A DNA stretch of 64,000 nt. It comes from Hoeflea sp. IMCC20628. Its GTDB lineage: Bacteria > Pseudomonadota > Alphaproteobacteria > Rhizobiales > Rhizobiaceae. Below are positions 1 through 64,000 of this stretch, in pieces. How positions within the stretch are numbered: position 1 is the stretch's first letter; every line of letters begins with the position of its first letter. Under the pieces are notes generated by a model that searched no databases, was not told the DNA's origin, and saw only the letters and a program-made list of their open reading frames with translations. The stretch spans positions 390,501 through 454,500 of the forward strand of contig NZ_CP011479.1 of assembly GCF_001011155.1 (NCBI RefSeq). Reading direction: 5' to 3'. A program made the translations under genes and the position numbers.

Positions 1-2537
1 TGGACATGCACAAGCGCGGCGAATTTCCGCCGGAAGTCGACAAGTACGAAATTGTCGCACGCTATACCAAGGCAATTGGCAAGGGCATCCTCAAGGTGAT
101 GTCGAAGATGGGGATTTCGACCTATCAGTCCTATTGCGGTGCGCAGATCTTCGATGCGATCGGCCTGTCGAGCGATTTCGTCAACACCTACTTCACCGGT
201 ACGGCGACAACGATTGAAGGCGTAGGATTGGCTGAGGTCGCGACAGAAACCGCGGAACGTCACCGGCTGGCCTTCTCCAATGATCCGGTGCTGGCCACAT
301 CCCTGGATGTCGGCGGCGAATATGCCTACCGGATGCGCGGTGAGGAACACGCCTGGACACCGGATGCTGTGGCAGCACTACAGCATGCGGTGCGCGGCAA
401 CGCCCAGGATCGCTATCGCGAGTTCGCCGATATGGTCAACCGCTCAACCTTGCGGATGAATGCCATTCGCGGATTGTTCGAGATCCGCACAGGCGAGATT
501 ACCGGTCGCACGCCTGTTCCACTCGATGAAGTCGAACCGGCGGCAGCCATCGTGCGACGGTTTTCAACCGGCGCAATGTCATTCGGCTCGATCAGCCGGG
601 AAGCGCACTCGACGCTTGCTGTTGCCATGAACCGGATCGGCGGCAAGTCGAACACCGGCGAGGGCGGCGAAGAGCCGGATCGTTACCTGCCGCTTTATGG
701 CGGTGGCGCCAATCCTGAACGCTCGGCGATCAAGCAGGTGGCCTCGGGCCGCTTCGGGGTGACGGCCGAGTATCTGGTCAACGCCGACATGATCCAGATT
801 AAGGTTGCTCAAGGCGCCAAGCCCGGTGAGGGTGGACAGTTGCCCGGCCACAAGGTCGATGCGACGATTGCCAAGACCCGGCATTCGACGCCAGGTGTCG
901 GTCTGATTTCGCCGCCGCCCCACCATGACATTTACTCGATCGAGGATCTGGCGCAGCTGATTTTCGATCTGAAGAACGTCAATCCGGAAGCCGATATTTC
1001 GGTCAAGCTGGTATCGGAAGTGGGCGTTGGAACGGTTGCGGCCGGCGTTGCCAAGGCGCGCGCCGATCACATCACCGTTTCAGGCTACGATGGCGGCACG
1101 GGTGCGTCGCCATTGACCTCGCTCAAACATGCCGGCAGCCCTTGGGAAATCGGCCTTGCCGAAACCCACCAGACGCTGGTTCTCAACGGGCTGCGTTCGC
1201 GGATCGCGCTACAAGTCGATGGCGGACTCAAGACCGGACGCGACGTGATTGTCGGGGCGCTGCTTGGTGCCGACGAATTCGGCTTCTCCACCGCGCCTCT
1301 GATTGCGGCGGGTTGCATCATGATGCGCAAATGTCATCTCAACACTTGTCCGGTCGGCGTTGCGACGCAGGATCCGGTGCTGCGCAAGCGCTTCAAGGGC
1401 ACGCCTGAGCACGTCATCAACTACTTCTTCTTCGTCGCAGAGGAAGTGCGCGAATGGCTTGCCGCCATGGGATACCGCAACTTCGATGAAATCATCGGCC
1501 AGTCTGAGCTTCTGGCCAAGGACGGCATGATCGATCACTGGAAGGCCAACGGCCTCGACTTCAGCCGGATTTTCCACAAGCCCGATGCGCCCAAGGCAAA
1601 GACCTACTGGACCGAACGCCAGAACCATCCGATTGCCGATGTGCTGGACAGGCAGTTGATCGAAAAGGCCATGGCGGCGCTTGAAAGCAAGGAAAAGGTC
1701 GAGTTTGACGTCAAGATCAAGAACGTTGACCGTTCCACCGGGGCAATGCTGTCGGGCGAAATCGCCAAGCGGTTTGGCCACAAGGGACTGCCGGAAGACA
1801 CGATTACGGTCAAGCTCAGCGGCACAGCCGGGCAGTCGTTCGGTGCGTTCCTGGCCCATGGGGTAACCTTCGATCTCGCCGGTGACGCCAACGATTATGT
1901 CGGCAAGGGCCTGTCGGGTGGATGTATCATCGTCCGGCCGCCTGAAAATTCGCCAATCGTGGCGGAAAACTCGATCATCGTCGGCAACACGGTGCTCTAT
2001 GGCGCCATCGAAGGTGAATGCTATTTCCGCGGTGTCGCGGGCGAACGGTTTGCTGTTCGCAACTCGGGCGCCATCGCCGTGGTCGAAGGCGTGGGTGACC
2101 ATGGCTGCGAATACATGACCGGTGGTCTTGTCGTGGTGATTGGAGAAACCGGTCGCAACTTCGCTGCCGGGATGTCCGGTGGTGTTGCCTATGTGCTCGA
2201 CGAGGCCGGTGATTTCGCCAGTCGCTGCAACATGGCGATGGTCGAACTGGAACCGGTGCCAGAGGAAGACGACATCCTTGAGAAGCTCCACCATCACGGC
2301 GGAGATCTGGCCCACAAAGGCAGGGTCGATGTCAGCGGTGACATGACCCGTCATGATGAAGAACGGCTGTTCCAGCTGATCTCCAACCACATGCACTACA
2401 CCGGTTCGACGCGGGCCAAGGAAATCCTCGATGATTGGGCCGCTTACCGTCCGAAATTCCGCAAGGTAATGCCGGTCGAATATCGCCGCGCGCTTGAAGA
2501 CATGGAACGGATGCGCATGGGCGTGGCGGCGGAATGA
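1..2537 (+). CDS. gltB: Glutamate synthase (NADPH) large subunit, 3' part
   Basis: The frame is open from the first base, so the 5' half lies outside the window; about 844 of roughly 1570 residues remain. The large subunit makes glutamate from 2-oxoglutarate and the ammonia channelled from glutamine. The visible part is the FMN-binding synthase domain (about the first 520 residues) and the C-terminal GXGXG beta-helix (about 600-800). The 3Fe-4S cysteines are at 437, 443 and 448, counted from the first in-frame Met, in the context [15 protein letters not shown]. The amidotransferase domain is not visible. The small subunit gltD follows after one short gene, so the three probably form an operon. 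Confidence 0.98.
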
Positions 2538-2542
2538 GATCA

Positions 2543-2869
2543 ATGATCACATCCACCACCAACACCATCGAAGGCCGGGAGATTACCGAGTACAAGGGCA
2601 TCGTCACAGGCGAAGCCATTCTCGGGACCAATATCTTCAAGGACATCTTCGCCGGCATCCGCGACATCGTCGGCGGGCGCTCGGGTTCTTATGAAAAATC
2701 GCTGCGGGAGGCGCGGGAAATCGCGCTTCGCGAAATGCAGGACGAGGCCAGCCGGATGGGTGCAAATGCAGTCATCGGGATCGATCTCGATTATGAAAAC
2801 ATCTCCGCCGGTGGCAAATCCTCGATGCTGATGGTTTCAGCGTCGGGAACGGCCGTGGTTCTCAGGTGA
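2543..2869 (+). CDS. UPF0145 (YbjQ-like) protein
   Basis: A 108-residue protein with the features of the YbjQ/UPF0145 family: an N-terminal TNTIEGREI motif, a central [14 protein letters not shown] stretch, a glycine-rich middle, and the [13 protein letters not shown] core. The family forms small oligomeric domains sometimes annotated as heavy-metal binding; its biochemical role is not settled. I chose the ATG at 2543 because family members usually start MI-x-T. An upstream in-frame ATG at 2534 overlaps the gltB stop and would add three residues. It sits 5 bp after gltB and 13 bp before gltD, so it is almost certainly co-transcribed with the glutamate synthase genes. Confidence 0.88.
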
Positions 2870-2882
2870 ACAGGACAAATTT

Positions 2883-4337
2883 ATGGGCAAGGTAACGGGT
2901 TTTCTCGAAATCGACCGGCAGACGGCGAAGTATCAGCCGGCGTCGGACCGTATTCGCCATTTCCGCGAGTTCACCATCAGGATGAGCGATCAGGAAGTCC
3001 AGAAGCAGGCGGCGCGCTGCATGGATTGCGGCATTCCCTATTGCCATGGACCGACCGGTTGTCCGGTTCACAACCAGATCCCCGACTGGAACGATCTGGT
3101 TTACAACGACAATTGGGAAGAGGCGATCCGCAACCTGCATTCGACCAACAACTTCCCCGAATTTACCGGCCGGATCTGTCCCGCGCCCTGCGAGGAAGCC
3201 TGTACGCTCAACCTCGAGGATGCCCCGGTCACCATCAAGACCGTGGAGCAGGCAATTGCCGACAAGGCCTATGAGCTCGGATTCATCGTGCCTCAGGCGG
3301 TCACCTCCAAGACGGGCAAGAAAGTTGCGCTGATCGGCTCCGGTCCCGCCGGAATGGCAGCAGCCCAGCAGCTTGGCCGCGCCGGCCATGAGGTTCATGT
3401 CTACGAGCGCGAGAGCCAGCCTGGCGGTTTGCTGCGCTATGGCATCCCCGATTTCAAGATGGAGAAGCACTTCATCGACCGCCGCATCGAGCAAATGGAA
3501 GGCGAGGGCGTCACGTTCTTCTGTAACGTCAATGTCGGTGTCGACAAAAGCGTAGAGGAACTGCTCGGCGAGTATGATGCGGTGCTTTACACCGGCGGCT
3601 CCGAGACGCCGCGCGATGTTGGTATTCCAGGCGCTGATCTTGTCGGTGTGCATGATGCGATGCCGTATCTGGTGCAGCAGAACAAGCGCGTTGCGCGCGA
3701 GAGCATCGAGAATGTCGGCTGGCCGTCCGAGCCTGTACTGGCCGGTGGCAAGCATGTGGTTGTGATCGGCGGCGGCGATACAGCGTCCGACTGCGTTGGC
3801 ACGGCATTCCGTCAGGGTGCAGTCAAGGTCACGCAGCTCGACATCCGGCCACAGCCGCCTGAAAAGGAAGACAAGCTCGCTGTCTGGCCGTTCTGGGCAA
3901 CCAAGATGCGCACGTCGTCTTCACAGGCCGAAGGCGCGGTTCGCGAATTCCAGGTCGGCACGCTCGAACTGATCGGCGAGAACGGTGTTCTGGGCGGTGT
4001 GAAATGCTGCCAGGTGGATGAAAAGCGCAAGCCGATTGCCGGATCGGAATTCGTCATCAAGGCGGATCTGGTGTTTGTCGCCATCGGTTTCCGCGGCGCG
4101 ATGCAGACCGGCGTCATCAGCGAACTTGGCGACAAGCTGTCGCTGGACGTGGACCGGCGCGGCTCGACCAATATTGTTGCCAATGAAGACGACTACCGCA
4201 CGTCGGTCGACAAGTTGTGGGCTGCAGGCGACGTGCGGCGGGGCCAGAGCCTCGTCGTCTGGGCAATCCGCGAAGGCCGGCAGGCAGCCCGGGAAATCGA
4301 CCTCAGCCTGATGGGCGCGACCGACCTTCCTCGCTGA
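2883..4337 (+). CDS. gltD: Glutamate synthase (NADPH) small subunit
   Basis: At 484 residues this is the usual length for the beta subunit, which passes electrons from NADPH through FAD and iron-sulfur clusters to GltB. The N-terminal Fe-S region shows the cysteine clusters [16 protein letters not shown] (about 39-54) and CPAPCEEAC (about 99-107). The FAD Rossmann motif [11 protein letters not shown] lies near residue 155 and the NADPH motif GGGDTASDC near 298. The C-terminal [20 protein letters not shown] stretch is typical of this pyridine nucleotide-disulfide oxidoreductase group. It is the last gene of the gltB-ybjQ-gltD run. Confidence 0.97.
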
Positions 4338-4431
4338 ACTGGCCGGCCTGTCAGAATCGGACACGTTGCCTGCAGGCAGACGGCGTGACCGTGCTGATTT
4401 TGATGATGACGGTGTGTGTCAGTTTTTGAAT

Positions 4432-4484
4432 TGATGCATGTACGTTATCGTTCAAATGAACCCATTTGAATGCGACATGCATTA
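4432..4484. repeat. 53-bp palindromic intergenic repeat, copy A
   Basis: The reverse complement of this stretch aligns without gaps to the copy at 39121-39173, with about 7 mismatches by eye. The two arms are near-complementary: outer TGATGCATGT / ACATGCATTA and inner TTCAAATG / CATTTGAA. Its right end contains the stop codon (TAA) of the minus-strand DUF459 gene. It lies between the convergent gltD and DUF459 genes and may act as a bidirectional terminator or 3'-end stabilising hairpin. Confidence 0.8.
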
Positions 4485-5642
4485 GCGGCTGATTTTTGGC
4501 CAGGCGAAGTTGTCCGCACGGCCTTCTGGCGGTTCAGGCAGAACCCCGTCAAGCACAAGCATATCGCGCGGAGACCGGACAAGGCTTGCCGTAGCGGGCA
4601 TGCCACCCAGCAGGGCAGACCCACCGTCGAGATCCGGATCGGTCATGGCGACCGGCATGGTCCGCATGACGGCGATGGCGCTTTCATCGGGGGGCGGCGG
4701 CATGAAAATTTCAGGAAAAAGTGAAGAATCAATCGTGGAGACGCCGGCCGTTGCTGCGTCGCCGAGCAGGCGGCGTGCAGATTTTTCAGCGTAAAACGCC
4801 ATTTTTCGTCTGCCGGCCTTGGTCATGTTGATGCCGTCCGAGCCGCGAAGCCGGACCTGCTGTCCATTGATATCTGACCCGGTGAAGATGAATTTGCCCT
4901 CTTCATCGACAAACCCATCCCAGATGTCGATGAATTCGCCTCCGGCTTGTGCGACGAGCTTTCGGTGGACACCGTTGAGTGCCACCATGTCCGTGGTCAT
5001 GCTGGGCGATTTGAAGGCAGGCAGTCCGATCCACAGAAGTGGCGTGTTGCGGGCCCGTAAAATCTTGATGAGCTGTTGTGTGCGGCGCTCATACTCGGCA
5101 AGCCAGTTGGCTGACCGGGCCGCTTCGCGCTCGCCGTTGACGATGAGTTGTTGTCTGTCGTTTGAGCCGATCTGCACAACGATGATTGCGGGCTGGACCT
5201 CTTCGACAATACCTGGCGCTTGTCCAGGCCAATCATAATAATCGTCACGAACCAGGCCAGAGGACCCGTTTGTCCGGTCGACAACCACAACGCCGGGGGC
5301 CTCGGCGAAGGCTTCGCTCAGACCGTCAGCGGTGCCGTTGGCCAGAAAGTCGCCGAGCACCAGTATCTTTCGTGCGTTTTCGAGCTTTTCGATTTTGGGC
5401 TCTGGCGGAGCAGCAGTCCTGACGCTGCGCACGGGTTTTTTGACCCGGCTGGTGCGTGCCGCTTTGGTCGATGGGCTGGCTTTCTGGCTGTTGTTACCGC
5501 CGAAAAGCAATTGCAGAAAGGACTTGCGCTCCACACGTTCCTGCGCCGCTGCCGGTGCGGCGGTTTGCAACACAGTCCCGCCCACCGTCAAAGCGATCAG
5601 CAAGACTGCCACAAGGCGCAGGACTGGTAAGCGAGCAAACAC
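4482..5642 (-). CDS. DUF459 SGNH-hydrolase-like periplasmic protein
   Basis: A 386-residue protein with an N-terminal signal sequence (hydrophobic VAVLLIALTVGGTVL, then an AAPAAAQ cleavage region). After a basic, Ser-rich linker comes an SGNH-like fold: block I is GDFLANG rather than the usual GDSL, and block III is VQIGSNDRQ (about residue 155). DUF459 proteins are usually annotated as periplasmic esterases or acetylhydrolase-like proteins of unknown substrate. The start codon is GTG with an upstream GGAGA. It lies 57 bp downstream of the transglycosylase on the same strand, so a shared role in peptidoglycan or polysaccharide modification is plausible but inferred. Confidence 0.85.
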   Translation of the reverse strand: MFARLPVLRLVAVLLIALTVGGTVLQTAAPAAAQERVERKSFLQLLFGGNNSQKASPSTKAARTSRVKKPVRSVRTAAPPEPKIEKLENARKILVLGDFLANGTADGLSEAFAEAPGVVVVDRTNGSSGLVRDDYYDWPGQAPGIVEEVQPAIIVVQIGSNDRQQLIVNGEREAARSANWLAEYERRTQQLIKILRARNTPLLWIGLPAFKSPSMTTDMVALNGVHRKLVAQAGGEFIDIWDGFVDEEGKFIFTGSDINGQQVRLRGSDGINMTKAGRRKMAFYAEKSARRLLGDAATAGVSTIDSSLFPEIFMPPPPDESAIAVMRTMPVAMTDPDLDGGSALLGGMPATASLVRSPRDMLVLDGVLPEPPEGRADNFAWPKISR

Positions 5643-5699
5643 GCGGGATCTATCTCCGGTTCAGCCTCGGAACGGTTGAGATCCAGCGGTCACGAATGA

Positions 5700-6917
5700 T
5701 CAGTGGCGACGGATCGCATCCAGTACCTTCTGCGACGGAATCGCCTCGCCGGTCAAGCCGGCGCGCGTCTGGAAGCTGGCAATCGCGGCCCGTGAACCGG
5801 AGCCAAAATTGCCATCGATCTCACCGTCATAATAACCAAGCTGCTTGAGGCGGGTTTGCAGCTCGAATTTTTCTTTGACGTCGAGTGTTCCCGCCGGGCG
5901 GGGCCAGCGCTGATCAACGCCGCCATATCCGGCAATCTCATCGGCCAGAACACCGACTCCAAGAGCGTAGGAGTCCGAGTTGTTGTAGCGCTTGATGACA
6001 AAGAAATTCTTGCTCATCAGGAATGCCGGCCCATTGCCGCCGCCGGGCATCTTGAGTTCCGCGCGGCGGCCTCCATTGGGAAAGTTCCGACCGTCCGGCC
6101 GGGTAAATCCAAGGGCGGTCCATTGCGACAATGTCTTGGTCTGGCCTGAATATTTGGCGCCGCCCCGGGGGGCTGCCGCCTCATATCCCCAGGTTTCGCC
6201 GGGTCTCCAGCCGTTTTTCTTGAGAAGATTCGCGGCGGTCGACAATGCGTCGGGGATTGAATTCCAGATGTCCCGATGACCGTTTCCATCTGCGTCGACG
6301 GCGAAGGCCAGGTAGCTCGTGGGAATGAACTGGGTATGACCCATCGCGCCGGCCCAGGATCCGGTCATTTCCCTGGTGGAAATATCGCCGGCCTGGAGGA
6401 TTTTCAGCGCCGCAACGAGCTGGTTGCGCGCAAACTTGGCCCGCTTCTTGTCTGCGTAGGCCAGTGTGGCAAGAGCTTGCGGCACATAGTGAAGCCGATC
6501 AGTCTTGGCGAGGATCTCACCATAATTGGATTCCATCGACCAGATTGCCAGGAGAACCGAGGCATCCACGCCAAAATGCCGTTCGATTGCGGCAAGGGTC
6601 TTGGCATGGCGTGCCGCCATTTCACGTCCCTTGGCAATGGTGTAAGGATTGACGCGGGAATCGAGGTAATCCCAGACCTTGGTGGTGAATTCCGGCTGAT
6701 ACCGCGCCTTTTCCAGGACATCCGGGTCCGGTGAAGTGATGCCTTTGAAGGCCTGCTCATAGGTCGAGCGCGAAATGCCGGATTTCGCGGCTGTGCTGTA
6801 GAAGCTCGAGATCCACTGCTGAAAACCTGCATCAGCATGTGTGGGCAGTGGGGCCAGAATTCCGGCGAAGAGGCAAAAGCCGGCGGCGCGAGCAAGGTTT
6901 CTTGGTGATCGGAGCAT
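5700..6917 (-). CDS. Lytic murein transglycosylase, MltB type
   Basis: A 405-residue exported enzyme that cleaves peptidoglycan between MurNAc and GlcNAc, forming a 1,6-anhydro end. The signal peptide runs to about residue 28 (...LPTHADA). The SLT_2 domain occupies about 30-330 with catalytic Glu129 in the motif WSMESNYG, followed by GAMGHTQFIPTSY. A C-terminal peptidoglycan-binding domain (about 345-403) contains LKQLGYYDGEIDGNFG. There is no lipobox, so it is probably periplasmic rather than lipid-anchored. The start has AGGAT upstream. It is transcribed with the DUF459 gene and divergently from galU. Confidence 0.95.
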   Translation of the reverse strand: MLRSPRNLARAAGFCLFAGILAPLPTHADAGFQQWISSFYSTAAKSGISRSTYEQAFKGITSPDPDVLEKARYQPEFTTKVWDYLDSRVNPYTIAKGREMAARHAKTLAAIERHFGVDASVLLAIWSMESNYGEILAKTDRLHYVPQALATLAYADKKRAKFARNQLVAALKILQAGDISTREMTGSWAGAMGHTQFIPTSYLAFAVDADGNGHRDIWNSIPDALSTAANLLKKNGWRPGETWGYEAAAPRGGAKYSGQTKTLSQWTALGFTRPDGRNFPNGGRRAELKMPGGGNGPAFLMSKNFFVIKRYNNSDSYALGVGVLADEIAGYGGVDQRWPRPAGTLDVKEKFELQTRLKQLGYYDGEIDGNFGSGSRAAIASFQTRAGLTGEAIPSQKVLDAIRRH

Positions 6918-6995
6918 ATTCCAAGCATCCTGTCGTTGGGGCTGTATCGGGTGACTGATCGGTAATCATAGCCTATAGCCGTCAACAAATCGTTT

Positions 6996-7007
6996 ACCAT
7001 ATATGGT
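6996..7007. promoter_or_regulatory. 12-bp palindrome in the transglycosylase/galU divergent promoter region
   Basis: ACCATATATGGT is a perfect palindrome roughly midway between the divergent starts at 6917 and 7111, immediately followed by the 8-bp palindrome GGTGCACC (7005-7012). Placement in a 193-bp divergent promoter region suggests an operator, but the binding protein is unknown and a 12-bp AT-rich palindrome could be chance. Confidence 0.3.
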
Positions 7008-7110
7008 GCACCGGCACAGCCTTTGCCAGTTTCTAACAAATGCGGTGTATTGCCGAACAGGGTGGTCGGGATGCACGGGCAGGATCATTTATGAAAAATG
7101 AGGAAAAAAC

Positions 7111-7995
7111 ATGACTGTGATACGCAAGATTAGAAAAGCTGTACTGCCGGTCGCCGGATTGGGCACCCGCTTTCTACCGGCCACCAAAGCGGTGCCGAAA
7201 GAGATGCTGACGGTTGTCGACAAGCCGGTCGTCCAGTATGTCGTTGAAGAGGCGATGGAAGCCGGCATTGAGCATTTTGTTTTTGTCACAGGACGCAACA
7301 AGGCGGTGATAGAAGACCACTTTGATATCCAGTTCGAACTTGAGGCCATGCTGCGCGAGCGCGGCAAAACCGTCGAATTGAAGTCGCTGGAAGACATGTT
7401 GCCGAAGGCCGGTGCTACGAGTTTTACCCGCCAGCAGGCTCCGCTGGGGCTGGGGCATGCCGTCTGGTGCGCCCGCGATATCGTCGGCGACGAGCCGTTC
7501 GCGCTGCTGCTGCCGGATATGGTGATGCGCGACAAGGTCGGGTGCTTGTCGGGCATGGTCGAGCTTTACAACAAGGTAGGCGGCAATATCGTCGCGGTGG
7601 GAGAGTGTGACCCTGCACTCGCCCACAAATATGGCATTGTCGGCAAAGGTGAGGATCTCGAGGGCGGGTTCCGAATCACAGAAATGGTGGAGAAACCCGC
7701 TGCCGGTACAGCACCGTCAAACTACTTCATCAATGGCCGCTACATCCTCCAGCCGGAGATTTTCGAGATTCTGTCAAAGCAGGAACGCGGTGCCGGCAAT
7801 GAAATCCAGGTGACGGACGCGATGCTCAGGCTTGCCGCGGAGCAGCCGTTCTCGGCCTACCGATTCGGTGGACAAACCTATGATTGCGGCTCCAAGGAAG
7901 GCTTCATTCTGGCCAATGTCGCCTTCGCGCTGGGACGGGACGATATCAGGCCTTTGGTTGAAGCTGGCTTGAAGAGCCTGATAAACGGCGCCTGA
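7111..7995 (+). CDS. galU: UTP-glucose-1-phosphate uridylyltransferase
   Basis: A 294-residue nucleotidyltransferase that makes UDP-glucose from UTP and glucose-1-phosphate, the precursor for exopolysaccharide, LPS core and cyclic glucans. The N-terminal nucleotide-binding signature is [19 protein letters not shown], followed by PKEML and the conserved [19 protein letters not shown]. The later motifs VEKP and YDCGSKEGF fit GalU. The start ATG has GAGG 8-11 bases upstream. It is flanked by an outer-membrane barrel gene and kdsD, consistent with an envelope polysaccharide neighbourhood. Confidence 0.96.
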
Positions 7996-8046
7996 CAAAA
8001 TCGTCGCGTGGCGTTGATAGCCGGTGCGGGCCCCGTGCCCGACCGG

Positions 8047-9642
8047 TTATCGCCGCAGTTTTAGACCCAGCCCGATGCGCGTGGTTTTCTCGTCTGTCGT
8101 GCCGGATTCCATTGTCCGCTCGTAGCTGGCGTCGGCCTCGAGATCGAGATAGCGATTGATGCTCCAGGTCAGGCCGGCGGAAGCGCCATAGCTGCGCTGG
8201 TTGCTGCGGCCGTTGGTTGAGGTGTAATCCGTGTATTCTGCCGTGGCGCCGAGCCGCGCCACTACGGCGCTGTGGATCTGCTGGGTCAGGCCGGAATTGA
8301 GTTCGTAGACGACCGCGCCCGATTCACCTGCTGTCGTCGCCGATTCCACCGTGGTTGCCATCCCGACCAGAACATTGGTTCCGCGCTGCGGCGACCAGTT
8401 GAGTTCGCCGTCCAGGGTCAGGCCCGAAATATCGTTGAGGCTGGCATCATCCAGTGACCGCAAGGCATAGCCTGCCGCAAACTCGCCCGAGAGCTTTTCT
8501 CCCAAATTGACCTCGACGCCGGCACGCATGCCATAGGTTGTTGAGGACCGTTCCGAACCGGTGCTGTCAATGCGCTGGTCGTATTTTTCGCGGCCGACGG
8601 ATGCTTCCAGGAACGGAATCAGTGCTGGCGACAGGGCGTAGCCGATGCGACCAGTGAGTTCGGCGCCCATGGTATCGCGATCATCAGCTGTGACCGTGCT
8701 GCCGTTTGGCAGCGTCGCGTCACCATACATCTTCCTGGTTGCTTCCAGAGATGTGGTGCCACGCAGGATGCCCAGGTCCTTTTGCAGCCCGACACTTGCG
8801 CGCAGTTCATGGATGTCCGACTGGGTCGTCGCTGCGGTGATCGCGTTGGGATCGGTATTGCTTTCCTGGGAGTAACTGTAGCCTGCACCCAGTGTGGCGG
8901 CAAAGTCGTTCACCAGATCGAGATTCAACAGCGCATCCAGATTGGCGGTCGGTAATTCGGTGCCGGTGCCCGAGATGTTCTTTTGCCAGGTCGCCGATCC
9001 GTCGATGGCAAGTTGATGCCGTGCCCAGTCTGATTGAAGTGTTCCGGACAAGGTTGTCTCGCTGTAAGTCCGGCTGGTTTTGACCGGACCATTACTGACG
9101 GATTCCCGAACCACTCGCTGCTCGAGTGTCGGCCGCAATGTCAGTGATCCAATCATAAACCCTGGCACCGCGAATGCATCGGAATCCGTACCGACAGGCA
9201 GATTGTCAACTGTACCAATCCGGGGGTTCTGGGATCCGAGACTTTCAGCATAGTCCTGGTCGGCCTGGTTCAGTTGGGTTGCAGAACCGATGGATCCGGT
9301 CAGCTCCTGGGTCGCCGGCTCGACGGGATTTCCGGACACGTCCGTTTGCGCGCCAGTTTGCGAGGTCGTGTCGTTCGCGCTGACATCGTCCGGATCTTCG
9401 ATTGCCGATGGAGTATTGGCGTCGCTGCTGCTGGCTGGCAAAGCGCCATAAAGGGTTGCAGCCGCTCTTGATTGCGGCGTGGAATCCTGCGTGGTGGTAC
9501 CGCGCAAACCGTAAGTCTCGCTGGCAGACTGCGCCTGTGCCATGGTGATCGCAGAAAGAAGACAGATTGTGGATATGCCGAGGCTGCAGCCTGCGCGCTG
9601 CGCTGCCGGTCTTGCCTGTGTCTTGTGGGTGCGGTTGCGCAT
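8047..9642 (-). CDS. Outer-membrane beta-barrel protein
   Basis: About 531 residues. The signal sequence (ICLLSAITMAQAQS) precedes an acidic, Ser/Thr-rich low-complexity segment of about 100 residues, then a long series of alternating amphipathic strands with aromatic girdles, typical of alphaproteobacterial outer-membrane beta-barrel proteins (BBP2-like). It ends in IGLGLKLRR, without the classic terminal Phe. The start is uncertain: I used the ATG at 9642, which directly precedes the signal peptide, but a TTG at 9669 is in frame and neither has a good ribosome site. Its position between galU and kdsD suggests a part in polysaccharide export or envelope structure; this is inference. Confidence 0.8.
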   Translation of the reverse strand: MRNRTHKTQARPAAQRAGCSLGISTICLLSAITMAQAQSASETYGLRGTTTQDSTPQSRAAATLYGALPASSSDANTPSAIEDPDDVSANDTTSQTGAQTDVSGNPVEPATQELTGSIGSATQLNQADQDYAESLGSQNPRIGTVDNLPVGTDSDAFAVPGFMIGSLTLRPTLEQRVVRESVSNGPVKTSRTYSETTLSGTLQSDWARHQLAIDGSATWQKNISGTGTELPTANLDALLNLDLVNDFAATLGAGYSYSQESNTDPNAITAATTQSDIHELRASVGLQKDLGILRGTTSLEATRKMYGDATLPNGSTVTADDRDTMGAELTGRIGYALSPALIPFLEASVGREKYDQRIDSTGSERSSTTYGMRAGVEVNLGEKLSGEFAAGYALRSLDDASLNDISGLTLDGELNWSPQRGTNVLVGMATTVESATTAGESGAVVYELNSGLTQQIHSAVVARLGATAEYTDYTSTNGRSNQRSYGASAGLTWSINRYLDLEADASYERTMESGTTDEKTTRIGLGLKLRR

Positions 9643-9794
9643 GCGTGATCGGGTCCGGATCTCATCCAAAATCTTGTCAAACCGTAAACACTTGTGGTTA
9701 ACGCAAGGTTTCCATCCGGCCCTTTGCCCGATTGATCATGTGCTTGATGGACACAGCCACGGCAACGCGATATTCCCGCAATATGAAGAAGATC

Positions 9795-10778
9795 ATGGCA
9801 AACTATCCAACCCAAGAGATCCTGCTTTCTGCGGGACGTACCATCCAGACAGAAAAGAGCGGTCTGGATGCGCTCGCTGTCGCCCTGGAGAACGGGCTGG
9901 CGGCGCCGTTCGTGCAAGCGGTTGAAGCACTTGGGGCAATCACCGGCCGGGTGATTGTCACCGGTGTGGGCAAGAGCGGCCATATAGGCGCGAAGATTGC
10001 CGCGACACTGGCTTCGACGGGGACACCGTCACATTTTGTCCATCCGGCGGAAGCCAACCATGGTGATCTGGGAATGATCGCGCGGGATGATGCGATCATC
10101 GTCTTGTCCTGGTCCGGAGAAAGCGCCGAACTCAAGGGCATTCTTGCCTATTCGCGCCGGTTCCAGATACCGCTGGTGGCGTTTACCGCCGGTGACAAAT
10201 CCACACTGGCACGGGAGGCAGACATTGTGATGCTGCTGCCGCGTGAGCAGGAGGCCTGCCCGCATGGCCTGGCGCCGACCACATCGACACTGATGCAATT
10301 GGCCTTGGGCGATGCATTGGCGGTTGCACTGCTGGAAGCCAAGGGCTTTACCGCCGGCGATTTCCACGCCTTCCATCCGGGCGGGCAGCTTGGTGCGACG
10401 CTGGCACATGTTGCTGATGTGATGCATACAGGCGAATCTGTGCCGCTGGTACCGTCAGGCACGCCGGCGCAGAAAGCCATCATGAGGCTTTCACAGTGCA
10501 AATTCGGTTGTGTCGGGGTTACCGGGCCGGATGGGCGGTTGATCGGCATTGTTACCGATGGGGACGTGGCCCGTAATCTGGGGCAAAATCTGGTTGATCA
10601 GCCGATTGACGTGATCATGACGAGCCAGCCGAAGACCATCGCGCCAACGGCGCTAGCCAGCACGGCAATGGCCATCTTGAACAAGAATTCCATCGGTGCG
10701 CTGATGGTGACTGATCAGAATTTGTCTCCGATCGGCATCGTGCATTTCCATGATCTTCTCAGGATCGGTGTGGCCTGA
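9795..10778 (+). CDS. kdsD: Arabinose-5-phosphate isomerase (KpsF/GutQ family)
   Basis: This enzyme interconverts D-ribulose-5-phosphate and D-arabinose-5-phosphate, the first step toward Kdo for lipopolysaccharide. The SIS domain is at about 20-180 with GVGKSGHIGAKIAATLASTG and HPAEANHGDLGM. Two CBS domains follow (about 200-325) with TDGDVARNL and IGALMV. I chose the ATG at 9795, which gives 327 residues, the usual family length, and has a purine-rich GAAGAAG upstream. In-frame ATG codons at 9744 and 9783 are alternatives. It is divergent from the outer-membrane barrel gene. Confidence 0.93.
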   Translation: MANYPTQEILLSAGRTIQTEKSGLDALAVALENGLAAPFVQAVEALGAITGRVIVTGVGKSGHIGAKIAATLASTGTPSHFVHPAEANHGDLGMIARDDAIIVLSWSGESAELKGILAYSRRFQIPLVAFTAGDKSTLAREADIVMLLPREQEACPHGLAPTTSTLMQLALGDALAVALLEAKGFTAGDFHAFHPGGQLGATLAHVADVMHTGESVPLVPSGTPAQKAIMRLSQCKFGCVGVTGPDGRLIGIVTDGDVARNLGQNLVDQPIDVIMTSQPKTIAPTALASTAMAILNKNSIGALMVTDQNLSPIGIVHFHDLLRIGVA

Positions 10779-10800
10779 AGCCCGTTTCCAAAAACGTGGT

Positions 10801-11256
10801 TCAGGCAGGTACGACTGTCAGACCGCCCGCCTGAGCCGCAATAATGCGCACGCGGGCTCCCGCTGGCATGTCCGGTCCCTGGACGATCCAGGTCGTGTCA
10901 TCAAGCCGGATGCGGCCCTTGCCCTCGGCGATGGGCTCTTCCAGTGTTGCCGTTCTGCCGACAAGGCCTTCAACGCGGCGGTTGAGCATCGGCTGGTCGC
11001 TTTCAGTGTTTGATCCCGCGATCCGGCGACCGACCAAGGCGAAGGCTATGGCCAGAACAGCGAAAACCAGGAGCTGCAATTGCCAGCCCCAGATTTCCGA
11101 CCCCCACAACGGGAATGATACTGCTCCGACCACAATCGCGGCCAATCCGATCCAGAGCAGGAAAACGCCCGGGATCAGGATTTCCAGCCCGAGCAGGATC
11201 AAGCCGACAATCCACCAGGTCCATGGACCTAGTTCTGCAGCCAGTCCGGCAATCAT
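10801..11256 (-). CDS. NfeD family membrane protein
   Basis: A 151-residue protein with hydrophobic segments at about 12-40 (including [20 protein letters not shown]) and about 55-75, followed by a C-terminal OB-fold domain (about 90-150) with the motif GRTATLEEP. NfeD proteins partner SPFH/stomatin proteins and influence membrane microdomains and the stability of some membrane proteins. The ATG overlaps the stop codon of the upstream SPFH gene (ATGA), so the two are translationally coupled. Confidence 0.9.
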
Positions 11257-12281
11257 GCGTCCCGCTCCGTGTCAGAACCTGTTGAAAAGCCTGGTATCGT
11301 GCTGCTGCGGGGCTGACGCGGCGGCTGGGCAGGCGCACGGGGCTGGCTGGGCGCTGACGGACCGCCATCCTTGCCGAACACTTCCTGCGCGATCGCGCCG
11401 ATGCCGCCCAATGAGCCGATCAACGAAGAGGCTTCCAGCGGCATCAGGATGACCTTGTGGTTGGGTGCCGAGGCCATCTGTCCAAGCGCTTCGGTGTATT
11501 TCTGCGCGACGAAGTAATTGATTGCGGTGACGTCGCCTTCGGAGATGGCGACCGACATCATTGTCGTCGCCTTGGCTTCCGCTTCGGCGAGGCGTTCACG
11601 GGCCTCTGCGTCACGGAACGCAGCGTCCCTGCGGCCCTCGGCTTCGAGAATGGCGGACTGCTTGGCCCCTTCGGCGCGCAAGATCTGTGAATTGCGCGAG
11701 CCTTCGGCTTCCAGGATATCCGCGCGCTTTTCGCGCTCGGCCTTCATCTGCCGGCCCATGGCTTCGACCAGATCCACTGGCGGGGCGATATCCTTAATCT
11801 CGACGCGGGTGATCTTGATGCCCCAGGGCGCGGCTGCCTGATCAACGACTTTCAGCAATCGGTCATTGATGGCGTCGCGATTGGACAGCAGCTCATCAAG
11901 ATCCATCGATCCCATCACCGAGCGGATGTTGGTCATGGTCAGGTTGAGCAGCGCCTGTTCAAGGTTTGAAACCTGATAGGCGGCCTCCGCAGCGTTAAGC
12001 ACCTGATAAAACGAAACCGCGTCGGCAGAAACCGAGGCATTATCACGGGTGATGACTTCCTGGGTGGGGATGTCTAGCACCTGCTCCATGATGTTGATCT
12101 TGCGGCCGACGCGGTCGACGAAAGGGACAATGATGTTCAGCCCCGGTGTCAGCGTCTTGGTGTAGCGGCCAAACCGTTCGACTGTGAAGGCAAAGCCTTG
12201 TGGCACGGTCTTGATTCCGGAAAACAGAACCAGAATTGCAATGACAACGACGACAATGACCGTAATATCCAGTCCCAACAT
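11253..12281 (-). CDS. SPFH/stomatin-like membrane protein (QmcA type)
   Basis: A 342-residue protein with one N-terminal membrane segment ([17 protein letters not shown]) followed by the SPFH/Band 7 domain ([21 protein letters not shown]...) and an Ala/Glu-rich helical region (about 190-250) that forms the usual coiled-coil oligomerisation segment. The C-terminus is Pro/Gln-rich. Such proteins scaffold membrane microdomains and modulate membrane proteases. It is the first gene of a two-gene operon with nfeD. Confidence 0.93.
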
Positions 12282-12426
12282 ACCTTAGACCTCCTGAGCC
12301 TCAAATTCTGATTTTTGCGGACCTTTCCACACCGCTGGTCAGTCCCGCAAGACTTATCCATCTGCCGGGCTCACTATCTTCGCACATTTCGCCGGACTGC
12401 TGGCTTCGCGCGTTGATCAGGCGGGC

Positions 12427-13503
12427 TCAGACCCAGCCCTGCAACTCGCGCCGTACTATGGTTTCGATCACCTTCATTCCGCCCTCGGAATCATTGAGGC
12501 AGGGGATATGGCTGAATTTCTCGCCACCATTCTCATGGAACGATTCAGCGGCCTCGACAGCGATTTCCTCAAGTGTTTCCAGGCAATCGGACACGAAGCC
12601 GGGATTGATCACCGCTATGCGCTTCACGCCATCCTGGGCCAGCTTTTCAACCGTTTTGTCGGTGTAAGGCTGGAGCCACTCTTCCGGACCGAAGCGCGAC
12701 TGAAACGTCGGCATCAGTTTTTCCTTTGGCCAGCCCAGCCGCTCACGCACCAGTCGCGCGGTTTTCAGGCATTGGCAGTGATAGGGGTCGCCCTTGAGGA
12801 AATAGGATTTTGGAATGCCATGGAAGGACGTCAGCACGATTTCCGGTTCCCAGTCGAGACCGGCGATATGGGTCTCGATGGACTGGGCAATTGCGTCGAT
12901 GTAAGCCGGATCGTCATGATAGGGCGGAACGGTTCTCAGTGCAGGCTGCCAGCGCATGTCCATCAAGGCCTGAAATGCCTTGTCATTGACGGTTGCGGTG
13001 GTGGCAGCGGCATATTGCGGGTACAGCGGAAACAGCACGATGCGGTCACAGCCGGCATCCTTGAGTGCCTGCAACTTGTCCGGAATTGACGGCTGGCCGT
13101 AGCGCATTGCCCAGTCGACCATCACCGAAGGATGTGATGCCAGCGTTGCGCCGAGTTTGTCAGCCTGGTTGCGGGTATAGGTCCGCAGATAGCTTTCGTC
13201 GAGATCCTTGTTCCAGATCGTCTCGTAGGCTTTGCCGACCCGTCCGGGCCTTGTGTTGAGCACGATGCCGAACAGGATCGGGTACCAGAAGAAGCGCGAC
13301 CATTCGATCACCCGTTTGTCGGTGAGGAACTCCTTGAGATAGCGCCGCATGGATTTGTAATCGGTGCCGTCGGGCGTGCCGAGATTGACAAGCAGGACGC
13401 CAACTTTCTGGATTTTGACTGGCGGATGTTCGGGCGGCAGCTTGCCCACTGCACGGCTGGCCTCGTCAGACAGGTTCACACGGGTGTTCAAGGTAGCGTC
13501 CAT
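12427..13503 (-). CDS. hemH: Ferrochelatase
   Basis: A 358-residue enzyme that inserts Fe2+ into protoporphyrin IX in the last step of protoheme synthesis. Family features are VGVLLVNLGTPD near residue 35, the substrate-binding FHGIPKSY with the conserved His, SRFGPEEWLQPYT, and the C-terminal INPGFVSDCLETLEE. The roughly 30 N-terminal residues before the conserved core are variable. It stands alone between convergent and divergent neighbours, with no other heme gene in view. Confidence 0.96.
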   Translation of the reverse strand: MDATLNTRVNLSDEASRAVGKLPPEHPPVKIQKVGVLLVNLGTPDGTDYKSMRRYLKEFLTDKRVIEWSRFFWYPILFGIVLNTRPGRVGKAYETIWNKDLDESYLRTYTRNQADKLGATLASHPSVMVDWAMRYGQPSIPDKLQALKDAGCDRIVLFPLYPQYAAATTATVNDKAFQALMDMRWQPALRTVPPYHDDPAYIDAIAQSIETHIAGLDWEPEIVLTSFHGIPKSYFLKGDPYHCQCLKTARLVRERLGWPKEKLMPTFQSRFGPEEWLQPYTDKTVEKLAQDGVKRIAVINPGFVSDCLETLEEIAVEAAESFHENGGEKFSHIPCLNDSEGGMKVIETIVRRELQGWV

Positions 13504-13606
13504 TTCGTTTGTATCGCGGGGTTACATCAGTGTTGTTTGGGAACATAGAGACGCGGGCAGACAAATCAATCACCTGCGGATCGGAGATCAATCTTTCCAC
13601 GAACGC

Positions 13607-13630
13607 AAAAGGGCCCGGAAAACCGGGCCC
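13607..13630 (-). terminator. Intrinsic terminator of the 5'-nucleotidase gene
   Basis: On the minus strand GGGCCCGG, a TTTT loop and CCGGGCCC form a perfect 8-bp GC-rich stem, followed by TTTT. It begins 27 bp after the stop codon of the 5'-nucleotidase gene. Confidence 0.85.
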
Positions 13631-13656
13631 TTGCACATGTCGGATTGAAACCTGCC

Positions 13657-15633
13657 TTACTTGGCGGGGATGGACAGCGTTTCGCCGACCACCAGATTTT
13701 TCGGATTCGCCGATGGATTGGCTTCCGCAATCATGTTCCACATATTGGCATCACCATAATAGGTTTTGGCCAGGTCCCACAGGTTGTCGCCGGAAGCCAC
13801 AATGTGCTCCTTGCCTGTCATTGCTGCGTCAGCCGGTGCTTCCTTGGTCATCGTCGCGTCTTCGCTCGGCGCGGCTTCCTCGGAAATCATCGGTGCGGAG
13901 GTGGTCAGGTCCTTCGAGCCAGGCAGCGGCTCGGGAATCTGGATGGTTGGTTCAGCTGGAGCTGCTTCTGCATCAACCGCAGGAGCCGCTTCCTCTGCAG
14001 CCGGAGTTGCTTCGGTCATCGGCTTCATTGCGGCGGCCATCACACGGCCGTCGGTGTAGGGTGTGTAGGGGTTGTTCTTGGCAAGATAGTCAGCGACCAC
14101 CTGTTCAAGACCGGGGCCGAAGTCATAGGCGTTCATGCCGGCCGTGCTGAAGATGGAATAGCCGTCGCCGCCGCCGCGCATATAGTTGTTGGTGGCCACC
14201 GAATAGACTGTTTCCGGATCGATAGGCTCGAAGCCATCACCCTTTTTGACCTCGACGGAGACAATCCGTGAACCCGCTTCGGCATCCTTGTCGAAGGTGT
14301 AGCGAAGGCCTGCCACCTGTGCGAAGCGACCGCCGCCTTCCTCAATCTGGCTGGCGCCGTTTTCGAGTGCTGCGACAATGTCGGCACCCTTCATCTGGAA
14401 TGTTGCCAGCGTGTTCTGGAACGGAAGCACGCCAAGGACTTCACCCATGGTGATTTCGCCTGAATCAATGGAGGCACGCAGTCCGCCACCATTCTGAATG
14501 GCGATGGTGACGCCCTGATCGGCAACGCGGTCGATCATCGCGTCAGCCACCAGATTGCCCATTTCGCATTCACCGGCACGGCAGGTGTCGCGGCTGCCGT
14601 CGATATCCTTGGTGGATGCCGAAACAATTGTGGTTTTCAATTCTTCGATCGGCGCGCCGAGTTCCTTGATGCGGGCGAGAACGCCTTCATCGGGGATAAT
14701 CGAGTTGTCGAGCAGCAATGGATCGCCCTTTGCTTCCTTGACCACGCCATTGTCGTCGAAAGTCACCGAGAACTCGCCGAGGTATTTCGAGTAGGAGGCG
14801 GCTTGTGTCACCGGCACCTTGTAGCCCTCGGGATTGTCGATCATCGTCGGGTAGGGGCCTTCAGCCTTGTCGTCGGTGTTGGACAACAGGGAATGAGAGT
14901 GGCCGCCGACGACCACGTCGACACCCGGGATCTGGGCGATCAGTTCCTTGTCGCGGACGTAACCGACATGGGTCAGGGCGATGATCTTGTTGACGCCCAT
15001 GGCCTGGAGCTTTTCGACTTCGGCTGTGATCGACAGGATGTCATCGGCAATCAGGATGTTGGGGCCGGGGGAGGCAATATCAGGCGTGTCGTTGGTCACT
15101 GCACCGATGATGCCGATTTTTTCGCCGCCGACTTCCAGAACAATCGAAGGCTTGATCCGGTCGCCGACTTTGGAGGAAGCGCTGGCGGCCACGTTGGCGG
15201 ACAGTACCGGGAACTCGATGACGTCGAGGAAGGGGGCCAGCGCATCTTCGCCGTCGTCGAACTCATGGTTGCCCACGGTCATGGCGTCGAATTTCATCTG
15301 GTTGAGGAACTCGGCTTCAACCGTGCCCTTGTAGGTGGTGTAAAACAGCGAACCCTGAAAATTATCGCCACCGTTGAGGAGCAAAACATTGCCGCCTTCA
15401 AGCGCCTGCCGGCGATCGGCGATGGCAGTCACCAGTCGAGCCGCGCCACCGAAGCACTTGCCTTCGGTTTCGTCATCTGCAGAGCAGGTGGATTCATATT
15501 TGTTGTTGGATTCGATGCGGCTGTGCCAGTCATTGATGTGCAGGATATTCAATGTGTAATCTGCAAAGGCCGCGCCTGAGCTCAGTCCCAGTATCGATAC
15601 GGACATAAGCGCGCGTTTGATGAGTGTGTTCAT
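13657..15633 (-). CDS. Secreted 5'-nucleotidase/metallophosphatase with C-terminal LysM
   Basis: A 658-residue exported protein (signal peptide ...SSGAAFA, about 1-24). The calcineurin-like phosphoesterase domain (about 26-260) carries the metal motifs LHINDWHSR, NGGDNFQGS, GNHEFDDG and GGHSHS. A 5'-nucleotidase C-terminal domain (about 330-510) contains NGGGLRASI and the substrate-stacking motif NNYMRGGGDGY. A Pro/Ala/Glu-rich linker of about 90 residues leads to a LysM domain (about 608-657, SGDNLWDLAKTYYGD). The family hydrolyses periplasmic nucleotides, UDP-sugars or cyclic nucleotides to feed salvage. The LysM tail suggests anchoring to peptidoglycan. The start has GGGAG upstream. Confidence 0.93.
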   Translation of the reverse strand: MNTLIKRALMSVSILGLSSGAAFADYTLNILHINDWHSRIESNNKYESTCSADDETEGKCFGGAARLVTAIADRRQALEGGNVLLLNGGDNFQGSLFYTTYKGTVEAEFLNQMKFDAMTVGNHEFDDGEDALAPFLDVIEFPVLSANVAASASSKVGDRIKPSIVLEVGGEKIGIIGAVTNDTPDIASPGPNILIADDILSITAEVEKLQAMGVNKIIALTHVGYVRDKELIAQIPGVDVVVGGHSHSLLSNTDDKAEGPYPTMIDNPEGYKVPVTQAASYSKYLGEFSVTFDDNGVVKEAKGDPLLLDNSIIPDEGVLARIKELGAPIEELKTTIVSASTKDIDGSRDTCRAGECEMGNLVADAMIDRVADQGVTIAIQNGGGLRASIDSGEITMGEVLGVLPFQNTLATFQMKGADIVAALENGASQIEEGGGRFAQVAGLRYTFDKDAEAGSRIVSVEVKKGDGFEPIDPETVYSVATNNYMRGGGDGYSIFSTAGMNAYDFGPGLEQVVADYLAKNNPYTPYTDGRVMAAAMKPMTEATPAAEEAAPAVDAEAAPAEPTIQIPEPLPGSKDLTTSAPMISEEAAPSEDATMTKEAPADAAMTGKEHIVASGDNLWDLAKTYYGDANMWNMIAEANPSANPKNLVVGETLSIPAK

Positions 15634-15773
15634 GGAATGGCTCCCGGTTTCGATGTTCCCAGTTCACTGGCAATCCAAACTTCGGAGTACGCAGCAGACT
15701 TTTCCCGATGGTTTCATTATCGGCGGTGAACATCAAGAGCCAAGCGCCAGGATCACCCGAAATCCGGCTGTTT

Positions 15774-17027
15774 TCAGGCTGAATAATCTCGCTCGTCAGC
15801 TATTACCTTGCCATCGTTGGGAAGGCTTCCGGGCGGAGTGATCTCGACCTTGCCGCGCAGCTTGGTGATGGCAGCCAGAGTTGCCTCGATTGCTGCAGCT
15901 TCCGGTGTTGCACCCGGAACAGGCTCGGCCATAAGGGTCATCGTGTCGGCATCGTCTGACCGGCCGACGACCAGCCGCGCGCGGGCGATTTCAGGGTGCG
16001 CCTTGAGCACTTCGGACACCTGCTTGGGGTCGACGAACATGCCTTTGATCTTGGTTCGCTGATCGGCGCGGCCCATCCAGCCCTGAATTCGCGGACCTGT
16101 CCGGCCGCAGGGCGACAGGCCAGTCAGGATCGCCGACAAATCTCCGGTTCCGAAGCGGACCAGCGGATAGCCGGGGTTTAGCGTGGTGACGACGAGTTCG
16201 CCGACTTCGCCTTCGGGGACGGGATCATTGGTCCCGGGGCGGACGATTTCGACAATCATATCCTCATTGACGATCATGCCGGGGTGCGGCGCGCCATTGG
16301 CGTCAGCGCTTTCATAAGCGATAACTCCCAGATCGGCAGTTGCATAGCATTGAAGCACCGACACATGCCGGTCAGTGTAATATTGTCGCAGGGATGGAAA
16401 CAGCGCGCCGCCAGAGACCAGCGCCCGTTTTATCGAAGACATGTCGCGGCCCAGTTCGTCGGCCTTTTCGAGAATTGTCTTGAGATAATCAGGTGTACCG
16501 GTGAACCCCGACGGCTTGAGCTTCGAAGCTGCATCGACTTGCGCTTCGGTATTGCCGACGCCTGCGGGGAACACCAGGCATCCCAGGGCACGGGCGCCTT
16601 CATCGAGAATGAAGCCACCCGGGGTCATGTGATAGGCAAGGCTGTTGTGAACCATGTCACCAGCCCGGAAGCCTGCAGCAAACAGCGCGCGGGCCGAAGC
16701 CCAGGGATCAACGCCAAGCCCTTGCGGTTCCCACACCGGTCCCGGTGACATGAACACACGGTTGCCCTTCAAGGCCTCCGGATCGGCAAGCCCGCCGAAG
16801 GGCGGATTGGCGTGCTGCATCTGCATCAAGTCGGGTTTGCGCAACACCGGAAGTGTCGCCAAGGCCGCCTTGTTCACGAGTTTTTCGGGGTCGGGATGAC
16901 CGAGCCAGGCATCAAGGGCCGGGAGCCGCTCAAGACTGCGGCTCAGCAGGGTCCGCAGGGTCTCGAATGTTTGCTGCTCGCGCGCGTCGGGCGTGCGGGT
17001 TTCACGATCATCGAAATGGCTGGTCAT
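15774..17027 (-). CDS. PaaK-like AMP-dependent CoA ligase
   Basis: A 417-residue protein resembling phenylacetate-CoA ligases of the ANL superfamily, which adenylate an aromatic or aliphatic acid and pass it to CoA. Visible are a short N-terminal helical segment, FTGTPDYLKTIL, SGGALFPSLRQYY, a CYATADLGVIAYES motif in place of the usual Y-x-x-T-E/D core, and the hinge RTKIKGMFVDP before the small C-terminal domain with VVGRSDDADTM. No phenylacetate-degradation genes are near, so the substrate is open. The 140 bp after the upstream nucleotidase gene (15634-15773) holds nothing I recognise. Confidence 0.82.
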   Translation of the reverse strand: MTSHFDDRETRTPDAREQQTFETLRTLLSRSLERLPALDAWLGHPDPEKLVNKAALATLPVLRKPDLMQMQHANPPFGGLADPEALKGNRVFMSPGPVWEPQGLGVDPWASARALFAAGFRAGDMVHNSLAYHMTPGGFILDEGARALGCLVFPAGVGNTEAQVDAASKLKPSGFTGTPDYLKTILEKADELGRDMSSIKRALVSGGALFPSLRQYYTDRHVSVLQCYATADLGVIAYESADANGAPHPGMIVNEDMIVEIVRPGTNDPVPEGEVGELVVTTLNPGYPLVRFGTGDLSAILTGLSPCGRTGPRIQGWMGRADQRTKIKGMFVDPKQVSEVLKAHPEIARARLVVGRSDDADTMTLMAEPVPGATPEAAAIEATLAAITKLRGKVEITPPGSLPNDGKVIADERDYSA

Positions 17028-17088
17028 CGTTGGTGCCTGTGCTTGCTTGCCCGGAGCGCGTCACGGTTCAACTCAACCCCGAAACGTT

Positions 17089-17451
17089 CTAGATGCGGCG
17101 AACCAAGGTGAACTGTGCGCCTGTTGAGGAAGTGCAGTTGAGCTGGGATTGGCCAGCAAGTGCGCAATTTACCCTTGATGTGGTCTGACGCAGCAGTGAA
17201 GTCAGTTCGATTTCGACGATCTGGTCGGATACGTGACGATACGATCCTTCCGCCAGAAGCGAATTGGTATCGGTTGTGCGGGTCTCGAAGCGACCGGCTG
17301 AAAAGCTCGAGATGATGCCGTTGGGGTCAACCCACTGGCCTTCTATGCCCTGAGGTTGCACGGCCATCGGGCGCGGGCTGTAGGACGCTGACTGGCAGGC
17401 GGCCAAAAGGCCGGCGAGAGCGCCAATGGCGATGATGCGGTGCAGTTTCAT
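17089..17451 (-). CDS. Omp10-like outer-membrane lipoprotein
   Basis: A 120-residue lipoprotein. The start MKLHRIIAIGALAGLLAACQ gives a canonical lipobox (LAAC), so Cys19 is the predicted lipidated residue. The mature part has IEGQWVDPNGIISSFSAGRFETRT and a terminal FTLVRRI, resembling the rhizobial/Brucella Omp10 family with a small beta-barrel (AprI-like) fold. A longer reading frame extends to 17538, but the strong ribosome site GAGGGA, 9-14 bases before 17451, decides the start. Confidence 0.82.
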   Translation of the reverse strand: MKLHRIIAIGALAGLLAACQSASYSPRPMAVQPQGIEGQWVDPNGIISSFSAGRFETRTTDTNSLLAEGSYRHVSDQIVEIELTSLLRQTTSRVNCALAGQSQLNCTSSTGAQFTLVRRI

Positions 17452-17585
17452 GGCGCGTGCTTCCCTCGAGCTGTCATCAATACGATTCTTACGATGTAAG
17501 AATGCCGCGCCAGCACGGCGAAAGCAAGGCGGCGGCATTCCGGCCGGCCTGACGGCCGGTCCGGGTGTTGTTGTTCGTGGTCAGT

Positions 17586-19037
17586 CTAACGCACCAGAAC
17601 GTTGCGGAACTGCCAGGGATCGGACTCGTCGATGTCTTCCGGGAACAGTCCGGGACGACCGGTCAACGGGGTCCAGTCGGTGTAGTGGCCTTCGACCGGG
17701 CCGAGATAAGGCGATTGCACTTCGAGGCAGCGCTTGTAGTCGACCTCGTCGGCCTCGACGATACCGGCCTTCGGGTTTTCGAGCGCCCAGACCATGCCGG
17801 CCAGAACAGCCGACGTCACCTGCATGCCGGTGGCGTTCTGATAGGGGGCGAGGCGGCGGGTTTCTTCCAGCGACAGGCGCGAGCCATACCAGTAAGCGTT
17901 CTTGTCGTGGCCATAGAGCAGCACGCCGAGCTCATCGAGCCCCTCGACCAGTTCGTGTTCGTCGAGCACATGCAGCACTGGTTGCGCGGTGCCGCCATTT
18001 CCGAACATCTCATCCAGCGACAGCACGGCATCATTGGCCGGATGGTAGGCGTAATGGCAGGTCGGGCGATAGGAGACGTCGCCTTTCTTGTCCTTGACCG
18101 TGAAGTAATCGGCAATCGAGACCGATTCATTGTGGGTGACAAGGAAGCCGTATTGCGGGCCGGGAGTCGGGCACCAGGTCCGCACGCGGGTGTTGGCGCC
18201 GGGTTGTTCAAGATAGATTGCGGCCTTGCAGCCTTTCTTGTGCTTCTTGGCGTTCTTCGGCATCCATTTTTCATGGGTGCCCCAGCCGAGTTCAGCCGGC
18301 TGCAGGCCTTCAGAGATGAAGCCCTCGACCGACCATGTGTTCCAGAACACGTTGAGCGGCTTTGGCGTCTTGCTCAGCTGCGTGTCGCGTTCGGCGATAT
18401 GCACGCCCTTGACGCCCACTTTCTTCATCAGCTTGGCCCAGCCTTCGCGATCGTGCTGGTCGGGCTCCTTGAACTTGACGTTCAGATCGTTGGCGAGGTT
18501 GACCAGCGCCTGCTTGACGAACCACGAGACCATGCCTGGGTTGGCGCCGCAGGTGGAAACGGCCGTGGTGCCGCCAGGGTTCTTGTTCTTCTCGTGCCGC
18601 AGGGTCTCGCGCAGCGCATAGTTTGTGCGCTCGGAGTTTTTCATGTTCTTGTCGAAGTAGAAGCCGAGCCATGGCTCGATCACCGTGTCGATGTAGAGAA
18701 CGTCGAGCTTGCGGCAGAGCTTGATCAGATCAACCGAGCCGGTATCAACGGAGAGATTGACGCAAAAACCCTGGCCTTCGCCTTCGGTCAGCAGAGGTTT
18801 CAGAAGGTCCTTGTAATTGTCCTTGGTGACATGGGCCTTGATGTGCCTGATGCCGTGCTGGGCAAGGATTTCCATGTCTCCGGCGTCTTCACGCGGATCG
18901 ATGACAACCATCCGGCTCTTGTCGAACTTGAAGTGACGCTCGATCAGCGGCAACGTGCCGCGTCCGATCGATCCGAACCCGATCATCACGATCGGTCCGG
19001 TGATGTCGCCATAGACGGGATAATCCTGCTGGGTCAT
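17586..19037 (-). CDS. hss: Homospermidine synthase
   Basis: A 483-residue NAD-dependent enzyme of the saccharopine dehydrogenase-like fold that builds homospermidine from putrescine (with spermidine as alternative aminobutyl donor), the main long polyamine of many rhizobia. The N-terminal Rossmann motif is VMIGFGSIGRGTLPLIERH (about 18-36). Further conserved segments are DTVIEPW, CGANPGMVSWFVKQAL and WCPTPGPQYGFLVTHNE. Length and sequence match the bacterial enzyme rather than deoxyhypusine synthase-derived types. It is monocistronic here. Confidence 0.95.
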   Translation of the reverse strand: MTQQDYPVYGDITGPIVMIGFGSIGRGTLPLIERHFKFDKSRMVVIDPREDAGDMEILAQHGIRHIKAHVTKDNYKDLLKPLLTEGEGQGFCVNLSVDTGSVDLIKLCRKLDVLYIDTVIEPWLGFYFDKNMKNSERTNYALRETLRHEKNKNPGGTTAVSTCGANPGMVSWFVKQALVNLANDLNVKFKEPDQHDREGWAKLMKKVGVKGVHIAERDTQLSKTPKPLNVFWNTWSVEGFISEGLQPAELGWGTHEKWMPKNAKKHKKGCKAAIYLEQPGANTRVRTWCPTPGPQYGFLVTHNESVSIADYFTVKDKKGDVSYRPTCHYAYHPANDAVLSLDEMFGNGGTAQPVLHVLDEHELVEGLDELGVLLYGHDKNAYWYGSRLSLEETRRLAPYQNATGMQVTSAVLAGMVWALENPKAGIVEADEVDYKRCLEVQSPYLGPVEGHYTDWTPLTGRPGLFPEDIDESDPWQFRNVLVR

Positions 19038-19132
19038 GCCATTCGCTCCATTAACAAGCGCTGCAGCCGTCTGCGGCGGTAGCGGCGGCGTAAATCATAC
19101 TTCGCTGTTACAATAAAGCGAAATCAGATGGC

Positions 19133-20980
19133 TCAGCTGTCCATCGCCTCCAGCTCATCGATCATGCCCTCGATCATCGACAGGCCCTGGTTCCAGAAGC
19201 CGGGATCGGAGGCATCGAGGCCGAAGGGCGCCAGAAGCTCCGAGTGATGCTTGGTGCCGCCAGCCTTGAGCATGTCGAAATAGCGGTCGCGGAATCCTTC
19301 GGGAGACTTTTCGTAGACAGAGTAGAGCGAATTGACCAGGCAATCGCCAAATGCGTAGGCATAGACGTAAAATGGCGAGTGGATGAAATGCGGGATATAG
19401 GCCCAGAATGTCTCATATCCCTCTGACAATTCAACCGCAGGTCCCAGGCTTTCCGATTGAACGTCAAGCCAGAGTTTGCCGAGTTGTTCAGACGTCAGTT
19501 CGCCTTCGCGTCGTGCGGTGTGGACCCGGCGCTCAAATTCGTAAAACGCGATCTGGCGGACCACGGTGTTGATCATGTCCTCGACCTTCTGGGCCAGCAT
19601 GGCCTTGCGCTCGCGGCGGTCGGAGGTGCGCTCGAGCAGGGCGCGGAAGGTCAGCATTTCGCCAAATACCGAGGCGGTTTCGGCCAGGGTCAGCGGCGTC
19701 GAGGACATCAGCGCACCCTGGTCGCCGGCCAATACTTGATGCACGCCATGGCCAAGCTCGTGAGCCAGCGTCATCACGTCGCGCGGTTTGCCCAGATAAT
19801 TGACCAGCACATAGGGATGAACCGAAGGCACGGTCGGATGGGCGAAAGCGCCAGACATCTTGCCGGGACGGCTGGGTGCATCAATCCAGCGTTCGTCAAA
19901 GAAACGACGGGCGATGTCGGCCATTTCCGGCGCAAAGCCATGGTAGGCGGACAGCACCGTGTTCTTGGCCTCATCCCAGGAAATGGTCTCAAGCGGTGTT
20001 TCGGGAAGCGGCGCGTTGCGATCCCAGAACTCGAGCTTTTCAAGGCCAAGCCAGCGGGCTTTCATCGCGTAGTAACGATGCGACAGCCGCGGCGCAGCCT
20101 CGCGCACAGCCTGGGCGAGCGCGTCAACCACCGGCCGTTCGACCCGGTTGGCCAGATGGCGGCTGTCGGCGATGTCTTCGAAGCCGCGCCAGCGGTCGGA
20201 GATTTCCTTGTCCTTGGCCAGCGTGTTGGTAATCAGGGTGAAGGTACGCAAATTTTCCTTGAACGTCGCTGCCAGCGCCTGGCCGGCTTTCTTTCGCTTG
20301 GCACCATCAGCATCCTGCAGCAGAGACAGCGTGTTTTCGAGAGGCAGCTTTTCATCGTCTATGATGAATTCGAGGCTGCCCATGGTCTCGTCGAACAACC
20401 GGTTCCAGGCGGTGTGGCCAGTCATCGACTTTTCATGGAACAATTGCTCGATGCGGTCTTCAAGCTGGTAGGGCCGGTCGAGCCTGAGATCATGGATCCA
20501 GGAAGTGTAGCGCGCGGCGCGGGTGTCGCGGCCTAAACTGTCCTCGATTACCGAGTCTTCGATTCGGTTGAGTTCCAGCGCGAAGAACAGAAGATGTGCG
20601 CTGGCGTCCGTCATCGCGCTTTGCACATCGCCGTAGAATTTGGCGATCTTTGAGTCTGACGTGTCGGAAAAATAGGCCAGTCCGGCGTAGGAAATGATCC
20701 GGCCCATCAATTCCTCGAGCTGTTCATAGGCCTCGATCGCTGCACCCAACCCTTCATCTCCGGAGGTCATTGCGGCTTGGGTGATCCGGCCTTTCCAGCG
20801 CGCTTCGAAGGCTTCGGCGCGGCTTAGGGCTTCGGCGAGGTCGGACTTGAATTCGGGCGCTTCCGGCCCTGAGTAAAGATCATCGAGATTCCATACGGGC
20901 AACTGACCCAAGGCAGCATCCGGTCCCCGGGATGTCGCGGGTGCGTGGACAGGCGCATGGTCCAGAATTGATTTCGGCAT
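19133..20980 (-). CDS. pepF: Oligoendopeptidase F (M3 family)
   Basis: About 615 residues. This cytosolic zinc metallopeptidase degrades short peptides. The zinc motif is HELGHGVHQ (HExxH) with the downstream glutamate in the TASVFGEML region, both typical of M3B peptidases. The N-terminal helical domain (about 60-190) and the GKMSGAFAHPTVPSVHPYV segment also fit. I chose the ATG at 20980; a TTG at 21013 would add 11 residues but has a poorer site. Confidence 0.94.
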   Translation of the reverse strand: MPKSILDHAPVHAPATSRGPDAALGQLPVWNLDDLYSGPEAPEFKSDLAEALSRAEAFEARWKGRITQAAMTSGDEGLGAAIEAYEQLEELMGRIISYAGLAYFSDTSDSKIAKFYGDVQSAMTDASAHLLFFALELNRIEDSVIEDSLGRDTRAARYTSWIHDLRLDRPYQLEDRIEQLFHEKSMTGHTAWNRLFDETMGSLEFIIDDEKLPLENTLSLLQDADGAKRKKAGQALAATFKENLRTFTLITNTLAKDKEISDRWRGFEDIADSRHLANRVERPVVDALAQAVREAAPRLSHRYYAMKARWLGLEKLEFWDRNAPLPETPLETISWDEAKNTVLSAYHGFAPEMADIARRFFDERWIDAPSRPGKMSGAFAHPTVPSVHPYVLVNYLGKPRDVMTLAHELGHGVHQVLAGDQGALMSSTPLTLAETASVFGEMLTFRALLERTSDRRERKAMLAQKVEDMINTVVRQIAFYEFERRVHTARREGELTSEQLGKLWLDVQSESLGPAVELSEGYETFWAYIPHFIHSPFYVYAYAFGDCLVNSLYSVYEKSPEGFRDRYFDMLKAGGTKHHSELLAPFGLDASDPGFWNQGLSMIEGMIDELEAMDS

Positions 20981-21150
20981 GTGGGCACTCACTTTCGATG
21001 ACGGGACAGGCAAAGCGACATTCCGGTTTTACTGGCAGCGGCGATTAAAATGCAATCATTTCTCGAAATCCCATTTTCAGCCTTTTCTGGCAACCTTGGG
21101 TCATGACGAAAGTCCGTTGCCCGCAACATCGGGAGTGAGGAACAAGACCC

Positions 21151-22689
21151 TTGTCCAATCGTGTACTAATAGTCGATGACGATCCGGTTCAGCGCCGCTT
21201 GCTCAAGGCAGCGGCTGAGCGCTCCGGGTATGAGACAGAACTGTTTCAGGACGGGCGCACGGCGCTGGCTCGGCTGACCGATCCCGCTAAGACGGTTGAT
21301 GTGGTCGTGCTCGACCTGATGATGCCCGATATGGGTGGCCTGGAAGTGCTGGAGCATATGCGCACGGCCGGTATCTCGGTGCCCGTCATTGTCCAGACCG
21401 GCCAGGGCGGTATTGAGACAGTGGTCAAGGCGATGCGCGCGGGGGCGTTTGACTTTGTGGTCAAGCCGGTTTCCCCGGAGCGACTGGGATTGTCACTGTC
21501 CAATGCGCTCAAGACATCACGGATCGGCGCAGTGCCAAAGCCTTCCCGCAAAGACGCAGGTTTCCAGAATATCGTCGCCGCCAGCCCGGCCATGGAGCGG
21601 GTAATTTCGCTTGGACGCCGCGCCGCGGCATCCGTCATTCCGGTCGTTCTAGAAGGCGAATCCGGGGTGGGCAAGGAAATGATCGCGCATGCCATTCAGG
21701 CTGAAAGCAACAGGCGCAACAAGCCATTCGTGACTGTCAACTGCGGCGCAATCCCCGAAAACCTGGTTGAGAGTATCCTGTTCGGCCACGAGAAGGGTGC
21801 GTTTACTGGCGCCACCGAGAGTCATGCCGGCAAATTCGCCGAAGCCGATGGCGGCACGCTCTTTCTCGACGAAATTGGTGAATTGCCTCCGGAAATTCAG
21901 GTCAAACTGTTGCGTGCGGTTCAGTTGGGCGAGATTGAAACCGTTGGGGCGCGATTGTCGAAAAAGGTGGATATCCGGCTGATTTCGGCGACCAACAAGG
22001 ATCTGATTGCCGAGGTCAAGGCTGGCCGTTTCCGGGAGGATCTGTATTACCGGCTCAATGTGTTCCCGATCCATGTTCCGGCGCTGCGCAAGCGCAAGGA
22101 AGACATCCCGCAACTGGTTCGCCATTTCGCCAAGCGGTTTTCGGATGTGATCGGCGGCAACCGCCTGCGCAGCGTCGCGCCCGACGCCATGGCGTTGCTC
22201 ACTGCCCACGATTGGCCGGGCAACATACGCGAGCTGGAAAACGCCATGCACCGGGCGATTGTCTTGTGCGACGGCGAGACGCTGACGGTCGATCTTTTCC
22301 CGCAGATAGCAGCGCAGGTTCCGGGATACAGTCTTTCGGTGCCCGACAGTGCGGCAGAACCTCGCGCTTGGGCTGAATTGCGATCCGCAGTGGCAGCCCC
22401 ACTGGAGCAAGCCCGGGCCGTGGATCTGGCGACGTTCGATCCGGCCGCCAGCCCGGAGCATATAACACCCATCGGTGCCGGTGTGCCCGCGGTCAACGCG
22501 GTGACGCCGGAGGGTGAAGTGCGTCCGATTGCTGAAGTCGAGGAGGAACTCATCCGCTTCGCCTTGTCATTTTATCGCGGACAGATGAGTGAAGTCGCCC
22601 GCCGCCTCGGTATTGGCCGGTCAACGCTCTACCGCAAGCTCAAGGACTACGCGATAAATCCCGATGATCCCGACCGCGAGGCCGCCTGA
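21151..22689 (+). CDS. Sigma-54-dependent response regulator (NtrC family), orphan
   Basis: A 512-residue protein. The receiver domain (1-120) has acidic residues D9-D11 and phospho-acceptor Asp55 (VVVLDLMMPD), plus the VKP lysine motif. The AAA+ domain (about 145-380) has Walker A GESGVGKE near 170 and the sigma-54 contact loop GAFTGA near 217-222. A Fis-type HTH ends the protein (EVARRLGIGRSTLYRKLKD). A Pro/Ala-rich linker of about 90 residues precedes the HTH. The start is TTG, preceded by GGAGTGAGG; no ATG fits before the receiver domain. No histidine kinase is adjacent. Regulatory targets cannot be read from the sequence. Confidence 0.94.
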   Translation: MSNRVLIVDDDPVQRRLLKAAAERSGYETELFQDGRTALARLTDPAKTVDVVVLDLMMPDMGGLEVLEHMRTAGISVPVIVQTGQGGIETVVKAMRAGAFDFVVKPVSPERLGLSLSNALKTSRIGAVPKPSRKDAGFQNIVAASPAMERVISLGRRAAASVIPVVLEGESGVGKEMIAHAIQAESNRRNKPFVTVNCGAIPENLVESILFGHEKGAFTGATESHAGKFAEADGGTLFLDEIGELPPEIQVKLLRAVQLGEIETVGARLSKKVDIRLISATNKDLIAEVKAGRFREDLYYRLNVFPIHVPALRKRKEDIPQLVRHFAKRFSDVIGGNRLRSVAPDAMALLTAHDWPGNIRELENAMHRAIVLCDGETLTVDLFPQIAAQVPGYSLSVPDSAAEPRAWAELRSAVAAPLEQARAVDLATFDPAASPEHITPIGAGVPAVNAVTPEGEVRPIAEVEEELIRFALSFYRGQMSEVARRLGIGRSTLYRKLKDYAINPDDPDREAA

Positions 22690-22877
22690 GCGACAATCCT
22701 GATGGATTAAAAAAAACCTGTTTCCGGTTTGATCTGCTTCATTCCTTGTTAAGTGATTATTCACTATAAAAGGCTGAGCAGCGATACATGGCCGGTTTGC
22801 CATTGTGTCACCGCATTTGGTCACCAGATGGTGATTGATCACGGTTTTTCCGGCGTTCGGGGACAGCTTTGGCGATA

Positions 22878-24686
22878 ATGACAACGAATTCAGGTTTGGT
22901 ATGGGCCACATGGTCTTCGGGTGTACGCCTGTGGGGCCAGTCGCGGACTGCTGTATTGTCGGCGGTATTGCGGATTTTCTTGTTGGTGCTGATCGCGGCG
23001 TCTGCCGGACTGGCGACAACCGTCGGCGCGTCGTCGGAGACGCGCTCGCTCAAGCTCTATTACATTCACACCAAGGAAAAAGCCGAGATCGTTTTCAAAC
23101 GCAATGGAAAATACGATCAGGCTGGCTTGAACAAACTCAACCGTTTTCTGCGGGACTGGCGGCGCAATGAGCCGACCAAGATGGATCCGCGACTGTTTGA
23201 CCTTGTCTGGGAAGTTTACAACAGGGTAGGTGGGCGCGACTATATCAATGTGATTTCAGCCTACCGCTCGCCTGCCACCAATGACATGCTGCGCCGGACC
23301 CGCGGCGGCCAGGCCAAGAAAAGCCAGCACATGGTCGGCAGGGCGATGGATTTTTATATCCCTGGCGTGAAACTCACCACACTTCGTAACGCTGCCATGA
23401 AAGTTCAGGGCGGTGGCGTGGGCTATTATCCAAAATCAGGATCGCCCTTCGTCCATCTTGATGTGGCGAGTGTTCGGGCCTGGCCACGTATGAGCCGGCA
23501 GGAACTCAGCAAGCTCTTCCCGGACGGCAAGACCCTCCATCTTCCGCCGGACGGCAAGCCACTTCCTGGATACAAGGTTGCCCTGGCTGACTATAAACGT
23601 CGCGGTGGAGCAATCGTGTCGACCAGTGGGGGCAATTCCAGCTCCGACAAAAAGCGCTCAGGCGGATTGCTGGCCGCACTGTTTGGCGGCGGTGACGAGG
23701 ACGAAGAACCCGAAGCAATCGCAGCGGCTCCAGTTCCGAAAGCCGCGCCGCAGCAGACCGAAGTCGCGGCCTTGCCCGGCGTGTCTGCCGAAAACGCGCC
23801 GCCGGCCGAGCTGGCATTCGCGCTTCCTGCTCGGGGCCCGATGCCTGTCGCCCGTCCTACAGTCGAACAACCGGTGGTGATGGCTGCATTGGCCCCGCCG
23901 GAACCCATCTTGCCTGCACAGGCTGAAATAGAGGCGTTTGCGGCAGCCGCCAATGCGGACGTCGCAACACTCCCTCCGGCCAAAATCGATCTGGCGTCTA
24001 TTCGCGCGCCGATCCCGGAATTGCTGGCTGAACGGGCTCTGGCTCCCAAGCCTGCTCCGGAAACCCCCGTTGTGGAAGTGGCCGCGTTGCCGGTCCCGAA
24101 TCTGCCGGTCCCCGACCTGATCGAAACCCGCATGCTTTCTAGCGCGCCGCAGCCCGTTCAGGAAACGGAGACCGCAGCGGTGACGCCTGAACCGGCTGAG
24201 CTTTCTCCCGCCCCAGCGGCAAAGATCGCCTCATTGCCTTCTGGGGATGATTTTGTTCCGTTGCCGATCCGCAGGCCTGGAGATCGCGCCGGTGATCGTG
24301 TCCCTGCGATTGAGGTCGCATCTCTGGAGCAGGTCCCGGTTCCCGTCCAGCGCGGGGCGCGCCTTGAAGCAACATCGATATCAGCGACTGCGTCGCGCAA
24401 AGGTGACCGGCCAACAGCCAGCGCGGTGGCCGATCAGCAGCCGCGGGCGGTCCGGACCGAGCCCAAGCTGACCGATACCATGATCTCCAATTGGGCCTTG
24501 TCGCAGGAGCGTGTGAACAAGATGACGACGCTGCCTGGCAAGGGCCGACGGTTTGTCGTCAACCAGCTGCGTGCGGCGCCGACTGTTGTTTATGCTAACG
24601 CCTTTGCGCCGGGCGGCGATCTTCCGCACAATGAGTTCACCGGATCTGCGGTCAACTTCATCGCGGTTGCCCGATTCGGGAAATAG
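22878..24686 (+). CDS. DUF882 (YcbK/M15-like) exported protein with long disordered tail
   Basis: About 602 residues. A long N-terminal membrane/signal segment (IFLLVLIAASAGLATTVGA) precedes a DUF882 domain (about 45-215) with the M15-type metal motif SQHMVGRAMDF and the second His in SPFVHLDVASVR. This fold resembles D-Ala-D-Ala carboxypeptidases of the Hedgehog/VanX type. The remaining ~380 residues are rich in Pro, Ala, Val and Glu, probably disordered and periplasm-spanning, with a final conserved block ending FTGSAVNFIAVARF. The start is ATG 22878; an in-frame TTG at 22869 has a GGGG closer to ideal spacing. It follows the sigma-54 regulator by about 180 bp, suggesting but not proving regulation by it. 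Confidence 0.86.
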   Translation: MTTNSGLVWATWSSGVRLWGQSRTAVLSAVLRIFLLVLIAASAGLATTVGASSETRSLKLYYIHTKEKAEIVFKRNGKYDQAGLNKLNRFLRDWRRNEPTKMDPRLFDLVWEVYNRVGGRDYINVISAYRSPATNDMLRRTRGGQAKKSQHMVGRAMDFYIPGVKLTTLRNAAMKVQGGGVGYYPKSGSPFVHLDVASVRAWPRMSRQELSKLFPDGKTLHLPPDGKPLPGYKVALADYKRRGGAIVSTSGGNSSSDKKRSGGLLAALFGGGDEDEEPEAIAAAPVPKAAPQQTEVAALPGVSAENAPPAELAFALPARGPMPVARPTVEQPVVMAALAPPEPILPAQAEIEAFAAAANADVATLPPAKIDLASIRAPIPELLAERALAPKPAPETPVVEVAALPVPNLPVPDLIETRMLSSAPQPVQETETAAVTPEPAELSPAPAAKIASLPSGDDFVPLPIRRPGDRAGDRVPAIEVASLEQVPVPVQRGARLEATSISATASRKGDRPTASAVADQQPRAVRTEPKLTDTMISNWALSQERVNKMTTLPGKGRRFVVNQLRAAPTVVYANAFAPGGDLPHNEFTGSAVNFIAVARFGK

Positions 24687-24733
24687 ACCGCCGGATCTTG
24701 CTAGCAAGTTGATGCAGTCCCCGAGACATGCCC

Positions 24734-24770
24734 AAAAATTTGGCCGCTTAATCAAACTGATCAAGCGGCC
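24734..24770 (-). terminator. Intrinsic terminator downstream of gapR
   Basis: On the minus strand GGCCGCTTGATC pairs with GATTAAGCGGCC (one wobble) around a five-base loop, followed by AAATTTTT. It lies about 45 bp after the gapR stop, between the convergent DUF882 gene and gapR, and can also fold in the plus-strand transcript, where a T tract is missing. Confidence 0.72.
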
Positions 24771-24816
24771 ATAATGGCTTCACAGTCTTGAAGCGCGCAC
24801 AGTCGTGCGAGCTGTC

Positions 24817-25083
24817 TTAGCTGGCGTCTTCCGGCTCCGGAGCCATGCCGAGCGCGTGCAGGTAGGTGTCGAGAATGGCTTCCTGCTCCAACCGGTCGTT
24901 CGCATCCTGCTTGCGGATGGCAACGACTTTCCGGAGCACTTTTACATCGTAGCCGGTTGATTTGGCCTCGCCATAGACATCCTTGATGTCGTCAGCGATG
25001 GTTTTCTTTTCTTCTTCCAGCCGTTCAATGCGCTCGACAAAGGAACGGAGCTGGTCGCGGGCGACGGCGCCGGCATCAGACAT
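24817..25083 (-). CDS. gapR: GapR (DUF2312) nucleoid-associated protein
   Basis: An 88-residue, mostly coiled-coil protein matching GapR, the alphaproteobacterial protein that encircles overtwisted DNA ahead of replication and transcription forks and stimulates topoisomerases. Diagnostic segments are [36 protein letters not shown] and [13 protein letters not shown]. The start has AGGAG upstream. It is monocistronic with its own terminator. Confidence 0.93.
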
Positions 25084-25220
25084 GGGGTCACTCCTGAAAG
25101 GACAGATGAGGGGTCAATTGCAAGATGCTTCAAGTGCCCAAACGCGGCCGTCGGGTCAAGGGCGTTTGCACAATAGAGGTTGAATAATCACATTCCTGTG
25201 GAGATCCCGGCGCGCGAACG

Positions 25221-26003
25221 TCAGATCACGCGGGAACCGTGCAATTCAATTTCGTGCAGTTCCGGCACATCGGCGAGCGTGGCAAGAATCGGAGCGAGGC
25301 GGTTGGCCCATGATTCGATGCCGGCCTCGTCGCCAATCAGGTCCTGGCGGATCTCGAGCAAGGCGTGGGCAATGCCGGTCATCGAGCAATGCCGGTGCAT
25401 GGTGTCGCCTTTGAGCGCTCCGTCGTAGGGTTCGTTGTTGCCGACGATCAGTGCGGGATCTGCGGCCAGCTGATTTATCAACATAAGTGCCGCCCGTGGG
25501 TCGGTGTCCCACAGAACGCCAGCGTGCCAGGGTCTCGCCACACCTTTCCAGGCATGGGTGAAGGAATGCATCGATATGACCAATGGCGGCTTGCCGGATT
25601 TGCGCCACGTCTCGGCAATAACTGTGGAAACGGCATCATGATATGGCCGGTGGAAGAGATCGAGACGGCGCTCGCGCTCTTCGGCGGAAAGCGGATGGTT
25701 AGCCGGAATCACCATCCCGTCGGAAAGCTTCATGATCAGGGTCGGATCATCTTCGCCGCGGTTGGGATCGATCAGCAAACGCGAGAAGCAGCCGAGAACG
25801 GCTGGAATTCCCAGGCGGGTGCAAAGACTGCGGGTAACCGCTTCTACCCCGATGTCATAAGCAATGTGGCGTGCAAATGCTGCGGCGGGCAGACCGAGGT
25901 CGCCATATTCGGCGGGCAAACGGTTCATCGCGTGGTCGGCGAGGATCACAAGCGAGCGGCTTGGGTCGCCAGGAATGATTTCAAAGGGCTGAAAGCCGGA
26001 CAT
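25221..26003 (-). CDS. N-formylglutamate amidohydrolase family protein
   Basis: A 260-residue member of the N-formylglutamate deformylase family, which removes formate from N-formyl-L-glutamate in one route of histidine degradation. Visible motifs are VILADHAMNRLP, HIAYDIGVEAVT, SRLLIDPNRGEDD and ISMHSFTHAW, where the His, Asp and Glu residues would bind zinc. No other hut gene is in the window, so the in vivo substrate may differ. The 226 bp upstream (26004-26229), between this gene and the DUF1036 gene, holds nothing else I recognise. Confidence 0.86.
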   Translation of the reverse strand: MSGFQPFEIIPGDPSRSLVILADHAMNRLPAEYGDLGLPAAAFARHIAYDIGVEAVTRSLCTRLGIPAVLGCFSRLLIDPNRGEDDPTLIMKLSDGMVIPANHPLSAEERERRLDLFHRPYHDAVSTVIAETWRKSGKPPLVISMHSFTHAWKGVARPWHAGVLWDTDPRAALMLINQLAADPALIVGNNEPYDGALKGDTMHRHCSMTGIAHALLEIRQDLIGDEAGIESWANRLAPILATLADVPELHEIELHGSRVI

Positions 26004-26229
26004 CGCGGAATTGGGAACTCGGTTTGAGAAATGCTCTACTGGATGGAATCAATTGCACAGCCTTTAGCCACGGGCAACCGCCGCGATAGGGTTCTTTCTT
26101 CGCCTGAGGCATATAATTGCCGGGAAAGCGCGCGAAGCTTGACTTTAGGCTTGTGCCATTCGTTGACTTTCACGGCCTCGCGGCGCAAAAAGCAACCCAC
26201 AAGCCATTAGCGGAGACTGACCAGAATTG

Positions 26230-26700
26230 ATGTTTCGCGAGTTGCCACAAATCCATTTCACCATCGCCAAATTTGCCGCGCTCCTATCCCTGACCGTCGG
26301 GGCGTTGACGCTTGCCGGCGTCGCAGAAGCCCGGGCGGACTTCCGGGTGTGCAATGGCACACAATCCCTGGTCGGCGGAGCAATAGGGTACCGCACGGAG
26401 GAAGGTTGGGTCACCGAGGGCTGGTGGCAAATCCCCGCCAATTCCTGTGCCACTCTGATTGAGGGGCAGATGGGATCGCGATACTATTACCTTTACGCCG
26501 AGGACGCCGGCGGCGGTGGTCGCTGGGGCGGTGACATCAATATGTGTGTCGCCGACAATGAATTCCGCATCGTTGGCGTCGAGGACTGCTTTGCTCGCGG
26601 ATTCCAGCGCGTGGGTTTCAAGGAATACGATACCGGACGGCAAGGAAGTTGGATGGTCCAGCTGTCGGATGCCCCGGAAGCGCCAGAAAGCCAAAATTGA
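26230..26700 (+). CDS. DUF1036 exported protein
   Basis: A 156-residue protein with a signal peptide (FAALLSLTVGALTLAGVAEARA) and a DUF1036 domain containing FRVCNGTQSLVGGAIGY, WWQIPANSCATL and a C-terminal DTGRQGSW segment. Cysteines in VCNGT, NSCATL, NMCVA and EDCFAR probably form disulfides in the periplasm. The function is unknown. I chose the ATG at 26230 over the TTG immediately before it. Its stop codon overlaps the pyk start (TGATG), so translation of the two is coupled. Confidence 0.85.
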   Translation: MFRELPQIHFTIAKFAALLSLTVGALTLAGVAEARADFRVCNGTQSLVGGAIGYRTEEGWVTEGWWQIPANSCATLIEGQMGSRYYYLYAEDAGGGGRWGGDINMCVADNEFRIVGVEDCFARGFQRVGFKEYDTGRQGSWMVQLSDAPEAPESQN

Positions 26701-28139
26701 TGAAGCGGCTACGCAATGTAAAAATTCTCGCTACACTCGGACCAGCGTCGTCGGACGAAGCGATGATCCAAAAATTGCATGAAGCGGGGGCAGACCTGTT
26801 TCGCATCAATATGAGCCATTCAACTCATGAAATGATGCGGACACTGGTCAGTCGCATCCGTGCGGTGGAAACAAAGTGCGGCCGGCCGATAGGCATTCTC
26901 GCCGACCTGCAGGGCCCTAAACTGCGAGTCGGCAAATTTGTTGATGGCGAAGCGACCCTCGTTGCTGGCCAGACCTTCACGCTCGACAACAAAGACGTTC
27001 CGGGCGATTCAAATCGGGTGTTCCTCCCGCATCCGGAGATTCTGGAAGCGGTTCAGACGGGCCACCGCTTGTTGATTGATGACGGACGGCTGCAATTGAT
27101 TGCCGTGAAATCCGACAAGACTTCAATCACTTGCACAGTGGTCAATGGCACCAAGATTTCCGACAGAAAGGGCGTCAGCCTGCCTGATACACTGCTGGAA
27201 AGCGGAGCTCTGACCGAGAAAGACAGAAAAGATCTCGACGCTATTCTGGCCGTCGATGATGTCGACTGGATTGCGCTGTCCTTCATTCAGCGACCTGAAG
27301 ATGTCTCGGAAGTCCGAAAGATTACCCGTGGCCGTGTCGGCCTGATGTCAAAGATCGAAAAGCCACAGGCGCTTGAACGTATTGATGAGATCATTGAACT
27401 CTCAGACGCACTGATGGTGGCGCGCGGTGATCTCGGTGTGGAAATGCCGGTTGAATCAGTGCCTGGTATCCAGAAACAGCTCACCCGCGCCTGCCGCAAG
27501 GCCGGCAAGCCGGTGGTGGTTGCGACCCAGATGCTGGAATCAATGATTTCCGCGTCGGTTCCGACGCGCGCCGAAGTCTCCGATGTCGCCACCGCTGTCT
27601 TTGAAGGTGCAGATGCGGTGATGCTGTCGGCTGAATCCGCTGCCGGGGATTATCCGGTCGAGGCGGTCACGATGATGGCGTCGATTGCCCGCAAGGTCGA
27701 GCGCGATCCGAACTATCCAGGCATCATCTATTCCCAGCGCCCGGTGCCCGATGCCACTGGCGCCGATGCTATTTCGCTGGCGGCGCGTCAAATCGCCGAA
27801 ACGCTCAATCTGTCGGCTATCGTTTGCTACACCTCGTCCGGTAATACCGGGCTGCGCGCTGCGCGTGAGCGGCCGAATGTGCCGGTCATAGCCTTGTCAC
27901 CGGTGATCCAGACCGCGCGACGGTTGTCAGTCGTCTGGGGGCTGCATTGCGTGGTGACCCAGGATGCAACCGACCTTGACGACATGGTCGATCGGGCCTG
28001 CCGCATCGCCTTCCGCGAAGAATTCGGCAAGCCGGGCGACCGCATCATCATTTCGGCTGGCGTGCCGCTTGGAACGCCGGGTTCGACCAATATGCTGCGC
28101 ATTGCCTATATCGGGTCTGACGGAATGACCGGCATCTGA
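26700..28139 (+). CDS. pyk: Pyruvate kinase
   Basis: A 479-residue glycolytic enzyme that converts phosphoenolpyruvate and ADP to pyruvate and ATP. Signatures include KILATLGPASSDE at the N-terminus, LADLQGPKLRVG, and the active-site segment GLMSKIEKPQALERIDEII with the catalytic Lys. Also present are MVARGDLGVEMP, TQMLESMI and AVMLSAESAAGDYPVE. A frame reaches up to 26649, but the conserved start and the one-base overlap with the DUF1036 stop favour 26700. Confidence 0.97.
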   Translation: MKRLRNVKILATLGPASSDEAMIQKLHEAGADLFRINMSHSTHEMMRTLVSRIRAVETKCGRPIGILADLQGPKLRVGKFVDGEATLVAGQTFTLDNKDVPGDSNRVFLPHPEILEAVQTGHRLLIDDGRLQLIAVKSDKTSITCTVVNGTKISDRKGVSLPDTLLESGALTEKDRKDLDAILAVDDVDWIALSFIQRPEDVSEVRKITRGRVGLMSKIEKPQALERIDEIIELSDALMVARGDLGVEMPVESVPGIQKQLTRACRKAGKPVVVATQMLESMISASVPTRAEVSDVATAVFEGADAVMLSAESAAGDYPVEAVTMMASIARKVERDPNYPGIIYSQRPVPDATGADAISLAARQIAETLNLSAIVCYTSSGNTGLRAARERPNVPVIALSPVIQTARRLSVVWGLHCVVTQDATDLDDMVDRACRIAFREEFGKPGDRIIISAGVPLGTPGSTNMLRIAYIGSDGMTGI

Positions 28140-28165
28140 CCAGACAATAATTATTGCAGCGCAAC

Positions 28166-29227
28166 CTATCCGGCGGAGGAAACTTCGCCGGAACAGGTGG
28201 CATGGTCATTGACCAGTGCGGCTTCAGCCAGTGCGGCAGCGGCTTTCAGATCCACGTCGCGGCCCGCTACTTTTTCGATGGCGCGCACCGCAAGCCCTGT
28301 CGTCACGTGATCCGGCTTGTGGCCGAGATTGCGGATCCAGATCAGTTCCGCGCCCTCAATGTCGCGCGCCAATCCTTCAGAGTGAATGTGGGCCAGCACA
28401 ACGGAATCACTGTCTCCGGTGATTATGACCGTTGGAGCCGTGATCTCGGTGTAGCGCGGCGAAACGCGTGCCAGATAGGGTTTCAGGTTAGAGACATCGA
28501 TGGCGTTGTAACGAAACGCCTTTGGCCTGAGCACCAATCCCGGCGCGGTTTCAGTGATGTAGTCACCGGGCGTCGGGTTTGGCGCGAAAACGCAAGCCGA
28601 CCCGCTTTCCAGCCGCGTCAGCCCAGCCGGTAGAGCCAGCACATTGGCAAACAGTTGACCGATCGCCGGCATGCTGGTCAGGCGGTAGTACCAGGCTATG
28701 CCGCCGGGCCAGGGATGGGTGGCGGGCGCCAGAAACACCAGGCCTGCAATCATCTCCGGCTTGTCGAGCGCGAGACTTGCGGTGATCGCTCCACCGAAGG
28801 AGTGGCCGATGATGATGGCTTTCGATATCCCCTTGGCACGCATGGCCCGCGCAATGGCGTCGGCCTGGCCGTCGGGGGTGTTGTTTTCCGCGCCACCGCG
28901 CTCGGACCAGCCATGGCCAGGGCGGTCGATGAACAGCATCTCGGCGCGGCCTTCGAGTTTGAACCTGAAGGGGATCATCTGATCCCGGAGATTACCGCTG
29001 GCGCCATGAATGAACACCAGCGCCGGCAGATCGGCTGTGTCGGGCCTCGGGATATGCACGGCGTGAAGCCGGTAGCCGCCAACATCGATCATGTCGCCAA
29101 CAGGGGGATACGAGGCCTCGATTTCGCGTGACTTGACTATGGTCAAGGCTGCAAGGCCGGCAATCAGCAGCAATAGGGCGGCAAGTACATAGATCATGGT
29201 GGTGAGGATCGGTCTTTGGAACAACAT
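28166..29227 (-). CDS. Membrane-anchored alpha/beta hydrolase
   Basis: About 353 residues. An N-terminal hydrophobic segment (IYVLAALLLLIAGLAALTIV) is followed by an alpha/beta-hydrolase domain. It has the oxyanion HGASGN, nucleophile elbow GHSFGG, acidic GDSDSV and a late His in IRNLGHKPDH, so the catalytic triad looks intact. The substrate is unknown. A GTG at 29269 is in frame upstream; I prefer the ATG at 29227 because it directly precedes the membrane segment, but neither site has a clear ribosome-binding sequence. Confidence 0.85.
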   Translation of the reverse strand: MLFQRPILTTMIYVLAALLLLIAGLAALTIVKSREIEASYPPVGDMIDVGGYRLHAVHIPRPDTADLPALVFIHGASGNLRDQMIPFRFKLEGRAEMLFIDRPGHGWSERGGAENNTPDGQADAIARAMRAKGISKAIIIGHSFGGAITASLALDKPEMIAGLVFLAPATHPWPGGIAWYYRLTSMPAIGQLFANVLALPAGLTRLESGSACVFAPNPTPGDYITETAPGLVLRPKAFRYNAIDVSNLKPYLARVSPRYTEITAPTVIITGDSDSVVLAHIHSEGLARDIEGAELIWIRNLGHKPDHVTTGLAVRAIEKVAGRDVDLKAAAALAEAALVNDHATCSGEVSSAG

Positions 29228-29314
29228 GAAGGGTCGACGCTGTCTAAGTTGAAGGCGAGGGCAGGGCACCTTCCATGCGATACGGTTTTGAACGAAGAAA
29301 GTTTCAGGGAGAGA

Positions 29315-29926
29315 TCAGGTTTTGCTGCCGGCGAGTTTTTCAGCCAGTTCTCCGACCCTTTTCTGCGCCTGCTGATTCGCCGGGTAGATTTCAAGCATCT
29401 GCTCCCAGGCTCGAAGCTCCAGTTCATCATTCCCTGAGTCGGAGAGGATGGCGGCCATGCCAGCGATGGCGCCAAAATGGCGCGGTTCAAGCGCGAGTAC
29501 CCGATCGATGTCGGCCATGGATTTTCCGTAGTTGCCCATCATGTAATGCAGTGTGGCTCTACGGTTCCAGCCCTCGGCGAAGTCAGGCATCAGCACGATG
29601 GCCTGATCAAGCAGATCGAGCGCCAGCCCATTTTTCCGGTCAGCGATGGCCTTGTCTGCCCATTGCACCAGAAGATTTGTGGTGGCGCTGCCCGAATCAC
29701 GCCAGCGCATCCAGATGCGTTCGCTGACTTGCTTGGCCTGCTTGGCGTCGCGCGTGCGTTTGAGCTCTGAAAACAGGGAGTCGAGGGTAACTGCCGGTTT
29801 GGCCGTGACGCTTGATTTAAGCGCTTCGGGCTTGGCCTGGGCAAATGCCTGCATTCCGGCCGTGCCTGCGGTCAGGACCACAGCAAGGCTCAGGGGAATG
29901 ATTCTGAAAAATGAAAAATGGCGCAT
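29315..29926 (-). CDS. Periplasmic TPR protein
   Basis: A 203-residue protein with a signal peptide (IPLSLAVVLTAGTAGMQAFAQ) and tetratricopeptide-type helix pairs from about residue 50 to 195, for example AEGWNRRATLHYMMGNYGKSMADIDRVLALEPRH cut at its usual GNY turn. TPR proteins scaffold protein contacts; the partner is unknown. It lies 88 bp upstream of the alpha/beta hydrolase on the same strand, and the two may be co-transcribed. Confidence 0.85.
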   Translation of the reverse strand: MRHFSFFRIIPLSLAVVLTAGTAGMQAFAQAKPEALKSSVTAKPAVTLDSLFSELKRTRDAKQAKQVSERIWMRWRDSGSATTNLLVQWADKAIADRKNGLALDLLDQAIVLMPDFAEGWNRRATLHYMMGNYGKSMADIDRVLALEPRHFGAIAGMAAILSDSGNDELELRAWEQMLEIYPANQQAQKRVGELAEKLAGSKT

Positions 29927-29996
29927 GACGGAAAACTAGTCCGTCTGCGCCAAAGATCAAATGCAAATTTCAGTGATCGCCAAGCGACCTGCTGCT

Positions 29997-30122
29997 TCAG
30001 CCCTGGCGAGCCTTGAAGCGCGGGTTCATCTTGTTGATGATGTAAACGCGGCCCTTGCGGCGAACCAGACGGTTGTCGCGGTGGCGTGCTTTGAGCGATT
30101 TAAGCGAATTCTTGATCTTCAT
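29997..30122 (-). CDS. rpmJ: 50S ribosomal protein L36
   Basis: A 41-codon gene on the minus strand: it begins [20 protein letters not shown] and ends [12 protein letters not shown]. This is the longer L36 type without the zinc-binding cysteines, the usual form in rhizobia. It is far shorter than neighbouring genes and easy to miss. Confidence 0.95.
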
Positions 30123-30170
30123 TATTCTGATCCGCGGGTTATGCGGGCGAACGACGTCGCCCATTCAAAC

Positions 30171-30197
30171 AAAAACGCGCCACCAAGGGACGCGCTC
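30171..30197 (-). terminator. Probable terminator of purK
   Basis: On the minus strand GAGCGCG pairs imperfectly with CGCGTTTT around the TCCCTTGGTGG loop, followed by TTTTTGTTTG. It lies about 85 bp beyond the purK stop and ahead of rpmJ. A second small stem, GGGCGA/TCGCCC (30145-30162), lies between it and rpmJ. Confidence 0.55.
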
Positions 30198-30280
30198 ATC
30201 GGTTGCACGCATGTAGCCGCTTGGGCTTTTTCTGTCAACTCCGGGGGAGTTATTTCCCGATAGATAGCGGTTTAAAACAG

Positions 30281-31369
30281 CTATTTTTGCGTGCTGATCC
30301 GGGTGACATGGCCCATCTTGCGACCAGGACGCGCTTCGGATTTGCCGTAGAGATGCAGCACGGAATTGGATTCAGCTGCAATCTGGGGAACGCGGTTGAT
30401 ATCGTCGCCGATCAGGTTCTCCATCACGCAATCGGAATGCCGCTCGGGGTCACCCAGCGGCAGGCCGGTAATGGCGCGAATGTGCTGTTCAAACTGGGAG
30501 ATTGCGCAGGCGGCTTCCGTCCAGTGGCCCGAATTGTGCACCCGGGGGGCGATTTCATTGACGAGCAAGCGGTGGCTCTCGCCATCGCGAACAGCAAAGA
30601 ACTCGACAGCAAAAACCCCGACATAATCCAGATGGCCGGCGATTGCTGAGGCGATCCTGACCGCTTCTGAGCGGGCTTCGGCTCCCAGTGTCGATGGGAT
30701 GGTCGAGGTGTGCAGAATATGGTTGCGGTGAATATTTTCCGCAACGTCAAAGGCGCGAACTTCGCCCGAAAGACCGCGTGCGGCAATCACCGACACTTCG
30801 CATTCGAAGTGAACGAAGGACTCCAGAATTGCCATCTGGCCTTGCATGGCGGCAAAGGCAGACTCGGCGTCCTCAGGCCGGACCAGTTTTGCCTGGCCCT
30901 TGCCGTCATAGCCCAGCCGGGTGGTCTTCAAAACAGCCGGCAGCCCGGTTGTTTTGATCGCACCATCAAGATCAGACCAAACCGATACGGCAGCAAACAA
31001 AGCTGTTTCGGCCCCGAGGTCTCGCGCCATGGATTTTTCCAGCAGCCGGTCCTGCGCCACCTCGAGAGCTTTCGACCCGGGTCTGACCGGAACACGCGAT
31101 TCGAGCCATTGCACCGCTGCCACCGGCACGTTTTCGAATTCGTAGGTGACCACGTCACAAAATTCGGCCAGTTGCTCCAGAGCCTCGGGATCGTCATAGC
31201 TTGCGACGATCTGGCTGTTGGCAACCTGTGCTGCAGGCGCATGGACGTCGGGTTCAAGAATGGTGGTTTTGTAGCCCAGGCGTGCCGCCGCCATCGCCAG
31301 CATCCGGCCAAGCTGACCGCCGCCGATGATGCCGATCATGGCGCCCGGCGCGAGCGGTTCGGCGCTCAT
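30281..31369 (-). CDS. purK: N5-carboxyaminoimidazole ribonucleotide synthase
   Basis: A 362-residue ATP-grasp enzyme that carboxylates AIR to N5-CAIR in purine synthesis. Signatures are [17 protein letters not shown] at the N-terminus, [24 protein letters not shown] and the metal-binding [14 protein letters not shown] near the C-terminus. The ATG overlaps the purE stop codon by four bases (ATGA), so it is the second gene of a coupled purE-purK operon. Confidence 0.96.
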
Positions 31370-31866
31370 GGCTGATCAACCGGAAAATCGGCCACGGCAT
31401 CGGTGCGGGCCTGGCGCCAGGCATCGAGCCTGTCAGCCAGCGCGGTATCATTGAGAGCTAGCACACTTGCGGCGAGCAAGGCGGCGTTGACCGCGCCTGC
31501 CTTTCCGATGGCCAAAGTGCCGACGGGAATGCCGGCCGGCATCTGTACGATCGATAAGAGGCTGTCCTGTCCCGAGAGCGCCTTGGATTCCACCGGAACT
31601 CCGAACACCGGCAAGGGTGTAAAGGCCGCGGTCATGCCGGGCAGATGCGCAGCGCCGCCGGCTCCGGCAATGATCACCTGGAATCCGTCGGCACGTGCGC
31701 CCTTGGCAAAGGCAACCAGGCGGTCCGGCGTGCGGTGCGCGGAGATGATGAGGGGCTGATGGGCAATGCCGAGTTCGGCCAGCGTTTCGGCGGCGTGTTT
31801 CATTGTTGGCCAGTCAGACTGGCTGCCCATGATTACTGCGACCTTCGGAGTTGGGTTAACGGTCAT
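31366..31866 (-). CDS. purE: N5-carboxyaminoimidazole ribonucleotide mutase
   Basis: A 166-residue enzyme that converts N5-CAIR to 4-carboxy-AIR. The class I signature [17 protein letters not shown], then [10 protein letters not shown] and [11 protein letters not shown] with its catalytic His/Ser region, are all present. A frame reaches 31890, overlapping the upstream DUF465 stop, but the ATG at 31866 ([11 protein letters not shown]) is at the usual distance from the first strand. Confidence 0.95.
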
Positions 31867-31882
31867 GCGCGGCTCCGCGAGG

Positions 31883-32086
31883 TCAGGCAATGATATCCGG
31901 AATGATCTGGTCTTCGATCTTGCTGATCTTGTCCTTGATCACGAGTTTCTTCTTTTTCATGCGTTGAACGCGCAACTGGTCACAGCCAACCTGGATCATG
32001 GCGTTGATTGCGACGTCGAAGTCTTCGTGTTCATGACGCAATCGCGCGACCAACATACGCAATTCCGCCTGTTCCTGATTGGACAT
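31883..32086 (-). CDS. DUF465 (YdcH-like) small coiled-coil protein
   Basis: A 67-residue, highly charged helical protein ending in [21 protein letters not shown], matching the DUF465/YdcH family. The function is unknown. It lies directly upstream of purE on the same strand with a gap of about 16 bp, so it is probably the first gene of that operon. Confidence 0.85.
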
Positions 32087-32297
32087 GCCATTTTCCCGTC
32101 TCAGTCATGCTGTCGGCGCTTGCCCGACCTTTTTTGTCGTTTCGGCGCTCGTACCACACAATCAGGTGTAACGGGAAGTTATCCCCATACAGAAATCACC
32201 TTCGACAAAAGGAAAAAGCCGTGGCACACTCCCAGACGTCAACAAGTGATTTGCACCGGTGTCCCGGCGCCGGCGCATCCCAACCAAGGAGACGCTT

Positions 32298-32474
32298 ATG
32301 TCGATTGATGCTCATCTTGCCACACTTGAAAAGAAGCACGGTGATCTGGAGGCTGAACTCCAGACAGTACAAGCCCAGCCGTCTGTCCATGACGAGATGA
32401 TTGCTGACATCAAACGACGCAAACTACGCCTTAAAGATCAGATCAAACGTCTTCGGTCCGCTACACAACATTGA
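32298..32474 (+). CDS. DUF465 (YdcH-like) small coiled-coil protein, second copy
   Basis: A 58-residue helical protein (MSIDAHLATLEKKHGDLEAE ... DIKRRKLRLKDQIKRL). A strong ribosome site, AAGGAG, 8 bases before the ATG at 32298 decides the start; the frame runs open further upstream. It is divergent from the other DUF465 gene about 210 bp away and shares the K/R-x-K-L-x-x-K-D-x-I end motif. A terminator follows it. The function is unknown. Confidence 0.85.
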   Translation: MSIDAHLATLEKKHGDLEAELQTVQAQPSVHDEMIADIKRRKLRLKDQIKRLRSATQH

Positions 32475-32501
32475 CCAGATTTACATGACACCAAGATGAC
32501 A

Positions 32502-32533
32502 CGGCGCGGGCTTTTCCCGCGCCGTTTTGTTTG
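32502..32533 (+). terminator. Intrinsic terminator of the second DUF465 gene
   Basis: CGGCGCGGG and CCCGCGCCG form a perfect 9-bp stem around a short CTTTT-containing loop, followed by TTTTGTTTG. It lies 28 bp after the stop codon. Confidence 0.9.
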
Positions 32534-32591
32534 GGACCAAGCCGGAGTCGGCTGGCTCAAGTGAACCAGCATGGTTTTCAGAGCTGCAGTT

Positions 32592-32613
32592 GATTTGAAC
32601 GCGACACGCATCA
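32592..32613. repeat. Half copy of the palindromic intergenic repeat
   Basis: This 22-bp stretch (GATTTGAACGCGACACGCATCA, given as arms GATTTGAA and GCGACACGCATCA) matches one end of the 39121-39173 element with about three mismatches. It ends three bases before the arsR-type gene's stop codon region, again at a gene 3' end. Confidence 0.5.
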
Positions 32614-32615
32614 TT

Positions 32616-32912
32616 TCAAAGAGTTACAACGCCGCTGCGGCACAATGGCGCTGCATCAAGCCAGAACTGATCGATCCATAGATTGAGATGTAGAAAGCCG
32701 TCGGTGTTGACAGCATAAATCCGGCGTGTGCCCTGACTGCTGACCGTCACCAGATTGCATTCGAGCAGCGCTTTAAGGTGTTGCGAAACCGCAGGGCGGC
32801 TGATCGGCAGTCCGTCGGCCAGTTCATTGACCGTCCGGGGCTGGCGGCGCAGCTCTTCCAGCAGGTAACGCCTGTTGGGATCGGCGATGGCTTGGAAAGT
32901 ATCCATGGTCAT
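32616..32912 (-). CDS. ArsR-family winged-helix regulator
   Basis: A 98-residue repressor-type protein: FQAIADPNRRYLLEELRRQP, the recognition helix ISRPAVSQHLKALLEC, and the wing SQGTRRIYAVN. There is no obvious metal-binding cysteine pair (the CNLVT and LCRSG cysteines are isolated), so it is more like the subgroup that represses SRPBCC/AHSA1 genes. No such partner gene is adjacent. The ligand and targets are unknown. Confidence 0.85.
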   Translation of the reverse strand: MTMDTFQAIADPNRRYLLEELRRQPRTVNELADGLPISRPAVSQHLKALLECNLVTVSSQGTRRIYAVNTDGFLHLNLWIDQFWLDAAPLCRSGVVTL

Positions 32913-32977
32913 AAAAGCAAGCTAAATCAAAGGATTTCGCCGGGCAAGCCTTTTGTGCGCTGCAACGAGTAGGCTCC

Positions 32978-33012
32978 GCTCAAGTGTCATGCGCTTGAGC
33001 AGAACGATGCTC
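32978..33012. promoter_or_regulatory. Inverted repeats upstream of the ArsR gene
   Basis: GCTCAAG (32978-32984) and CTTGAGC (32994-33000) form a perfect 7-bp dyad with a 9-base spacer; an overlapping GAGCA/TGCTC dyad follows (32997-33012). The position, about 66 bp upstream of the ArsR start and 55 bp after the acyl-CoA synthetase stop, fits either an autoregulatory operator or a 3'-end hairpin. There is no T tract. Confidence 0.35.
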
Positions 33013-33066
33013 TAAAGCAGCCTGCGCTGTTTGAAACACCAGGCCATCCTTCAAGCAGATGCCGTT

Positions 33067-34722
33067 TTATTTCGTCCCACCGAGTGTTCTGGCTTCGTCA
33101 CGCAGCAAATATTTTTGAATCTTGCCTGTCGATGTCTTGGGGACTTCCTGAAATATTACTGTACGCGGACACTTGAAACGCGCCAGCAATCCGCGGCAGT
33201 GCTCGATCACGTCCGCCTCGCTCAGGCTATAACCAGGCCGAAGCTCGACGAAGGCGCAGGGGGTTTCGCCCCATTTGTCATCGGGCCGGGCAACGACCGC
33301 CGCCGCCAGAATGCCGGGATGTTTGTAAAGTGCGTCTTCGACCTCGATCGAAGAGATGTTCTCGCCGCCCGATATAATGATGTCCTTGGAGCGATCCTTG
33401 AGCTGCAAATAGCCGTCGGGATGGATGACGCCGAGGTCGCCAGAATGAAACCATCCGCCCCGGAAGGCCTCTTCGCTGGCCGCCGGATTTTTCAGATAGC
33501 CCTTCATGACGATATTGCCGCGAAACATGACCTCGCCAATCGTTTCGCCATCTGCAGGCGTTCGTTCCATGGTCTTTGGATCCATCACCGCCAGATTTTC
33601 AAGCGCCGGATAACGAACTCCCTGACGGGCTTTTTTGGTGGTCCGGGCGCCATGGTCGAGCGCTGTCCATTCCGCCTTCCATTCGTTGACGACGGCGGGT
33701 CCGTAGGTCTCGGTCAGGCCATAGAGGTGAACCACCTCGAAACCGGCATCGGCCATGCCGGCCAGTACGGATTCCGGCGGAGGTGCTGCTGCCGTGTTGA
33801 AGCTGACTGTGTGGGAAAAATCGCGTTTTTCATCTTCGGGCGCATTCAGAAGTGCCGACATGACAATCGGTGCGCCGCACAAATGGGTCACGCCGTGATC
33901 AGCGATCGCGTCATATATGGCTTTGGCACGGACCCAGCGCAGGCAGACATGAGTGCCGCCGACAACGCCCAGCGTCCAGGGGAAGCACCAGCCATTGCAG
34001 TGAAACATCGGCAGGGTCCAGAGATAGACCGGGTGACGCCCCATGCCTGAAGCGATCACATTGGAGTAGCCCATCATGGCCGCGCCGCGGTGGTGATAGA
34101 CCACACCCTTGGGGTTGCCGGTTGTGCCGGAGGTGTAATTGAGCGAGACCGAATCCCATTCGTCATGCGGCACGCTGCGAGTGAATTGCGCAGAAGCAGC
34201 CGCTACCAGTTTCTCGTAATCCAGAGTGCCGATGCGGGCGCCCTTGGGGAACGGCGCGTCGTCAGGATATTCGGTGTCGTCATAATCGATGACAATCGGA
34301 CTTGTCTCGGCAAGGCTCAACGCCTCGGCGACAACGCCTGAAAATTCGCGATCAACGATCAGGATCTTGCACTCGGCGTGATCAAGCTGGAATGCTATTG
34401 CCGGTGGATCGAGCCGTGTGTTGATCGAATGCAGGACGGCCCCGGTCATGGGCACGCCGTGATGGGCTTCAAGCATCGCCGGGGTGTTCGACAGCATCAC
34501 CGAAACGGTGTCTCCCCTGGTCGCTCCCAGTGAGGTCAGCGCGTTGGCCAACTGTTTTGAACGTTTGAGAAAGTCCCGATAGCTCAGGCGCAGTGCGCCA
34601 TGGATGATCGCAGTATGGTCGGGATGAACGATGGCCGCCCGCTCAAGGTGAGCCAGCGGCGTCAGAGGCTGATAGTTGGCGGCATTGCGGTCGAGATCGG
34701 TCTCGTAAGGATTGGTGCTCAA
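33067..34722 (-). CDS. Acyl-CoA synthetase (AMP-forming)
   Basis: A 551-residue member of the ANL superfamily that activates a fatty or other carboxylic acid to its CoA thioester. The P-loop motif is YTSGTTGNPKGVVYHHRG (about 170-187); later motifs are YGLTETYGP, HSGDLGVIHPDGYLQLKDRSKD and, near the C-terminus, the catalytic Lys in TSTGKIQKYLLR. The start is TTG with AGGAA seven bases upstream. Chain-length preference cannot be read directly. Confidence 0.92.
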   Translation of the reverse strand: MSTNPYETDLDRNAANYQPLTPLAHLERAAIVHPDHTAIIHGALRLSYRDFLKRSKQLANALTSLGATRGDTVSVMLSNTPAMLEAHHGVPMTGAVLHSINTRLDPPAIAFQLDHAECKILIVDREFSGVVAEALSLAETSPIVIDYDDTEYPDDAPFPKGARIGTLDYEKLVAAASAQFTRSVPHDEWDSVSLNYTSGTTGNPKGVVYHHRGAAMMGYSNVIASGMGRHPVYLWTLPMFHCNGWCFPWTLGVVGGTHVCLRWVRAKAIYDAIADHGVTHLCGAPIVMSALLNAPEDEKRDFSHTVSFNTAAAPPPESVLAGMADAGFEVVHLYGLTETYGPAVVNEWKAEWTALDHGARTTKKARQGVRYPALENLAVMDPKTMERTPADGETIGEVMFRGNIVMKGYLKNPAASEEAFRGGWFHSGDLGVIHPDGYLQLKDRSKDIIISGGENISSIEVEDALYKHPGILAAAVVARPDDKWGETPCAFVELRPGYSLSEADVIEHCRGLLARFKCPRTVIFQEVPKTSTGKIQKYLLRDEARTLGGTK

Positions 34723-34789
34723 GATCTGGTTCCTGTGCCTGTTTGGTAATCGGTCCCGGGCATCAAATCACCTCAACGCCCGGCTGTCA

Positions 34790-35566
34790 TCAGGCCATTA
34801 GGTGAACCGCTCCATCCCAAATCAGCTTCAGCGCGGCCAGCAGCACCATCACGTACATGAATGGATAGAAAATGTCCGGTTTCATCCGCCTGACGATGTA
34901 TACGCCGCCCAGCGTCGCCACCGGGGCCAATGGCGCCAACACCAGTGAGGTCGACAAATTGGTAGTGTCGAACTGGCCGAGCGCAAAATAGGGAACCAGT
35001 TTGATTGCATTGATAATGGCAAAAAACCGGACGCTGGTTCCGGTGTAGGTCTTCGGATCCTGCCTGAGCGGCAGGGCGTAGATCTGGTAGGGCGGGCCTC
35101 CGGCATGGGAAACGAAGCTGGTGAACCCTGACAAAGTGCCCCAAAATGCGCCCCTTGCCGGCTGGTGGGCGCGTGCAACTGGTTGGTCGCCGCTGCGGGA
35201 CGAGATCAGGTTTTGGCTGACGTACCGCCAGACGAACCAGAGTGCGACCGCCCCGACTATGAGTTTGATCATCGGGACAGTTACCCAGGCTGCCGTGAAC
35301 CAACCGATTGCGATCCCGAGAAGCGCGCCAGGCAACATGATCACCAGAGTTTTTCTGTCCCAGTGGCTGCGCCAGCTCCACAGGCTGACGATATCCATGA
35401 CAATCAGGATTGGAAGGAGGATTGCGACTGCCTGCACCGGCGAGATGGTCAAAGCCATCAGCGGGACTCCCAGCAGCGCCATGGCACCGCCAAATCCGCC
35501 TTTTGAAAGGCCGACAAGGATCACGGCAGGGATTGCCGTAGCGTAGAAGATCGGGTCAGTCATCAT
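34790..35566 (-). CDS. TSUP (TauE/SafE) family membrane transporter
   Basis: A 258-residue protein with about eight hydrophobic segments, including AVILVGLSKGGFGGAMALLGVP at the N-terminus, where the glycine-rich pattern is typical of TauE/SafE, and a second copy of the motif around GTLSGFTSFVSHAGGPP. The family moves sulfite, sulfoacetate, taurine or related organosulfonates across the inner membrane. No sulfur genes are nearby, so the substrate is unassigned. The start has two tandem ATG codons; I used the upstream one. Confidence 0.88.
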   Translation of the reverse strand: MMTDPIFYATAIPAVILVGLSKGGFGGAMALLGVPLMALTISPVQAVAILLPILIVMDIVSLWSWRSHWDRKTLVIMLPGALLGIAIGWFTAAWVTVPMIKLIVGAVALWFVWRYVSQNLISSRSGDQPVARAHQPARGAFWGTLSGFTSFVSHAGGPPYQIYALPLRQDPKTYTGTSVRFFAIINAIKLVPYFALGQFDTTNLSTSLVLAPLAPVATLGGVYIVRRMKPDIFYPFMYVMVLLAALKLIWDGAVHLMA

Positions 35567-35657
35567 CGGAGTGGTTGATCCTTGTGCCGCGCCGGTCTAT
35601 CCCGTTTGTAATCATTTGGCCATATCGGCTTTCAGTGCTGGCTCGACAGGAATTCCC

Positions 35658-36311
35658 ATGACAGATTCAATCAAACGCTGCCGTCTCGTGCTGGTCACGC
35701 CTGATATCGAAGATGCGGCGCAGTTGGCAGCAATAACCGGCGACGCTCTGCGTGGCGGCGATGTCGCTTCGGTGATTATTCCGCAGCACAGTCTGGACGA
35801 GAAAAGTTTCCAGAAACGGTGCGAAGCCCTAATCCCGGTCATTCAAGCGGCAGGCGCTGCAGCGCTTGTGGCCGGCGATACGCGGGTTGCCGGGCGGGTC
35901 CGCGCCGACGGGTTGCACATCGAAGTCGGGCCGACGGCCATGACCGAAGCTGTAAAACAGCACGCTCCAGGGTTGATCGTGGGTGGCGGTAATGCCCGCG
36001 AACGTCACGCCGCCCTGTCAATCGGCGAAGCGCAGCCGGATTATGTCATGTTCGGCTCGATTGCCGGAGACATCAAACCGGAGCCGCATTCCAAGAATAT
36101 AGCCCTGGCGGAATGGTGGGCCGACATGATCGAGATTCCCTGCGTGCTGATGGGCGGTACCAGCACCGCCTTTGTGGAAGATATGGCGCAGACCAGAGCC
36201 GAGTTCATCGCCTTTGGATCAGCGGTCTTCGCCGATCCTGCGGAAGCGCCGCGCATCGTCGCCGAAATCAACGCTCTGCTCGACGAAAAAGCGCCACGTT
36301 TCGGCCGATAA
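35658..36311 (+). CDS. ThiE/TenI-like TIM-barrel protein
   Basis: A 217-residue protein related to thiamine phosphate synthase. The N-terminal RLVLVTPDIEDAAQL, the middle AGRVRADGLHIEVGP, and GLIVGGGNARERHAAL follow the family layout. However, the usual phosphate-binding GP-x-F-x-T motif is replaced by VMFGSIAGDIKPEPHSK, so thiamine phosphate synthase activity is doubtful. The ATG at 35658 has AGGA upstream; the frame is open further 5'. The stop overlaps the Sel1 gene start by one base (TAATG), which couples the two. Confidence 0.78.
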   Translation: MTDSIKRCRLVLVTPDIEDAAQLAAITGDALRGGDVASVIIPQHSLDEKSFQKRCEALIPVIQAAGAAALVAGDTRVAGRVRADGLHIEVGPTAMTEAVKQHAPGLIVGGGNARERHAALSIGEAQPDYVMFGSIAGDIKPEPHSKNIALAEWWADMIEIPCVLMGGTSTAFVEDMAQTRAEFIAFGSAVFADPAEAPRIVAEINALLDEKAPRFGR

Positions 36312-37327
36312 TGCAGCGGATGTTCAAAATTGAAGCCCTGACCCGGCGACGGTCCATTTTTGCGTTACGCCGTCCAGTCTGGATGCAGTTGATCGCTGCT
36401 CTGGTCGTGCTCAATGGCGGCCCTGCACTGGCGCAGGACACCAAGAGCGAGACCGCCGCCCCCGTCGAAGCAAGCTCGAGCACGGCGCCGTCCGATGCGA
36501 CAGTCCGGGCATTCGGCGCTTTTCAGCGTGGCTATTATCTCACGGCTATGGAACTGGCGCTTCCGCGCGCGCAATTGGGTGACCCGGCGGCGCAGACCTT
36601 GCTCGCCGAGCTTTTTGCCGCCGGACTTGGGGTTCCGCGCAGCATGAATGATGCTGCCTTCTGGTACGCGCAAGCCGCCGAGAGCGGTGATGCTTCCGCG
36701 CAGTTCAAATACGGTGTCATGCTGCTTGAGGGCAAGTATGTCGATGCTGATCGGCCCAGGGCCGAAGAGTTGATGAAAAAGGCGGCTGATGCCGGCAATG
36801 CCTTTGCCCAGTTCAATCACGCCCAGATCCTGGTTTCCCAGAAACCCGGCGATGCCGGTATCCTCGAGGCTTTGCCCTATTTCGAGAAAGCAAGCGAACA
36901 GGGCGTGCCGGATGCGCAATACGCGCTTGCACAGATTTACAGCAACACGACCGGCGTCCCGGACGAGAAGCGCGGACGGGCCCGCGAACTCATGGAAAAG
37001 GCAGCACGCGGCGGGTTTGATACGGCACAGCTGGACTATGCGATATGGTTGATTGACGGCATTGGCGGACCCAAGGACTATGAAAACGGCTTCCGCTGGA
37101 TGCAGGTGGCGGCCAATCGCGGCAATGTGGTCGCGCAAAACCGGATGGCGGTGCTGCACATCAATGCCATCGGCACCTCGGGCGATCCGGTTGAGGCCGG
37201 CAAATGGTACATCCTGTCGCGACGCGCGGGATTCAATGACCGATCACTCGATGATTTTTATCAGGGACTGACCGAAGACCAGAAAAAACTGGCGATCGAG
37301 GCGGCAAACCAATTCGGCAAGCATTGA
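36311..37327 (+). CDS. Exported Sel1-repeat protein
   Basis: A 338-residue protein with an N-terminal basic stretch and signal sequence (LIAALVVLNGGPALAQ), a short acidic linker, then five or more Sel1-type repeats of about 36 residues (for example GDPAAQTLLAELFAAGLGVP, GDASAQFKYGVMLLEGKYVD, GVPDAQYALAQIYSNTTGVP and the block around GFDTAQLDYAIWLIDGIGGP). Sel1 repeats scaffold protein interactions in the periplasm. It overlaps the ThiE-like gene by one base. The 223 bp downstream (37328-37550) holds only the presumed efp promoter. Confidence 0.88.
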   Translation: MQRMFKIEALTRRRSIFALRRPVWMQLIAALVVLNGGPALAQDTKSETAAPVEASSSTAPSDATVRAFGAFQRGYYLTAMELALPRAQLGDPAAQTLLAELFAAGLGVPRSMNDAAFWYAQAAESGDASAQFKYGVMLLEGKYVDADRPRAEELMKKAADAGNAFAQFNHAQILVSQKPGDAGILEALPYFEKASEQGVPDAQYALAQIYSNTTGVPDEKRGRARELMEKAARGGFDTAQLDYAIWLIDGIGGPKDYENGFRWMQVAANRGNVVAQNRMAVLHINAIGTSGDPVEAGKWYILSRRAGFNDRSLDDFYQGLTEDQKKLAIEAANQFGKH

Positions 37328-37550
37328 TTTTTGGCCGCTGCCGCCGTCCTGTCCGCGCTTGCGACGCGGCACATTATATCCATCTTCCAGGGGATTTTGG
37401 TGCTTGTGCCGTGTGCGGCCGGGTTGTCTTTCAGACGGATCGGTTTGAACGCTGTATGCACCAGACTTGAAAAGCTGAGCCATTTGTGGTCTTGAAGCCG
37501 CCAAGCGGCGCCGAAAACCGGCCCGGATCAAGCTGACGCGGAACGCTCAC

Positions 37551-38114
37551 ATGAAAATCAATGGAAATGAAATTCGCCCCGGCAACGTGCTTGAGCACAA
37601 CAAGACCCTTTGGGCCGTGGTTAAAACCAATGCCGTCAAGCCGGGCAAGGGTGGCGCCTTCAATCAGGTCGAGATGAAGAACCTGCTCGACGGGACCAAG
37701 CTCAACGAACGTTTTCGGGCGTCCGAGACGGTTGAGCGTATCCGTCTGGAGCAAAAGGATTTTCAGTTCCTCTATGAGCAAGGGGAATCCCTGGTGTTCA
37801 TGGATTTGGAAAGCTACGAACAGCTTGAGCTGCAGAAGGAATTTGTTGGCGATCGCCGCGCCTTTCTGCAGGATGGCATGATGGTAACGGTCGAGCTTTA
37901 TGAAGATCGTCCGATCGGCATTTCATTGCCCGATCATGTCACTTTGGCGATTGCCGAAGCTGACCCGGTGGTAAAGGGGCAGACTGCGGCGTCTTCCTAC
38001 AAGCCGGCCATTCTTGAAAATGGCGTCCGTATTCTGGTTCCGCCGTTCATCTCATCGGGCGAGCGTGTGATCGTTGACACCAACGAATTGACCTATCTGC
38101 GTCGCGCGGACTGA
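37551..38114 (+). CDS. efp: Elongation factor P
   Basis: A 187-residue translation factor that rescues ribosomes stalled on polyproline. The N-terminal KOW-like domain has the tip loop VKPGKGGAF with Lys33, equivalent to the lysine that EpmA beta-lysylates in E. coli. Two OB domains follow, ending in [21 protein letters not shown]. The modification genes (epmA/epmB) are not in view. Its stop codon TGA is also the first three bases of the palindromic repeat at 38112. Confidence 0.97.
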
Positions 38115-38164
38115 TGCATGCCGCGTTCGGATGGGTCGATCCGAACGTCAATGTCCCTGCACCA
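38112..38164. repeat. 53-bp palindromic intergenic repeat, degenerate copy C
   Basis: This stretch aligns without gaps over 53 bp to the copy at 39121-39173 with about 16 mismatches; the left end TGATGCATG, the CGCGTTCG block and the central ATCCGAACG dyad are kept. It starts within the efp stop codon. The right outer arm (CCTGCACCA) has decayed, so only the inner stem GTTCGGATGG/CGATCCGAAC folds well. Confidence 0.65.
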
Positions 38165-38223
38165 TGTCAAAGTGCCATTCGCGCTTTCAATTGACTGTGG
38201 CGCATTCTGGAATCTTCATTCGG

Positions 38224-38244
38224 GCGAAGCATGCGTTGCTTCGC
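38224..38244. other. Perfect stem-loop between efp and suhB
   Basis: GCGAAGCA (38224-38231) and TGCTTCGC (38237-38244) form an 8-bp stem with a TGCGT loop. No T tract follows on either strand, so it may be a leader element or operator of suhB, or chance. Confidence 0.35.
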
Positions 38245-38314
38245 TCTGAGCCTTTCGACTGCGGCTTCTGGCGCGTTTGAGCCAGTCGGCCACCGACATC
38301 AAGGAATGAAATAG

Positions 38315-39115
38315 ATGGCGCGTTCTGCCCTTCTCAATGTGATGGTACAGTCGGCGCTCAAGGCCGGGCGCTCGCTTTCGCGCGATTTTGGCGAGGTTCA
38401 AAATCTACAGGTCTCGCTCAAGGGCCCGGCTGACTTTGTCACCCAGGCCAATCAGAAAGCGGAAGCCATCCTGACGACCGAATTGTCGCGGGCACGGCCG
38501 ACCTATGGTTTCCTCAGCGGGGAAAGCAAGGAAGTGGCGGGCTCTGATGGTGCGCACCGCTGGATCGTCGATCCTCTGGATGGCACTACAAATTTCCTGC
38601 ATGGCATACCGCATTTCGCGGTTTCGATTGCGCTTGAGCGCAATGGCGACATCGTCGCCGGCGTCATCTACAATCCCGCCACCGATGAGTTGTACACAGC
38701 TGAACGCGGCGGCGGAGCATTTCTCAATGACCGCCGATTGCGCGTCGCAGGCCGCAAGGCCTTGTCCGATGCGGTGGTTGGCACCGGGGTGCCCCATCTT
38801 GGACGTGGTCATCATGGCAAGTTCCTTGTTGAACTGCGCCATGTCATGGGCGAATGCGCCGGCATCCGGCGGATGGGCGCGGCAGCAATTGACCTGGCCT
38901 ATGTGGCTGCAGGTCGGCTCGACGGATTTTGGGAAAAGCCGCTTGAACCGTGGAACATGGCTGCCGGGCTGATCCTGATCCGCGAAGCGGGCGGTTTCGT
39001 CGCCGACGTGACTGGCGGAACCGACATGTTCGGCACGAAGTCGGTTGCAGCAGGCAATGAGTACATTCTCAAAGGCCTTCTGGAACTGGTGCAACGCCCC
39101 GTTCCGACCGCCTGA
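38315..39115 (+). CDS. suhB: Inositol monophosphatase family protein
   Basis: A 266-residue Mg2+-dependent phosphatase of the IMPase/SuhB family. Metal-binding motifs are present: the glutamate of FLSGESKE, WIVDPLDGTTNFLHG, and near the C-terminus AIDLAYVAAGRLDGFWE with EPWNMAAG. It hydrolyses inositol-1-phosphate; SuhB-type members also bind transcription-antitermination complexes in other bacteria. The ribosome site AAGGA lies about 10 bases upstream. The palindromic repeat copy B starts 6 bases after the stop codon. Confidence 0.94.
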   Translation: MARSALLNVMVQSALKAGRSLSRDFGEVQNLQVSLKGPADFVTQANQKAEAILTTELSRARPTYGFLSGESKEVAGSDGAHRWIVDPLDGTTNFLHGIPHFAVSIALERNGDIVAGVIYNPATDELYTAERGGGAFLNDRRLRVAGRKALSDAVVGTGVPHLGRGHHGKFLVELRHVMGECAGIRRMGAAAIDLAYVAAGRLDGFWEKPLEPWNMAAGLILIREAGGFVADVTGGTDMFGTKSVAAGNEYILKGLLELVQRPVPTA

Positions 39116-39120
39116 CGGCC

Positions 39121-39173
39121 TGATGCATGTCGCGTTCGAATGAATTCATTTGAACGGTACCGTACATGCATCA
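39121..39173. repeat. 53-bp palindromic intergenic repeat, copy B
   Basis: This is the best-preserved copy. The outer arms TGATGCATGT and ACATGCATCA are perfectly complementary, and the inner CGTTCGAATGAA pairs with TTCATTTGAACG with one mismatch, leaving a small asymmetric bulge. It directly follows suhB. The remaining ~150 bp before the next gene contains nothing else I recognise. Confidence 0.82.
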
Positions 39174-39327
39174 GTTCACGGCAATACGGCGTCCTTTGCG
39201 TAGCCAATTGAATGAGCGGCTCAGCAGTCATAGCCTTGTTTTGAAAGCATGCTTTCATTTCTGCCATATTATCGGCTAGAGTTTGCCTGATCATTTGATT
39301 TGGGACAAAGGCCGGGACGAACAACGC

Positions 39328-40350
39328 ATGGCAAAATTGACATTGTCGGGATGGGGCATCTCCGAAGACGGTAGCGGAGCGGACCCGCATAAGCTGTCGA
39401 GTCCGCTGGTGTTCTTTTGGAGCATGATGATATTTCTCATCCTGACCGGATTTGTCGCTGCAATTCTCTACCGCCAGATTCAGGAAGCCTTTGTCGCCAA
39501 TCCGGGTCTCAATGGATTGATCGTCGGGGTGCTCGGGGTCGGGGTGCTGCTGGTCTTCACCCATGTGCTCAGGCTTCGTCCCGAAGTCCGCTGGGTCAAT
39601 TCGCTGCGTGCCACGGGCGACGCGGAGAAAGTTGGCCGTGATCCGGTGCTGCTGGCGCCTATGCGGGCGCTGATTGGCCGCCGCCAGGAAATGGCGCTGT
39701 CGACCTCGTCATTGCGTTCCATTCTCGACTCGATCGCGACACGGCTTGATGAATCCCGCGACACCTCGCGCTATCTGATCGGGCTTCTGGTTTTCCTCGG
39801 ACTGCTCGGAACATTCTGGGGCCTGCTTGGAACCATCGGATCAATCAACCAGGTGATCCAGTCCCTGGATCCGGGAACTGGCGGCACCGAGGACGTGCTC
39901 TCGACCTTGAAGAGCGGGCTGTCTGCGCCGCTCGACGGAATGGGCACGGCATTCTCCTCATCGCTGTTCGGCCTTGCCGGGTCGCTGGTGTTGGGTTTTC
40001 TCGATCTTCAGGCCGGTCGCGCCCAGAACCGGTTTTACACCGAGCTGGAAAACTGGCTGTCGACAATGACGGATCTTGATTCCGGCATGTCGATGCCTGC
40101 CGAAGGCGCTGGTGCGACAGAAGAAATCAAGATGCTGTCGGAACGGATGCAACAGTTGTCGCAGGAGTCCGGAATGACCCCGCGCACCACTGCGGCGATG
40201 GCGAGCCTCGCTGAAGGCATTCAGGGTCTGGTCAAGAACATGCGCAATGAACAGCAGATGCTGAGAGACTGGATCGAGGCGCAACAGGTCGAATCGCGGC
40301 GGATGCGTGAGACGCTCGACAAGCTGGCTGACAAGATCGGGGACAAGTAG
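39328..40350 (+). CDS. MotA/ExbB-family inner-membrane proton channel subunit
   Basis: A 340-residue protein with membrane segments at about 25-50 (FWSMMIFLILTGFVAAIL), 58-80, 150-175 (GLLVFLGLLGTFWGLLGTIG) and 205-230 (FSSSLFGLAGSLVLGFLDLQ). The GTFWGLLGT and GMGTAFSSSLFGL pattern is the ExbB/MotA/TolQ channel core. A cytoplasmic, Gln/Met-rich helical tail follows. It precedes the OmpA/MotB-like gene by 3 bp. No flagellar gene is adjacent, so this is probably not the flagellar stator. The start is the ATG at 39328; a TTG at 39283 is in frame. Confidence 0.88.
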   Translation: MAKLTLSGWGISEDGSGADPHKLSSPLVFFWSMMIFLILTGFVAAILYRQIQEAFVANPGLNGLIVGVLGVGVLLVFTHVLRLRPEVRWVNSLRATGDAEKVGRDPVLLAPMRALIGRRQEMALSTSSLRSILDSIATRLDESRDTSRYLIGLLVFLGLLGTFWGLLGTIGSINQVIQSLDPGTGGTEDVLSTLKSGLSAPLDGMGTAFSSSLFGLAGSLVLGFLDLQAGRAQNRFYTELENWLSTMTDLDSGMSMPAEGAGATEEIKMLSERMQQLSQESGMTPRTTAAMASLAEGIQGLVKNMRNEQQMLRDWIEAQQVESRRMRETLDKLADKIGDK

Positions 40351-40353
40351 GAG

Positions 40354-41385
40354 ATGGCGCTGGCGCGAAACCGGCGGCGGGAGCGGACGGTCGATTACTG
40401 GCCGGGATTTGTCGATGCCTTGTCGACCTTGCTGCTGGCCATCATGTTCCTGCTCACTGTGTTCGTGCTGGCGCAGTTTTTCCTGTCGCGCGAAATCTCC
40501 GGCCGGGACCAGGTGCTCAACCGGCTCAACAGCCAGATCAATGAATTGACCCAGCTTCTGGCGCTCGAGCGATCGGGAAAGCAGGATCTCGAGGATACGC
40601 TGGCCAATCTCCAGTCCTCGCTGTCGGAATCAGAATCCGATCGGTCGCGGCTGCAGGAACTGCTGGCCAGCGGAACCGGTGCGAGCGCCACAGCGGAAGC
40701 CAAAATTGGCACATTGTCGGAAACGCTTGATGCCGAGAAAAAGGTTTCGCAGCGGGCTCTCAATCAGGTCGAACTGCTCAATCAGCAGATTTCCGCGCTC
40801 AGAACCCAGCTTGGCGCGCTGGAAGATGCGCTTGAGGTTTCCGAAAGCAAGGACCGTGAGACTCAGACCAAGATTGCCGATCTTGGCCGCCGTCTGAATG
40901 TTGCGCTGGCCCAGCGGGTGCAGGAGCTTAATCGCTACCGGTCCGACTTCTTCGGCCGCTTGCGGGAGATCCTTTCAAGCCGTGAGGATGTCCGGGTGGT
41001 GGGCGACCGGTTCGTGTTCCAGTCGGAAGTTCTGTTTCCATCTGGCGGCAACAGCCTCAACCCAGCCGGCCAGGAACAGATGGCCAAGCTGGCCAGCGCC
41101 ATCATAGAGCTTGCCCGCGAAATTCCCGATGAGATCAACTGGGTGCTGCGCGTTGACGGCCACACCGACAATGTACCGCTGTCGGGCAATGGCCGCTATG
41201 CTGACAACTGGGAACTCTCCAGCGCCCGCGCAACGTCGGTGGTCAAATATCTGGTGGCCAATGGCGTACCTGCCAATCGTCTGGTGGCCGCCGGGTTTGG
41301 TGAATTCCAGCCGATTGCCGATGGCGACAGCGACGAGGCTCGCGCCACCAACCGCCGCATCGAGCTCAAGCTAACCGAGAGATAG
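40354..41385 (+). CDS. MotB/OmpA-like peptidoglycan-binding protein
   Basis: A 343-residue protein. One N-terminal membrane helix (FVDALSTLLLAIMFLLTVFV) carries an Asp at its start, as in MotB. A long coiled coil follows (about 55-190, Leu/Glu/Gln-rich), then an OmpA-type domain (about 210-343) with VDGHTDNVPLSGNGRYADNW cut here and LSSARATSVVKYL, GFGEFQPI and NRRIELKL. With the upstream channel subunit it probably makes an energised complex that pulls on or anchors to peptidoglycan. The coiled coil is much longer than in flagellar MotB. Confidence 0.88.
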   Translation: MALARNRRRERTVDYWPGFVDALSTLLLAIMFLLTVFVLAQFFLSREISGRDQVLNRLNSQINELTQLLALERSGKQDLEDTLANLQSSLSESESDRSRLQELLASGTGASATAEAKIGTLSETLDAEKKVSQRALNQVELLNQQISALRTQLGALEDALEVSESKDRETQTKIADLGRRLNVALAQRVQELNRYRSDFFGRLREILSSREDVRVVGDRFVFQSEVLFPSGGNSLNPAGQEQMAKLASAIIELAREIPDEINWVLRVDGHTDNVPLSGNGRYADNWELSSARATSVVKYLVANGVPANRLVAAGFGEFQPIADGDSDEARATNRRIELKLTER

Positions 41386-41397
41386 CATTTTGGACCG

Positions 41398-42186
41398 TCA
41401 GCGGTGCAATCCCGGCAAAGCCTCCCGCACCGGCAACGGGGCTGCGAGCGGCGCGTAGTCGGCGGGCTTGAACCGCACCAGCCCGGTCATCAAAATCGCA
41501 TCGCGAATTTCTGTTTCAAGGCCCAGGATGGCGACCTCGACGGCATCAGCGATGGCATTGGCCTGTCCGGCATAATGCTGGCTGGTGATCAGCGGCAGTG
41601 CCGGCGTCTGCGGGGTGGTGGCGAAGACCGCCAATTCTTCAGCTGCCGGCTCGTGGCGCCTGGCCAATTCCCAGGTGACCGCGTCAATCGCCGCCCAACC
41701 GGCCAACCCGTCGGCCACAGCCCTGATCGAGGCGCGGTGCGCGCCGGTTTCCAGTGGTTCGGGCAGGGATGTATGACCGCCTGCGGCAAGCAGCCGGACC
41801 GGAGCGGCAAAGCCTGATTGCGAATGTGTCATGTTGAAAGCCAGGCGCTTTTCAGTCAGTTCACCCAGGTGCTCCGGGAGCTGATCCCTGCGGGCGATCA
41901 GAGCGCTGAAATAGTGGCCTGGGCGCGCGCCGGTCACCGCATGGGCAGGTGTGCCCACAAGTGCCACCGTGCCCGTCAGGCGGTTGGCATAGGGATAGCC
42001 ACAGGTCTGTGACAGCAGCAGGTCGGGATTGCTCCAGAGCGGCTCAGGGTCGGCAGTGCGGTCAAGGTGCACAGGCGCGTCAATGCCCCGCTCGAACAGT
42101 CGCTGGCGGATTGCCGTCCAGACCGCATCAGTGGCATGACGGATTTCCGGCCAGTCATACATCGGCAGTGAGGCAGCGCCGCTCAC
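41398..42186 (-). CDS. PhnD/SsuA/transferrin-like substrate-binding-type protein
   Basis: A 262-residue protein of the periplasmic phosphonate-binding (PhnD) type fold: LPMYDWPEIRHATDAVW, LLLSQTCGYPYANRL and FNMTHSQSGFAAPVRLL fit this group. There is no signal peptide and no ABC permease or ATPase beside it, so it may be cytoplasmic and act as something other than a transporter component. The start is a GTG at 42186 with GAGG seven bases upstream; an open frame extends to 42333 through the desaturase 3' end. The gene is 28 bp downstream of the desaturase and probably co-transcribed. Confidence 0.78.
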   Translation of the reverse strand: MSGAASLPMYDWPEIRHATDAVWTAIRQRLFERGIDAPVHLDRTADPEPLWSNPDLLLSQTCGYPYANRLTGTVALVGTPAHAVTGARPGHYFSALIARRDQLPEHLGELTEKRLAFNMTHSQSGFAAPVRLLAAGGHTSLPEPLETGAHRASIRAVADGLAGWAAIDAVTWELARRHEPAAEELAVFATTPQTPALPLITSQHYAGQANAIADAVEVAILGLETEIRDAILMTGLVRFKPADYAPLAAPLPVREALPGLHR

Positions 42187-42214
42187 AGCGCTGCCTCGTG
42201 GCTCTGAGCAGGCA

Positions 42215-43126
42215 TCATCTGGCGTCGCCACGGCGTTTGCGACGGGCCTCGATCGGCCATGCCACAGGCTCCTTGGTCCGGAAGCCGAAGCGGCGAAACA
42301 CCTCCCAGTAGCTTTCAAAGCGGTAGCCACCATTCATGCGCAGGAAGCGGGCCCGGTTTTCCCTGAAGAATTCCGGGATACGGTACCAGGCGAGCGACGG
42401 ATAGGCATGGTGCACAGAGTGATAGTTGTTGTTGAGAAACAACAAGCTCAACGGGCCTCTGGTTTCGATGATCACCGAGCGTTGGTTGGCCTTTTCAACC
42501 GCCTGATGCTCGATGAACGAGCGCACCATCAGCAATCCCATGCCGAAATAGGCGGCGATGAAATAGGAGGCGGGATGCATGCTGCCAAATCGATCGATCA
42601 GCATGAACACCAAGGCTACTGCCAGGATATGACGCAACCATATTGTAAGGATGGACCGATCGCCGGGTTTGATGCGGCGATACTCGCTGCGGATGAACCC
42701 GATCGTGGCGAGCATCGGCCCGAGTGTCATACGGCCCACAAGCGTGTTGTTGGCAACAAGCAAGGTTTTGAACCAGGCCGGTATCGCCGTCCAGACATCG
42801 CCGTCGAGATAATAACTCTCCGGATCGTCATAGGGGTCAGTGATGTTTTCGTTGATGTGATGGGTCAGATGGCAGGATTTGAAGCGCAGATAGGGTACCA
42901 GCACTCCAATTGGCGGGGCGATCAAAAGATCATTGATTTTTTGGTTCCTGAATGGATGACCGTGTAAAAATTCATGTTGTAGCGATGAATGCAGCGTAAT
43001 GGTGGGGATCAGCAACAGGACACGCAATGCGTCCGGCATGTCAGCCCACCCAAATACCAGCAAAAACCACACAGCATAGCAAACACCTGCCAAAAGCAGG
43101 GTCCGCCACTCCGCGTCATTCCGCAT
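42215..43126 (-). CDS. Membrane fatty acid desaturase
   Basis: A 303-residue di-iron membrane enzyme. Three histidine boxes are visible: HSSLQHEFLHGHP (about 45-57), HLTHH (about 86-90) and HSVHHAYP (about 238-245). About four hydrophobic segments flank them, as in acyl-lipid desaturases and related hydroxylases. Substrate and position specificity cannot be read. The 140-bp region upstream (43127-43269) separates it from the ABC exporter gene on the same strand. Confidence 0.88.
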   Translation of the reverse strand: MRNDAEWRTLLLAGVCYAVWFLLVFGWADMPDALRVLLLIPTITLHSSLQHEFLHGHPFRNQKINDLLIAPPIGVLVPYLRFKSCHLTHHINENITDPYDDPESYYLDGDVWTAIPAWFKTLLVANNTLVGRMTLGPMLATIGFIRSEYRRIKPGDRSILTIWLRHILAVALVFMLIDRFGSMHPASYFIAAYFGMGLLMVRSFIEHQAVEKANQRSVIIETRGPLSLLFLNNNYHSVHHAYPSLAWYRIPEFFRENRARFLRMNGGYRFESYWEVFRRFGFRTKEPVAWPIEARRKRRGDAR

Positions 43127-43269
43127 AGTGGATACACCTTCTGAATGTTCCTGTTATAGCCCGCGGTCAGGTGTCCCGTCCCCCGCGTGGCTTCCAGACG
43201 AACGCCCGATCAATACCCTGAATTGAGGGGCTTCACAAGAATGTTACCAAAGACTGGTTCAGCATTTTT

Positions 43270-45105
43270 TTACAGCGGATGGCTGGCAATGGATTTGAGG
43301 CTCGAGTTTGCCTCAAGGGACAGAGCCTCGGCGCCGTGCTCGAACTGCAATCGCGCAAGGCGGGCATAGAGCCCGCCCTTTGCCACCAGTTCGGCGTGGG
43401 TGCCCTCTTCAACGATCTGTCCCTTGTCCATCACCAGAATGCGATCAGCGCGCAGCACGGTGGCGAGCCGGTGGGCAATGACAATGGTGGTGCGGTTTTC
43501 CATCAACCCCTCAAGGGCTTTCTGCACCAGGGTTTCGTTTTCCGCATCCAGTGCCGATGTGGCTTCATCCAGCAGCAGGATAGGGGCGTCACGCAGGATC
43601 GCCCGGGCAATGGCGACGCGCTGGCGTTGCCCGCCAGACAGGGTTATGCCGCGTTCGCCGACCGGGGTTTCGTAGCCCTTGTCCAACGCCATGATGAACT
43701 CATGCGCCTGCGCCGATTGGGCTGCCGATTCGATTTCTGCCTGGCTGGCGCCGGGTTTTCCAAAGGCGATATTGCTGCCGACACTTCCGGCAAAGATCGT
43801 CACATCCTGTGGCACCATGGCGATGCGGGCGCGGACATCCGCAGGATCGGCTTCACGGACATTGACGTGATCGACAAGCACAGACCCGGTGGTTGCGTCG
43901 TAAAACCTCAGGATCAGCGAAAACAGTGTCGATTTGCCGGCTCCCGAGGCCCCGACAACAGCGACCGTTTCACCGGGACGAACGTGAAAGCTGGTTCCGG
44001 TGAGCGCCGAGGTGTCGGGCCGGGCCGGGTAGGCGAAATACACATTGTCAAAACTGATGTCGCCCATCGCAGGGCTGGGCAGCGGCTTTGGCGATGCCGG
44101 CGCCTGAATGCCGGGAACCTCGTCCAGCAGTTCGCTGAGTCGCTCGGCGGAGCCTGCAGCTTGGGAGAGTTCGCCCCAGACCTCGGACAAAGTGCCAAGA
44201 CTGCCCGCAGCGAAAACCGAATAGAGCAGGAACTGCCCCAGTGTGCCGGATGTGATGTCTCCGGACAGGACCGATTGGGCGCCGTACCAGAGCACCGCAA
44301 CCACGGATCCGAAAGCCATCGCGATGGCAAAGCCGGTCAGGATGGACCGCGCCAGGATGGATTTTCGGGCCGCGGTGAAAGCTGCCTCCACAGCCTGGCC
44401 GAACTGCGTCTGGGCGGCTTGTTCGGTGTTGAAGGCCTGCACCGTGCGCGTCGCGCCAATGGCCTCGCCGGCAAAGGTCATGGCCTCGGCCAGGCTGTCC
44501 TGCGCGTCACGCGAGCGCTTGCGCACCTTGCGGCCGAAACCAACCAGCGGGAAGACAATGAGCGGGATGGCGCCAAGCACCAGCGCCGACAGTTGCGGCG
44601 AGGTGATGAACATCATGACGCCGGCGCCGATGCACAGGATGGTGTTGCGCAGCGCCAGCGAGGCTGTGGCGCCAACTGCCGATTTGATCTGTGTGGTGTC
44701 AGCGGTCAGCCGCGAGACAATCTCGCCCGAGCGGTTGGCATCATAAAATGCTGCGGACAATTGGGTGACATGGTCGAAGACATCGCGGCGAATGTCGGAC
44801 ACCACGCGCTCGCCCAGCGTGATGACAAAATAGTAGCGGCAGGCCGAGGCCAGCGCCAGCATGATGGCAATCGCCGCCAGCATCGAGAAGTAGCTGTTGA
44901 TGAAGCCGGCGTCCTGAGCTGAAAAGCCATTGTCGATCATCCGGCGAACTGCCATCGGCAGACTCAATGTGGTGACCGCTGCCAACAACAGGAATGCCAG
45001 GGCGCCAAGCACCAAGCCGGGATAGCGTCGGACATAGGGGTAAAGCCGTGCGAGAGGACGTACTGATGGGCGCGCCGCCTTCGGGGTGTCGGATTGTTCA
45101 GCCAC
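43270..45105 (-). CDS. MsbA-like ABC exporter (fused permease and ATPase)
   Basis: A 611-residue half-transporter. Six membrane helices (about 25-320) include [20 protein letters not shown], and an ATPase domain follows (about 350-590) with Walker [10 protein letters not shown], signature [14 protein letters not shown], Walker [13 protein letters not shown] and the switch His in IVIAHR. The family exports lipids, lipopolysaccharide precursors or drugs as homodimers. The substrate is not evident. It is divergent from rpmE. Confidence 0.93.
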
Positions 45106-45307
45106 ATCTTCTCCTGCTATGCATATTCAGCACATTCGTGGAGCCGCAAAAACGGTCGCGGCCCTTGTTATCGACAGGGCCTTCATGTATAGGCTCGCCA
45201 TCGAATTGGGAAGTCGTTGTCCTGACTGGCATCGGCTTCATTTACGTATTTGGCCAAATTGCCGCAAGCATCGTTGCGCAGGGCCTTCCAACTGCAGGAC
45301 AAGTAAG

Positions 45308-45529
45308 ATGAAGGCGAATATCCATCCCGAGTACCACATGATCAAGGTGGTCATGACCAATGGCACCGAATACATGACCAAGTCGACCTGGGGCGCCGAA
45401 GGCGACACCATGAACCTTGAAATTGATCCGACATCGCATCCGGCCTGGACCGGCGGCAACCAGCAGATGCTGGACCGTGGCGGCCGTCTTTCGAAGTTCA
45501 AGAAGCGCTTCGAAGGCCTCAACCTGTAA
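45308..45529 (+). CDS. rpmE: 50S ribosomal protein L31
   Basis: A 73-residue ribosomal protein ([20 protein letters not shown] ... [14 protein letters not shown]). The zinc-ligand cysteines of E. coli L31 are missing, so this is the zinc-independent form. Longer in-frame reading upstream to 45086 is open but lies ahead of the conserved N-terminus. A clear terminator follows. Confidence 0.97.
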
Positions 45530-45553
45530 TCAGGTCGGCAGACACCGTATTTC

Positions 45554-45585
45554 AAAAGCCCGCCACCGAATTGGCGGGCTTTTTT
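45554..45585 (+). terminator. Intrinsic terminator of rpmE
   Basis: AAAAGCCCGCCA and TGGCGGGCTTTT form a perfect 12-bp stem with a CCGAAT loop, continuing into a T tract, 24 bp after the rpmE stop. Confidence 0.95.
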
Positions 45586-45652
45586 GCGTCTGGCAAATCT
45601 TTGCAACATCGTCACCGCTGCGCCCGTATCGCAATGCAAGCTGCCGCAATAC

Positions 45653-45681
45653 AAAAAGGCCCGCGAATGATCGCAGGCCTT
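45653..45681 (-). terminator. Intrinsic terminator of the DUF1465 gene
   Basis: On the minus strand AAGGCCTGCG pairs with CGCGGGCCTT (one wobble) around ATCATT, followed by TTTTTG. It lies about 30 bp beyond the DUF1465 stop. Confidence 0.82.
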
Positions 45682-45709
45682 GCCGACAATTGGAGTGGTC
45701 AGGCAGGTG

Positions 45710-46228
45710 TCAGCGTTTGCTGAAAACCGTCTGCAACAGGTGTTGCTGGGCCTGGACCGAATTTTCGTTGTCCGGCTTGAGTGCGGCGGCTTCGGCCGGA
45801 CGATAGATCTCGCGGTCGAGCATGGCGACTCGGCTCTGGATGCGCAACGAGCGTTCGACCAGATCGCGGAAACTTTCCGGCAATTCGGTCCAGCCCTGTG
45901 CCGTGCGGTCGCAATTGAAGCTGTCGAGACGAACCTTGGTCTTTTCGGCCAGCACCTGATCACGGTTCATTTCGCCATTGTTGACCGCGCGTTGCAGAAG
46001 CAGCCAGGAGGCCATCTGCATCAGGCGTGTGGTCAGGCGCATCGACTCTGCCGCATAGAGAACGCCAGCCATGCGAGGCAAGCCTTTTGACGCGGTGCGG
46101 CCTGGGCCATCAAGATAGTTGGCGGTTTCCTCAACCAGCCCCATGCCCTCAGCGTAAAGCGCCTTGAACTGGGCCGAATTGGCCATGCGATCTGCGAGAT
46201 TGACGGTGTTGCGGCTGGTTTCAGACAT
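45710..46228 (-). CDS. DUF1465 family protein
   Basis: A 172-residue, mainly helical cytoplasmic protein found across Alphaproteobacteria. Characteristic segments are LVEETANYLDGPGR, AAESMRLTTRLMQMASWLLLQRA and LDREIYRP. Its function is not established to my knowledge. A frame runs up to 46285, but the ATG at 46228 (MSETSRNTVNLADRM) is the likely start. A consensus CtrA box lies 116 bp upstream, so cell-cycle control is a reasonable hypothesis. Confidence 0.88.
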   Translation of the reverse strand: MSETSRNTVNLADRMANSAQFKALYAEGMGLVEETANYLDGPGRTASKGLPRMAGVLYAAESMRLTTRLMQMASWLLLQRAVNNGEMNRDQVLAEKTKVRLDSFNCDRTAQGWTELPESFRDLVERSLRIQSRVAMLDREIYRPAEAAALKPDNENSVQAQQHLLQTVFSKR

Positions 46229-46343
46229 TGGCCGTATATTCCTGATTACAAAATACTGAGTTAGGCGGCTGTCGCCCGGCGCCATATATCTTCGCTGAGC
46301 CTCTGTAGTTTGAACCGGAGAAGACTTTCCGGCAAGGTTAATC

Positions 46344-46359
46344 TTAAGAAAGGGTTAAC
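46344..46359. promoter_or_regulatory. Consensus CtrA box upstream of DUF1465
   Basis: TTAAGAAAGGGTTAAC matches the full CtrA consensus TTAA-N7-TTAAC exactly. It lies 116 bp upstream of the DUF1465 start in an intergenic region, the only full match I noticed in non-coding DNA of this window. CtrA is the master cell-cycle regulator in Alphaproteobacteria. Confidence 0.55.
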
Positions 46360-46517
46360 GCCGGAAAGGTGCTGATTGGTCCGCGCTCGATGCCGGATAT
46401 GAAGCAGTATTTGGTGCTTTTGCGCCATTCCTGAGTGCACCGTGACGATACCGGATCCGCTTTCGGGGAGAAAGTCCAATCGATCGGCGCGGTGGGGTTT
46501 TACCCAGAATTCTGAGC

Positions 46518-46543
46518 AAAAAAAGAGCCGCATCAGCGGCTCT
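46518..46543 (-). terminator. Strong intrinsic terminator
   Basis: AGAGCCGC and GCGGCTCT form a perfect 8-bp stem with a four-base loop, followed on the minus strand by seven T. It lies about 150 bp after the DUF1192 stop, which is unusually far for that gene. Confidence 0.9.
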
Positions 46544-46618
46544 CAAGAGTTAAACAGGGAGGCGTCAGACAGAATGACCCGAGGTCAAGCTGTCAAATCC
46601 AGAATGTCTGGATGTTCA
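46518..46618 (-). ncRNA. Candidate small RNA with anti-Shine-Dalgarno-like loop
   Basis: The 463-bp gene-free interval 46229-46691 contains, on the minus strand and in order, a perfect hairpin ATCCAGA/TCTGGAT (46597-46613), a two-tier hairpin GACAG..GACC/GGTC..CTGTC (46568-46594), an unpaired stretch with GCCTCCCTG, and a strong terminator stem with T7 (46518-46543). This layout resembles alphaproteobacterial trans-acting RNAs with CCUCCC motifs. A possible -10 (TACTAT, 46619-46624) fits a start near 46615. It could instead be the 3' UTR of the DUF1192 transcript. Confidence 0.45.
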
Positions 46619-46691
46619 TAGTAAAGACTTATAAAGCTTAACCGAACCTTACCTTGAAGTGTATTTTTCATAAATGACTGCATTGAATGAT

Positions 46692-46883
46692 CTATTTTGA
46701 CTTGAATAAGCTCTCTGCGACGCTTCGGCTAGATGTTTTGGAGGTCTTGTCTGCTTCCAGACGTGCGATTTCGTCATGCAACACTGCGATTCGTTCTTCC
46801 AGTTCTCCGGCTGAAAGGAATGTCAGGTCGCATCCGATTTCGTGAAGCCGCTTCGGTTTGGGCTGGTCGTCATCTGCAAACAT
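46692..46883 (-). CDS. DUF1192 small protein
   Basis: A 63-residue protein with the DUF1192 pattern LHEIGCDLTFLSAGELEERI and a short coiled coil (LHDEIARLEADK). The family is common in rhizobia next to NAD(P)H-quinone oxidoreductase genes, as here (divergent). The function is unknown. Confidence 0.85.
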   Translation of the reverse strand: MFADDDQPKPKRLHEIGCDLTFLSAGELEERIAVLHDEIARLEADKTSKTSSRSVAESLFKSK

Positions 46884-47035
46884 CGCGCTTACCTCATTGC
46901 TGATTCATTGTCGCTTGGCTTTCGGCTGAGGTGCCAACAGGCATTGCCATCACCATAACCTGAGCCCGCGGCACCGTGCAATTGACAGGGCGGTGTTGTA
47001 GGTTGCGGCAAAAGACTTAGCAGGAGAATGAATCA

Positions 47036-48016
47036 ATGCGTGCAATAGAAATCCGTCAACCCGGTGGTCCCGATGTGCTGACCCTGACCGAGCGAGAAAT
47101 GCCGGTTCCAGGCGAGACAGAACTGTTGGTCAAGGTCATGGCTGCAGGCGTCAATCGGCCTGATTGCCTGCAGCGCCAGGGCGCCTATCCGCCACCGCCG
47201 GGCGCCTCTGACATACCCGGTCTCGAGATTGCCGGTGAAGTTGCGGCTGTCGGCGCGGCTGTGACGCAGTTCAAGCCGGGAGATCATGTTTGCGGGCTGG
47301 TGCCGGGCGGCGGCTATGCCGAGTATTGCACCGTTGACGAAACAAATGCGTTGCCGGCGCCCAATAGTCTGACAATGACCGAGGCGGCAGCGATCCCCGA
47401 GACATTCTTTACGGTCTGGCACAATGTGTTTCAGCGCGGCGGTCTCAAGAAGGGCGAGACATTTCTGGTCCATGGCGGAACTTCCGGCATCGGAACAACC
47501 GCCATACAGCTTGCCAAGGCGTTCGGCGCCCGTGTTCTGGCAACAGCCGGATCCGAAGCGAAGTGTGCAGCGATGCTGGATCTTGGCGCCGATCTTGCCA
47601 TCAACTACCGTGAGACCGATTTTGTCGATGCTGTGAAGCAAGCGACTGACGGCAAGGGCGCAAATCTGATTCTGGACATGGTCGGAGGCGATTACATCAA
47701 CCGCAATTATAAGGCTGCGGCGATCGAGGGCAGGATTGTCCAGATCGCGTTCCTGAATGGCCGCAAGGCGGAAGCCGATTTCTCGCTTCTGATGATGAAG
47801 CGGCTGACCCATACCGGATCAACGCTCCGAGCCCGCGATATCGGATTCAAGGCGACAATTGCCGCAGAACTGCGCCAACATGTCTGGCCGTTGTTGAGCG
47901 AGCGAAAGGTGCTGCCAGTGATGGATTCGATATTCCCGCTTGATCAGGCATCAGCAGCGCACCAGCGCATGGAAGATGGCGATCACATCGGCAAGATCGC
48001 ACTCGACATAGGCTGA
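47036..48016 (+). CDS. NAD(P)H-quinone oxidoreductase (zeta-crystallin/MDR type)
   Basis: A 326-residue medium-chain dehydrogenase/reductase family member without the zinc ligands, as in quinone oxidoreductases. The GroES-like N-terminal half contains VKVMAAGVNRPDCLQRQG and PGLEIAGEVAAVG; the Rossmann half has VHGGTSGIGTTAIQLAKAFG. The C-terminal KVLPVMDSIFPLDQA and HIGKIALDI fit the PIG3-like subgroup. It reduces quinones or related carbonyls with NAD(P)H in the cytosol. Confidence 0.93.
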   Translation: MRAIEIRQPGGPDVLTLTEREMPVPGETELLVKVMAAGVNRPDCLQRQGAYPPPPGASDIPGLEIAGEVAAVGAAVTQFKPGDHVCGLVPGGGYAEYCTVDETNALPAPNSLTMTEAAAIPETFFTVWHNVFQRGGLKKGETFLVHGGTSGIGTTAIQLAKAFGARVLATAGSEAKCAAMLDLGADLAINYRETDFVDAVKQATDGKGANLILDMVGGDYINRNYKAAAIEGRIVQIAFLNGRKAEADFSLLMMKRLTHTGSTLRARDIGFKATIAAELRQHVWPLLSERKVLPVMDSIFPLDQASAAHQRMEDGDHIGKIALDIG

Positions 48017-48039
48017 CTGCTATCGCTTATTTTCGCTAC

Positions 48040-48069
48040 GAGCATCCGTCCTGATCAGGACGGATGCTC
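48040..48069. terminator. 30-bp perfect palindrome, bidirectional terminator
   Basis: GAGCATCCGTCCTGA is followed directly by its exact reverse complement, with no spacer. It sits between the convergent quinone oxidoreductase (stop 48016) and MFS gene (stop codon 48069-48071), so its last base is the final base of the MFS stop codon. The T content after the stem is low on both strands, so termination may be weak or Rho-assisted. Confidence 0.65.
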
Positions 48070-49310
48070 TAGTCTTCGGATGCCGAGGCGCGTGGATCAA
48101 GATTGATTGATTCGGGTGTTGCGGACCGGCCAGATGGTGTCGCGGCAAAACTGTCGCGATCCTCGACGGGAACCGGGGCGCGCATGCGCGATCGGTACAG
48201 GGCATATCCTGCAACCGCGATGTGGGCCGCTGCGGTGACTGCGAACAACAGATAGGGATCGTAGGCCATGACCACGCCGGCGAGCAGCGGACCAACAATG
48301 GTGCCGACGCCGTACAACAGCAGCAAGCCGCCGGAAACGGTGACGAACTGGTCGCTTGCGGCATAGTCATTGGCATGGGCAACAATGATCGAATAGAGCG
48401 TGTAGGACATCGCGCCATAAAGCGCGATCAATCCGAACAACACAGCGATACTGGATGGCTTTACCACCGTGATGGCAAGACCTGCGGCCCCGGCAATGGC
48501 AGCCAGTCCTGCAAGCACATAGCGGCGGTCCATACGGTCAGACATGCGACCGGCCGGTATCTGCATGACCGCGCCCGAAAAGATGGTGATCGACATCATG
48601 GTGGCGACGATGATGGTGGTCAGGCCGACATTGGCGCCAAAAACCGGTGCCAGCGTGCCGAATGCGCCATTGGCAACGCCGATCATCAGCATGGCGACGA
48701 AGGAAACTGGCGAATTGCGGAAAATCAGCGGGAGGTCAAGCTTGACCTCCTTGAGCGGCGCGGGGCTTGAAGCGGTCGATACCGCCGTGGGCAGCAGCGC
48801 CAGGCAATACAGAACGCCGGCAATCATGAAGAAGGTGGATTGCGAGACATCACCCAGTGCAATGCTCATCTGTCCCACGACAATGGCGACATAGTTGACC
48901 GTCATATAGAGCGAGAAGATCATGCCGCGGGTTTCATTGGTGGCGCGCTCGTTCAACCAGCTCTCGATGATCATGAATGAGGCGGCAAGCGAGAAACCGG
49001 TGACCACGCGCAGCAGGATCCAGCTTACGGGATCGACCAGCAAACCGGTCAGCAGTGCAATGATGGCAATTGTCGCGGCAAAGGCCGAGAAGGCCCGGAC
49101 GTGGCCGATGCGCCGCACCAGTCGCTGGGAATAAATGCAGCCAAGCACAAAACCTGTCGCCCAGGCCGTGCCGAGCAGGCCCAGCGATGTGGGGGAGAAG
49201 CCTTCTTCTGTTCCGCGCATAGGCAGCAACAGGCCATGCAGTCCGTTGCCTGCTAGCAGAAAGGCTGAGCCCAACATCAAAGAAAGGACTGGAAGTAGGT
49301 TGCGGTGCAT
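48069..49310 (-). CDS. MFS transporter (YcaD-like)
   Basis: About 413 residues with 12 predicted membrane helices. The N-terminal half has LGLLGTAWATGFVLGCIYSQRLVRR (split here as the helix 2-3 loop RRIGHVRAFS), resembling YcaD-type carriers, and the cytoplasmic mid-loop near residue 200 is short. The C-terminal tail is Ser/Asp-rich. The substrate is unknown. I used the ATG at 49310 (MHRNLLPVLSLMLG); a TTG at 49361 is in frame. Confidence 0.88.
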   Translation of the reverse strand: MHRNLLPVLSLMLGSAFLLAGNGLHGLLLPMRGTEEGFSPTSLGLLGTAWATGFVLGCIYSQRLVRRIGHVRAFSAFAATIAIIALLTGLLVDPVSWILLRVVTGFSLAASFMIIESWLNERATNETRGMIFSLYMTVNYVAIVVGQMSIALGDVSQSTFFMIAGVLYCLALLPTAVSTASSPAPLKEVKLDLPLIFRNSPVSFVAMLMIGVANGAFGTLAPVFGANVGLTTIIVATMMSITIFSGAVMQIPAGRMSDRMDRRYVLAGLAAIAGAAGLAITVVKPSSIAVLFGLIALYGAMSYTLYSIIVAHANDYAASDQFVTVSGGLLLLYGVGTIVGPLLAGVVMAYDPYLLFAVTAAAHIAVAGYALYRSRMRAPVPVEDRDSFAATPSGRSATPESINLDPRASASED

Positions 49311-49439
49311 GATGAACCAGTGTGTTAAAGCGTTTCGTAAATCGAGCGAACCGGGAATCAATGCCGGATATCAACAAACCTAGCTGATTGATGGGGATCA
49401 TGTCAGGTTTAAGGCTGGACGGCGAATAGGGCGTAGTGC

Positions 49440-49601
49440 ATGTCAACGAAAATACTGCTGGTTCTGGTTCTGGCCGCCATGGCGCTGCACCTGATCAAAC
49501 CCTTCGGCCTTCCCGGCCTGAAGCGGCGATCCGATGTCTGGAAAATCGCGCTTATTCTGATTTTTGCAATGATGATGGCGCTGGTTCTGCGTCCGCAATG
49601 A
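49440..49601 (+). CDS. Small two-helix membrane protein
   Basis: A 53-codon frame from ATG to TGA: two hydrophobic helices (ILLVLVLAAMALHLI and IALILIFAMMMALVL) are separated by a basic PFGLPGLKRRSD turn. The last 50 bp overlap the 3' end of the convergent SGNH gene. The amphipathic layout and basic cytoplasmic loop look like a genuine small membrane protein. Ribosome-site evidence is weak. The function is unknown. Confidence 0.6.
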   Translation: MSTKILLVLVLAAMALHLIKPFGLPGLKRRSDVWKIALILIFAMMMALVLRPQ

Positions 49602-50301
49602 ATTGCGCCACATGCGCGGCCCAGTGCCTGTAGCCCAATGCATTGGCGTGAAAGCCGTCTGAAGCGAAGCCTTCAGGCCCTCCAACCCGGAGCGGGGCGA
49701 CAGCCGTGGCGTAGCGTTCGCGGCAGAGCTGAACTCCCATGGCGTTGATGATCCCGGCGCGCAGGCCAAGCACGAATGCCAGCGACGCGGGCAGGGCCGG
49801 AACATGTCTCATGTTGACCACCGGAGACCAGTAAATCCGCGCTTCGGGCCAGCGGGCGTGGGCGGCGTAGAGCAGCCCTCCGAAACCCTTCTTGAACCGC
49901 GAGCGGGTGACGAAATTCTTGGCGTCATTGGTGCCAACAGTCAGCACCACATGGGTGTAATCGCGCTCTTCGATGTTCGGGATCACATGGTCGCGAATCT
50001 GGGCGGCAATGGCGGAATTGGCGCCGGCGTTGCGCCAGGAAACGGTTTTGCCCGTGGCGGCGTTCAAGCATGCGGCAATCTGGGGTCCCAGTGTATCTTC
50101 AATTCGTTCGGCGCCGACACCGGCGGCGGACGAATCCCCAAGCACCAACAGGCGAATTTCTGCAGGGCCTTCGCCAATCCGGCCTCTGGGCCGGCCGGTT
50201 GGCGGCGGAAGACGCGGCGCAATCTTGCGTACGCCAAGGCCCTTGATCAGGGCGACCGGGACAAGAAACCAACTGATGAGGCCAGCAAGGAAAGTGTTCA
50301 T
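49552..50301 (-). CDS. Membrane-anchored SGNH/GDSL hydrolase
   Basis: A 249-residue protein with one N-terminal hydrophobic segment (FLAGLISWFLVPVALI), then an SGNH fold: block I LVLGDSSAAGVG with nucleophile Ser, block II glycine and asparagine in RNAGANSAIA, block III VGTNDAKN, and block V FHANALGYRHWA with the catalytic His (Asp in SDGFH). It is an esterase or lipase/deacetylase of unknown substrate. An open frame extends to 50475; the ATG at 50301 fits the membrane segment. Confidence 0.87.
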   Translation of the reverse strand: MNTFLAGLISWFLVPVALIKGLGVRKIAPRLPPPTGRPRGRIGEGPAEIRLLVLGDSSAAGVGAERIEDTLGPQIAACLNAATGKTVSWRNAGANSAIAAQIRDHVIPNIEERDYTHVVLTVGTNDAKNFVTRSRFKKGFGGLLYAAHARWPEARIYWSPVVNMRHVPALPASLAFVLGLRAGIINAMGVQLCRERYATAVAPLRVGGPEGFASDGFHANALGYRHWAAHVAQFIADAEPAPSSLQKSE

Positions 50302-50357
50302 AGCTCGTAGTGTCTCTGCCTGTCTGAACCATCGTGCCTCCCGCAACCGGGGCACTC

Positions 50358-50391
50358 TAAAAGGAAACCCGCCATGTTGCCACGGCGGGTT
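50358..50391 (-). terminator. Probable terminator of fba
   Basis: On the minus strand AACCCGCC pairs with GGCGGGTT around a ten-base loop, then TCCTTTTA. It lies about 30 bp beyond the fba stop. Confidence 0.65.
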
Positions 50392-50419
50392 GAAACCATT
50401 CCGGTTCGGTGAAGTCCGG

Positions 50420-51313
50420 TCAGCCCGCGCGAGACGCTTCGTAGATGCTGTCAATTGTGGTGGCAAGTGTCGCATCGTAATCGGCGTCTGTTTGGCCCTG
50501 CGACAGCCCCTCGGTCAAGGCGCGCGAGAAGGAGGCGATCACCCCCTTGTTGGTGCTGAGCAGACGGTTGGCCTCATCGCGAGAGTAGCCGCCAGACAGC
50601 GCCACGACGCGCATGACGCGCGGATCGTCGACCAGCGACGTGTAGCGATTGGCCACGGTCGGCAGCGACAGTTTCAGCATGACCTGCTGACCGGCAGGCA
50701 CAGTGTCGAGGTGCCGCTGGATTGAGGCCAGCAGCAACTGTTCCGCTTCGTCCTTGTCGGTGATCTTGATATTCACTTCCGGTTCGAGAATTGGCATCAG
50801 CCCGTGGCTGAGGATTTGCCTGCCGAGTTCGAATTGCTGGGCGACGATCGCCTCGATCCCGTCCTTGTTGGCGGCATTGATGACCGAGCGCATCTTGGTG
50901 CCGAAGATATCCTTGGCGACGGCGCGCTCGAGAAGCGCGTCAAGGCCGTCGATTGGCTTCATCAATTGCACGCCGTTCTCTTCTTCCATCAAGCCCTTGT
51001 CGACTTTCAGAAACGGAACGACGCCGCATTTGTCCCAGAGATAATCGGCGGTGGGCACACCGTCGATTTCGCCATCCATGGTGCGCTCGAACAGGATTGC
51101 GCCGATCACCTTTTCCCCGCTGAATGCGGGTGACTTGATGATCCGGGCACGCATGGCGTGGATCAGCGCAAACATTTCCTCATCATTGGAATAGGCATCT
51201 TCTGCCACGCCGTAGAGCTTCAATGCCTTGGGTGTGGAGCCACCCGACTGATCGAGCGCTGCGATGAAGCCATCCTTCTTCGCCATTTGCTGCGCCATGG
51301 TTGCATTCATCAT
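50420..51313 (-). CDS. fba: Class I fructose-bisphosphate aldolase
   Basis: A 297-residue Schiff-base aldolase of the short class I type. Key segments are [29 protein letters not shown], and the catalytic region MLKLSLPTV with the probable Schiff-base Lys followed by [15 protein letters not shown]. It interconverts fructose-1,6-bisphosphate with DHAP and glyceraldehyde-3-phosphate. The start has GGGGGAC upstream. It lies 163 bp after pgk on the same strand, with a perfect inverted repeat in between, so it may have its own regulated promoter. Confidence 0.93.
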
Positions 51314-51394
51314 GCTTTGTCCCCCGTAATCAACATCTTGTGGGTTGCCTTAACAGATGCTGCAACGCGGTGAAACTAGGCTCATGGTGTATTG

Positions 51395-51421
51395 AAACGA
51401 TTGAAAAATATTCAATCGTTT
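51395..51421. promoter_or_regulatory. Perfect inverted repeat upstream of fba
   Basis: AAACGATTGAA (51395-51405) and TTCAATCGTTT (51411-51421) form a perfect 11-bp dyad with an AAATA spacer, about 82 bp upstream of the fba start and 55 bp after pgk. The AT-rich arms and lack of a following T tract favour an operator for a dimeric regulator over a terminator. A LacI-type carbon regulator is a plausible binder, but this is inference. Confidence 0.5.
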
Positions 51422-51476
51422 GAAAGGCTTGGAGAAACGCCAGGAGGGTTAACGGGGAAGGGGCTGAACCTCCGCC

Positions 51477-52673
51477 TCAGGCTTTCAGAACATCGACGCC
51501 GGGCAGTGGTTTGCCTTCCATCCACTCCAGAAAGGCACCGCCGGCAGTGGAAACATAAGTGAAGTCCTCGGCCACGCCGGCGTGATTGAGTGCAGCGACA
51601 GTGTCGCCTCCACCGGCGACTGACACCAGGAGGCCCTCCTCGGTGCGGCGGGCCGCATGTTGAGCAGCAGATACGGTGGCAGTGTCGAATGGCGGAATTT
51701 CAAAGGCACCAAGTGGACCATTCCAGACCAGCGTGTCGGCCTTGGTGATCCAGGCGTTGATCGCTTCAACGGATTTTGGTCCGACGTCGAGCATCATCGC
51801 ATCGGCGGGGATGGCTGCAACATCAACGGTTTCATTGTCGGCGCCGGCTTTGAATTCGCGCGCCACCACACCATCAACAGGCAGCACGATTGCGCATCCC
51901 GATGCAGCCGCCTCGGCTTCGATTGCCTTGGCGGTTTCGGCGAGATCATGCTCGCACAGGGACTTGCCGACATCGATGCCACGCGCAGCCAGGAAGGTGT
52001 TGGCCATGCCGCCGCCGATCACAAGCGCATCGACCTTCTTGACCAGGTTTTTCAAGAGATCGATCTTCGACGAGACTTTGGCGCCGCCGACGATGGCGAC
52101 AACAGGCCGGGCCGGATTGCCAAGACCCTTTTCGAGAGCAATCAGTTCAGCCTGCATCGTGCGGCCGGCATAGGCTGGCAAGAGATGGGCAAGTCCTTCG
52201 GTCGAAGCATGGGCGCGATGGGCTGCGGAAAAGGCGTCATTGACAAAGATGTCGCCATTTTTGGCCAGCGCTTTGGCAAACTCGGGGTCATTGGTTTCCT
52301 CGCCCGGATGGAAGCGGGTGTTTTCGAGCAGCAGGATGTCACCTTTGACCATTTCATCAACCGCTGTCCGGGCCGCTTCACCAATACAATCGCTCGCGAA
52401 ATGGACGCGGTGATCAAGTACGTTTTCGACAACTCCGGAGATCGAATCCAGCGACATTGAGGGGACCGCTTGGCCCTTGGGACGACCAAAATGTGCAAGC
52501 AGGATCACCCGCGCGCCTTTGCCCGACAGTTCCATGATCGTGGGGGCAACCCTTTCAATGCGGGTGGTGTCGGTGACCTTGCCGTCCTTGACCGGAACAT
52601 TGAGGTCAACCCGCAGCAGAACGCGCTTGCCGGAAACATCGGTGAGATCGTCGAGGGTCTTGAAAGCGGGCAT
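51477..52673 (-). CDS. pgk: Phosphoglycerate kinase
   Basis: A 398-residue glycolytic enzyme that transfers phosphate between 1,3-bisphosphoglycerate and ADP. Features are [50 protein letters not shown] and GGGDTVAAL near the C-terminus. The conserved start [10 protein letters not shown] and its position relative to the first strand favour the ATG at 52673; the frame is open to 52748. Confidence 0.97.
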
Positions 52674-52785
52674 TGCATGGTCCGATCGTCGAGTTGGTGT
52701 CCGGCTGGATTTCGGCGCGGAGATTACACCGCTCGGGGGACGACGCAAGGCGGGGAACGGAAATTCCTGCCTGCAGTCTTAGTCC

Positions 52786-54585
52786 TCACCCCCGGCGCTT
52801 GCGGGCGTAATCCCTTATTGCGTGAATCATCTCACGGAAGTTGAGGAACAGCGGAAGCCGGGTGGCGGGCGCCACCGGTTCAAGTGAAATGCCGACCGTC
52901 TTGATGTTACCCTTGTCATCGGTCTGGCGGACAATCAGCACGATGCGGCCAATCTTGACGCGGTCGGCGTAGTCGGGTTTGCCGCCCAGGCGCTGTTCCA
53001 TCAGTTCGGCGATGGTCAGAGACTTGTCCGTGTCGCTGATCAGACCCGGTCCGTAGGCACGGTCGAGTTCTTCACCGGTCCGGTTGGGATCAATGGTGAA
53101 TGTGCCGAAGAATTCATTGTCGTTCTCGCCGACGGCGACCTTGGAGGCAAACAGGCGGTCGAGGAGGCGGGAAAATCCGGGCGCGATGAACAGATAGACC
53201 AGGTCGTTTTCCAGCAGTCGGCCAGCATATTGGTAGCGCATAGATTTGCCATCGCGAATGACCAGCGAGGGCCGCGCCCAGCGGGGAATGCGTTCGCCCC
53301 GCAGAACCGGGCTGTCGGCGGCCACCCGGTAGGCAAGCAGCTCATGATTGGCGGTGCCGGGAAGATCGAGCTCGAACTTGTCGATGGCGCCGATCTGCGG
53401 CGGAATGATCAATCCCAGGCGGCGGGCGATCGGCTTGACGGTCCAGCCCTGAATGGCGAGCGAGACCATCACCACGATGAATGTGGTGTTGAAATAGAGT
53501 TGGCCATTTTCGAGATTGCCGAGAATCGGCAGGATCGCCAGCAGGATCGACACTGCGCCGCGCAAGCCGACCCAGGCGACAAACCCGGTTTCGCGCTGGG
53601 TGTAGTCGAACGGCAGCAGGCACAGCCAGACTGCAAGAGGCCGGGCGATGCAGACCAGGAATATTGCCAGTGCAATGGCCGGAAGGATGATCTGCGGAAA
53701 TTGCGACGGCGTCGCCAGCAGACCGAGCACGAGGAACATGACGATCTGCGCCAGCCAGGTCAGGCCTTCCTGGAAGCGTATGATCGACGTTTTGGAATGG
53801 ATCTTTTTGTTGCCGGCATAGATGCCCGCCACATAGACCGCGAGGAAGCCACTGCCACCGATCACCGATGTGTAGGCGAAGACCAGCAAGGCCAAAGCCA
53901 GCACGAAGATCGGTGCGAGCCCGCGTTCTACCGGGACACGCCGAATGATCTGAACGATGAGAACACCGCCGCCGAGACCAAGCACCAGACCAAGACCTAT
54001 CTGCTTGACGAACAGGATGAGCAGATCCAGACCGGCGCTTTCCAGCCCTTCGCCGCTGGCTATGATGGAGACCAGCGCCGCGGTGAGGAAAATAGCCATC
54101 GGGTCGTTGGTCCCGGATTCGACTTCCAGTGTCGAGCGGACCTTGTCACGGATATTGATGCCACCGGTGCGCAGCAGGAAGAACACTGCGGCGGCATCGG
54201 TGGAGGCAACAATGGAACCCAGCAGCAAGCCCTCGAGCCAGGAAAAATCCAATAGAAAGCGTGCAGCGGCGCCAAACAGGATTGCGGTGAACAGCACGCC
54301 GACCGTAGCCAATGTCAGCGAAGGCACGGCCGCCTGCCGGAAAGACTGCAGTGAAGTGCCGTAGCCCGAATCAAACAGGATGATCGCAAGTGCAATCGAT
54401 CCGAGCATGAAGGCGCCGGAATTGTTGCTGAAGTCGATGCCAAGACCATCGACACCGGCAAGCAGTCCGATGAGCAGGAACAGAAGCAACAACGGTGCGC
54501 CGAAGCGTTCGGCGAGGAGACTGGAAAATGCAGCAATGAGAATGAGTGACATAGATGCCAATGTCACAATGTAAAATGTGTCCAA
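52786..54585 (-). CDS. K+/H+ (CPA1-type) antiporter with regulatory C-terminus
   Basis: A 599-residue membrane antiporter of the CvrA/NhaP2 type. About 12 helices occupy residues 1-400, with the core motif GSIVASTDAAAVFFLL and ESGTNDPMAI, where the Asp residues form the cation site. A TrkA-C-like domain (about 410-490) and a CorC-like transporter-associated domain follow. It probably handles K+ or Na+ and pH. I chose TTG at 54585 because AGGGA lies seven bases upstream and family members start just before IVTLASMSLIL; the frame extends to 54705. It interrupts the gap-pgk pair. Confidence 0.88.
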   Translation of the reverse strand: MDTFYIVTLASMSLILIAAFSSLLAERFGAPLLLLFLLIGLLAGVDGLGIDFSNNSGAFMLGSIALAIILFDSGYGTSLQSFRQAAVPSLTLATVGVLFTAILFGAAARFLLDFSWLEGLLLGSIVASTDAAAVFFLLRTGGINIRDKVRSTLEVESGTNDPMAIFLTAALVSIIASGEGLESAGLDLLILFVKQIGLGLVLGLGGGVLIVQIIRRVPVERGLAPIFVLALALLVFAYTSVIGGSGFLAVYVAGIYAGNKKIHSKTSIIRFQEGLTWLAQIVMFLVLGLLATPSQFPQIILPAIALAIFLVCIARPLAVWLCLLPFDYTQRETGFVAWVGLRGAVSILLAILPILGNLENGQLYFNTTFIVVMVSLAIQGWTVKPIARRLGLIIPPQIGAIDKFELDLPGTANHELLAYRVAADSPVLRGERIPRWARPSLVIRDGKSMRYQYAGRLLENDLVYLFIAPGFSRLLDRLFASKVAVGENDNEFFGTFTIDPNRTGEELDRAYGPGLISDTDKSLTIAELMEQRLGGKPDYADRVKIGRIVLIVRQTDDKGNIKTVGISLEPVAPATRLPLFLNFREMIHAIRDYARKRRG

Positions 54586-54784
54586 CCGTCGTCCCTTGGT
54601 CTGGCGCCGTAATTGACCCTCACGAAGTGTATTGGTCTCAATTATGGAAGATGGCGGCAGCCGGGGCAATGTCTCGGACGCCGAAGCAGGTACATTCAAG
54701 CTCAAACAAGGTGAGAGTTTGTCCGTGTCTGCAGATATGAACTCCCAGACGGCAAATTTCCTGGTCAGTTTTGGGCCTGAATCA

Positions 54785-54818
54785 GCACAGCCACCGTTTT
54801 TTCAAACGGTGGCTGTGC
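54785..54818. terminator. Hairpin at the 3' end of gap
   Basis: GCACAGCCACCGTTT and AAACGGTGGCTGTGC form a perfect 15-bp stem with a TTTC loop. It lies about 50 bp beyond the gap stop. The T tract is poor, but stem strength and location fit a transcript end. Confidence 0.65.
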
Positions 54819-54866
54819 AATCGTCGCAAGTCCGGTCAGATCAGCAAGGCTGATTCGTTGGCAAGC

Positions 54867-55877
54867 CTAGATGAGCTTTGCCATGGCGACTGCTGTGTCG
54901 CCCATCCGGTTTGAGAAGCCCCATTCATTGTCATACCAGGTCAGGATCGAGCAGAAAGTGCCATCCATGACCTTGGTCTGGTCCATGTGGAACACGGACG
55001 AATGCGGATTGTGGTTGAAGTCGATCGAGACATTCGGTTCATCGGTAAAGCCGAGAATGCCCTTCAGCGGGCCGTTGGCGGCGTCGCGGATGGCCTTGTT
55101 GATTTCCTCGACAGTGGTGGAACGCTTGGCAAGGAACTTCAGATCGACAACCGAGACGTTCGGGGTCGGCACGCGAATGGACATGCCGTCGAGCTTGCCG
55201 TTGAGCTCTGGCAGCACCAGGCCGACAGCCTTGGCGGCACCGGTCGAGGTCGGAATCATCGACATTGCGGCCGCACGGCCCCGGTAGAGATCCTTGTGCA
55301 TGGTGTCGAGTGTCGGCTGGTCACCGGTGTAGGAATGGATCGTCGTCATCATGCCTTTTTCAATGCCGATGGCATTGTTGAGAACATAGGCGACCGGCGC
55401 CAGGCAGTTGGTGGTGCAGGATGCGTTGGAGACAATGAGGTCGTCCTTGGTCAACACATCAGTGTTGACGCCGTACACGATGGTCTTGTCGGCGCCGGCA
55501 GAAGGTGCGGACACCAGAACGCGCTTGGCACCGGCTTCCAGGTGAAAGGCGGCCTTGTCGCGGGCCGTGAAGATGCCTGTGCATTCCAGTACGATGTCGA
55601 TGTTGAGATCGGCCCAGGGCAGGTTCTTCGGGTCACGTTCGGCAAAAACCTTGAACGAATCGCCGCCTTCAATCTTGATGGTGTCGCCGTCGACTTCAAC
55701 GGTCTTGGGGAACTTGCCGTGAACCGAATCCCAGCGCAGCAGATGCGCGTTGGTTTCAACCGGGCCGAGATCGTTGATCGCGACAATGTCGATGTCCTGG
55801 CGTCCGGATTCATAAATGGCACGCACCACGTTACGGCCGATACGGCCAAATCCGTTAATGGCAATCCTGGTCTTCAT
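54867..55877 (-). CDS. gap: Glyceraldehyde-3-phosphate dehydrogenase, type I
   Basis: A 336-residue NAD-dependent glycolytic enzyme. The N-terminal Rossmann motif is [17 protein letters not shown]; the catalytic Cys lies in [14 protein letters not shown], and the His in the later [14 protein letters not shown] neighbourhood follows family spacing. [20 protein letters not shown] places it with alphaproteobacterial Gap enzymes. It is 45 bp downstream of tkt on the same strand, with GGAGA before the ATG. Confidence 0.97.
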
Positions 55878-55922
55878 GCTGTTTCTCCGTCTTGGGTCAG
55901 CGAGCGCCTGTCTTGGATAAGA

Positions 55923-57914
55923 TCAGGCCTTGTCATGCAGGCGGTCTTCAACCGCCGCCACCGCGGCCTCGGCAGTGATGCCGAAATGCTCGTAGAGTTC
56001 CTTGTAAGGTCCGGATGCGCCGAAGCCGGTCATGCCGATGAACAGACCGTCCGAGCCAATAAAGCGGTCCCATCCCTGGCGGATGCCCGCCTCGATGGCG
56101 ATCTTGATCCTGGAATCTCCGATAACAGCCTTTTTATACTCCACGCTCTGCTCTTCGAACAACTCGAAGCACGGCACGGACACCACGCGGGTGGTGTGAC
56201 CATTCGCCTCAAGCATCTTGCAGGCTTCGAGCGCGATCTCGATTTCCGAACCGGAAGCAAAGATTGTTACCTCGGCTTCGCTGACCGATACGAGATCGTA
56301 AGCGCCGTAGGAGCAGAGATTTTCCTCGGTGTAATCGGTGCGCACTGTGGGCAGGTTCTGACGCGTCAGGGCGATGCCGCTGGGGCGCTTTTGTGCCTCA
56401 AGGGCGATGTGCCAGCATTCGGCTGTTTCCACGGCATCGGCCGGGCGGAACATCAGCAAATTCGGGATAGCGCGCAAGGCGGCCATCTGCTCGACCGGCT
56501 GATGCGTCGGGCCGTCTTCGCCAAGTCCGATGGAATCATGGGTCAGGACGTGGATCACCCGGATGCCCATCAGCGCAGCCAGCCGGATCGAAGGCCGGCA
56601 GTAATCCGAGAAGATCAGGAAGCCGCCGGAATAGGGGATCAGGCCGCCATGCAGCGCGATTCCGTTCATCGCCGCCGCCATGCCGTGTTCGCGAATGCCA
56701 TAATGGATATAGCGTCCGGAAAAATCGTCCGGCGTGATCGGCTTGGTCTGGCTGGTGCGGGTGTTGTTGGACCCGGTCAGGTCGGCTGAGCCGCCAATGG
56801 TCTCGGGAACCACGCCATTGATGACTTCGAGCGCCATTTCCGAAGATTTGCGGGTGGCGACGTTGGGCTGGTCCTCGGAGAGCTTGCGCTTGTAGGCAAG
56901 GATTGCCGGTTCCAACTCGCCGGGCAATTCGCCGGTCATCCGGCGTTCAAAGGACATCCGGACATCGTTTTCAGTCTCAGCCAGGCGGGCTTCCCAGGCT
57001 TTTCTGTCCTTGACCGACCGGAGGCCGGCCAGGCGCCAGGCATCAAGAATGTCGGACGGCACGACGAAAGGTTCTTCGCTCCAGCCGAGGGCTGCGCGGG
57101 CACCGGCGATTTCCTTGTCGCCAAGTGGCGACCCATGGGCGCCGCTGGTTCCAGCCTTGTTGGGAGCGCCAAAGCCGATCACGGTCTTGGCGGCGATCAA
57201 TGTCGGCCGGTCGGATTTCTGCGCGGCTTCGATGGCTTGTGCGATCGCGTCGGGATCGTGGCCGTCGATGTCGAGCGTGTTCCAGCCCGAAGCTGCGAAG
57301 CGGGCCAACTGGTCGGTCGAATCGGTCAGCGAAATCGGGCCATCGATGGAAATCGAATTGTTGTCCCAGAAGACAATCAGCTTGTTGAGCTTGAGGTGGC
57401 CTGCCAGCGATATCGCTTCCTGGCTGATGCCCTCCATCAGGCAGCCGTCGCCGGCTAGCGCATAGGTGTGATGTTCAACCAGGTCGGATCCGAACTCGGT
57501 TGCGAGCTTGCGCTCGGCGATCGCCATGCCGACAGCATTGCCGAGGCCCTGGCCGAGCGGGCCGGTGGTGGTTTCAATGCCTGCAGCGTGGCCATATTCG
57601 GGATGGCCGGCGGTCGGAGATCCAAGCTGGCGGAAATTCTTGATGTCCTCGAGCGAGATGTCATCATAACCAAGCAGATAGAGCAGCGAATAGATCAGCA
57701 TCGAACCATGGCCGGCTGACAGCACGAAGCGGTCGCGGTCAGGCCAATTGGGCTTTTTCGGATCAAAGGTGAGATAGCGTGAGAACAGCACTGTGGCGAC
57801 ATCGGCTGCGCCCATTGGCAAGCCGGGGTGCCCGGATTTGGCTTTCTCTACAGCATCCATGGATAGAAACCGGATTGCATTCGCCATCCGGTCGTGTTTT
57901 TCGCGTGAAATCAT
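55923..57914 (-). CDS. tkt: Transketolase
   Basis: A 663-residue thiamine-diphosphate enzyme of the pentose phosphate pathway that moves two-carbon ketol units. Conserved parts are [20 protein letters not shown], the ThDP/Mg motif [13 protein letters not shown] and DNNSISIDG, and the pyrimidine-domain region [18 protein letters not shown] used the ATG at 57914 ([15 protein letters not shown]). The 265-bp region upstream, shared with the divergent DUF4164 gene, holds no other feature I can identify. Confidence 0.97.
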
Positions 57915-58179
57915 GATGGTTCCGCCAGTCGCGTTCAGGTCAGGTCCGGGCCGAAAGCAGTCCGGATCGAAGGCCGCGCACAAATAGCAGTTGCTTCGCC
58001 GGAGTCAACAAAGGCATGGCACGCAAACCGCTGATGCCACAATCGTGTCGCATGCTCACGACTGGGGATGCAGAGCGCGGTTTTGTTGACGCGTAGTTGC
58101 GCTGATGCGTAAACTAGGCCCCGCAAGTATCCGGAATTCAAGCGATTCGGCTTGTAGTCCAGATCCAGGGAAGCCGCCG

Positions 58180-58452
58180 ATGCCCGCCGAAAAAACATTG
58201 AAATCAGCACTTGAGGCTTTGAACAAGGCCTTGAATCAGCTTGACAATGAGGTTGACCGGCAAGTCGAGGCCAGCCGCAGTTCGACCGAAACCGCAGCGG
58301 AACTGGACCGGATGATCGAAGATCGTTCGCGTATTGCGCAGGAGCTTGACCAGGCACAGGACAGGGCGAACCGTCTGGAAGAGGCAAACCGGGAGGTTTC
58401 GCGCAGGCTGGTGACGGCCATGGAAACGATCCGGGCGGTCTTAGACCGCTGA
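58180..58452 (+). CDS. DUF4164 coiled-coil protein
   Basis: A 90-residue, almost wholly helical protein (EALNKALNQLDNEVDRQVEA ... EEANREVSRRLVTAMETIR). It is the usual rhizobial neighbour upstream of zapA, suggesting a link to division-ring organisation, though the function is not established. AGGGA precedes the ATG at 58180; the frame is open upstream to 58105. Confidence 0.86.
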   Translation: MPAEKTLKSALEALNKALNQLDNEVDRQVEASRSSTETAAELDRMIEDRSRIAQELDQAQDRANRLEEANREVSRRLVTAMETIRAVLDR

Positions 58453-58516
58453 TAGACGGGTGGCGGGCCTGATACAGGCCTGATCACCCAATTTGATGCT
58501 GCACAGGATATGTTGA

Positions 58517-58879
58517 ATGGCACAAGTCACGGTTACCATTGACTCCAAGACCTACCGCATGGCCTGCGAAGAGGGGCAGGAAACGCATCTCACCGAGCTT
58601 GCAAGCCGCTTTGATCGCTATGTTGGCCATCTCAAGGGTGAGTTTGGCGAAATCGGCGACTTGCGGATTACCGTGATGGCCGGAATCATGGTGATGGATG
58701 AATTGCACGAGTTGCAGCGGCGGATGCGCGGACTTGAAGCAGAAGTCGAAACCCTGAAGAAAACCCGCGACAATGCCCTGACCAAGGTCGACAAGGTTGA
58801 CAGCGATATCACCGAGGCGCTGATCGAAGTGACAGGAAAAATCGAGAAAATCGCCGGCAAGCTGGCGGGCCGGGACTAA
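58517..58879 (+). CDS. zapA: Cell division protein ZapA
   Basis: A 120-residue FtsZ-ring-associated protein that crosslinks FtsZ filaments. The N-terminal globular part has VTVTIDSKTYRMACEEGQE and LASRFDRYVGHLK; a long coiled coil follows. It probably forms an operon with the DUF4164 gene 64 bp upstream. Its stop codon (58877-58879) overlaps that of the convergent LuxR-type gene. Confidence 0.94.
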   Translation: MAQVTVTIDSKTYRMACEEGQETHLTELASRFDRYVGHLKGEFGEIGDLRITVMAGIMVMDELHELQRRMRGLEAEVETLKKTRDNALTKVDKVDSDITEALIEVTGKIEKIAGKLAGRD

Positions 58880-60669
58880 TTCTCGGCCGCCGCGGCGTGA
58901 ATTTCCTTCAGGGCGGCTATCACCTTTTCGGGAATGGCATGAAGGATATGCTGCCCGATCTCGGGAATTTCCTCATACCGGCAATTGGCTATCCGACCGG
59001 CGGCAAGCCTCGCTATTTTCGAGTTTACCGCAGGGTCAGACTCGCCATGAAGCACAATGACCGGCAGGTTGAGCAAGGCAAGCCGTTCGCTCCAGTCCGA
59101 ATCGCTCGCTGACGTGTCGGCAAGGAAGGCGGAAGCTCCACCGACAGTGACATGATGGATGCCAGCTCGCAGCAATCCGTAAATTTCCTGGTCCTGAATC
59201 GCCTTGCGGTCGCCGGGACAGTTTTCGGCAAGGGCTGAAAGGTACCGGTTGGAACCGCCATACCGCAGATAGGCAACCGCTGTGAGGGCAATGAACCGGT
59301 GTGCTGCGGCTGATGCAATCCCGCTCGACATTGCGAGTTTCTGCAAGACACCGACCGGTACAAGATGTTCAGCCATCTGCAGCGGATAATAGGCTGAGCA
59401 CAGGACCAGGCCACTGACCCGCTCGGGGTGGGTGAGACAATATTCGATCGCTGCATGAGCACCAAACAGATGGCCAAGCACGAGCGAACGACCGACACCG
59501 TGCTGGTCGCAGACATATACAGCATCCTCGATACACGATTGTATCATCGGCCTGTTCCTGAAAGGTGGGCGCGTTGCGCCATAGCCAGGTTTGGAAATGC
59601 CGAGATACTCAAAACCGGCACAGCTAAGGCCATGCCGTGCTGCCATGGTGAGTTCCGGTCCTTGCAATAACCCATGGAACATCAACACCGGACAGGTTTC
59701 CCCGGCGGTGCCGGGAGGCGCGGGGTAATGAACATAGCTGATCTGCCTCCCGCCAGAATCTGCCGTCCGCCAGGACGAAATGTCATGGGCAAAGGGGAAG
59801 CTGTTGGTTGGCGATGCGATGGTGACGCCCGGATCGGGCACTCCACCGGAGAGGGCCGCCAGGCTGACAAGGTCATTGACCACCTGGACGGCTTCGAGAC
59901 GCGATGCGACACCAAGTTTGCGAAAGATCGCCTGGGTCTGACTTTTCACCGTGTCGACAGAGCGAAAGCGATCCCGGGAGATCTCGACATTCGACTTGCC
60001 GTTGGCCATCAGCTCGAGAACTTCATTCTCTGATGGTGACAGCCCGAAGCTGCCGCTAAGAACGACCGGAATGCTGGCGCTCCAGCTGGCGCCGGGAAGG
60101 GTGACGACGACAACATCAAGTTCAAGATTGTGGTTGAGAGATACAAAACCGCTCTCGCCTTCCCTGCGTACGAAACTGCGATTTCCGCCCGGCTGTTGGG
60201 TGTTGTGTCCAAACAACGCTGCCACGGTCTCAAGCACCGGGCCGCTGAGGCTCATCTGCAATTGTTCGACCTGGTCGGCGGAATAGGCAGCGGCTTCGGT
60301 TGAAATGACTGCCTTGTTGTTCTTGTCGTGGGTGATGACGAAGCCGTCTATGTATCCGAATAGGTTTCGCGCTTGCGACGACTGCGCGACAATCCGCAAT
60401 GCCCTGTCGAAAACAATTTTCAAGGCCGGACCTTCGACCAGCGAGCGGTACTTGGCCTCTGGCGCCGGAGACATGACTTGCGCCAGTTCGGCGGCGATAT
60501 TGAAATGCTTGCCAATCTCGCCCGAGAACACCGGGTGGCCGGTTTCCCCGACAGCCAGAAAATCCTCGAGATCTTTCATGAACTCGGTGAATTCCTGATC
60601 GCCCTTGAAATAGGAATAAATTGTTTCGATTGCCCGTGTTAGCGGGGCAGGGTTGTCAACAGACTCCAT
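58876..60669 (-). CDS. LuxR-type HTH protein fused to a degenerate alpha/beta-hydrolase
   Basis: A 597-residue protein with an unusual layout. Residues 1-200 are an unassigned sensory-looking region with a weak PAS-like stretch (about 90-150). Residues 209-266 are a LuxR/GerE HTH (SPSENEVLELMANGKSNVEI...TVKSQTQAIFRKLGVASRLEAV). Residues 295-597 are an alpha/beta-hydrolase domain with oxyanion HGLLQGPEL, elbow GHLFGAHA, acid HGESDPAVN (Asp545) and IGQHILH (His574). The nucleophile Ser is Leu401 (codon CTG), so catalysis is doubtful and a ligand-receptor role is possible. It lies 113 bp downstream of the Slam-like gene. Confidence 0.86.
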   Translation of the reverse strand: MESVDNPAPLTRAIETIYSYFKGDQEFTEFMKDLEDFLAVGETGHPVFSGEIGKHFNIAAELAQVMSPAPEAKYRSLVEGPALKIVFDRALRIVAQSSQARNLFGYIDGFVITHDKNNKAVISTEAAAYSADQVEQLQMSLSGPVLETVAALFGHNTQQPGGNRSFVRREGESGFVSLNHNLELDVVVVTLPGASWSASIPVVLSGSFGLSPSENEVLELMANGKSNVEISRDRFRSVDTVKSQTQAIFRKLGVASRLEAVQVVNDLVSLAALSGGVPDPGVTIASPTNSFPFAHDISSWRTADSGGRQISYVHYPAPPGTAGETCPVLMFHGLLQGPELTMAARHGLSCAGFEYLGISKPGYGATRPPFRNRPMIQSCIEDAVYVCDQHGVGRSLVLGHLFGAHAAIEYCLTHPERVSGLVLCSAYYPLQMAEHLVPVGVLQKLAMSSGIASAAAHRFIALTAVAYLRYGGSNRYLSALAENCPGDRKAIQDQEIYGLLRAGIHHVTVGGASAFLADTSASDSDWSERLALLNLPVIVLHGESDPAVNSKIARLAAGRIANCRYEEIPEIGQHILHAIPEKVIAALKEIHAAAAEN

Positions 60670-60782
60670 GGACCGGATACCGTTTCTGTGGACTGTGATT
60701 TCGATCCGATTTTACACAATGGATGGTTGCGCACAAGCGGACGCTGACGCGCCCTGGGCGTTGTTATGGACGGGGTGGCGCT

Positions 60783-62138
60783 CTAAAATGCTTTGGTGAA
60801 GGTCAAGTCCATTCCGCTGGTTCTATAATCGTAGAATGCGACATTGCTGCTTTGCTGCTTATGGAACAGGCCGATGATCGGAGAAAGGCCGGCGATCTGG
60901 AAATCGTCCTTGCGGAAGGCCCCCCTGAGTTCCCCAAACCTGTCCTGACGCACCAGTCTCAGCCCAGGAAAAAGATCTTCGAAATCACGCGTGCCAACAG
61001 TCAGATAGGCATTCATTCGCAGACCAAAGGCGATTGGCGTCTCCATGCCCAGAGTAAGAGATTTGCTGTCGTAGGAATTCCATGGCCGGGCGGACACGGT
61101 TTCCCGTTCGAAACTGCTGCTGACCGACACCGCGATCTGATTTGAAAACGCCCGCCGCAACGTTCCTGTCGCACGTGTGGTGCTGGCTTCGGCTGCCCTG
61201 GTGGCATCAAAGCTGCGGTTCATGTGAATGACTTCTGCCGACACCCACCAGTTCTGGGCAAAGTTCCACTTTGCCGCGACCCGGCCTCCGATCCCCAGAC
61301 TGTAAGGTTTGAAATTTTGCCAGTGGCGGTCAAATATTGCTTCAGCCTGAAGCGAATAGCGAAGTTCATTCCGTCTCAATCCCACTCGAATTTCGCCCTG
61401 CTGCTTGTCATAATCATCGTTGGAGTAATCGGAAAAGCCCGCCGACAGGGATGCGTAGGCGGCGAGGTTTTCGGTCAGCATGTGCGAGTAGCCTGCGACG
61501 GCTCCAGCCCTGACACCAATTCCTGATTGTTCGCGTGCCCCATTGGCAATCGTGAACGGCAGGCCTCCGATCATGACTGTGGATTGGGAGGTGCCATCGT
61601 TGACGTTGGTGGAGGGGGCAAGGGAGAAGTATCCAGACAGAGAAAATCCCCTGGTGGTGCCTGCCCGGCGCGAGAGTTGCTCAAGTTGGTTCGAATCCCT
61701 GGTCAAATCGGCGGTGTCGATCAGCCGATTGAGCTGGTACCCCGCTGCCTGCCGCTTGTTCTGCGCCAGAAGGATCTCCACCAACTCGATGCGGACCGTA
61801 TCAATGCCGGGTTCGCGGGAAAGAATTTCCCGAAGCAGTTTTTCTGCACGGTCCAGGCGGCCGGTGCGGGCATAGACCACCGCCAGAAGATAGGCAGCAG
61901 GAATGGCTTCCCGACCCTGGAAACGGGTGTTTTGCAGGATAGTCTCGGCCGCAGTGAAATCACCCGCTCCGACAAGTGCTTCAGCAGACAGGAACGGGGA
62001 ATCCGCCTGAGCAGGCGATATGCACAGCGGCAAGGACGCAAGCGCCGCGAAAAGCGTTGTTGTCAACGCCCTTAGCCCTTTACGTACTCGCCACCGGTCT
62101 GGACCCATTTCCGAGGAAAACACGGGAATTTTACGCAT
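60783..62138 (-). CDS. Slam-like surface lipoprotein assembly modifier
   Basis: A 451-residue outer-membrane protein. The signal peptide ends near Ala45 (SPAQA). Two to three TPR-type helix pairs (about 50-150, for example AYLLAVVYARTGRLDRAEKLL) follow, then a predicted 14-strand barrel (about 160-451) ending in LTFTKAF with a terminal Phe for BAM insertion. TPR plus barrel is the Slam/DUF560 architecture, which delivers specific lipoproteins to the cell surface. It starts 6 bp after the TbpB-like lipoprotein gene, so the pair is co-transcribed. An alternative start at 62108 would shorten the pre-signal region. Confidence 0.85.
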   Translation of the reverse strand: MRKIPVFSSEMGPDRWRVRKGLRALTTTLFAALASLPLCISPAQADSPFLSAEALVGAGDFTAAETILQNTRFQGREAIPAAYLLAVVYARTGRLDRAEKLLREILSREPGIDTVRIELVEILLAQNKRQAAGYQLNRLIDTADLTRDSNQLEQLSRRAGTTRGFSLSGYFSLAPSTNVNDGTSQSTVMIGGLPFTIANGAREQSGIGVRAGAVAGYSHMLTENLAAYASLSAGFSDYSNDDYDKQQGEIRVGLRRNELRYSLQAEAIFDRHWQNFKPYSLGIGGRVAAKWNFAQNWWVSAEVIHMNRSFDATRAAEASTTRATGTLRRAFSNQIAVSVSSSFERETVSARPWNSYDSKSLTLGMETPIAFGLRMNAYLTVGTRDFEDLFPGLRLVRQDRFGELRGAFRKDDFQIAGLSPIIGLFHKQQSSNVAFYDYRTSGMDLTFTKAF

Positions 62139-62144
62139 TGCTGA

Positions 62145-63206
62145 TTAGTTTTTCACGGCGCCAAAGGTTCCCGTCATCAGATAATCCCGGTTCTGGCCAT
62201 CGATCTCCGCATTGCCTTCGATCACATAGGCGGCAGCGGTTTCTGCTGCCGCGTCTCCGAAGAACGACCCGATGGCTTCGTTGTAGGTTGATGTTCCAAC
62301 GGGGTTGTTGTTCGAATCGACCAGTTGGGCTGTTCCGGTATAATCCGAACCGGTGATGTTTGCGTTGATGTTGAGGCCGGTCACGTTGGGGTTGAGCATC
62401 AGCATATTGCTGTCTTTGTAAGCGGCGAGTTGGCCGTTCTTAATGCCACCCTTGACCGTTCCAGCTCCGAAATCCGCAGTCAGTTCAACCTCGCCGCCGT
62501 TGAGCCCCATGTTCTGCATGTTTCCGTTGTCATCATAAACCGAGGTTCCACCCTCGTGGAAACCGCGATATGTGGCCTGTCCGGACATGGGCATGTTGGT
62601 GGTGTTGTTGCCGATGAAGCCGACCGCTTGAACAGAGGTTGCGGCACCATCAGCGCCCTCCTGGTAACGAATGGTCGTGCCATGCTTGAGAACAATCTGC
62701 TCAACAAATTTGCCGTTTGAATCGTGGCGGTTGTAGACACCGACCGAGGACAGGTTTGCATGCTCGTTCGAGACCTGTGCGTCACCGAAGTTGCCGCCGT
62801 CGAAGTAGATACTGCCTTTGGCGTCCGTCATCCCGACAAGCGTGGTTCCGTTTTCCAGCTGGTCTGTGGAGGTGGCCGTGATCAGGGCCGGGTTGTTGCC
62901 CTGATTGGTGTTTGGATCGGGATCGACGTCCGCAGCCCCATCAATGGTAATCCCGCCCGGCGCAGATTTTTCGAGAATCCTGGCTTGCGTGATCTGGTGT
63001 TGGGACTGCGGCAGATTTGTATAGGAGCTGACTGAAGAAGTGTTTGTCGCATTCACCCGATAGGCCAGCGCCTTGCCGGATGCCTTGATCGGCAGCGAGC
63101 CTCCGGCAGCAGGACCCGCCAATGTGCCACCCGAGGGTGAACACGCACTGACTACGGGAAGAATTGCGAGCACCACTGCGCCGGAAATTAAAGCTGATTT
63201 GTTCAT
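62145..63206 (-). CDS. TbpB-barrel-like surface lipoprotein (predicted Slam client)
   Basis: A 353-residue lipoprotein: signal MNKSALISGAVVLAILPVVS then lipobox VSAC with lipidated Cys22. A glycine-rich tether follows. Residues about 195-353 form a TbpB-type beta-barrel domain: MPMSGQATYRGF, GGEVELTADFGAGTVKGGI, a central variable part, and GSFFGDAAAETAAAYVIEG ending GTFGAVKN. This fold occurs in transferrin-binding protein B, fHbp-like and hemophore-like surface proteins. The ligand is unknown. Asn/Asp-rich loops at 95-160 may be the variable face. AGGGA lies seven bases before the ATG; a longer frame starts at 63230. Confidence 0.82.
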   Translation of the reverse strand: MNKSALISGAVVLAILPVVSACSPSGGTLAGPAAGGSLPIKASGKALAYRVNATNTSSVSSYTNLPQSQHQITQARILEKSAPGGITIDGAADVDPDPNTNQGNNPALITATSTDQLENGTTLVGMTDAKGSIYFDGGNFGDAQVSNEHANLSSVGVYNRHDSNGKFVEQIVLKHGTTIRYQEGADGAATSVQAVGFIGNNTTNMPMSGQATYRGFHEGGTSVYDDNGNMQNMGLNGGEVELTADFGAGTVKGGIKNGQLAAYKDSNMLMLNPNVTGLNINANITGSDYTGTAQLVDSNNNPVGTSTYNEAIGSFFGDAAAETAAAYVIEGNAEIDGQNRDYLMTGTFGAVKN

Positions 63207-63390
63207 GATCCATCCCTCGCCCGCATACACTTACGAAACACTGCCCGCATTCAGGGCCAGCCCGCCGAATCCGGGGCGGGATCACGGCAGGCCATCGATA
63301 CTCAAACCTCGACGATGCGAATGGTTTGGACTGCACACGAGGAAACCTCCGCGTGTGCCGTTGCATTGAAGTATCGATGGAAATGCAGGA
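63207..63390 (-). promoter_or_regulatory. Structured 5' leader of the lipoprotein gene
   Basis: On the minus strand, in transcript order: a long outer stem with arms at 63366-63380 and 63292-63305 (CCATCGATACTTCAA pairing, one bulge), enclosing a hairpin at 63333-63358 (GCACAC/GTGTGC plus GAGG/CCTC), then a third hairpin CCCGCC/GGCGGG (63261-63280), and the ribosome site near 63215. This multi-helix layout suggests a cis-regulatory RNA. No known riboswitch class is recognisable by eye. No T tract follows the third hairpin, so control would be translational or by RNA stability. Confidence 0.45.
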
Positions 63391-63397
63391 CTCTCAA

Positions 63398-63413
63398 TCA
63401 CCCGATCGGGTGA
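63398..63413. promoter_or_regulatory. 16-bp perfect palindrome, operator candidate
   Basis: TCACCCGATCGGGTGA is a perfect 16-bp palindrome about 190 bp upstream of the lipoprotein start and 18 bp upstream of the leader stem. Length and symmetry match LuxR-family dimer sites (lux-box-like). Two LuxR-type HTH genes flank this locus. Confidence 0.5.
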
Positions 63414-63581
63414 AAACACTGTTTTGCGATTTAATGATTTGCTCATTGGCGCGGGGCACGTGATGACCTATATACAGCTTGCGATCTGCGCCCCTCGACA
63501 GGATACACGAACCCTGGGGCCTTAATTGATCCAAAGGGTGCTGTCCCTGACCGGACTCGTGGGTCCGGACATATGGCGCCC

Positions 63582-63596
63582 ACCTACGTTGTAGGT
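63582..63596. promoter_or_regulatory. Short dyad ACCTAC-N3-GTAGGT
   Basis: A perfect 6-3-6 inverted repeat in the 520-bp gene-free interval between the HTH gene and the lipoprotein gene. A second dyad, CCGGAC/GTCCGG (63551-63568), lies just beside it. Either may be a regulator site; nothing identifies the protein. Confidence 0.35.
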
Positions 63597-63640
63597 TCCC
63601 AGGATCAATAAATCCATCGGTTGCCGTGGATCGCACTTTT

Positions 63641-63676
63641 CTCTCGCAAATCTGAAATATCTGCTCTCTCGCAAAT
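63641..63676. repeat. Direct repeat CTCTCGCAAAT x2
   Basis: CTCTCGCAAAT occurs at 63641-63651 and 63666-63676, 25 bp apart start to start, in the gene-free interval downstream of the HTH gene. The spacing of about 2.4 helical turns could suit a tandem-binding regulator, but two copies may be coincidence. The rest of the interval 63414-63728 shows no convincing coding frame. Confidence 0.4.
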
Positions 63677-63728
63677 GCTGGTCAAAGCGGAGGCTGTCCT
63701 GCCGCAAATTGAGCAGATGATTTGCGGC

Positions 63729-63938
63729 CTACTGGATCAATCCCAGTTTCAACGCGCGCGCTACGGCCTCGATTGTGGTGTCGGCCATCAGTTTCCGGCA
63801 CGCAGATGCGATCAGGGTGTTGGCATTGGTCTGGCATTCATTGTGTTGCCCGGTCTTGATATCGTGCGCCCGACCCCGCGCCGCCAGTTGCAGGCAGATC
63901 CGTTCAGGACTGGTCAATGGTTCCAGGGGGAAGGTCAT
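63729..63938 (-). CDS. Stand-alone LuxR-type HTH protein
   Basis: A 69-residue protein that is nothing but a GerE/LuxR HTH: LTSPERICLQLAARGRAHDI, then ACRKLMADTTIEAVARALKLGLI, which follows the autoinducer-LuxR C-terminal pattern. There is no receiver or ligand domain. AAGGA lies five bases before the ATG at 63938, so this is an intact short gene rather than a 3' remnant. The helix between the two blocks (KTGQHNECQTNANTL) diverges from consensus, so DNA specificity may be unusual. Confidence 0.68.
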   Translation of the reverse strand: MTFPLEPLTSPERICLQLAARGRAHDIKTGQHNECQTNANTLIASACRKLMADTTIEAVARALKLGLIQ

Positions 63939-64000
63939 CAATGTCCTTAAATGTTACCATTGAGAAATAGCTATGGAGGTCTGTGTATCCTCAGGCTGTA

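Follow-up and report, generated by a model that had tools for sequence, protein, structure and literature searches.

On a 64,000-nucleotide stretch of contig NZ_CP011479.1 of Hoeflea sp. IMCC20628 (here called the window, to which all coordinates refer), four open reading frames had been described as one self-contained surface display system: a LuxR helix-turn-helix (HTH) gene, a lipoprotein gene, an outer membrane protein gene, and a gene for a LuxR-hydrolase fusion. Which of these genes belong together, and what is the lipoprotein for? All four reading frames are present as described, and all lie on the minus strand (Table 1). Judging from sequence, two of them, the lipoprotein and Slam-type genes, very probably constitute a type 11 secretion (Slam) unit with the lipoprotein as its probable cargo. 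The device itself is ordinary in kind and of a known type.

TABLE 1 Features of the locus, in window positions
Feature	Position	Strand	Basis
zapA, resident flank	58517..58879	+	Pfam, comparison of Hoeflea regions
LuxR-type HTH regulator with C-terminal alpha/beta-hydrolase domain lacking catalytic residues; separable from the pair	58876..60669	-	
Gln573 codon at catalytic-His position (G-Q)	58951..58953	-	Alignments to PDB entries and family alignment
Leu401 codon at nucleophile position (G-H-L-F-G)	59467..59469	-	Alignments to PDB entries and family alignment
Slam/T11SS outer membrane protein, 451 aa: signal peptide, TPR repeats, SlipAM barrel	60783..62138	-	Pfam
Predicted surface lipoprotein, probable T11SS cargo, 353 aa	62145..63206	-	Pfam, PDB profile search, fold matches
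TbpB_B_D barrel, residues 205-352	62151..62594	-	Pfam; ten-residue pLDDT means 85-96 from residue 201
Codon of lipobox Cys22 (Ser at +2)	63141..63143	-	Sequence; Cys in 10/10 aligned rows
6S (SsrS) RNA gene, resident flank on opposite strand, outside the device	63480..63636	+	RF00013
69-aa LuxR-HTH-like ORF between ssrS and fau; resident, outside the device, degenerate-looking copy	63729..63938	-	

The lipoprotein and its Slam-type neighbor

The lipoprotein consists of a lipobox signal peptide, an unordered stretch to residue 41, a beta-rich N-terminal domain, and a C-terminal TbpB-type barrel. Its signal peptide ends in VVSAC, with the cysteine at residue 22, as read by eye from the sequence rather than predicted by a program. 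The TbpB-type barrel of the preliminary description was borne out by Pfam, in which TbpB_B_D scored 49.3 bits against a cutoff of 26. The NCBIfam model for "Slam-dependent surface lipoprotein" (NF041636) gave 31.2 bits, well short of its curated cutoff of 80; with the lipoproteins of five relatives, it gave 31.6 to 34.9 bits in four, also below 80, and no match in the fifth. A profile search of the PDB with the lipoprotein family found TbpB (E = 8.7e-8), as well as LbpB and hemophilin (E = 0.0024). Searching the PDB by phmmer with the single lipoprotein and single Slam-type sequences yielded nothing useful. The structure comparison proposed in the preliminary description likewise placed the protein among TbpB-like folds: a model of the lipoprotein (mean pLDDT, 77; barrel, 85 to 96) had 35 matches in the PDB at an E value of ≤0.001, the first 25 of which were TbpB, LbpB, hemophilin, or NHBA. 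The overlap over the whole chain was loose (TM, about 0.2 to 0.5), and 0.63 to 0.66 was reached by the barrel only. TbpB proper has two lobes, each with a handle and a barrel, and a TbpA partner; the Hoeflea lipoprotein has one barrel and falls outside that class.

Six base pairs downstream lies the gene for the TPR-barrel outer membrane protein, just as had been reported. Its SlipAM match was well above the cutoff (67.7 bits versus 22) and spanned positions 3 to 288 of the 288-position profile. The TPR region scored 43 bits with TPR_19 (cutoff, 25) and 26.4 bits with TPR_Slam, below that model's cutoff of 35.2, and a profile of the Slam-type protein matched essentially TPR proteins in the PDB.

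We consider the pairing of the two genes to be more than chance because both families occur as a single copy in the genome and yet are adjacent, and because both genes appear to be under purifying selection. The dN/dS ratios were about 0.09 to 0.20 in the six less saturated ortholog pairs; in one lipoprotein pair, an overlong gene start may have brought in a few codons that are not translated. The linkage of the pair also proved to be conserved in relatives. A barrel gene was found upstream of Slam, on the same strand, at 48 of 55 Slam loci, and no barrel gene was in view at the other seven; the 55 loci derive from 60 regions fetched from the best-scoring places and so are biased toward high scores, five regions without a called Slam ORF of >230 amino acids were dropped, the barrel profile was grown on the same regions that it then scored, and the lipobox pattern was loose. 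Slam was present in 8 of 18 Hoeflea genomes, and in all eight a barrel gene adjoined the main Slam copy. No lipoprotein match was found in the 10 Slam-less Hoeflea genomes, two of which are only 75 to 77% complete.

We propose that Sec exports the lipoprotein, that Cys22 would then be lipidated, and that the protein, going by its sequence, would be sorted to the outer membrane. The Slam-type protein, whose gene is probably cotranscribed with that of the lipoprotein, would carry it to the outer face. By analogy with the family, the C-terminal barrel would be the part recognized by the Slam-type protein, and the N-terminal beta-rich domain would be the outward, ligand-binding part.

The zapA-ssrS site and the LuxR-type genes

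A 6S RNA gene that the first reading had overlooked (RF00013, 75.5 bits; cutoff, 46.4) separates the 69-aa ORF from the lipoprotein gene. The distance from zapA to ssrS is 48 to 195 bp in nine genomes without an insert, and the interval holds the cassette in all seven sources tested; the site survey took in the genomes other than G408 and the 6S search those other than G409, G641, and G433, and G413, with neither 6S nor zapA in its fetched stretch, was not placeable at the site. Genes in the compared regions were called with a home-made caller, some of whose starts are too long and some of whose calls are possibly wrong. The Slam tree and the marker tree agree in grouping G407 with G409 and G404 with G402 (Slam-tree supports, 100 and 83). 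The grouping of G404 with G402 was not recovered in the lipoprotein tree, where inner supports are weak, and several inner supports are low in the trees as a set. Since the Slam and marker trees share two groups and the insertion site is constant, we discarded recent transfer as the main explanation. The lipoprotein/Slam pair would have resided next to zapA in Hoeflea for a long time and been lost repeatedly, and allelic exchange through the flanks may have taken place at this site.

The upstream ORF had been called a LuxR HTH-only gene. Five of the nine orthologs tested passed the GerE cutoff, so the name is right for the family, whereas the window copy has no Pfam match and looks degenerate. 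The gene adjoins fau in seven of nine Slam-less Hoeflea regions, and it was not called in the Slam-bearing genome G398. Because the 6S RNA intervenes and the gene stays in place without Slam, we excluded it from the unit, and it would be unrelated to the lipoprotein/Slam pair. The idea of four genes forming one self-contained unit was not supported, on this account and because the LuxR/hydrolase gene and Slam also occur apart, as described below.

The LuxR-alpha/beta-hydrolase fusion downstream of the Slam gene was confirmed, with GerE at 44.7 bits (cutoff, 23.5), as expected of a LuxR-type protein, and Abhydrolase_1 at 47.9 bits. Its AlphaFold model has a mean pLDDT of 56 and is poor outside the hydrolase domain; PAS matches were seen in two distant relatives, at or just below the cutoff. 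Where a catalytic triad would have its nucleophile, acid, and histidine, the protein has Leu401, Asp545, and Gln573. Among the sequences examined, Asp was found in 40 of 40, Ser in 4 of 40, and His in none of the 38 with a letter at that position, in a family alignment model that includes two distant rows and whose columns may be shifted in far relatives; Ser appears one column later in three sequences (G-L-S), and in the Asn cases a His follows after a few residues. The nucleophile column is gapped in the alignments to 4uhc and 4uhh and is free of gaps in those to 5h3h, 2e3j, and 2zjf. With the nucleophile and the histidine replaced, the hydrolase domain was rejected as an enzyme, and the protein is probably a binding pseudoenzyme, which would respond when a small molecule or partner binds and would not turn it over.

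Control of the lipoprotein/Slam pair by this protein is a plausible, unproven proposal, and the tie between expression and small-molecule sensing suggested in the preliminary description may hold. The three genes might then be a regulated unit in which the other two are switched by the LuxR/pseudohydrolase upon binding of a small molecule, a reading that we regard as tentative. They keep the same strand and order in six of the eight Slam loci beside zapA, in two genera, and a consensus scan of the minus strand found no terminator-like site between the Slam and LuxR genes. At L117 and L121, in two closely related genomes from a different family, the Slam/barrel pair is followed immediately downstream by a LuxR/hydrolase gene that belongs to a different subfamily, which makes a second association of this sort. 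However, the LuxR/hydrolase gene is absent from two of the eight loci beside zapA; G404 and G407 retain Slam and the lipoprotein without it. Conversely, G426, G641, G586, and G433 carry it without an adjacent Slam gene or any lipoprotein match (G641 has a Slam gene elsewhere, at L236), and both kinds of gene are unlinked in G469, G622, and G646 of the family sample and in G088 of the order sample. A broader proposal, which we consider doubtful, is that the Hyphomicrobiales hold one-chain regulators joining a LuxR HTH to an alpha/beta-hydrolase turned from enzyme into receptor (the acid kept, the histidine and mostly the nucleophile lost), two different subfamilies of which were separately brought in to control Slam-type loci, so that a small molecule resembling a hydrolase substrate would switch surface display.

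TonB receptors and the possible role of the lipoprotein

TbpB, LbpB, and HpuA are the lipoprotein halves of TonB-dependent uptake systems. If the Hoeflea lipoprotein worked as these well-known relatives do, it would be the substrate-binding half of a system for heme, a metal, or a siderophore, with the receptor encoded elsewhere. TonB receptor genes are reported in 120 of 185 Slam clusters in PMC5449769, and in this genome one TonB receptor does score above the cutoff and could be the partner. That receptor is 271 kb from the pair, in keeping with the earlier remark that none is in view. In none of the eight Slam-bearing Hoeflea genomes was a TonB receptor found close to the main Slam gene; receptors are on other contigs in six of these, several contigs being so short that this is weak evidence, and at least 271 kb away in two. 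Receptor counts overlap between genomes with Slam (1 to 12) and those without (0 to 3), and no TonB family with at least three members was found among 94 neighbor proteins. We consider an uptake role unlikely. Because no TonB receptor was found with the pair, the lipoprotein more likely acts at the surface as a binder or adhesin, whose targets in Hoeflea may be algal or other surfaces.

It is very improbable that the Slam-like protein has ceased to translocate and persists as a porin-like remnant, leaving the lipoprotein in the periplasm. Against this reading, the two genes are present or absent together, are neighbors at 48 of 55 loci, and both show purifying selection; in its favor, the abstract of PMC12282271 names no verified T11SS protein outside cluster 1.

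Significance and comparison with known systems

The abstract of PMC12282271 gives seven verified T11SS proteins, all in cluster 1, and one further cargo experiment by its authors. Cargo beyond the animal-associated cluster has been little explored. The Hoeflea pair is compact, with a single probable cargo and no uptake receptor seen beside it, which makes the purpose of such cargo directly testable, in Hoeflea because the genus has both carriers and clean noncarriers at one site. The arrangement zapA-ssrS-fau means that T11SS genes can adjoin a folate gene through position rather than function, which bears on the co-occurrence of T11SS with one-carbon genes reported in PMC12282271. A second lead comes from the LuxR family, in which the hydrolase domain is dead.

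The pair resembles the Slam1-TbpB system of type 11 secretion (DUF560/SlipAM) in its TPR and SlipAM protein, its lipobox cargo with a TbpB barrel, and the adjacency of the cargo gene. It differs in that the cargo has a single barrel lobe where TbpB has two, a partner TonB receptor was not found with the pair, and the host is Hoeflea rather than an animal-associated Neisseria, Moraxella, or Haemophilus. Hemophilin, a T11SS-dependent hemophore, shares the layout of one N-terminal domain and one C-terminal barrel and, besides its profile match, ranked second among the fold matches. Unlike hemophilin, the Hoeflea protein has a lipobox. NDRG and plant GID1 are alpha/beta-hydrolase-fold proteins without catalysis, and the LuxR/pseudohydrolase, which has a Pfam Ndr match below the cutoff, has similarly kept the fold and lost the catalytic residues; unlike them, it carries the hydrolase domain and a LuxR HTH on a single chain. 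By description rather than by sequence, a close parallel is the T11SS cargo of marine Rhodobacteraceae/Roseobacteraceae, which section 18 of PMC12282271 presents as SPII lipoproteins of 282 to 375 amino acids with a C-terminal eight-stranded barrel and with TonB receptors rare. These too are alphaproteobacterial barrel lipoproteins at T11SS loci, whereas the zapA-ssrS site and the LuxR/pseudohydrolase neighbor set the Hoeflea locus apart.

The Slam gene and its upstream lipoprotein

A profile search of the 5.12-Mb source genome found one SlipAM and one TbpB_B_D match, and these mark the Slam gene and the lipoprotein gene that precedes it by 6 bp. The NCBIfam Slam-dependent lipoprotein model matched the lipoprotein weakly (31.2 bits; cut-off, 80), as it did four of five relatives (31.6 to 34.9 bits), and did not match the fifth. 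The closest named relatives by Slam protein are Hoeflea (seven of nine loci), the remaining two loci being from distant MAGs. The motif F-S-S-E-M-G lies ahead of the Slam signal peptide in 5/7 genus orthologs; the ATG at 62108 may be the true Slam start.

Features of the locus and their profile matches
Feature	Position	Strand	Match
zapA	58517-58879	+	
LuxR HTH + alpha/beta-hydrolase fusion (LuxR/hydrolase gene)	58876-60669	-	Pfam GerE + Abhydrolase_1
TPR + outer-membrane-barrel protein (Slam)	60783-62138	-	SlipAM, 67.7 bits (cut-off 22), profile 3-288 of 288
Lipobox protein (lipoprotein)	62145-63206	-	Pfam TbpB_B_D, 49.3 bits (cut-off 26)
6S RNA gene (ssrS)	63480-63636	+	75.5 bits (cut-off 46.4)
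HTH-only gene	63729-63938	-	no Pfam match

A PDB sequence search with a 12-relative profile returned TbpB (E = 8.7e-8), LbpB, and hemophilin (E = 0.0024). We then modeled the lipoprotein with AlphaFold2 from 10 sequences (mean pLDDT of 77; below 50 for residues 1 to 41, with ten-residue means of 85 to 96 from residue 201 onward). The TbpB-like fold assigned in the preliminary description was borne out, as the first 25 of the model's 35 PDB fold matches at E ≤ 0.001 were all TbpB, LbpB, hemophilin, or NHBA; fHbp ranked 30th. Whole-chain overlap was loose, and the barrel alone superposed well (TM by target of 0.63 to 0.66 against the NHBA C-terminal domain). The lipoprotein is therefore not a two-lobed TbpB: whereas TbpB has two lobes, the model predicts a single beta-rich N-terminal domain and a single barrel. 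Conservation among nine Hoeflea orthologs was highest in the last third of the barrel and lowest early in the N-terminal region, as would be expected if the barrel were a secretion handle.

Slam was matched in 8 of 18 genus genomes, each with a barrel gene upstream of the main Slam gene, and no lipoprotein match was found in the 10 Slam-less genomes (G405 and G408 being 77% and 75% complete). SlipAM was present in 50 of 394 genomes of a family sample (48 over the cut-off) and 31 of 397 of an order sample (29 over the cut-off). Sixty regions were fetched from the best-scoring places, and 55 had a called Slam ORF of >230 aa. The Slam-lipoprotein linkage proposed earlier proved to be conserved in these relatives: a same-strand barrel gene lay upstream in 48 of the 55 loci (gaps of −26 to 224 bp), with a lipobox pattern on its product in 45, and was absent from 7 (L088, L099, L108, L110, L112, L113, and L123). 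In two less saturated pairs per gene, dN/dS was about 0.12 to 0.16 for Slam, 0.18 to 0.20 for the lipoprotein, and 0.09 to 0.19 for the LuxR/hydrolase gene; purifying selection appears to act on each of the three.

Some loci had further features. Two or three successive barrel genes precede a single Slam gene at L083, L127, and L129. One Hoeflea genome (G399) has a second, 25%-identical pair (L076) adjoined by two genes that we take to be IS21 istA/istB. A 41%-identical pair in Hoeflea marina (L079/L186) adjoins presumed sarcosine oxidase subunit genes, neighbors of the one-carbon type reported for type 11 secretion systems (T11SS). At L095, L096, and L104, the pair is followed by a 731- to 748-aa gene and a 227-aa gene, presumably a two-component system, that is, further regulators adjoining a T11SS.

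The zapA-ssrS-fau site

Since the 6S RNA gene is on the plus strand, the Slam/lipoprotein cassette sits antisense inside a zapA-ssrS-fau block (the names fau and ymdB at this site are our assumption). The 6S gene was upstream of the lipoprotein in all seven Slam-bearing sources tested, and zapA and 6S were 48 to 195 bp apart in nine genomes without an insert. H. marina (G401), with no insert here, has its 41%-identical Slam and own barrel gene elsewhere. The Slam and five-marker trees shared the G407+G409 and G404+G402 groupings, and the Slam-less G411 nested with G409 in the latter tree (support of 75); these results fit an old residence of the cassette beside zapA with repeated loss. The lipoprotein tree was weaker and did not recover G404+G402.

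Hoeflea and relatives have two variable spots here (window 58880-63730; L071-L078, L102, L190-L200, and L231-L234). The zapA-ssrS spot holds the Slam cassette or a LuxR gene, and the ssrS-fau spot holds a chemoreceptor (L072, MCP/dCache_3), an RND pump (L102, ACR_tran), a GGDEF-EAL protein (L078), or others.

The two regulatory genes

The preliminary description had joined four genes into one self-contained unit. We rejected the HTH-only gene as a part of it: of nine Slam-less Hoeflea regions, seven have this gene next to fau (42 to 75% identity to the window copy), and it was not called in H. alexandrii (G398), which has the cassette. Of the seven genus members whose cassette adjoins zapA, six have the gene. 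Five of nine orthologs pass the GerE cut-off, a match that the window copy has not kept; its sequence is perhaps that of a regulator in decay.

Nor is the LuxR/hydrolase gene a fixed part of the unit. It accompanies Slam and the lipoprotein beside zapA in six of eight loci (G000, the window's genome; G398; G399; G402; G409; and G521) and is absent from the other two (G404 and G407), in which a gap of 87 to 104 bp separates Slam from zapA. It adjoins zapA in G426, G641, and G586 and lies about 4 kb from it in G433, four genomes with no adjacent Slam and no lipoprotein match (G641 has a Slam gene elsewhere). Because each occurs without the other, the gene and the pair are mutually independent and separable. 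In a tree, the Slam-adjacent copies at L117 and L121, from near-identical genomes in a different family, and an unlinked paralog from Hoeflea olei formed a group of three (100/100, long branch) outside the zapA-site clade; given this grouping, such genes seem to have arrived downstream of Slam/barrel pairs on at least two occasions. At E ≤ 1e-30, the family occurred in 47 of 394 (family sample) and 15 of 397 (order sample) genomes and adjoined Slam in 5 and 3 of these, respectively (G000 counted in both). Control of the pair by the LuxR/hydrolase protein is suggested, not proven.

In phmmer alignments, Leu401 occupies the nucleophile position (Ser or Asp in 5h3h and EphB) and Gln573 the catalytic His position (5h3h and 4uhc). 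The model has a strand at residues 395-400 followed by a helix at 401-413, which places residue 401 at the turn between them. Among 40 distinct family sequences from the fetched loci, including the window's, the acid was always Asp, the His position was Gln (28), Asn (6), Glu (3), Ser (1), or a gap (2), and the nucleophile position was Leu (13), Met (9), Gln (8), Ser (4), or other (6). The closest 10, again including the window's, had Leu/Asp/Gln (9) or Met/Asp/Gln (1). The family reads as regulators with a pseudo-hydrolase domain.

TonB receptors and comparison with known systems

TonB receptor barrels were found in 16 of 18 genus genomes. It had been noted that no receptor was in view, and the closest above the cut-off in the window's genome, its only one, is indeed 271 kb from the Slam gene (C1:723544); there was also one weak, below-cut-off match. 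No receptor lay near the main Slam gene in the eight Slam genomes, being on other contigs in six (weaker evidence, as several contigs are short) and at least 271 kb away in two. Counts in Slam genomes (2, 2, 1, 3, 7, 1, 12, and 1, the 12 being from G407, which is 9% contaminated) overlapped those in Slam-less genomes (2, 1, 1, 1, 3, 0, 1, 2, 0, and 2). In a census covering 94 of 106 Slam-locus neighbor proteins, GerE was the commonest family (10; MCP, 4), and no TonB family had three or more members (families of one or two were only partly covered). The lipoprotein is most likely a surface binder without TonB-driven uptake.

In earlier reports, Slam1 was shown to be the translocon, with Skp helping it (PMC9090332), 120 of 185 Slam clusters were found to include TonB receptor genes (PMC5449769), and ten T11SS clusters were defined, nine with no characterized protein (PMC8406197). 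Marine Rhodobacteraceae/Roseobacteraceae loci are reported to have SPII lipoproteins with C-terminal eight-stranded barrels, and TonB receptors are rare there (PMC12282271); lipidated alphaproteobacterial cargo is therefore not new in kind. Among the matches listed, the open-licence literature had neither a Hoeflea T11SS nor the LuxR/pseudo-hydrolase family. The lipoprotein and Slam are probably a T11SS translocon/cargo pair, a further case of a known type, and the LuxR/hydrolase neighbor is the most unusual component of the locus.
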